Origin: a virus
Virus record (IMG/VR): IMGVR_UViG_3300005336_000059
Coordinates: 1-20,827 of that record
Strand: one strand, 5' to 3'
DNA: 20,827 nt
Every line of letters begins with the position of its first letter. Position 1 is the stretch's first letter. Below are positions 1 to 20,827 of this stretch, piece by piece. The position numbers were made by a program, and so were the translations under genes. Under the pieces are notes generated by a model. It did not search any database and had not been told where the DNA came from. It saw only the letters and a program-made list of their open reading frames with translations.

Positions 1-317
1 GTTTCCGAGGCCCTGCGCAAAAGTTCTTCACTCCCCCTATCCCGTCGTGCAAAGGGGATACCGTCGGCCGAGCATCCAGCGACTGGCTTCCCGTGCTCCT
101 GCGCCTGCTTGTGGCTGCTATGGCAGGAGGCACACAGCGACTGCAGTTCGCCTTCCCAGAACAGGGTCTCATCCCCTCTGTGTGGGATGACGTGATCGGC
201 TACGGAGGCTGCGACGATCATGTCTCGCGCCTTACACATCCTGCAGCACGGCTCGACTGTGAGCTGATGCTGACGCTTACGGCGCCAGCGTGCGGTGTGG
301 TAGCGCGCGTCGCTCAT
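1..317 (-). CDS. HNH endonuclease, 3' end beyond left edge
   Basis: This frame starts at ATG 317 and stays open to the left edge, so only the first 105 codons are visible. The translation shows a classic phage HNH nuclease: a zinc-type C25-x2-C28 pair, D41-H42 followed by IPHRGD, then LQSLC62-x2-C65-H66. Proteins of this kind commonly sit beside the terminase genes of siphoviruses and assist DNA packaging. That role is family knowledge and is not shown here. The start overlaps the stop of the upstream gene (ATGA at 317-314), which indicates translational coupling. The context suggests that terminase and head genes follow just outside the window. The call is secure; the C-terminus is unknown. 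Confidence 0.88.
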   Translation of the reverse strand, partial: MSDARYHTARWRRKRQHQLTVEPCCRMCKARDMIVAASVADHVIPHRGDETLFWEGELQSLCASCHSSHKQAQEHGKPVAGCSADGIPFARRDRGSEELLRRASE

Positions 318-598
318 GTCAACCCACCCGCGAACATGCGTATGGGGAATGAACCAGGGATAATCTGGCCATCCGAGAGCGTCGCCAATGCTGTGACGTT
401 GCCAAGGAAGCCGTGGTAACCGCCAGTCACGCCCACTGTGCTGAGTTCTCCAGCTGAATCGGTGTCCTGATCCACGAGCGTCAGCGGGCTGGGAACCGTA
501 TGGTCGACGCGCTGCAGTGTCACGCCTTCGGGCAGCTCAGGCGACCAGTCGAACTGGAACCGAACAACGCCTTCCGGTGAACTCAATTGAACAGGCAT
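314..598 (-). CDS. Putative phage fibre-tail adaptor-like protein (94 aa)
   Basis: A small protein of 94 residues with an N-terminal FDWSPEL segment, a central Thr/Ser-rich stretch and a glycine turn followed by a TALATLSDGQII strand. This order resembles the short phage proteins annotated as fibre-tail adaptor or structural cement proteins, which have an Ig-like beta fold near 100 aa. The resemblance was recognised by eye and is not proven. It lies between the repeat-rich virion protein and the HNH nuclease, with stop/start overlaps on both sides (TGATG at 600-596 and ATGA at 317-314). It is probably a minor virion protein. Confidence 0.5.
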   Translation of the reverse strand: MPVQLSSPEGVVRFQFDWSPELPEGVTLQRVDHTVPSPLTLVDQDTDSAGELSTVGVTGGYHGFLGNVTALATLSDGQIIPGSFPIRMFAGGLT

Positions 599-1701
599 CA
601 GACCTTCTTCGTGCGTCCTGGGCCGCTGATGAGGATGACTCGACCTCTCGGGACTTTGAATTTGGCGAAGCTCGCCGTGACACTCGCCACACCGTATGAG
701 TTTGCGCTCAGAACTACGGCGTTCGTGATATCCGCTGAAGCGCTCGCATTCCCGTATCCACTCGAGCCAAATCCCGATCCAATCGACAAATCGGCCGTCG
801 CTAAACCGCCGCTATACGCATCCGACAGGAGATTGAATCCAGTCGAGAGCGCAGCTTGCGCAATCGTCTTCGCGTAGGACGCTGCAGCGAGGTTGCCGCC
901 GGTCGAGAGATCGGCGGCAGCATATATAAGCGAAATGGCCTGAGCCGACAACACCGCGCCGGCACCGGGATTCGCCTGGGCGATGACGTTCCCATATGCC
1001 GATGCAGCGAGCGGAAGTCCGCTTGAGAGATCAGCCAGTCCGAGAGTCTTGGCCGATGCCAGCGAATTGAGCGCAAATCCGCTGCTCAGATCGCCCGTTG
1101 CCGTCACGCGCCCGAAAGCGCCAGCTCCGAGGGCGAAACTCGTCGAGGTTGAAGCCGCGGCGCTCGCCGTCCCACCGGCAGAGCCTGTCAGCGGGATTCC
1201 GGTCGTGAGCGAGGCGGCGCCGACAGTTCGCGCCTGGGCTCCCGCTTGCAGGACCGCAATCGGCGCTTGCGTGCTCCCGCGGCTCGCAAACTGACCCGGA
1301 TTGAACGGCGCAGAGAGGCTGGGGCCCGTGAGCGGCTTCGAGCCGACGACAAAGCTGGCCCCGGTAATAATCGACGCACTGGCCGAAGTCTTTACGGACG
1401 CCGTCGATACCAGGACTGCCCCGGGAGGCAGGACGCCGCCGAACGTCGCTCTGAGCTTCTGAGGACCGAGGGTCGTCAGCCTGCCCTTTGGGCCCACAGA
1501 TGGGAGCGTGATATCGGCCGTAACCGAGGCCGACGTCGAACTCGCTGCCGTCGCGCTGAGCGCGATTCCGGTCGAAAGCGCTCCGGTTGCCGCCGTGACA
1601 ATCGAGGCTGCTGCAGCCAGCAGGGCCGCTGTACCGACTACACCTAGCCGAGTGCGCTGGAGCTTCCCTGGGCCGACTAGAACTCGACGCCCGTCGGTCA
1701 T
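598..1701 (-). CDS. Ala/Gly/Ser-rich virion protein with 20-residue tandem repeats (367 aa)
   Basis: Residues 164-343 form nine consecutive units of exactly 20 residues, beginning at 164, 184, 204, 224, 244, 264, 284, 304 and 324. Most follow D-L-S-(S/T)-G-x2-L-x-(A/S)-x-A-(Y/x)-x4-A-x-A. Related but irregular units occur at about 21-60. A different segment (about 64-163) separates the two blocks, and the protein ends in a short basic tail (GRTKKV). Strict periodicity with small residues suggests a beta-solenoid fibre or stalk, which is inference. Ala- and Ser-rich repeats of this kind are frequent in phage tail-associated proteins. The start ATG directly abuts the TAA of the upstream gene. 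There is no catalytic motif. The N-terminal hydrophobic stretch looks like part of the repeats rather than a signal peptide. Confidence 0.6.
   Translation of the reverse strand: MTDGRRVLVGPGKLQRTRLGVVGTAALLAAAASIVTAATGALSTGIALSATAASSTSASVTADITLPSVGPKGRLTTLGPQKLRATFGGVLPPGAVLVSTASVKTSASASIITGASFVVGSKPLTGPSLSAPFNPGQFASRGSTQAPIAVLQAGAQARTVGAASLTTGIPLTGSAGGTASAAASTSTSFALGAGAFGRVTATGDLSSGFALNSLASAKTLGLADLSSGLPLAASAYGNVIAQANPGAGAVLSAQAISLIYAAADLSTGGNLAAASYAKTIAQAALSTGFNLLSDAYSGGLATADLSIGSGFGSSGYGNASASADITNAVVLSANSYGVASVTASFAKFKVPRGRVILISGPGRTKKV
673..1212 (-). repeat. Nine in-frame 60-bp units encoding 20-aa repeats
   Basis: This is the DNA encoding residues 164-343 of the repeat protein. The units keep the same length with no insertion or deletion, but have diverged at the nucleotide level, so selection acts on protein periodicity and recent slippage is unlikely. 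The most conserved element is D-L-S-(T/S)-G at the start of each unit. Confidence 0.7.
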
Positions 1702-2733
1702 TTAGAACGCCGCCGCGACGCTAGGACTGATTCCGGCTCCTTGTCCCTGTGCAGCCGGCGCTACAGGCGCGACGTACTCGCGAGCTCCGATGGTCGGGGT
1801 CGATGTCGAACGCGCGACATTCATGATGTCGACGTCGTTCGTATAGGTCTGCTGCCGAGTTCCATTATTGACCAGCGCTCCGCCGGAAGTCGGCCGCCAG
1901 TCGCGCGCCGCATCCGTACTCGTCTGGAACTGAGCGGTGAACGTCAAGCTCGCCTGATTGGCCGAGCCCGGAATGCTTCCCGATGCCACGCTTGAGGCAT
2001 TGTTCCCGCTCCCTGCGGGATAGCTTCCAATCGTCCCAGCGAACGGCGTCGTGAAGCCGAAGACGGCGTTGTCGGAGACGACCGGGAAGCCGTCCCCGCC
2101 GCCGCTGATGCCCGTACCGCCGGCCGCCAGATCGCTCGGCCTGACAATCGTGTTGCCGATGAAGTGATCGACGCCAGGGCTATTGCTGGTCGGGCGAAGT
2201 GCTGTTCCAGAGAACGTCGAACCACGCATGCAGACGAGGCAGTTGACTACCTCGCCAGGGAAATTGATGAAATTCCCGCTCGTCTGTCGGCTCTCTATCA
2301 AACAGTTATGCAGCGCACGAATGCCTGAAAGTGGGGGCGGGTAATTCGTCGCGACAGTGACATCGTAGGAAATTTGCAGACCATCCACGACAAGAGCATG
2401 AGCGTCTGAAATGATCGCCCCATATCCGGCAGTCCATCGTAATCCGACACCTTTCGTCGCGTCGTATCGCAGTGGCCCGCTCGTCCCCGCATTGTCCCGA
2501 TACCCCTGTCCAGAGGCCGAGGTCATCAGCAGATATCGCGTGGCATCGGTAACAGTAGAGCCCGAAACCGTGATCAGTGTCGATGTCGTGGTGAACTCGG
2601 CGTCGTTGTATCCCTCGCCGCGCCACAATTGATCCGCAGTGACGAGATTCAGCGGCGCTGCTGCGTACCATGCGGTCCAAGTGGAGTAGTCGCGGCTCGC
2701 AGTCCCGACGCTGTGAACTACGGTCGTCGTCAT
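1702..2733 (-). CDS. Putative beta-helix-type virion/tailspike-like protein (343 aa)
   Basis: The N-terminus has the RDYSTWTAWYAA motif typical of phage and environmental proteins that lead into parallel beta-helix domains. It is followed by short strand-turn units rich in Asn, Gly, Ser and Val, such as LVVDGLQISYD, LHNCLIES, VVNCLVCMRGS and FIGNTIVRP. Such units are characteristic of right-handed beta-helices in tailspikes and polysaccharide-degrading enzymes. The C-terminal part (about 285-326) ends in a DIMNVARSTSTPTIGAREY element seen at the end of such helices, then a low-complexity Ala/Gln tail. I see no clear catalytic signature. It probably binds or processes surface glycan. Its start overlaps the upstream stop by four bases (ATGA). 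Confidence 0.6.
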   Translation of the reverse strand: MTTTVVHSVGTASRDYSTWTAWYAAAPLNLVTADQLWRGEGYNDAEFTTTSTLITVSGSTVTDATRYLLMTSASGQGYRDNAGTSGPLRYDATKGVGLRWTAGYGAIISDAHALVVDGLQISYDVTVATNYPPPLSGIRALHNCLIESRQTSGNFINFPGEVVNCLVCMRGSTFSGTALRPTSNSPGVDHFIGNTIVRPSDLAAGGTGISGGGDGFPVVSDNAVFGFTTPFAGTIGSYPAGSGNNASSVASGSIPGSANQASLTFTAQFQTSTDAARDWRPTSGGALVNNGTRQQTYTNDVDIMNVARSTSTPTIGAREYVAPVAPAAQGQGAGISPSVAAAF

Positions 2734-3119
2734 CCTACTTGTCCTACCAATACCTGCTTAATGCGTCGCCACGACAACACGCGTTTCACATCCCGGTCGT
2801 CGAGATTCAAGAAGTACCCGCGAGCGAGGAGCGCTCGCGCCTGGGAGCTGGACAGATCGAGGTAGCGCACGCGCTGGCGCACAGTGAATGTCATGCCACC
2901 TATTCTATTTACTTCGTCCTCGACTAAATCTTGCAAGCCATCCGAAGAGATTCCCTTCAGACGCCAGATGCGCCAGAGCGGATGGCAGAGCTCCATGCGG
3001 CCCCATGGCCAGCCATCGCGTTGCACCGTAATCACATCACCCTCAGTCCATACGAAATCCGACTTCCTGACCGGAACGAGATCCCGCTGGGCCGCCGCCC
3101 AGAACAGAATCTCAGCCAC
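2730..3119 (-). CDS. Phage hypothetical protein (129 aa)
   Basis: I do not recognise a named family. The protein starts at GTG 3119, seven bases after an AGGAA ribosome-binding site. It overlaps the preceding cupin-like gene by 8 nt and the following beta-helix gene by 4 nt, so it belongs to the coupled tail cassette. The N-terminal half (VWTEGDVITVQRDGWPWG) resembles small beta-barrel domains of phage proteins with a GD-x-I/V-x-V pattern. The C-terminal half is basic and helical (VRYLDLSSSQARALL, then DRDVKRVLSWRRIKQVL). A structural or assembly role is suggested by position only. Confidence 0.6.
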   Translation of the reverse strand: MAEILFWAAAQRDLVPVRKSDFVWTEGDVITVQRDGWPWGRMELCHPLWRIWRLKGISSDGLQDLVEDEVNRIGGMTFTVRQRVRYLDLSSSQARALLARGYFLNLDDRDVKRVLSWRRIKQVLVGQVG

Positions 3120-3519
3120 TCGGCCGTTCCTGATGGAACCTTACCGGTTTGTCGCCCGTGTTGTGGACTTCAGCGAACACGCACTCCCACTTCGCAGGAG
3201 AGCCGATGGCTGTGAACTTGTGCCAGACGTTCGCCTTGATCAAGAGCTTGCAGGGCTCGAAGACGTCCGTCGTGCCGCTCTCGCCCGTGTCAGGATTGCT
3301 CCATTCGATCCGCAGCGGCGAGGCCGCCCGCGTCACGATCGACACATGGTCGATCCAGTGTGCGTGGCCCTCGTGCGTGCCACCCGATGGGAGTTCCATC
3401 GGTCGGAAATAGAACCCTCCGATTGCCCCCGCTTGGGCCATCGCGACGTTGCTCGCGTCGATCACTTCGTGCCGGCAGGCTTTCCCACCGCAGGGCGCAT
3501 CGCATTCAGCGCAGTTCAT
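3112..3519 (-). CDS. Cupin-like virion-cassette protein with N-terminal Cys cluster (135 aa)
   Basis: The ATG at 3519 is preferred because AAAGGTG lies six bases upstream and the codon overlaps the stop of a 22-codon frame (TGATG). A longer reading from GTG 3594 is possible but lacks these signals. The N-terminus carries four cysteines (C3, C6, C10, C15), a possible zinc knuckle. The body contains an H-x2-H-x-H motif (THEGHAHW) and, about 55 residues later, an NVWHKFTA motif. These match the two histidine-bearing strands of a cupin barrel. The strand content and spacing fit a cupin, but no substrate can be named. The gene lies in the tail cassette, so it may decorate the tail or modify surface sugar. 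Confidence 0.55.
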   Translation of the reverse strand: MNCAECDAPCGGKACRHEVIDASNVAMAQAGAIGGFYFRPMELPSGGTHEGHAHWIDHVSIVTRAASPLRIEWSNPDTGESGTTDVFEPCKLLIKANVWHKFTAIGSPAKWECVFAEVHNTGDKPVRFHQERPSG

Positions 3520-3587
3520 CAGGCACCTTTGTAAACGAAAGCCGGATCGGAAATCCAGCCGACATAGATCAACGCAGAAGTTCCCAT
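3519..3587 (-). CDS. Candidate 22-aa peptide coupled to cupin-like gene
   Basis: A short frame starts at ATG 3587 (MGTSALIYVGW...) and ends in a TGA that shares its last base with the ATG of the cupin-like gene. A GTGAG sequence lies just upstream. It fills the gap between the kelch-like gene and the cupin-like gene, where all other junctions in this operon are also overlaps. The composition is hydrophobic and aromatic. It may be a real small protein or only a leader that couples translation. Confidence 0.35.
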   Translation of the reverse strand: MGTSALIYVGWISDPAFVYKGA

Positions 3588-3594
3588 TGCGCAC

Positions 3595-4830
3595 TCACAA
3601 TCCAGCCGCAGGAATCTTGTAGAGAAAGGTGGACCTATCGATACCGCCAACGAATACAAACGCCATGCGCCCGTCGCCCATATCCGGTACGAGTCTGAAC
3701 TTACCGAATGTGCCCGAATCGGCTGCGGTGGTCGTAGGCGTAACGCCGCCAGTTATGACATCGGAGCATTGGAATGTGCCGGCGGAGTCGTACACTTTAC
3801 GACCGTTCGAAATCTTCGTCGGGATCTTGATCTTCTTGAGGGTGCCGCCCAAATTCTGCGGATCGCCCAGAATGATCGCGTTCGAAATCGGGAGATACCC
3901 GCCGCTGCAACGCCCGGTCGTATAGGGCGTGCCCGTGAAACTGCTCACGATCTGGAACGAGGTCGCCATGGCAGCGCCGCTGATATCTAGCACGAGCACG
4001 CGATGATTCGCGCCATCGCCGACCAGGATGATGCGCAAATCGTGAGCGCAGACACACCACATGGCGTTCGCAAAAGGATTTCCGCCATTGGCGACGAGCA
4101 TTTCAATCTGACCGGCGCTGGGACCCAGTGTATTGACGCGCCAATACCAGAACGTCGTGCGATCTGCACCGAAGCCGGAGAAATTGTAGGTGTAATGGCC
4201 CCACGGGTCTGCGCAACCGCAGCCGAACGTGTAAGAGCCGTTGGAATCGGCATTATCCATGCCGGGAATCGGTCCCACGCATGTCCACGGATTAATCGTG
4301 CCGCCATTGTCCGTATGCGGCATCGGGCTTGCCGCAGCCCCGAGGGCGTCGCGGTTAAAGCTCGAAACGCCAGCGCGCGCATTTCCACCGGCCGGCGTCG
4401 CACTCTGCGCGCCGAACCACACCTTCCCGTCGAGCCATACAGGGAAGCCAGACGTGTGGTCCGCTCGCGGACGGCCATCGCTGTAGGTCAGTACCCCGTT
4501 AGTATTGGTGTAATTGGCCAGTCGAGCGTTCGGCGTAGGATCCGAAATCCTTCTCCAGGCGGGCGTACTGTTGCGCAGCGAAAGCGCGTAGCCCTCGTTA
4601 CCTGGATAGTCGGCGTGTCCGCCGCCTCCAATCATCATGTATTCGGCGCGTCGCACGTCGACCGCTCCGCCGACCCAGGATTCTGTAATCGCGCTCGAGT
4701 GCTCCCCGCCCAGCGGCGTGCTCGGGAAGGGACTGGGAAGAACGTCCGTGATGCGCCCGCCGCGCTGCGCAATCGGCAAGTCGGTGCGGCCAGACCCGGC
4801 AGCGATTTCGATCCACGTCCCGTCGTTCAT
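3595..4830 (-). CDS. Kelch / galactose-oxidase-like beta-propeller protein (411 aa)
   Basis: The start is placed at ATG 4830 because it overlaps the upstream stop (ATGA). A more upstream ATG at 4875 would overlap the preceding gene by 49 nt. Early in the protein is a WVGGAVDVRRAEYMMIGGGG block followed by YPGNEGYALSL. This is the typical kelch blade pattern: Gly-Gly pair, then Tyr, then a strand ending in L-x-L. Further blades are suggested by DGKVWFGAQS, RIILVGDGANHRVLVLDI and MAFVFVGG. Many phages carry such propellers next to tail fibres, where they probably bind carbohydrate. There is no secretion signal. Enzyme activity cannot be judged because the copper ligands of galactose oxidase are not recognisable. 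Confidence 0.6.
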   Translation of the reverse strand: MNDGTWIEIAAGSGRTDLPIAQRGGRITDVLPSPFPSTPLGGEHSSAITESWVGGAVDVRRAEYMMIGGGGHADYPGNEGYALSLRNSTPAWRRISDPTPNARLANYTNTNGVLTYSDGRPRADHTSGFPVWLDGKVWFGAQSATPAGGNARAGVSSFNRDALGAAASPMPHTDNGGTINPWTCVGPIPGMDNADSNGSYTFGCGCADPWGHYTYNFSGFGADRTTFWYWRVNTLGPSAGQIEMLVANGGNPFANAMWCVCAHDLRIILVGDGANHRVLVLDISGAAMATSFQIVSSFTGTPYTTGRCSGGYLPISNAIILGDPQNLGGTLKKIKIPTKISNGRKVYDSAGTFQCSDVITGGVTPTTTAADSGTFGKFRLVPDMGDGRMAFVFVGGIDRSTFLYKIPAAGL

Positions 4831-6326
4831 GCGGTCCAGAACGCAGGCGCGGTGACTCCAACCGGGGGAAGCCAACCTTTGGACATGATTATTTCGGTGA
4901 ACTTCTGATCCCAGCCCACGGCCGCTGGAACCGCCACGCCGCTATTGTCATTCATGTAGCCAGTCGGGCCGACCTTGTTGAAGGCCGGGGGGTGAAGTCC
5001 TGAAGCTCCGCCACCGTTGGTCCAGTAGTCGAGCGCAACATTGAAGGCCTCATAGACCTTCGTATAGTCGGTCTCTCCAATCGCGGGACGCTGCACCCAC
5101 GCCTCAAGCACAGTGTCGTGCTTTGGCCAAGCCGAAAGCGGAGACGCCGGATTAGCGCCGTAGAACTGGTCGTTCCCATCTTCGCCGGGAATAAGATGCA
5201 TCAGCACAACGACCCATTCATCCGGCGGCCAGCACCAGCACACGTTCGGAGCATGGAAAGATCCGACTTGGCACGTCGCAGCATAGGGACCGCCGGGTTG
5301 AACTTGAGATCCGGTACCCTGCGGAACCGTCAAAAGTGAATTCGGCTCGCTGCCGTGGCTGGTATACATCCGGAACGGATTCGTTCCGAAGTAGTTTTGT
5401 CCACCGGCCGCGCCGTCGAGATTCTCCGACTGAACGACGATCTCTTGAAAACCCGTGACGCCTGTGACATCGATGAAGACTAACTTCCCGCTAGGGTTGC
5501 CGTTAGACCAACGCGATCCGCTGATTTTCGCGCGGAACTGCACCCAAATTTCAGTGCCGTCCCACGGCGCCGTATCACCTTTCCAAGTCGGATACGTGGC
5601 CTGCGTGCTCAGTGGGCCGTAATAGCCAGTCGTGAAGTTGAAATCCTGCGCGGAATTGGTCGGATCGTAAGAGCGAAGCTTTACCGTGCCAAATGCAGCA
5701 GGGTCTGCCGTCGCCTTGCCGTTACCCAGCGCTCCAGCAGGCAGCGCTGCCATCGGTCTATTCCAATTTCCGTTGGCGATTCCACCCGTGGGAATTCTCG
5801 AGACCATACACCCGGTCCCGCCAATACCGTCAGTGTTATCGAAGAGCAGAGTCGAATTGTGAAGGTTGTTGGGGTCGTTCCCGGTACCGTTCTCCCAGCG
5901 GAATTGATTGACCTCGGCGGCACTACCAAAGTTATATGCCCACACAACGTCAGATATAGTAGAACGCTTCGCCCAATCCGCCGCATCTCCCGCGACACCA
6001 CCCGCCTGAGTCGTCGCTTGAGTCTGCGTCGACTGCGTTGATTCGTTCGTCGCGTTGTCGACTGCGGATACCTTGTAGGTGTACGTCGTCGAGGGCGTGA
6101 GCCCCGTATCGTTATAGAAAGCGAATGACGTGAACGCAATCGGCGTCGGGCTGCCGTTACGGTAGACACGATATCCCGCAACACCCGAACCTGAATCCGT
6201 CGAAGCCGACCATGTCAGATCGATCTCTGAGGACGAGACCGCGTTCGCGGATAGGCTATTGGGAACGGATGGCGGGGTCTGGTCGCCAGCTTGGAACGCC
6301 AGAGATGTTGACCCCGCCCAAGGCAT
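4827..6326 (-). CDS. FN3-domain virion protein with putative lectin/lyase-like C-terminal region (499 aa)
   Basis: Residues about 17-108 form a clear fibronectin type III domain: PPSVPNSLSAN, then EIDLTWSASTD, GVAGYRVYRNG and the closing TTYTYKVSAVDNATNES. The rest (about 118-499) is rich in aromatic strands, for example EIWVQFRAKISG, GKLVFIDVTG and EWVVVLMHLIPG. This recalls concanavalin-like jelly rolls of polysaccharide lyases and lectins; that assignment is tentative. A cytoplasmic enzyme is unlikely given the position between two fibre-associated genes. The start ATG is preceded by AAGAG. The stop overlaps the next start. Confidence 0.6.
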   Translation of the reverse strand: MPWAGSTSLAFQAGDQTPPSVPNSLSANAVSSSEIDLTWSASTDSGSGVAGYRVYRNGSPTPIAFTSFAFYNDTGLTPSTTYTYKVSAVDNATNESTQSTQTQATTQAGGVAGDAADWAKRSTISDVVWAYNFGSAAEVNQFRWENGTGNDPNNLHNSTLLFDNTDGIGGTGCMVSRIPTGGIANGNWNRPMAALPAGALGNGKATADPAAFGTVKLRSYDPTNSAQDFNFTTGYYGPLSTQATYPTWKGDTAPWDGTEIWVQFRAKISGSRWSNGNPSGKLVFIDVTGVTGFQEIVVQSENLDGAAGGQNYFGTNPFRMYTSHGSEPNSLLTVPQGTGSQVQPGGPYAATCQVGSFHAPNVCWCWPPDEWVVVLMHLIPGEDGNDQFYGANPASPLSAWPKHDTVLEAWVQRPAIGETDYTKVYEAFNVALDYWTNGGGASGLHPPAFNKVGPTGYMNDNSGVAVPAAVGWDQKFTEIIMSKGWLPPVGVTAPAFWTA

Positions 6327-6334
6327 TGCGACTC

Positions 6335-6880
6335 TTAGTTCAGGCTCGCCAGTTCGTAGTCAGTGACCTGAATGCTGTTCGAGGCGCTCGCCGCAGACCA
6401 GGTCGCGAACATGTCGATTGCGAACGAGGTTGTCGAATCGAAGCCGGAACCGGCGGCCGGAGCGCTGACAGGCAGTAGCATGATCGGAGTCGTCGCCGAG
6501 AGTGCGGCAGTGAGCAAGCGCCCAACGCCCAGAACGGTCGCTGTCGTGCCGCTACCGACCGCCTGCACAACCAGGTCTGCCTCGAAGTCCCACGTCAGAT
6601 TCGTGGCCGAGGTTGCGAGCGTGCCGGATGCGCCGCCGTTGAACACGACGGTCGAGCCGAAACGGATGTCGAGCGTGAGTGTGCCCGGGGTTGAGGCGGC
6701 AGTGGAAATCTTGCCGTGCGCCTTGACGCGCAGCTTCTTGCCTGCAGCCTCGAACCAGTTGGCCGCAAGTACGTACTTGGCCTGGCCGAGCAGGACACTG
6801 GTCGGCGTGGTGGTGTTTGAGATGGCCGGGCCGACGCCCTGCTCTGACACAAGCACCTGATACCATGAGTTATTCGACAT
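6335..6880 (-). CDS. Conserved phage virion-associated protein (181 aa)
   Basis: The protein begins MSNNSWYQVLVSEQGVGPA and continues with alternating strands such as KKLRVKAHGKISTAASTPG, TLTLDIRFGSTVVFNGG and TNLTWDFEADLVVQAVG, ending in QVTDYELASLN. I recognise this as a widespread hypothetical protein of siphoviruses and gene transfer regions that sits beside tail-fibre genes and probably folds as a jelly roll. Its exact role is not known to me. A GAGGT ribosome-binding site lies nine bases before ATG 6880. It stands alone with small gaps on both sides rather than overlapping its neighbours. Confidence 0.6.
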   Translation of the reverse strand: MSNNSWYQVLVSEQGVGPAISNTTTPTSVLLGQAKYVLAANWFEAAGKKLRVKAHGKISTAASTPGTLTLDIRFGSTVVFNGGASGTLATSATNLTWDFEADLVVQAVGSGTTATVLGVGRLLTAALSATTPIMLLPVSAPAAGSGFDSTTSFAIDMFATWSAASASNSIQVTDYELASLN

Positions 6881-6907
6881 GTTGGCTTGACCTCAGAAGA
6901 GAGCGAT

Positions 6908-7822
6908 TCAATTGTCCTGTTGGATCGAAAATGCAGCCGCCGCAAAACTCGGCGCAGCGTCTCCGGCGTTCACCGTCTTCGGAACGGTGAGCGGTGCCCA
7001 GACGTAGAGATTCCCGCTCGTGAGCTGGTCATAGATCGCGACCGCGCCCAGCTGCGCAGAACCGGTCGCCCAGTTGCCCGTCGGCGATGGGAACGTGATC
7101 GAGTTGTTGTTCGATGTAGTCGCCCCACTTCCCGTCGAGGCTGTCGTCGAGCCGGCGGATTGCGTACCGGCCCAGTCGGTCAGCGCCGGGTAGGCCCCAG
7201 CGTTGATCTTCACGCGAGCGTAGGAACCGCCTGAGACTTCCGTGAGACCCGAGGGGAAGCCCGTGTTGGAATCGAACACAGGTCCGATTTCCGTGAAAAC
7301 TGCGGTGCCGTCCGTGATGGCTTCGCCGGGCACCCCGAGATAGCCGGTCTGTGAACCGGCTGTGGTTCCAGAGGTCGTGCAGCGGTACAGATGTTGGCGC
7401 GTGTCGCCGCCCGCTCCCCCATTCGCCGTCAGACTCACGACATCGCCCGACGTATACGCCGTCGTGTTCGTGCGCAGACCCTTGTTGATGACGAACAGCG
7501 CTGCATAGAGCGCGAGCGGAGTCGGCATGCCGGAGACCGCAGTCCATGTTACCGAGCCATCCGTCAACGTCGCCCCAGGATTCGGAACTGCGAGCGTGTT
7601 CGTCGAACCGGTAGTGCCCGCAGTGGTGCAACGCAGGAACTTCCCGCCCGCGCCGGTCATGCTCGCATGCGGCGCGACAACATCGCCTGCCACGTATGCC
7701 GTCGTGGCCGTCCAGACGCCCTTGATGACGGCCGTGGAATTCACGGCGCCGGAGGCGTTCAACGCGCCGCCACGGAACATACTGTCGACGAGCATGTTCT
7801 CGATGAAGTCGGAAAAGTTCAT
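6908..7822 (-). CDS. Tail-fibre protein with two inserted CBM-like modules (304 aa)
   Basis: The start (FIENMLVDSMFRGGALN) and the end (EVSGGSYARVKI at about 196-207, SITFPSPTGNW at 241-251, LYVWAPLTVPKTVNAGD at 272-288) match the common phage tail-fibre domain in which these elements are normally close together. Here that domain is interrupted by two homologous modules, residues about 34-98 and 114-181. Each has the pattern T-T-A-Y-x2-G-D-V-V, then Y/F-x-R-C-T-T-x-G-T-T, and D-G-(S/T)-x-x-(W/F)-T. This resembles carbohydrate-binding modules of the CBM5/12 type. Receptor binding is a reasonable inference. A ribosome-binding site (AGGAG) lies between the upstream terminator and ATG 7822. Confidence 0.65.
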   Translation of the reverse strand: MNFSDFIENMLVDSMFRGGALNASGAVNSTAVIKGVWTATTAYVAGDVVAPHASMTGAGGKFLRCTTAGTTGSTNTLAVPNPGATLTDGSVTWTAVSGMPTPLALYAALFVINKGLRTNTTAYTSGDVVSLTANGGAGGDTRQHLYRCTTSGTTAGSQTGYLGVPGEAITDGTAVFTEIGPVFDSNTGFPSGLTEVSGGSYARVKINAGAYPALTDWAGTQSAGSTTASTGSGATTSNNNSITFPSPTGNWATGSAQLGAVAIYDQLTSGNLYVWAPLTVPKTVNAGDAAPSFAAAAFSIQQDN

Positions 7823-7837
7823 GCGAACGGACTCCTG

Positions 7838-7864
7838 AAAAGAAAAACCCCGCTCGAGGCGGGG
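7838..7864 (-). terminator. Rho-independent terminator reading leftward
   Basis: On the minus strand CCCCGC, a five-base loop and GCGGGG (7864-7859 pairing with 7853-7848) are followed at once by TTTTTCTTTTC. The T-run is on the minus side only, so it stops leftward transcription after the coiled-coil gene. It lies directly before the fibre gene's ribosome-binding site. Confidence 0.85.
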
Positions 7865-7895
7865 TCTTCTGGGCGTGGAGGGAGTGAAACGGGAA

Positions 7896-8297
7896 TCAGT
7901 TGCCGGGCGCGTCCACAGTCGCAGTGTCGGAGAGCGTCTGAGTGGCCGACTGCAACGACTGGGTCGCCGCAGTTAACGCGGCTGAGTCGTCGGCTCCCAG
8001 CGCCCCGCCCTGCGCGGCTGCGAGCTGCGCCTGCAAGGCAGCGACTTGCGCCTGCAGAGTCACGATCTGCGCAGTCTTCGCAACGTTGTCGGCCAATGCC
8101 GACGTCAGACCCGACTTCAGTGCATCGGCTGTCGCCTTGATCGAGGTGACTTGCGGGGTGAGCGCGTTGACGGCATTCTGAACGTCGGTGACTTGCTGCA
8201 GCATGGACTTTATCTCCAGAAAAAGCGGTTGGATGGCATCCGCGATGAAGCCGCGCACGGCTTCGATATCGCGCAATTCTTCGCCGAGGCCGGACAC
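7896..8297 (-). CDS. Coiled-coil phage protein (133 aa)
   Basis: The protein starts at GTG 8297 with GGGAG seven bases upstream. A helical N-terminus (IEAVRGFIADAIQPLFLEIKSML) leads into a long heptad-rich region of about 75 residues (VTDVQNAVNAL, then VTSIKATADAL, IVTLQAQVAALQAQLAAA) and an Ala/Thr tail. Small coiled-coil proteins of this type are common among siphovirus tail or lysis-adjacent genes. There is no signal peptide or membrane segment, which argues against a spanin. The gene is the last before a strong terminator. Confidence 0.6.
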   Translation of the reverse strand: MSGLGEELRDIEAVRGFIADAIQPLFLEIKSMLQQVTDVQNAVNALTPQVTSIKATADALKSGLTSALADNVAKTAQIVTLQAQVAALQAQLAAAQGGALGADDSAALTAATQSLQSATQTLSDTATVDAPGN

Positions 8298-8299
8298 GG

Positions 8300-8908
8300 C
8301 TAGCTCCCGCAGTGCGCGTAGGCGATCAGCGGTTGGACATCGAACTTCGAGAATAGAGTGACGGCGCCGCGGTCGATCACGCTGTAGCCGTCATTGTTAT
8401 GCGCTGGGTTGCATGGAGTGCCCGCCGGCACGGTCCCGTAGGCCACGAAGCTATAGTCCCCGAGCACCTGACGCAGCTTGTAGGCGTTCGTATCCGCCGC
8501 CTGCACCGTCGGCGTCACCGAGTTGATGGTGCCGGGGTTGGGCACCACAGGGGCGGCTGCGGGCGTCGTGGCGTCGACCACTGTCGACATAACGCTCTCA
8601 TTGCCGGCTGTATTCGTCCATGCCGCTCGGAAGCAGTAGTGCGTCGCTGCGTTGAGACCCGAGACCACGCCGCTCGAGGCCGGCATGGTGACGATGATCT
8701 GACCGATTTTCGTACCGAACAGAACCGGCGAGGCGCCGGTACAAGAGCCGTACTCGACACGGAAGCTGACCAGCGAGCCCGCGCCGCTCGCTGGAATCGT
8801 CGTGCCGTCCGTGTTCTGAGTCGGTGCCGCAACGTTGATTGTCTCGGATGCGCCCAGAGCGATGGAGCTCGCGAGCAGCGCTGCGAGTGCAATGAGGATG
8901 CGGCGCAT
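8300..8908 (-). CDS. Exported FN3-like protein (202 aa)
   Basis: The N-terminus is a clear Sec signal peptide (basic MRRI, hydrophobic core LALAALLASSIALGA, cleavage near residue 19-20). The mature part has an FN3-like beta domain: SLVSFRVEYGSC, then GLNAATHYCFRAAWTNTAGNESV. A PNPGTINSVTP linker and a C-terminal segment with two cysteines follow. A good ribosome-binding site (AGAGGT) precedes ATG 8908. The linker recurs at the end of the neighbouring exported protein, which suggests the two genes arose partly by duplication. An export signal is unusual for tail proteins. The product probably acts in the periplasm or at the surface; the function is unknown. Confidence 0.6.
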   Translation of the reverse strand: MRRILIALAALLASSIALGASETINVAAPTQNTDGTTIPASGAGSLVSFRVEYGSCTGASPVLFGTKIGQIIVTMPASSGVVSGLNAATHYCFRAAWTNTAGNESVMSTVVDATTPAAAPVVPNPGTINSVTPTVQAADTNAYKLRQVLGDYSFVAYGTVPAGTPCNPAHNNDGYSVIDRGAVTLFSKFDVQPLIAYAHCGS

Positions 8909-8917
8909 AAGTTACCT

Positions 8918-9619
8918 CTATGGAGTCACCGAATTCACGGTGCCCGGCTGCGGAATGGGTTGAGGCGCCTTCGGAATCTTCGAAGGCGTCAAGTCGATTT
9001 GCGTTGCAGGCCCTTCGGGGCTGCGCTGGCCGGCTGCAATGGCCACGAACGTATACTCGTGGCATTCCTGGTCGGCCTGAGTCACGGCCGAGGGTGCCGG
9101 AAGCGCGGCTTGCAGAACCGTCCACACCGTCCGACCGCAGAGGCGATGCTCAAAGTCGTACGTCACCGCAATCCCTGCTGGAATCGGCAAGTCGTCCGTG
9201 TATTCGTTCACCGCTTGGTAGGTGACCGTTTCAGGAACCGTAGTCGCCGCAAGAAAATTCACGCTCGAGGCGGACAGATAGTTGTTCGTCTGGCCGGCGA
9301 GTAGCGTCGGGCAAGTCTTGAACGGCCCCGGCGTCACGGCAGGGTCCTGACAGGCGAAAACGCGGTCGCCGACGGCGAGCAGCGTCGTCGACTCCCAGAG
9401 GTCCGCCAGTCCACCGGCTTGCAATACGTCGACAATCAGGCCCGGCGCCGGGAGCGCCCACACCGAATTGACGCAGGCGCCGAATCCTGCGGCGGTCGGC
9501 TGCGTCGGACATACGCGCACGAGGGTGGTCTGCGCGTGAGCCACACTAATCCAGCAGTCGAGCAGAGATAAGGCGACGGCCACTATCAGCAGCCAGCCGA
9601 TCCGGAGTCGGTCCAGCAT
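8918..9619 (-). CDS. Exported Cys-containing protein, FN3-like C-terminal part (233 aa)
   Basis: The start is set at ATG 9619 because GGGAGG lies four bases upstream and the product then begins with a typical signal peptide (MLDRLRIG, a hydrophobic core, cleavage after AHA before QTTLV). The frame stays open upstream to 9919, but that extension has no comparable ribosome-binding site and would bury the signal. The mature protein has several cysteines (VCPTQP, GACVNS, FACQDP, KTCPTL, RLCGRT, QECHEY) that could form disulfides outside the cytoplasm. A late beta region (VTYDFEHRLCGRT, YTFVAIAAG) looks FN3-like. It ends in PQPGTVNSVTP, a motif shared with the downstream gene. Confidence 0.6.
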   Translation of the reverse strand: MLDRLRIGWLLIVAVALSLLDCWISVAHAQTTLVRVCPTQPTAAGFGACVNSVWALPAPGLIVDVLQAGGLADLWESTTLLAVGDRVFACQDPAVTPGPFKTCPTLLAGQTNNYLSASSVNFLAATTVPETVTYQAVNEYTDDLPIPAGIAVTYDFEHRLCGRTVWTVLQAALPAPSAVTQADQECHEYTFVAIAAGQRSPEGPATQIDLTPSKIPKAPQPIPQPGTVNSVTP

Positions 9620-9860
9620 GAGTCCTCCCGAGAGAACCCCGACGATGCGGGCCAACGAAAGAAGAACGCCGCGCGCAAATGCGCTAACGGCGGGTGCCGG
9701 ACGAAAAGCCGGCAGGCCATCCGAGGGGGCGGATGGCGAAGGCGCGTTCACGGCAGAGGCAACTAGAGCGCTGAAGGAACCGCGGTTTTTTTGGCCGCGC
9801 AGCGCAAGTTGTAAGGTCATACGGCAGAGCACTCGTGGGCTCTGCCGCGACGACCGGAAT
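9620..9860 (-). other. Intergenic region before the late exported-protein genes
   Basis: A gap of about 240 bp between the early and late minus-strand genes. It holds an inverted repeat at 9822-9847 and a second small stem, CGCGG/CCGCG, around a run of seven T at 9781-9799. I see no convincing sigma70 promoter. This is where a late promoter or antitermination site would be expected. One minus frame is open through it as an extension of the exported-protein gene, but it lacks a ribosome-binding site at its upstream starts. Confidence 0.4.
9822..9847. repeat. Perfect 9-bp inverted repeat after the early genes
   Basis: CGGCAGAGC and GCTCTGCCG flank an eight-base loop. The stem begins 14 nt beyond the TAA of the 64-aa gene when read leftward. 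No T-run follows on either strand, so it is not a textbook intrinsic terminator. It could be a weak terminator, an mRNA-stabilising hairpin or part of an antitermination signal. Confidence 0.6.
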
Positions 9861-10055
9861 TTAACCGCAGCCGGATGAGGATGCAAGAGGCTGGCGCGCA
9901 AGTTCGGCTTCAATATCACGAATGATATCGACGTCGCTGAGGCACGCCGACCACTCCTGGTCGGCAGCCGTTTCCGCCCACTTCAGATCTGGAAGCGCGC
10001 GGCGCAGAAGCTCGCGCAGCCGCTCAATCTCCTGCGCGGCGGCATCAGGCGGCAC
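9861..10055 (-). CDS. Small helical phage protein (64 aa)
   Basis: The most probable start is GTG 10055, which overlaps the upstream stop by 11 nt and has GAGG nine bases before it. A start at ATG 10127 (88 aa) would overlap the upstream gene by 83 nt. The sequence is mostly helical, with a leucine-rich segment (AQEIERLRELLRRALPDL) and an acidic helix (VDIIRDIEAELA). I do not recognise the family. It is the last gene of the early minus-strand group, in front of the intergenic region, a position where lambdoid phages keep late regulators. Confidence 0.5.
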   Translation of the reverse strand: MPPDAAAQEIERLRELLRRALPDLKWAETAADQEWSACLSDVDIIRDIEAELARQPLASSSGCG

Positions 10056-10683
10056 GATCTGGAGCCTCGTCCTCCTCCATGATCCAACCGCGGATGATGC
10101 CCCTGGCCACCCCAAGCCAGCGGTCATACTCGGCTTTCACGTCCATGTACCAGTGAAAGACGTTCCGCTCCCAGACATCCTCGTCGACGTCGATGCAGAG
10201 CGCGTACAAGGCCGGCGCCGTGGCGAACAGCGGCCGGTGACAATCGGCATCCAACACCAAGGCGGCGAGCTCGGATTGGTAATAGCCTCGGTGCCCGCTG
10301 CGCTTCGTCACCATCATGGGCCAGTTCTGCTCTGTGGCGAGCTTTAGACTCACCACCATGAGCCCGCGATGCAGTTCCGGATACCCGCTGGCATCCCCCG
10401 CAATCGAGAACAGCGTCGCAAGCCACGGCATCCGCGGAATGCCGCACGCCGCCTGCCCTACCTCGGCCATGCTCCATGCCGCGCGCCGATGCACTCTAGA
10501 GCCGTGCCCCGATGCCGTCGGCAGGACGTCCAGGCCGAGATGCTCCTCGCGCCGCGCCTTGCGCTCGGCCGCCGTCAGCCGGCGTGGTGCGGCTATCCCG
10601 TCCACGTTGCTTGCTGAGCCGCCGACGTGCGTCAAGTCGATGCCGTGCGCTGTCGCCAGCGTCACCAGTTCTGCGTGCTTCAA
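10045..10683 (-). CDS. Phage protein of unknown function (212 aa)
   Basis: The start is TTG 10683, overlapping the previous stop as TTGA, with a GGGGG ribosome-binding site seven bases upstream. The N-terminal third is basic (LTAAERKARREEHLGL). The C-terminal two thirds look all-helical and rich in Trp, Tyr and His (WLATLFSIAGDASGY, HRGYYQSELAALVLDADCHRPL, VFHWYMDVKAEYDRWLGVARGI). No family is recognised. Its place between replication genes and the late region matches that of the Q-type antiterminator in lambdoid phages, so that role is possible; no sequence motif supports it. Confidence 0.5.
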   Translation of the reverse strand: MKHAELVTLATAHGIDLTHVGGSASNVDGIAAPRRLTAAERKARREEHLGLDVLPTASGHGSRVHRRAAWSMAEVGQAACGIPRMPWLATLFSIAGDASGYPELHRGLMVVSLKLATEQNWPMMVTKRSGHRGYYQSELAALVLDADCHRPLFATAPALYALCIDVDEDVWERNVFHWYMDVKAEYDRWLGVARGIIRGWIMEEDEAPDRAA

Positions 10684-10958
10684 GATGGACCCCCGTTTTG
10701 TAAGGCCGCCAGCGCCTCGTCGAAGTTGTTCACAATCGGAATCTGCCAGTCGCTAAGGAATGCCAGCTGATCCGCCGTTCGCTTGCGGTTCTTCGTGATG
10801 CCGTTTACTTCCAGCAATGCCACGCGGCCGGTGCTACGGTGCCGCGTCAGCAAGTCCGGGAAGTCCTGTTGACGGACCTGGTATCCGACCTTGCGTAGCC
10901 CGTCCACAATTGCGGGCTCCGTCTCGTCGCGGCGGCGCGCGTAGCGGTTCAGGCTCAA
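10680..10958 (-). CDS. VRR-NUC-like (PD-(D/E)xK) protein with altered active site (92 aa)
   Basis: The layout matches small phage VRR-NUC nucleases: N-terminal NRYARRRDETEPAIVDGLRKVG, then PDLL at 34-37 with candidate metal ligand D35, the strand VALLEVNG, and the closing ADQLAFLSDW and IPIVNNFDEAL. In active members the core strand reads E-V-K; here it is E50-V51-N52 (codons GAA GTA AAC), so the catalytic lysine is replaced by asparagine. A nearby Lys (K56) might substitute. The family cuts structured DNA such as branched molecules. The start is TTG 10958, overlapping the preceding stop. The fold is fairly sure, activity doubtful. Confidence 0.65.
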   Translation of the reverse strand: MSLNRYARRRDETEPAIVDGLRKVGYQVRQQDFPDLLTRHRSTGRVALLEVNGITKNRKRTADQLAFLSDWQIPIVNNFDEALAALQNGGPS

Positions 10959-11167
10959 AGCGCTTCCCCGTATGTCGCGCGGAACAAAGCGGCGAACGTC
11001 GGACCACCCTCTGAACTCGGCTGCTCCATGTAGCCGCCGTTTCGGATGACGCCGCGGAAGTGCTCGCGCCGAGTCTTCGGGTCCGTCGTGCCGCTGAAGG
11101 CGTTCACCTTAGCGCCGACGTCGCGCAGCTTCGACTGCAGCCAGAGTTCTTGGACGAGTTGGCTCAC
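10955..11167 (-). CDS. Small phage hypothetical protein (70 aa)
   Basis: The start is GTG 11167, overlapping the stop of the P-like gene (GTGA). It begins with a helix (QLVQELWLQSKLRDVG) followed by a basic segment (TDPKTRREHFRGVIRNGGYMEQP). No family is recognised. It is embedded in an overlapping replication operon, so expression is very likely. It may be an accessory replication or nuclease partner by position only. Confidence 0.5.
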   Translation of the reverse strand: MSQLVQELWLQSKLRDVGAKVNAFSGTTDPKTRREHFRGVIRNGGYMEQPSSEGGPTFAALFRATYGEAL

Positions 11168-11760
11168 GCGGCCATCCTTTGCGAAATCTCAGCCTCAGCG
11201 CGTTCGAAGTAATCGCGCCATACTGACTTCTGCAGATCGACATCCACTGGCCCGGTCCCGCCCTGATCGATCATGTCGGCAACCCATGCCTTTTTCGCAG
11301 CGACGAGACGCTCGATATTGCGTACGAAGTCCTCGGATGCGTCGGCATGTGGGAATCGCTCTCGGCTCAATCGAGCCATGCCCGCCGCCGTCGCAGGCCG
11401 GCCGTAGCGCATAGGGTCGGCCTGCAGGTTGCGATTCAGGTATCCCTGGAGGAAACGTGTTCCCTGGAGTTCCCATGGATTCGCCTCTGGCTCGTCAGGC
11501 TGTCGAATCTGCTGCGGCGCGCCCTTCGCGCGCAGCGCGCGCTTGGCGTCCCACACATGCGCGACGCCGAAGCTCTTCGGCGGCTCCTCCGTTTCGAGCT
11601 TAGCGAGAATGTGATCGCGGCACCGCGAAAGCTCGACAATCCCCATGCGCTGTAGTCCCTTCCAGAAGGCATCGCGCTTGGACTCACTCAGCGGTTTGTC
11701 GATAGCACCGAAAATCTCAGCCAGAATGCCGTCGAATGCCGTGCGGTCACCCGGTTCCAC
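11164..11760 (-). CDS. Putative P-like replication/helicase-loader protein (198 aa)
   Basis: The start GTG 11760 has AGAGG six bases upstream and overlaps the O-like gene by 14 nt. A farther ATG at 11853 would overlap it by 107 nt. The N-terminal part (RTAFDGILAEIFGAIDKPLSESKRDAFWKGL, with the following helix ELSRCRDHILAKLETEEPPKSFGVAHVWDAKRAL) resembles the N-terminal helical domain of phage P-type helicase loaders: F-x2-I/L pairs, S/E-x2-K, W-x2-L, then a proline break. The C-terminal half is helical and basic. The position directly after an O-like gene supports the idea. No ATPase motif is seen, as in lambda P. The call is tentative. Confidence 0.45.
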   Translation of the reverse strand: MEPGDRTAFDGILAEIFGAIDKPLSESKRDAFWKGLQRMGIVELSRCRDHILAKLETEEPPKSFGVAHVWDAKRALRAKGAPQQIRQPDEPEANPWELQGTRFLQGYLNRNLQADPMRYGRPATAAGMARLSRERFPHADASEDFVRNIERLVAAKKAWVADMIDQGGTGPVDVDLQKSVWRDYFERAEAEISQRMAA

Positions 11761-12610
11761 GATTCGCCTCTCTCGCCTCGAGTTCTGCAGTGGTTGGCGC
11801 GGGCGTGTGTACGGCGCGGCGCATGCCTTGCGTGCGAGCGCGGACGTCCCCAATCGGAATCAGCGCCTTGAACCCGTTCTCACAGCAGTAGTCGACGACC
11901 TCAGACTGATTTCCAAAGTCACCGTTTCCTGCCAGCCGCCTCGCCTGCGCTAGACGCATGGCTGGCGACATGGGTCGTCCCTGCAGCTCGACGTGAACGA
12001 TCCACTTTGCGAACGCCTCTGGGTTTGCTTCCGGCACGTCCCTGCGCCAATCCTCCAACAGCGAGCTGAAAGCCGCCTCCACGACCGTTCCACGAGGAAC
12101 CTCCGCACCGCCCGCGCGTGCTCTCTCTCTCTCTTCTTGGTCTGGTCTCTTCTGGTCTGGTCTGGTCTGGTCTGGTAACGCAACAGCGTTACGCTTTTCT
12201 GGCGGCTGTAACGCAGCGTCGTTAGAATGGTTGGAACGATGCTTGCTAACACGCTTCGCAGTGAGCGCATTCTTCTTGGCTCTGGTGCCGTTATGGTCTT
12301 GAAATCCTGGCAATTTTACGCGCTGCGCGTCGAGAACCTCGAGCCAGTCAGCCGGCAAGAGTTGAGAGAAACCCTCGATGCCGGTGAGCTCGTCTATCTC
12401 GTCGACAGTCATCTCGAGCGTGTCGTCATCGCGGGCGAAGGTATCGGCGTGCATCCAGAGTTGGTTGAGTCCTCCGAGCACCAGCGTTACAGCTATCTGT
12501 GAGCTGTAACGCACATGCGTTACAACCCCGCGCTCGATGAGCAAGCGGGCGATTCGTTTCACGCGCAAGTCTTCTCGGAGGTCCTTCTCCACCTTGATCC
12601 AGCCACTCAC
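11747..12610 (-). CDS. O-like phage replication initiation protein (287 aa)
   Basis: The start GTG 12610 overlaps the stop of the small upstream gene (GTGA). It gives an N-terminus SGWIKVEKDLREDLRVKRIARLL typical of phage replication proteins with a winged-helix DNA-binding domain. A second typical element is LPGFQDHNGTRAKKNALTAKRVSKH near residue 100-125. A low-complexity charged linker follows (PDQTRPDQKRPDQ, then EERERARAGG). The C-terminal part (about 175-265) is likely to contact the helicase loader. The gene contains six copies of GTAACGC in two clusters, as expected when the initiator gene carries its own origin. The name rests on motif resemblance and context. Confidence 0.6.
   Translation of the reverse strand: MSGWIKVEKDLREDLRVKRIARLLIERGVVTHVRYSSQIAVTLVLGGLNQLWMHADTFARDDDTLEMTVDEIDELTGIEGFSQLLPADWLEVLDAQRVKLPGFQDHNGTRAKKNALTAKRVSKHRSNHSNDAALQPPEKRNAVALPDQTRPDQKRPDQEERERARAGGAEVPRGTVVEAAFSSLLEDWRRDVPEANPEAFAKWIVHVELQGRPMSPAMRLAQARRLAGNGDFGNQSEVVDYCCENGFKALIPIGDVRARTQGMRRAVHTPAPTTAELEAREANRGTG
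12141..12175. repeat. TCTGG pentanucleotide repeat
   Basis: Five tandem TCTGG units (12151-12175) are preceded by TCTCT and one more TCTGG. An alternating CT tract lies beyond. On the minus strand this encodes PDQTRPDQKRPDQ and a charged EERERA run in the linker of the O-like protein. Pentamer slippage would shift the frame of that gene. Confidence 0.85.
12175..12523. other. Iteron cluster, candidate replication origin inside the O-like gene
   Basis: The heptamer GTAACGC or its complement GCGTTAC occurs at 12175-12181, 12186-12192, 12208-12214, 12484-12490, 12506-12512 and 12517-12523. Two pairs form identical 7-4-7 inverted repeats (12175-12192 and 12506-12523). A third arrangement, 12484-12512, has perfect 11-bp arms (GCGTTACAGCT / AGCTGTAACGC) around seven bases. 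Lambda's origin also lies within its O gene as inverted-repeat iterons bound by O. The flanking sequence is not AT-rich, so the unwinding element, if any, is not evident. Confidence 0.55.
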
Positions 12611-12777
12611 CGCCCGGAGAGCCTCATCGCCGACTCCCATGCACCGTAGGTCGCGAAGCCCATGATGGCGAGCCAGTAGACGGCGGCCTGCCAATTCACT
12701 CGACGTGAGTGGCGATCAGTCTTCCGGCGGCGTGGGCAATCCCCCCACTGCTCGCCGGACCAATGTTTTTCCGTCAT
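12607..12777 (-). CDS. Small single-pass membrane protein (56 aa)
   Basis: The frame starts at ATG 12777 with GGGGTG six bases upstream and ends in a TGA that overlaps the GTG start of the O-like gene (GTGA). The first half is hydrophilic and basic (PRRRKTDRHSRRV). The second half contains a hydrophobic aromatic helix (AAVYWLAIMGFATYGAW) that could span a membrane. No family is recognised. The coupling to the next gene and the ribosome-binding site make it convincing as a coding gene despite its size. Confidence 0.55.
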   Translation of the reverse strand: MTEKHWSGEQWGDCPRRRKTDRHSRRVNWQAAVYWLAIMGFATYGAWESAMRLSGR

Positions 12778-12822
12778 GACAGACACCCCGAAAGCGCGCC
12801 GTCTCTATCGGCGGCTGCGCTG

Positions 12823-13185
12823 CTATTCGTCGTCTAGATGGCGGGACAACTCCGCGAGTAGTGCCGAGACGCGTTGCTTCTTCGCGCGCTTCTTCGCTTC
12901 CGGTGCGGACAGCGGCTCGACTTCGTACCCCCATTCGCGGGCGAAAAACTGCATCAGAGAATCGTCGCCGCCGTCACGGGCAAGGCGACCGATCATCAGA
13001 AGTTCGGCAGGGTCTAACTTTTGCGCGTGCTCGGGATTCAGCCCGCCGCGCAGGCGCGCGGTAGCGGAGTCCGAATCGAGCGCCGGCCACAGTTTCGCGG
13101 CGACTTTCTTCCGGCCGCCCGCAGCCTCGACGGCGGCGCCGAGGGCGTCGTACACGCTGTCGTGCCACAACTGGGACTGCTGCAT
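12823..13185 (-). CDS. CII-like phage transcription regulator (120 aa)
   Basis: The pattern DALGAAVEAAGGRKKVAAKLWP, then ARLRGGLNPEHAQKLDPAELLMIGRLARDGGDDSLMQFFAREWGYEV resembles the phage CII (CP76-type) regulators: a Gly-Gly turn, an L-x-LNP-x-x-x-x-KLDPAELL core and a C-terminal helix ending near a conserved hydrophobic residue. These act on promoters of the lysogeny pathway. A basic tail follows (EAKKRAKKQR), then helix SALLAELSRHL. Its ATG overlaps the stop of the Cro-like gene by one base (TAATG), as cII follows cro in lambdoid phages. Replication genes come next. Confidence 0.6.
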   Translation of the reverse strand: MQQSQLWHDSVYDALGAAVEAAGGRKKVAAKLWPALDSDSATARLRGGLNPEHAQKLDPAELLMIGRLARDGGDDSLMQFFAREWGYEVEPLSAPEAKKRAKKQRVSALLAELSRHLDDE

Positions 13186-13415
13186 TACTCGGCCTTACTC
13201 GCGGCGAGTACGCGCGAGGAAGCGCGGCGCGGAACACTGCGGGCCGAGAGATAGTCGTGGACGCGCTGCACCAGAGTGACGCTGGCGTTCGGGCTCTCTC
13301 CGGCTGAGAGCATGTAGAGCCAACGGCGCCCCACAGAAGCGCCGCTCGCGATCTCCTCAATCGACTGATTGGATTGAACTATGAGCCGCCGGGTTTCGCG
13401 GAGAAGATTCGCCAT
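13185..13415 (-). CDS. Cro-like XRE-type HTH regulator (76 aa)
   Basis: A small DNA-binding protein. Residues about 18-37 form the helix-turn-helix (QSIEEIASGASVGRRWLYML), flanked by LLRETRRLIVQSN and the dimer-type helix VTLVQRVHDYLSARS. It is the first gene of the minus-strand early operon and divergent from the plus-strand repressor, which is the place of cro. Four G precede the ATG by one base only and no clear ribosome-binding site is seen. A candidate promoter (TTGCAG, 18 bases, TATCAT on the minus strand) would start transcription close to the ATG, so the mRNA may be nearly leaderless. Confidence 0.65.
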   Translation of the reverse strand: MANLLRETRRLIVQSNQSIEEIASGASVGRRWLYMLSAGESPNASVTLVQRVHDYLSARSVPRRASSRVLAASKAE

Positions 13416-13488
13416 GCCCCATGATATGCAAAGTTTTGCAGGTTCTGCAAGTAAGACTTTGCATCAGGCACATGCAGACAATTGCCGG
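13416..13488. promoter_or_regulatory. Repressor/cro switch region with operators
   Basis: TGCAAA-GT-TTTGCA lies at 13427-13440. A looser pair of the same half-sites, TGCAAG at 13446 and CTTTGCA ending at 13463, follows. On the minus strand, TTGCAG and TATCAT spaced by 18 bases could drive cro, with the first operator lying between them. The plus-strand promoter for the repressor is less clear (TTGCAG at 13436-13441, 17 bases, TTGCAT). The 14-mer recurs on the early promoter near 14020, which supports an operator role. Confidence 0.6.
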
Positions 13489-13932
13489 GTGCCTTCCAAG
13501 AAGCTCCCAGCACGCAAACAGTCCCCCGAGACTCTGGAATCGGTCCAGGTCTTCCGCGACAATATCCGCGCCCTCTTCCGAGAGGCTCAGAGTTCCCCTG
13601 AGCGCAAGATCACTCAGAAGGAGTTCGCGAAGATAATCGGGGTGAGTCTACGGACTCTGGCGGCTATGCTGGCGGAGGCGGCGGACGGCGAGGATGGTGC
13701 GATCGTTCATGCAGCGACGCTGCGAACGATAGAGCGGACCGCGAAAGGATTCGAGATCGAACCATGGCAGCTCCTTTTCCCTGACTTCCCGTCCCAGCTG
13801 ATCCTCAACCCGAAGTATCGAGACCAAGTCCAGGAAGTCGTAGCACGCTACCTGCATGCCTCGGACACCGTACGAGATGCCTTGGCTGAGATGCTTCCCC
13901 CCGCCCCCGCCCGTCTTAAGACTACTGTCTAA
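13489..13932 (+). CDS. Phage repressor, XRE-type HTH without peptidase domain (147 aa)
   Basis: The HTH is at about residues 41-60 (ITQKEFAKIIGVSLRTLAAM), followed by ATLRTIERTAKGFEIEPWQLLFPDFP, which is typical of phage and regulator XRE domains. The helical C-terminus (YRDQVQEVVARYLHASDTVRDALAEML) may serve in dimerisation. There is no S24 peptidase region with Ser/Lys dyad, so RecA-stimulated self-cleavage as in lambda CI is not expected. GTG 13489 was chosen because ATG starts at 13414 or 13426 would place the operators inside the coding region; none of these starts has a good ribosome-binding site. A terminator follows. Confidence 0.6.
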   Translation: MPSKKLPARKQSPETLESVQVFRDNIRALFREAQSSPERKITQKEFAKIIGVSLRTLAAMLAEAADGEDGAIVHAATLRTIERTAKGFEIEPWQLLFPDFPSQLILNPKYRDQVQEVVARYLHASDTVRDALAEMLPPAPARLKTTV

Positions 13933-13955
13933 TCCCCGATAATATCTCAGCCGGC

Positions 13956-13979
13956 GGCGGTCGGCCAACCGCCTTATTT
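13956..13979 (+). terminator. Terminator after the repressor gene
   Basis: GGCGGT, loop CGGCCA and ACCGCC (13956-13961 with 13968-13973) are followed by TTATTT on the plus strand. It lies 24 nt after the repressor stop and separates it from the downstream early operon. Confidence 0.65.
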
Positions 13980-13995
13980 CCGTGCGTGCAAAATA

Positions 13996-14033
13996 TTGCT
14001 TGTTTTGCGCTCCCAGATATGCAAAACTTTGCA
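13996..14033 (+). promoter_or_regulatory. Early promoter covered by palindromic operator
   Basis: A candidate -35 (TTGCTT, 13996-14001) and -10 (TATGCA, 14018-14023) are spaced by 16 bases. The 16-bp palindrome ATGCAAA-AC-TTTGCAT at 14019-14034 overlaps the -10 and expected start site. Its inner 14-mer is the reverse complement of the operator at 13427-13440. An adjoining TGCAAAATATTGC at 13987-13999 may be a weaker site. Repressor bound here would shut off the recombination and integration operon. Confidence 0.65.
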
Positions 14034-14059
14034 TCGTCGCACCACGGGAGTCTTGAGCA

Positions 14060-14275
14060 ATGGCCGAACCTGTCACTCGAATCTACCTCGTCAAGTCCAC
14101 CCAGACCGCCAAGGCCGACGTCACGCGCCTTGTGCGCGCCGTGAATGGCCCGCAGGCGCTGCGTCACGTCGTGGACTCGTACTTCACCTGCGAACTCGCG
14201 AGCCCCGATGAGCTGATCTCGGCCACGAAGGCCAACGTCGAGGTCGAGAACGCGAAGAACGGGAGCGCAACGTGA
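14060..14275 (+). CDS. Small conserved phage protein (71 aa)
   Basis: First gene of the plus-strand early operon. The pattern RIYLVKSTQTA, then TRLVRAVNGPQALRHVVDSYFTCELASPDELISA and VEVENA is found in many short phage proteins in early operons: an N-terminal strand, R-L-V-x-A-x-N-x-x-Q-A-x-R-H-V, then a DEL helix. The function is unknown. A GGGAG lies 11 bases before the ATG. It overlaps the next gene by four bases. The position matches lambda's N, but there is no arginine-rich RNA-binding motif. Confidence 0.6.
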   Translation: MAEPVTRIYLVKSTQTAKADVTRLVRAVNGPQALRHVVDSYFTCELASPDELISATKANVEVENAKNGSAT

Positions 14276-14541
14276 ACGCTGCCAGCAACCGTACCGGCGA
14301 ATATCTCGCGCTGCACCGCGAGATTGAGGACGACTGCGAGATGCTAAGCGAGCGCGAGGTTTCCCTGTCGGTCCTGTGGGATGACGTGCAGTGCGCAAGG
14401 GATACGCTCGTCCGAGCCCGCGAAGAGCTGCGTCGTGCAACGCAACATGTCATGACCGCGACCGATGCGTGGATGGCTGCCGCCGCTCGAGGCGACGCGA
14501 CGCCGTCACTGTCTCAGCTCGGCCAGCTCAAATCGGTATGA
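14272..14541 (+). CDS. Helical early phage protein (89 aa)
   Basis: Begins at GTG 14272 in a GTGA overlap. It is almost entirely helical, with a predicted coiled coil (LALHREIEDDCEMLSEREVSLSVLWDDVQCARDTLVRAREELRRATQHVM) and a short Ala-rich tail. No family is recognised. Its stop overlaps the ATG of the next gene, so the three small genes at the head of the operon are translationally chained. Confidence 0.5.
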   Translation: MNAASNRTGEYLALHREIEDDCEMLSEREVSLSVLWDDVQCARDTLVRAREELRRATQHVMTATDAWMAAAARGDATPSLSQLGQLKSV

Positions 14542-14726
14542 GCGATCTCACATGGCCGCAAATTCTGACAATCGCCTGCCTCGCGGTCTTCGCCGCGACG
14601 ATGCTGATAACGGCCATCAGGGATCGGCGCTCTCTGTGGCGGCGCATCAATCGACGGAAGCCCGGCGTCCTCGGCGCGCCCAGCGAGAAATGCAATCGGA
14701 GTCTGGATGTGGGCTGGTGGACGTAA
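14538..14726 (+). CDS. Small single-span membrane protein (62 aa)
   Basis: Starts at ATG 14538 overlapping the previous stop (ATGA). A hydrophobic helix (ILTIACLAVFAATMLITAI) is followed by a strongly basic stretch (RDRRSLWRRINRRK). This predicts an N-out, C-in single-span inner-membrane protein. The start is fixed by the overlap; longer upstream readings in this frame are antisense-like basic text. The function is unknown. Small membrane proteins in this position of lambdoid phages include superinfection exclusion and host-inhibition factors, which is only a positional hint. Confidence 0.55.
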   Translation: MSDLTWPQILTIACLAVFAATMLITAIRDRRSLWRRINRRKPGVLGAPSEKCNRSLDVGWWT

Positions 14727-14779
14727 GGACGCAGATCGAGACCATACCGGGCGCGCAGCGGCGCCTGCCAGGAGTTTGA

Positions 14780-15547
14780 ATGAACGCGAACCTGATCGAC
14801 ACGAGCAAGATGAGTGACCGCCACGAGGTCGCCGTCGTTTCGGACGCCTCTGCACTGATTCAGGTGATCGAGCGCGCCGCGCGCGACCCGAGCATCGACA
14901 TCGACAAGATGGAGCGTTTGATGCAGATGCACGAGCGCCTCATGGCAAATCGCGCGAAGGTAGCCTATGCCGCGGCACTGGCCCGCCTCCAGCCGCAGCT
15001 TCCCATGCTGGACGAGCGTGGCGAGATCAAGAACAACGCCGGGAACGTGCAGAGTCGTTACGCGCTGTGGGAGGACATCGTCACGGCGATCACGCCGATT
15101 CTGGCCGGAGAAGGTTTTTCGCTCTCGTTCCGCACTGGGAATCCGGAAGGCAAGATCCGCGTGACGGGCATTCTGACGCATGCAGAAGGCCACAGCGAGG
15201 AGACAACGCTGGACCTTCCCGCTGACACCTCCGGCGCCAAGAATGCCGTCCAGGCCGTAGCGTCGAGCGTCTCGTATGGCAAGCGGTACACGGCTGGCGC
15301 GTTGCTGAACCTTCGCTCGGGTGAGCCGGACCATGACGGCCGCGAGCCCGAGCCTCGCGTCAGCGAGCACCAGACGGCCGAACTGAAGGCGCTCATCACG
15401 GAGCACGGCGGCAACATGGGCAAACTGCTCGCCTACTTCAAGGTCCGATCACTCGATGAGATTCTCGCGAAAAACTACGATTACGCAGTGGCCGAGGTAA
15501 AGCGCCTTGCTGCGGCGCGGGAAGCTGCGAAGGCTGGGAAGTCGTGA
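14780..15547 (+). CDS. erf: ERF-family single-strand DNA annealing protein (255 aa)
   Basis: The central region (about residues 59-178) carries the ERF family pattern: KVAYAAALARLQPQLP, then SRYALWEDIVTAITPILAGEGFSLSF, VTGILTHAEGHSEETTLDLP and AVQAVASSVSYGKRYTAGALLNL. ERF proteins form rings that anneal complementary single strands in phage homologous recombination. The C-terminal part (about 196-255) is helical and probably binds a partner. AGGAG lies five bases before the ATG. The exonuclease gene follows with a GTGA overlap, the usual annealase-exonuclease pair. The length is normal for the family. Confidence 0.9.
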   Translation: MNANLIDTSKMSDRHEVAVVSDASALIQVIERAARDPSIDIDKMERLMQMHERLMANRAKVAYAAALARLQPQLPMLDERGEIKNNAGNVQSRYALWEDIVTAITPILAGEGFSLSFRTGNPEGKIRVTGILTHAEGHSEETTLDLPADTSGAKNAVQAVASSVSYGKRYTAGALLNLRSGEPDHDGREPEPRVSEHQTAELKALITEHGGNMGKLLAYFKVRSLDEILAKNYDYAVAEVKRLAAAREAAKAGKS

Positions 15548-16155
15548 TTGAGGTCTTCTGCGTCGAGCAGAATTCGCCCGAGTGGTATGCCGCTCGGCTG
15601 GGGATTCCGACGGCGAGCAACTTCGCGGCGGTACGCGCGAAGGGCGAAGGCAAGACACGCAGGACCTACATGATGAAACTCATCGGCGAAATCATGACCG
15701 GCGAGCCTTGCGAGAACTATTCCAACGAGCATATGGAGCGCGGCCACACGATGGAGCCAGATGCCCGCAATCTCTATGCCTTCCGCATGGACGTGGACCC
15801 GACGCCGGTCGGCTTCGTGCGCAACGGCCGCAAGGGCGCCTCGCCAGACTCGTTCGTCGGGAACAACGGCGTATTCGAGACCAAGTCGAAGCTCCCTCAC
15901 CTGCAGGCCGAAGTGTTGCTCGCGAACAGGCTCCCTCCTGAACACGTCGCACAGTGCCAGGGACTGCTATGGGTCTGCGAGCGCGAGTGGGTCGATTTCT
16001 GTTCGTACTGGCCGCGCATGCCGCTGTTCGTCAAGCGCGTGTATCGCGATGAGGAGTACATCAAGGCGCTCGCCTCGGAGGTCGATCTGTTCCTGCGCGA
16101 GATGGACACCTATCTTGCGGTGCTCCGTGACGAGCCGCTAAGGGTAGTCGCGTGA
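15544..16155 (+). CDS. YqaJ-family (lambda-exonuclease-like) recombination nuclease (203 aa)
   Basis: N-terminal EQNSPEWYAARLGIPTASNF is the hallmark of YqaJ proteins. The active-site elements are E65-R-G with E71, then ASPD102 and the E112-T-K114 strand (E-x-K), followed by the Q-rich helix (HVAQCQGLLWV). These correspond to the PD-(D/E)xK core of lambda exonuclease. The protein degrades duplex DNA ends to give 3' single strands for the Erf product. All key residues are present and the length is typical. The start is GTG 15544 overlapping the Erf stop. Confidence 0.9.
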   Translation: MIEVFCVEQNSPEWYAARLGIPTASNFAAVRAKGEGKTRRTYMMKLIGEIMTGEPCENYSNEHMERGHTMEPDARNLYAFRMDVDPTPVGFVRNGRKGASPDSFVGNNGVFETKSKLPHLQAEVLLANRLPPEHVAQCQGLLWVCEREWVDFCSYWPRMPLFVKRVYRDEEYIKALASEVDLFLREMDTYLAVLRDEPLRVVA

Positions 16156-16622
16156 GCGCGAGCCGACTCTGGTTCGGTCGCATTGGCGATACCCTCGTTC
16201 ATACGGACGAGGAGAGCCTTCGCTTTATCCGGCGTCTCGATGAAGGCGAAGCGGCGCCGTTCAAGCCGCTGCGCCCGCGGTCCATAAAGTTCCACCGTCG
16301 ATACTGGCTGATGGTCTCGCGCGTGGCGGACCACATCACGGGAATCCAGATCGACCCCGCGAACCCGAAAGCCGTGATGCCCGTAGAGTGTCCCGAAGAT
16401 TTGCACGTCGGCCTGAAGTTCCTGACGGGCCACTGCAAGGTGTTCCATGTCGACGGGACGGACATTACCTATCGCGTGCCGCTGCCTACGGACTTCAGTT
16501 CTTTGACGGCGGATGAGTGGGCTCCGCATTACGAGAAGTGCCTGCAGGCCATCAACGCTTACGCGCTGCCTCAGATCCGCGACCGGTTCGTCCTCGAAGA
16601 GATGCAAAGGCTCGCGTCGTGA
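16152..16622 (+). CDS. DUF1367-like phage protein (156 aa)
   Basis: The sequence fits the DUF1367 pattern: a basic RSIKFHRRYWLMVSRVADHI helix, a middle SAM-like part (EDLHVGLKFLTGHCKVFHVDGTDITYRVPLPTDFSSL) and the C-terminal WAPHYEKCLQAINAYALPQI. These proteins accompany phage recombination and Nin-region genes; their action is unknown. It overlaps both neighbours by four bases (GTGA). Being between the exonuclease and a YbcO-like gene agrees with a role in DNA recombination. Confidence 0.7.
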   Translation: MSASRLWFGRIGDTLVHTDEESLRFIRRLDEGEAAPFKPLRPRSIKFHRRYWLMVSRVADHITGIQIDPANPKAVMPVECPEDLHVGLKFLTGHCKVFHVDGTDITYRVPLPTDFSSLTADEWAPHYEKCLQAINAYALPQIRDRFVLEEMQRLAS

Positions 16623-16975
16623 CCGACCTGACCAAACTCGCCAACGGTCAGCCGTGCCAGATTCGCATCGCAGCAATCTGCAACGGCCGTCCTGAGACTT
16701 CGGTCTGGTGCCACGTGCGCATGATCGACATTTCCGGGAGCGGGATGAAAGCGCCGGACCTCCTAGGCGCCATCGGCTGTTCGGCTTGTCATGACATCGT
16801 CGACAACCGCGCGGCGAGCTACGCTTTCACCTACGAGCAGCGCCGGCTGTTCCTGTTGGAAGGCGTCATGCGTACGCAGGTATGGCTCTTAGAGCAAGGG
16901 ATTGTCCTGATTCGCGGCGAGCGTGAACCGCGGCCCGAGCGGCTGTCCAAGATCGTCCCGAGGCGCACTGCATGA
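16619..16975 (+). CDS. YbcO-like (DUF1364) putative nuclease (118 aa)
   Basis: Begins at GTG 16619 in a GTGA overlap. Conserved features are GQPC13QIRIAAIC21NG, the WCHVRM segment with H32, S39-G-S-G-M-K-A-P-D, and C54-S-A-C57-H58-D. They form the zinc and HNH-like core of the YbcO/DUF1364 family known from the DLP12 prophage. Members are thought to be nucleases of the beta-beta-alpha-metal type; activity is inferred from fold. The C-terminal helix LLEGVMRTQVWLLEQGIV also matches. It lies directly after DUF1367, a common pairing in lambdoid genomes. Confidence 0.85.
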   Translation: MTDLTKLANGQPCQIRIAAICNGRPETSVWCHVRMIDISGSGMKAPDLLGAIGCSACHDIVDNRAASYAFTYEQRRLFLLEGVMRTQVWLLEQGIVLIRGEREPRPERLSKIVPRRTA

Positions 16976-17142
16976 AGCGAGTCGCTTTCATCCTGTGGCA
17001 CCTGAATGCATTCGGCGCTGGTTTCCTACTCGGCCATGCCGCCTACGGGCACTGGCATCCGGACTGCACCTATTTCCACGGGTTCCATCCGGTTATCCGG
17101 TCATGGCTCGATGGCGGCAGCTATTGCGAGGCGTACCGGTGA
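16972..17142 (+). CDS. Small membrane-associated His/aromatic-rich protein (56 aa)
   Basis: Starts at ATG 16972 overlapping the previous stop (ATGA) and ends in a TGA overlapping the Xis GTG. The first 25 residues (MKRVAFILWHLNAFGAGFLLG) form a membrane helix or uncleaved signal. The rest holds two cysteines and several His and aromatic residues (YGHWHPDCTYFHGFHP). I recognise no family. Coupling on both sides argues that it is expressed. Confidence 0.55.
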   Translation: MKRVAFILWHLNAFGAGFLLGHAAYGHWHPDCTYFHGFHPVIRSWLDGGSYCEAYR

Positions 17143-17366
17143 AACGCGGGAAGCTCGTCACGCTGGAAGAGTGGGCGAATGCGACCTACGCCGGCCGCTC
17201 GCCCAGCATCTACACGCTTCGCCGCTGGTGTAAGGCCGGTCGGATCTTTCCGATTCCGGAGAAGCACGGCCGCACGTACTATGTGGCCGAAAACGCGCGA
17301 TACATCGAAAACTACAACGCATCGGCCATCCTGGGGGCTCTCCATGACTCCACGTCGACGCAGTAG
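17139..17366 (+). CDS. xis: Excisionase (Xis-like, 75 aa)
   Basis: The 75-residue protein reads LVTLEEWANATY, then SPSIYTLRRWCKAGRIFPIPEKHGRTYYV. This corresponds to the winged-helix of lambda Xis (L-T-L-x-E-W, then T-x-R-R-W-x2-x-x-R-I-F-P-x-P-x-K-x-G-R-x-Y). Xis bends DNA at attP and directs Int to excision. The start is GTG 17139. Its 3' end overlaps the integrase start by 23 nt, as xis and int also overlap in lambda. The identification is good from motif and context. Confidence 0.85.
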   Translation: MKRGKLVTLEEWANATYAGRSPSIYTLRRWCKAGRIFPIPEKHGRTYYVAENARYIENYNASAILGALHDSTSTQ

Positions 17367-18435
17367 CGGCAAGCGCGGCTGGCCCGCCCACCTGTACGAG
17401 CGCAAGGGCTACTTCTGCTGGCGCCATCCGGTGACCGGCGAGGAGTACGGACTCGGGCGAGATCGAGCGGCTGCATTCACGCAGGCGATACAGGCCAACC
17501 TACATCTCGCCGGGCTGGGCCAGAAGGAAACCCTGCTAGACCGCATCACAAGCGACGGCAAGCCGCGAACCGTTGCGGCCTGGTTCGCCCGCTACGAGGA
17601 GTTGCTCGACGAGCGCGAGCTCGCTCCGAATACCAGACGCAGTTACAAGAGCCTCGCCGCGCGCGCCACGGCGCTCTTGGAAGGCGATACGAAACTCAAG
17701 GCGCTGACCGCGCTCAAGGTGACTGAGAAGCTTGCCGAGGTTGCCAAGGCCGGCCAGCAGCGCACGTCGCAAGCCCTGCGTAGCTTCTTGCATGAGAGCT
17801 TCCGCGTCGCGACGGTGCAGGGATGGCTCGATGAAAACCCGGTGCGGGATGTGCACGGACCTAAGGTGCAGGTCCGGCGGGCCCGCCTCACTCTCGAGAC
17901 ACTGCTCGCAGTGCACCGGACGGCTGCACCTTGGTTGCGCAGCGCCATTGCCCTTGCTCTGGTGAGCGGCCAGCGCCGGGAGGATGTGGCCCGCGCGACG
18001 TTCGCGGATGTACGGGACGGCGGCTGGTGGGTCGTCCAGGGCAAGACGAAGACTCGAATCGCCATCCCGCTGGAGCTCCGCTTGGACGTTTTCGGGATGA
18101 GCCTTGAGGACGTGGTGAAGCAGTGCAGGTCGACCGGTGTGCTCAGCAAGCATCTTGTGCACCAGACCGAATCCCGCGGGAACAGCCCGCTTGGCCGACC
18201 GATCTGGAAGGACACCATCAGCCGACGGTTCTCGGCCGCGCTGGCGGAACTCAAGCTCGACTTCGAGGGGAAAGAGCCGCCCACCTTCCACGAGATCCGC
18301 AGCCTGTCCTCGCGGCTCTACAAGGCGCAGGGCGGCGTAAACGTGCAGGAGCTGCTCGGCCACCGCAACGCCAAGACGACCGAGATGTATCAGGACGGCC
18401 GCGGCGAGTGGATTCGCGTGAGCCTAGGGGGCTGA
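17344..18435 (+). CDS. int: Lambda-type tyrosine integrase (363 aa)
   Basis: ATG 17344 lies within xis and gives a normal 363-residue protein (lambda Int has 356). Domains in order: arm-binding N-terminus (to about 60, with the short aromatic motif YFCWRHPVTGEEYGLG), core-binding SAM-like (about 72-175), catalytic (about 180-363). Catalytic residues in the expected order and spacing are R211 (SGQRRED), K236 (GKTKTRIAIP), H316-x2-R319 (FHEIRS), H340 (LLGHRN) and Y349 (TTEMYQD). It integrates and, with Xis, excises the element. Arm-type-like repeats begin at its stop codon. Confidence 0.92.
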   Translation: MTPRRRSSGKRGWPAHLYERKGYFCWRHPVTGEEYGLGRDRAAAFTQAIQANLHLAGLGQKETLLDRITSDGKPRTVAAWFARYEELLDERELAPNTRRSYKSLAARATALLEGDTKLKALTALKVTEKLAEVAKAGQQRTSQALRSFLHESFRVATVQGWLDENPVRDVHGPKVQVRRARLTLETLLAVHRTAAPWLRSAIALALVSGQRREDVARATFADVRDGGWWVVQGKTKTRIAIPLELRLDVFGMSLEDVVKQCRSTGVLSKHLVHQTESRGNSPLGRPIWKDTISRRFSAALAELKLDFEGKEPPTFHEIRSLSSRLYKAQGGVNVQELLGHRNAKTTEMYQDGRGEWIRVSLGG

Positions 18436-18480
18436 AAGTGACTACTGTACGGCCGTCCGATAGTGAGCGAATAGTGAGCG
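18434..18480 (+). promoter_or_regulatory. Candidate integrase arm-type sites (attP P' arm)
   Basis: Two direct copies of ATAGTGAGCG lie at 18460-18469 and 18471-18480, 11 bp apart, with a related AAAGTGACT at 18434. The lambda Int arm-type consensus is (C/A)AAGTCACTAT; its complement begins ATAGTGACT, so seven bases agree. In lambda the P' arm sites also lie just past the end of int at about one turn spacing. The core would then be expected shortly downstream. Confidence 0.5.
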
Positions 18481-18876
18481 GGAAGTGGAGGAATGCTCAT
18501 TTGCGGCCGTGTTCCACGGGGAGCATCTGTTGCCCAGACAGACGAACAACACTCGCACTTTCGCCTCCAGATTCAAACGCTTGCACTGATTCTAGCCTTT
18601 CTGGATACATAGCAAAACAGAGCAACGAGCGCGAATACAAACAACAGCTTGCAACTGTATATCGGAGGGCTTCAATTCGGGAGCGCTCCGGTGGCCGGTG
18701 TCAATGCGATGGCATCTGCGGCGCCGAGCACACCGGCCCATGCCCGAACGTGGAGGGGCAGCGCGGCGCCGGCTCCCGCTGGCCGACTCGCCTGCGTCTT
18801 GTCGACGGCCGAGAACTCTGCGCCGGCTGCTGCCGGCCATACAGCGCCGAGCGCTTTGTACCCCTGAATCGACAGC
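18436..18876 (+). other. Stretch without a convincing gene between the two integrases
   Basis: About 440 bp. It holds the arm-type-like repeats, an ATGCTC/GAGCAT inverted pair (18493-18498 and 18521-18526) which could flank the attP core, and from about 18660 a Cys-rich reading that looks like a remnant. No tRNA was found by eye. A 72-codon open frame at 18649-18867 is Ala/Pro-rich and is judged a shadow. Confidence 0.5.
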
Positions 18877-18906
18877 ATGAGCGCGGCTGCGCCGAAATCC
18901 CGGCGC
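18660..18906 (+). pseudogene. Cys-rich HNH/zinc-ribbon-like remnant
   Basis: In the frame starting with positions divisible by 3, the DNA encodes YRRASIRERSGGRCQCDG, ICGAEHTGPCPNVEG and later ELCAGCCRPYSAERF. C-x-C-x3-C-x3-H-x3-C followed by C-x2-C-C matches zinc-binding HNH-type or ribbon domains seen in small bacterial and phage proteins (CECxGxCG-xxH-xGxC). There is no ATG, GTG or TTG near its start; an ATT at 18675 is preceded by GGAGG. It has no stop until 19910, having run through the second integrase gene in another frame. It may be a broken gene or a frame-shifted N-terminus. Confidence 0.3.
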
Positions 18907-19752
18907 ATGGACACCTACACACCCGAGACGGCTCCGGTAACCGTCAACGAGATCCTCGACCGCTACGAGAAAGACTGCCTCAAACAGCTGGCACCGCGCA
19001 CCCGCGCGGATTACCGCCGGCACATCCGGCACCTGAAAGCCCGGTTCGGCCCGCTCGCCGCCGAGCATCTGAAGCCGAAGGACTTCGGTCCGTTCCTGGA
19101 CGTGCGCAAGGGCCGCACGCACCGGGTTCGCGCGCTCGCAGTCCTGTCGGCCGCGTTCACTCAGGCGGTGAGCTATTGGTATGTGCTCGAGCGCAACGTC
19201 CTGCGGGATGTGAAGCGCCCGAAGAATCCGCCGCGCGACCGGCTAGTGACGCCCGAGGAATTCATCCGCTGCCAGTCGATGGCATCGAAGCGCGTCGCGC
19301 TCGCCATGGAGCTCGCCCTGCTCACCGGTCAGCGCCAAGGGGATGTCATCGGCTTCCGCTGGTCGGATATCCACGGCATGGAGCTGCACCTACAGCAGTC
19401 GAAGACGGGCAAGCGGCTCGCCATCGGCATTACGCCGCGGCTCGAGGCCGCGCTCGATGCGTGCTGGCAGCTGAAGGGCGGTGGGTGCGACGGGAGCGCG
19501 TTCATTGTGCCGAAGCGCAACGGGCAACCCTACACTTCCGAGGGCTTCCGCGCTGTGTGGCAACGCCATATCAACCGCTACTGCCGACTTGGCAACGAGC
19601 GTTTCCAGTTTCGCGATCTGAGAGCGATGGCGGCTACTTCCTGCCCCACCCCCGAGGCTGCACGCCGACTGTTAGGTCACAGCAATATCAGTATGACGAT
19701 GAAAGTTTACCGGCGCGGACTGGAGCATGTGGACGCGCTGACGCCGCCGTAA
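18877..19752 (+). CDS. Second tyrosine recombinase (291 aa)
   Basis: Core-binding SAM-like domain (about 20-115: VNEILDRYEKDCLKQLAPRTRADYRRHIRHLK) and catalytic domain (about 122-280). Active-site residues are R153 (TGQRQGD), K176/K179 (SKTGKR), R246-D-L-R249 replacing the usual H-x2-R, H268 (LLGHSN) and Y278 (MKVYRR). The R-D-L-R variant occurs in other phage integrases. No arm-binding N-terminal domain is present, so it is shorter than Int. Start could be ATG 18877 or ATG 18907; neither has a good ribosome-binding site. It may belong to another element adjacent to the phage. Confidence 0.85.
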   Translation: MSAAAPKSRRMDTYTPETAPVTVNEILDRYEKDCLKQLAPRTRADYRRHIRHLKARFGPLAAEHLKPKDFGPFLDVRKGRTHRVRALAVLSAAFTQAVSYWYVLERNVLRDVKRPKNPPRDRLVTPEEFIRCQSMASKRVALAMELALLTGQRQGDVIGFRWSDIHGMELHLQQSKTGKRLAIGITPRLEAALDACWQLKGGGCDGSAFIVPKRNGQPYTSEGFRAVWQRHINRYCRLGNERFQFRDLRAMAATSCPTPEAARRLLGHSNISMTMKVYRRGLEHVDALTPP

Positions 19753-19757
19753 CGTCG

Positions 19758-19910
19758 TCTCCCTGCGTCTGCGGTCACGAGCACATCGCTGAGGTATGCC
19801 GGATCGCGGACTGTCCCTGTACCTACTTCGTTCCCGAGGGTTGGTGCCCGATCTGCGAGAGCGTGGAGTGCAGGCCGGGCTGCGCGAATTTGGAGGGGGA
19901 CTGTAAGTGA
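19758..19910 (+). other. Cys-rich short frame after the second integrase, no clear start
   Basis: The frame encodes SPCVCGHEHIAEVC, IADCPCTYFVPEGW and CPICESVECRPGC and ends at TGA 19908-19910. The C-x-C-G-H-x-H-x4-C-x4-C-x-C-x2-F pattern is typical of tiny zinc-binding phage and bacterial proteins, and another C-P-I-C-x4-C follows. The good match suggests real coding. However, no canonical start is present within this stretch or just upstream, so it may be a fragment or begin within the integrase gene. Confidence 0.35.
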
Positions 19911-19984
19911 TTATGGACGAACAGCGCCTCACTTGAACTTTTACACGCGCGCCTCGGCGGTTTTCTGGGGCATTGGAGTTTCAC

Positions 19985-20290
19985 TTGGTCAATCATCCGA
20001 ATCGAGGAAAGAAGCAAGAACGCGCCGTGCTGGTGACGACCTCTCACCGGGGAGTGTTCTTCGGATACGCGACACACACAGACGGCGAGACGATCCAGCT
20101 CCGCGCCGCCCGCAACTGCATCTATTGGTCTGCCGACAACAAGGGCTTCTTGGGGCTCGCGAGCCACGGTCCGACCGGCTCGGCGAAGGTCGGCCCCGCT
20201 GCTGACTTGCAGCTCCGTGACATCACGAGCGTCGCGGAGGTCACGGAAGAAGCTGCGAAGCGTTGGGAAAGTGCCCCCTGGAGTAAGTGA
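19985..20290 (+). CDS. DUF6948-like phage protein (101 aa)
   Basis: The core VLVTTSHRGVFFGYATHTDGETIQLRAARNCIYWSADNKGFLGLASHGPTGSAKVGPAADLQLRDITSV matches a family of small phage proteins (DUF6948 type). Their hallmarks are T-x-H-R-G-V-F-F-G, R-x-C-x-Y-W and G-L-A-x-x-G-P. The function is unknown. The start is uncertain: TTG 19985 has GGAG six bases upstream and is preferred; TTG 19973 and GTG 20027 are possible. It lies in tandem with the HNH endonuclease, 3 nt apart. Confidence 0.65.
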   Translation: MVNHPNRGKKQERAVLVTTSHRGVFFGYATHTDGETIQLRAARNCIYWSADNKGFLGLASHGPTGSAKVGPAADLQLRDITSVAEVTEEAAKRWESAPWSK

Positions 20291-20293
20291 CCT

Positions 20294-20770
20294 ATGCGTG
20301 CGCCACGATCTGACAAGGGAGTTCCGAAGTATTCGGACGCTGCCTTTATTGCGAGGCATTCCAAAAGCAATCCCGCTGGCTGCTGGATATGGAGCGGTTC
20401 TGTGAACTCGTGGGGTTATGGTCGTGTTGGGCCAAATCGTCCTGAGCGCGCAGCGCACAGACTCTCCTATGTCACCTTTAGAGGCCCAATTGCAGACGGA
20501 CTCAACGTCCTGCACAAGTGCGACACGCCAGCCTGCGTGAATCCATCTCATCTATTTCTAGGGACTGGAACGGAAAACATGAGAGACATGGCGGCGAAAG
20601 GCCGCGCCGGAGTAAAGCGTGGAGAGGCCAACCCGCTTGCAAAACTCACGTACTCCGCAGTGACCGAAATCAGATCAAGCACTGAGACGAGCGCGTGCCT
20701 CGCGAGAAAATTTGGCGTGAGTCATAAGGCAATTAGGCTCGCGCGGGGAGGAATCACATGGAATCGCTGA
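20294..20770 (+). CDS. Homing-type HNH endonuclease (158 aa)
   Basis: The HNH_3-type core is clear: CWIWSGSVNSWGYGRV, AHRLSYVTFRGPIADGL, then H74-K-C-D77 and C81-VNPSH86-LFLGT with E-N-M-R-D-M after it. A C-terminal DNA-recognition part (ANPLAKLTYSAVTEIRSS, then ARKFGVSHKAIRLARGG) is helix-turn-helix-like as in homing nucleases. Such free-standing nucleases spread within phage populations. It is intact: active-site His and Asn are present. ATG 20294 has only a distant GGAG. Confidence 0.88.
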   Translation: MRAPRSDKGVPKYSDAAFIARHSKSNPAGCWIWSGSVNSWGYGRVGPNRPERAAHRLSYVTFRGPIADGLNVLHKCDTPACVNPSHLFLGTGTENMRDMAAKGRAGVKRGEANPLAKLTYSAVTEIRSSTETSACLARKFGVSHKAIRLARGGITWNR

Positions 20771-20827
20771 GCGGCGAACGACCTCAAGTCCCTGATTGGA
20801 TCAAAGCCGGGTCCGGGTACGGGTACG
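20758..20827 (+). CDS. Start of a further gene, cut by right edge
   Basis: An ATG at 20758 is preceded by GGGGAGGA at five bases, the strongest ribosome-binding site in this part. It overlaps the end of the HNH gene by 13 nt. Only 23 codons are visible (MESLSGERPQVPDWIKAGSG...), and no family can be named. The sequence ends in short GGGTACG repeats at the window edge. Confidence 0.6.
   Translation, partial: MESLSGERPQVPDWIKAGSGYGY

Follow-up and report, generated by a model that had tools for sequence, protein, structure and literature searches.

The replication origin of phage lambda (O-some) lies inside the initiator gene O, at the linker that follows the N-terminal DNA-binding domain, and contains four annotated 18-bp iterons, which are interrupted palindromes arranged in one block. 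These iterons are followed by an AT-rich tract that has been described as crucial for unwinding (PMC7466680). The DnaA-trio is a short strand-specific repeat located near a double-strand initiator site (PMC10797057), and repeats within the O-like gene of Pseudomonas phage MD8 have been mentioned without detail (PMC8508860). For the proteins of PHROG families 2509 and 9474, such as gp12 of TL-2011b and the 'primosomal protein I' of Olaya, no published origin and no paper on the arrangement described below were found in the open-access literature, and the literature searched contained no binding or replication experiment on this initiator family. Phage P4 has a bipartite origin (ori1 and crr), whose two parts are separated by kilobases and do not both lie in the initiator gene, and its alpha protein is a primase-helicase.

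Here, we analyzed a 20,827-base virus record (IMG/VR record IMGVR_UViG_3300005336_000059, positions 1 to 20,827; hereafter, the window), in which a minus-strand gene contains six GTAACGC heptamers in two clusters (A and B). An initial annotation had proposed a candidate phage replication origin inside this gene, which it called O-like, and our analysis supported the proposal: the six heptamers are very probably half-sites of 18-bp (7-4-7) sites bound by the product of the same gene and, together with an adjacent array of AGACC pentamers, form the replication origin of this temperate phage. By position and layout, the initiator would work like lambda O. The putative origin is contained in the initiator gene, where it maps to the linker that follows the N-terminal DNA-binding domain, at the place corresponding to that of the lambda iterons; the 7-4-7 dyad spans 18 bp, as do the lambda iterons; a strand-asymmetric tract directly follows the last iteron; and the gene order is cI-cro-cII-O. 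Unlike in lambda, however, there are two iteron clusters, the heptamer is unrelated, the half-sites also serve as direct repeats at 11 bp, a GC-rich AGACC array stands in place of the AT-rich region, and no membership of the protein in the lambda-O Pfam family could be detected. The label 'O-like' therefore holds for position and architecture (gene order and an origin within the gene) but not for sequence family. Two separated clusters of initiator sites are also found in P4, although in the window both lie within the initiator gene. The PHROG 2509/9474 proteins of TL-2011b and Olaya share the N-terminal domain, the GTAACGC iterons, and the two clusters, but differ in that cluster A lies in another loop and the tract reads AGAGA/GAGGA rather than AGACC.

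The initiator gene and its protein

The gene, an ORF of 315 aa (11747–12694, minus strand), was assigned as a replication initiator from its PHROG matches and an AlphaFold2 model. The homologues start at the equivalent of a GTG at 12610, which corresponds to a protein of 287 aa. Residues 30–192 matched the replication initiation families phrog_2509 and phrog_9474 (E-values of 3.3e-19 and 4.7e-17, respectively), and both families were matched by 39 of 39 aligned relatives. Some of these 39 also matched further O-like, primosomal, and DnaD-like families, and the C-terminal domain appears to have been exchanged among relatives. The window protein matched no Pfam family at E ≤ 0.1, and hence not the lambda-O model (Phage_rep_O), which was also absent among the matches of the 39 members at E ≤ 1.

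The AlphaFold2 model consisted of a confident domain (approximately residues 41–160), a disordered linker (approximately 163–202), and a helical C-terminal domain. Residues 43–135 aligned with winged-helix domains at modest Z-scores, all below 8; the best structural match was the winged-helix domain of CRP (Z 5.8, 72 aligned, rmsd 2.5), and the N-terminal domains of plasmid initiators (4pql, 4pt7, and 5kbj) gave Z-scores of 4.8–4.5. At these modest values, the predicted N-terminal domain can be described as winged-helix-like. A sequence search of the initiator against solved structures gave no match, and Foldseek gave no significant match in the PDB. In genome_contigs, neither a relative, searched for by protein, nor an exact composite site was found, the first alignment being too divergent for that scan.

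Two clusters of heptamers in the window

A position search confirmed the earlier observation of six exact heptamers in both orientations within 350 bp, at 12175 (+), 12186 (−), 12208 (+), 12484 (−), 12506 (+), and 12517 (−). A lone seventh copy at 3740–3746, outside the initiator gene, is consistent with chance. Dinucleotide shuffles of the whole window gave a mean of 2.23 copies, in agreement with the previous expectation of fewer than three, and 1 of 100 shuffles reached at least seven, with no clustering required. Of all 7-mers, GCGTTAC/GTAACGC showed the densest clustering within 350 bp anywhere in the window. When synonymous codons were shuffled with the protein fixed, 0.42 copies were expected in the gene compared with the six observed, and none of 300 shuffles reached six.

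The six heptamers form two clusters 298–331 bp apart. Cluster A comprises a GTAACGC-N4-GCGTTAC dyad at 12506–12523 and a third heptamer at 12484–12490 (minus strand), which pairs with 12506–12512 in inverted arms; cluster B comprises the same dyad at 12175–12192 and a third heptamer at 12208–12214 (plus strand), located by the heptamer search. The initial annotation was thus correct in describing one 7-4-7 palindrome that occurs twice, 331 bp apart, and a third copy that forms 11-bp perfect arms (12484–12494 and 12502–12512). Cluster A as a whole (12484–12523) is an inverted copy of cluster B (12175–12214), with 70% complementarity, and the heptamer spacings are mirror images (11/22 bp in one cluster and 22/11 bp in the other). 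Cluster A codes for residues 58–70, i.e., the loop before helix 64–86 and the start of that helix, and cluster B codes for residues 161–173, i.e., the end of helix 137–162 and the start of the disordered linker.

Conservation of the repeats as DNA

The 47 loci fetched by protein alone, together with a few others, yielded 42 distinct genes. In most homologues, the commonest private heptamer was GTAACGC itself or one of its one-base variants (GTCACGC, GTTACGC, GTAATGC, GTAATGG, or GTAACGT), the positions being kept while the sequence changed. Sites of this motif family were concentrated in the same two regions as in the window, with 298 of 335 in approximately 13 kb in total and 37 in the remaining 21 kb, and 33 of the 42 genes had at least two sites in each region. 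Neighboring sites were mostly spaced by 11–12, 22–24, or 33–34 bp (98 of 117 spacings measured 11–12, 22–23, or 33–34 bp), and sites were found in every reading frame and in both orientations. The TTA codon accounted for 58 of 135 leucines in the iteron regions but 32 of 863 outside them (43 and 4%, respectively; p about 2e-33). The distance between clusters A and B varied among the homologues (about 250–330 bp) without clear helical phasing. Overall, the repeats are conserved at the DNA level, and a layout of two clusters is standard in this initiator family rather than an oddity of the window phage; the initial annotation had rightly set this layout apart from the single block of lambda but had not recognized it as a family trait. 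It had also named two outcomes that would speak against an origin, and neither was found: relatives that keep the protein keep the repeats, even across changes in iteron sequence, and the repeats are not equally dense elsewhere, the density of GTAACGC in the relatives being 3.87 per kb within the gene but 0.11 per kb in the DNA around it, with one further copy in the window.

A blind scan of viral contigs for the bare dyad GTAACGCNNNNGCGTTAC retrieved 100 stretches, approximately 20 of which carried initiator homologues, and several of these homologues had two dyads 282–331 bp apart. Unusually long or overlapping heptamer arrays were observed at four loci (L462, L037, L240, and L009), including a run of nine GTCACG sites that follows HNG in L462 and overlaps resembling GTAACGTTAC in L009 and L240.

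More distant relatives (approximately 33% identity) included Xanthomonas phage Olaya, E. coli phage TL-2011b, a Klebsiella phage, phage ctnlZ23, and further contigs. This branch carried the same heptamers, again in two clusters, but cluster A was located approximately 35–55 nt after the LW codons, compared with 30–75 nt before them in the main group, which places it after rather than before helix 2 and in another loop of the protein. Such retention of the repeats in a different protein loop is hard to explain by selection on the protein. At least two sites on both sides were found in 15 of 29 further homologues, and the heptamers were absent from a Cobetia phage relative.

Covariation of the iterons with residue 149

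The codon of V149 (12248–12250, minus strand), in helix 137–162, covaried with the third base of the iteron. Residue 149, which lies outside the iteron-coding stretches, was picked post hoc by grouping a first set of homologues on this base (A, C, or T): A occurred mostly with V, and C or T with Q, K, or M. The first set showed covariation at two further positions on that face of the helix, 145 and 152. Among 29 homologues outside that set, Q or K was present in 17 of the 18 with C-type iterons and V in none of these 18, and V or T was present in 6 of 9 A-type but 0 of 20 C- or T-type homologues (Fisher p 1.8e-4). The overall pairing was A with V, I, or T and C or T with Q or K, and C-type iterons never occurred with V. 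Scored as A or not A, the iteron base changed approximately 14 times on a tree of 67 rows, and the independent pairs ran approximately 5:0 in one direction only, a borderline result (p 0.03–0.125). This covariation supports the view that the encoded protein reads the heptamer.

A strand-specific array beside cluster B

The feature list of the initial annotation was incomplete, having missed a strand-specific array of six AGACC units at 12139–12173 (minus strand, the sense strand of the gene), with six sense and no antisense copies. At the junction, the last linker iteron is followed by one C and then by the array (GCGTTAC-C-AGACC). Of the 39 scored genes, most had TTAC, TCAC, or TGAC in the last iteron, right before the array. 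In 37 of 41 relatives, the sense strand carried 2–10 copies of AGACC at intervals of 5–6 nt, and a single antisense copy was seen in the whole set; the distant branch shared the junction but with AGAGA or GAGGA as the unit. Arginine was encoded by AGA at 67 of 95 positions in the tract but at 32 of 935 outside it (p about 2e-57). No AT-rich unwinding region was found by the clusters in the window, where the GC content between and beside them was 52–66%; the AGACC array is present instead.

A possible small stem-loop (GTTCC-TCGT-GGAAC; 12087–12100, minus strand) lies 3' of the array. In the window, its 5-bp stem was weak and no better than the control, but longer stems occurred in many relatives, with at least 6 bp after the array in 26 of 41 compared with 14 of 41 control stretches; the hairpin is suggestive only. 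A T-free strand was also considered as a separate signal and rejected: the longest T-free run after the linker was not longer than in synonymous shuffles, and we therefore make no claim based on it.

Scans for AGACC/AGACA arrays also retrieved ORFs with matches to different replication-initiator PHROGs (20981/2562, 22470/3992, 270/9327, and 186), in which the array follows private repeats of another kind; six further array-bearing ORFs (L176, L185, L195, L198, L199, and L216) had no PHROG match. A purely initiator-specific array was rejected, since the AGACA form also occurred inside DNA methyltransferase-like genes, and the array sequence is thus suggestive rather than diagnostic of an origin. 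We tentatively consider, at somewhat less than even chances, that the AGA-pentamer array (AGACC, AGACA, or AGAGA) is a general strand-specific element of initiator-embedded phage origins, read by a common host or ssDNA-binding factor, with iterons private to each initiator; in the present family, the iterons would in addition be divided into two mobile clusters that flank the codons of the DNA-reading domain, and residue 149, located in the post-wing helix, would read iteron base 3. Such an element would be a phage counterpart of the DnaA-trio, to which it is analogous as a short strand-specific repeat near an initiator site, but the unit is a pentamer rather than a 3-mer, the phage initiator is unrelated to DnaA, and the ssDNA role is putative.

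Long (AAGAC)n pentamer repeats were observed inside or at the start of DNA methyltransferase-like genes of phage contigs (L203, L206, L208, L212–L215, L219, L225, L233, L245, and L250; methyltransferases called by eye), and these tracts may serve phase variation instead of being origin arrays.

Proposed origin function and alternative explanations

The sequences are best read as a lambda-like origin inside the initiator gene, in which the iterons would be split around the codons of the DNA-binding domain and a GC-rich, strand-asymmetric tract would replace the AT-rich region. We infer binding, looping, melting, and helicase loading, with a need for both clusters. In cluster B, and in cluster A as well, the N-terminal domain of the initiator would bind the heptamers, which are helically phased, and the two clusters would probably be joined through DNA looping over about 250–330 bp. 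The nucleoprotein complex abutting the array would melt it and expose the strand-specific AGA-pentamer tract, which may then be held by the initiator or a partner, and the C-terminal domain and the product of the downstream gene would recruit the host helicase. The split of the iterons probably reflects protein tolerance, since codons dictated by the DNA would fit only in the disordered linker and in variable loops of the winged-helix domain.

Replication initiators often autoregulate, and two inverted, helically phased clusters would suit looping repression; the repeats could accordingly be operators of the initiator or of another phage regulator, acting as a roadblock or looping repressor, with the origin elsewhere. 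We consider this improbable, as neither the start of the gene nor the cI-cro region contained a heptamer, cluster B adjoins a strand-specific array that is kept in most homologues and would be needless for an operator, and the lambda origin is located at the same place in the gene. Far less credible still is the explanation that the repeats are a by-product of selection for recurrent peptide motifs of the protein (NAxALPDQTRPDQ and VTL): although the linker peptide NAxALPDQT is well conserved in the main group, rare codons are forced, the heptamers are in excess over synonymous shuffles, the sites use all reading frames and both orientations, the iteron sequence and the peptide change together (VTLGSRSR in L008), and cluster A occupies another loop in distant relatives.

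A sub-case of the origin reading restricts the origin to cluster B and the array and treats cluster A as a separate control element (handcuffing, copy number, or timing). It would fit the location of cluster B and the array at the gene position of lambda's single block, as well as the variable distance between the clusters and its lack of clear helical phasing. However, at least two sites were kept on both sides in 33 of 42 homologues, and cluster A was kept even where displaced, and we regard this restriction as possible but rather doubtful. Cluster A could also have another role, e.g., in autoregulation or copy control.

With both clusters and the array as the preferred origin, the replication origins of a large temperate-phage group in which they are unannotated would be defined at the sequence level, and other origins could be sought through private iterons and then the shared AGA-pentamer array. 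The one-base iteron switch and its matching residue make initiator specificity directly testable. An array common to several initiator families bears on how double-stranded DNA is opened without an AT-rich element or DnaA, and on the choice of strand for the helicase.

Neighboring genes and other features of the window

Upstream of the initiator gene, a CII-like regulator was predicted at 12823–13185 (minus strand; phrog_101, E 1.3e-4); its match to Pfam Phage_CP76 (E 0.009) was below the cut-off. A repressor-like gene lies on the strand opposite to the initiator, in the same order as in lambda. CI/Cro operators were ruled out as an identity for the repeats because the immunity region contains no heptamer. 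The downstream ORF (229 aa; 11164–11853, minus strand) occupies the position of lambda P and is, by position only, a candidate helicase loader; it had no convincing Pfam or PHROG match. The ORFs at the lambda P position in L009 (5858–6409) and L010 (920–1456) had phrog_10105, of unknown function, in common.

On the plus strand at 14780–16155, an Erf-like annealing protein adjoins a YqaJ/RecE-like exonuclease, a phage recombination pair. Two tandem integrase-like ORFs (17179–18435 and 18877–19752, plus strand) both matched phrog_1 and are followed by an HNH endonuclease at 20294–20770.
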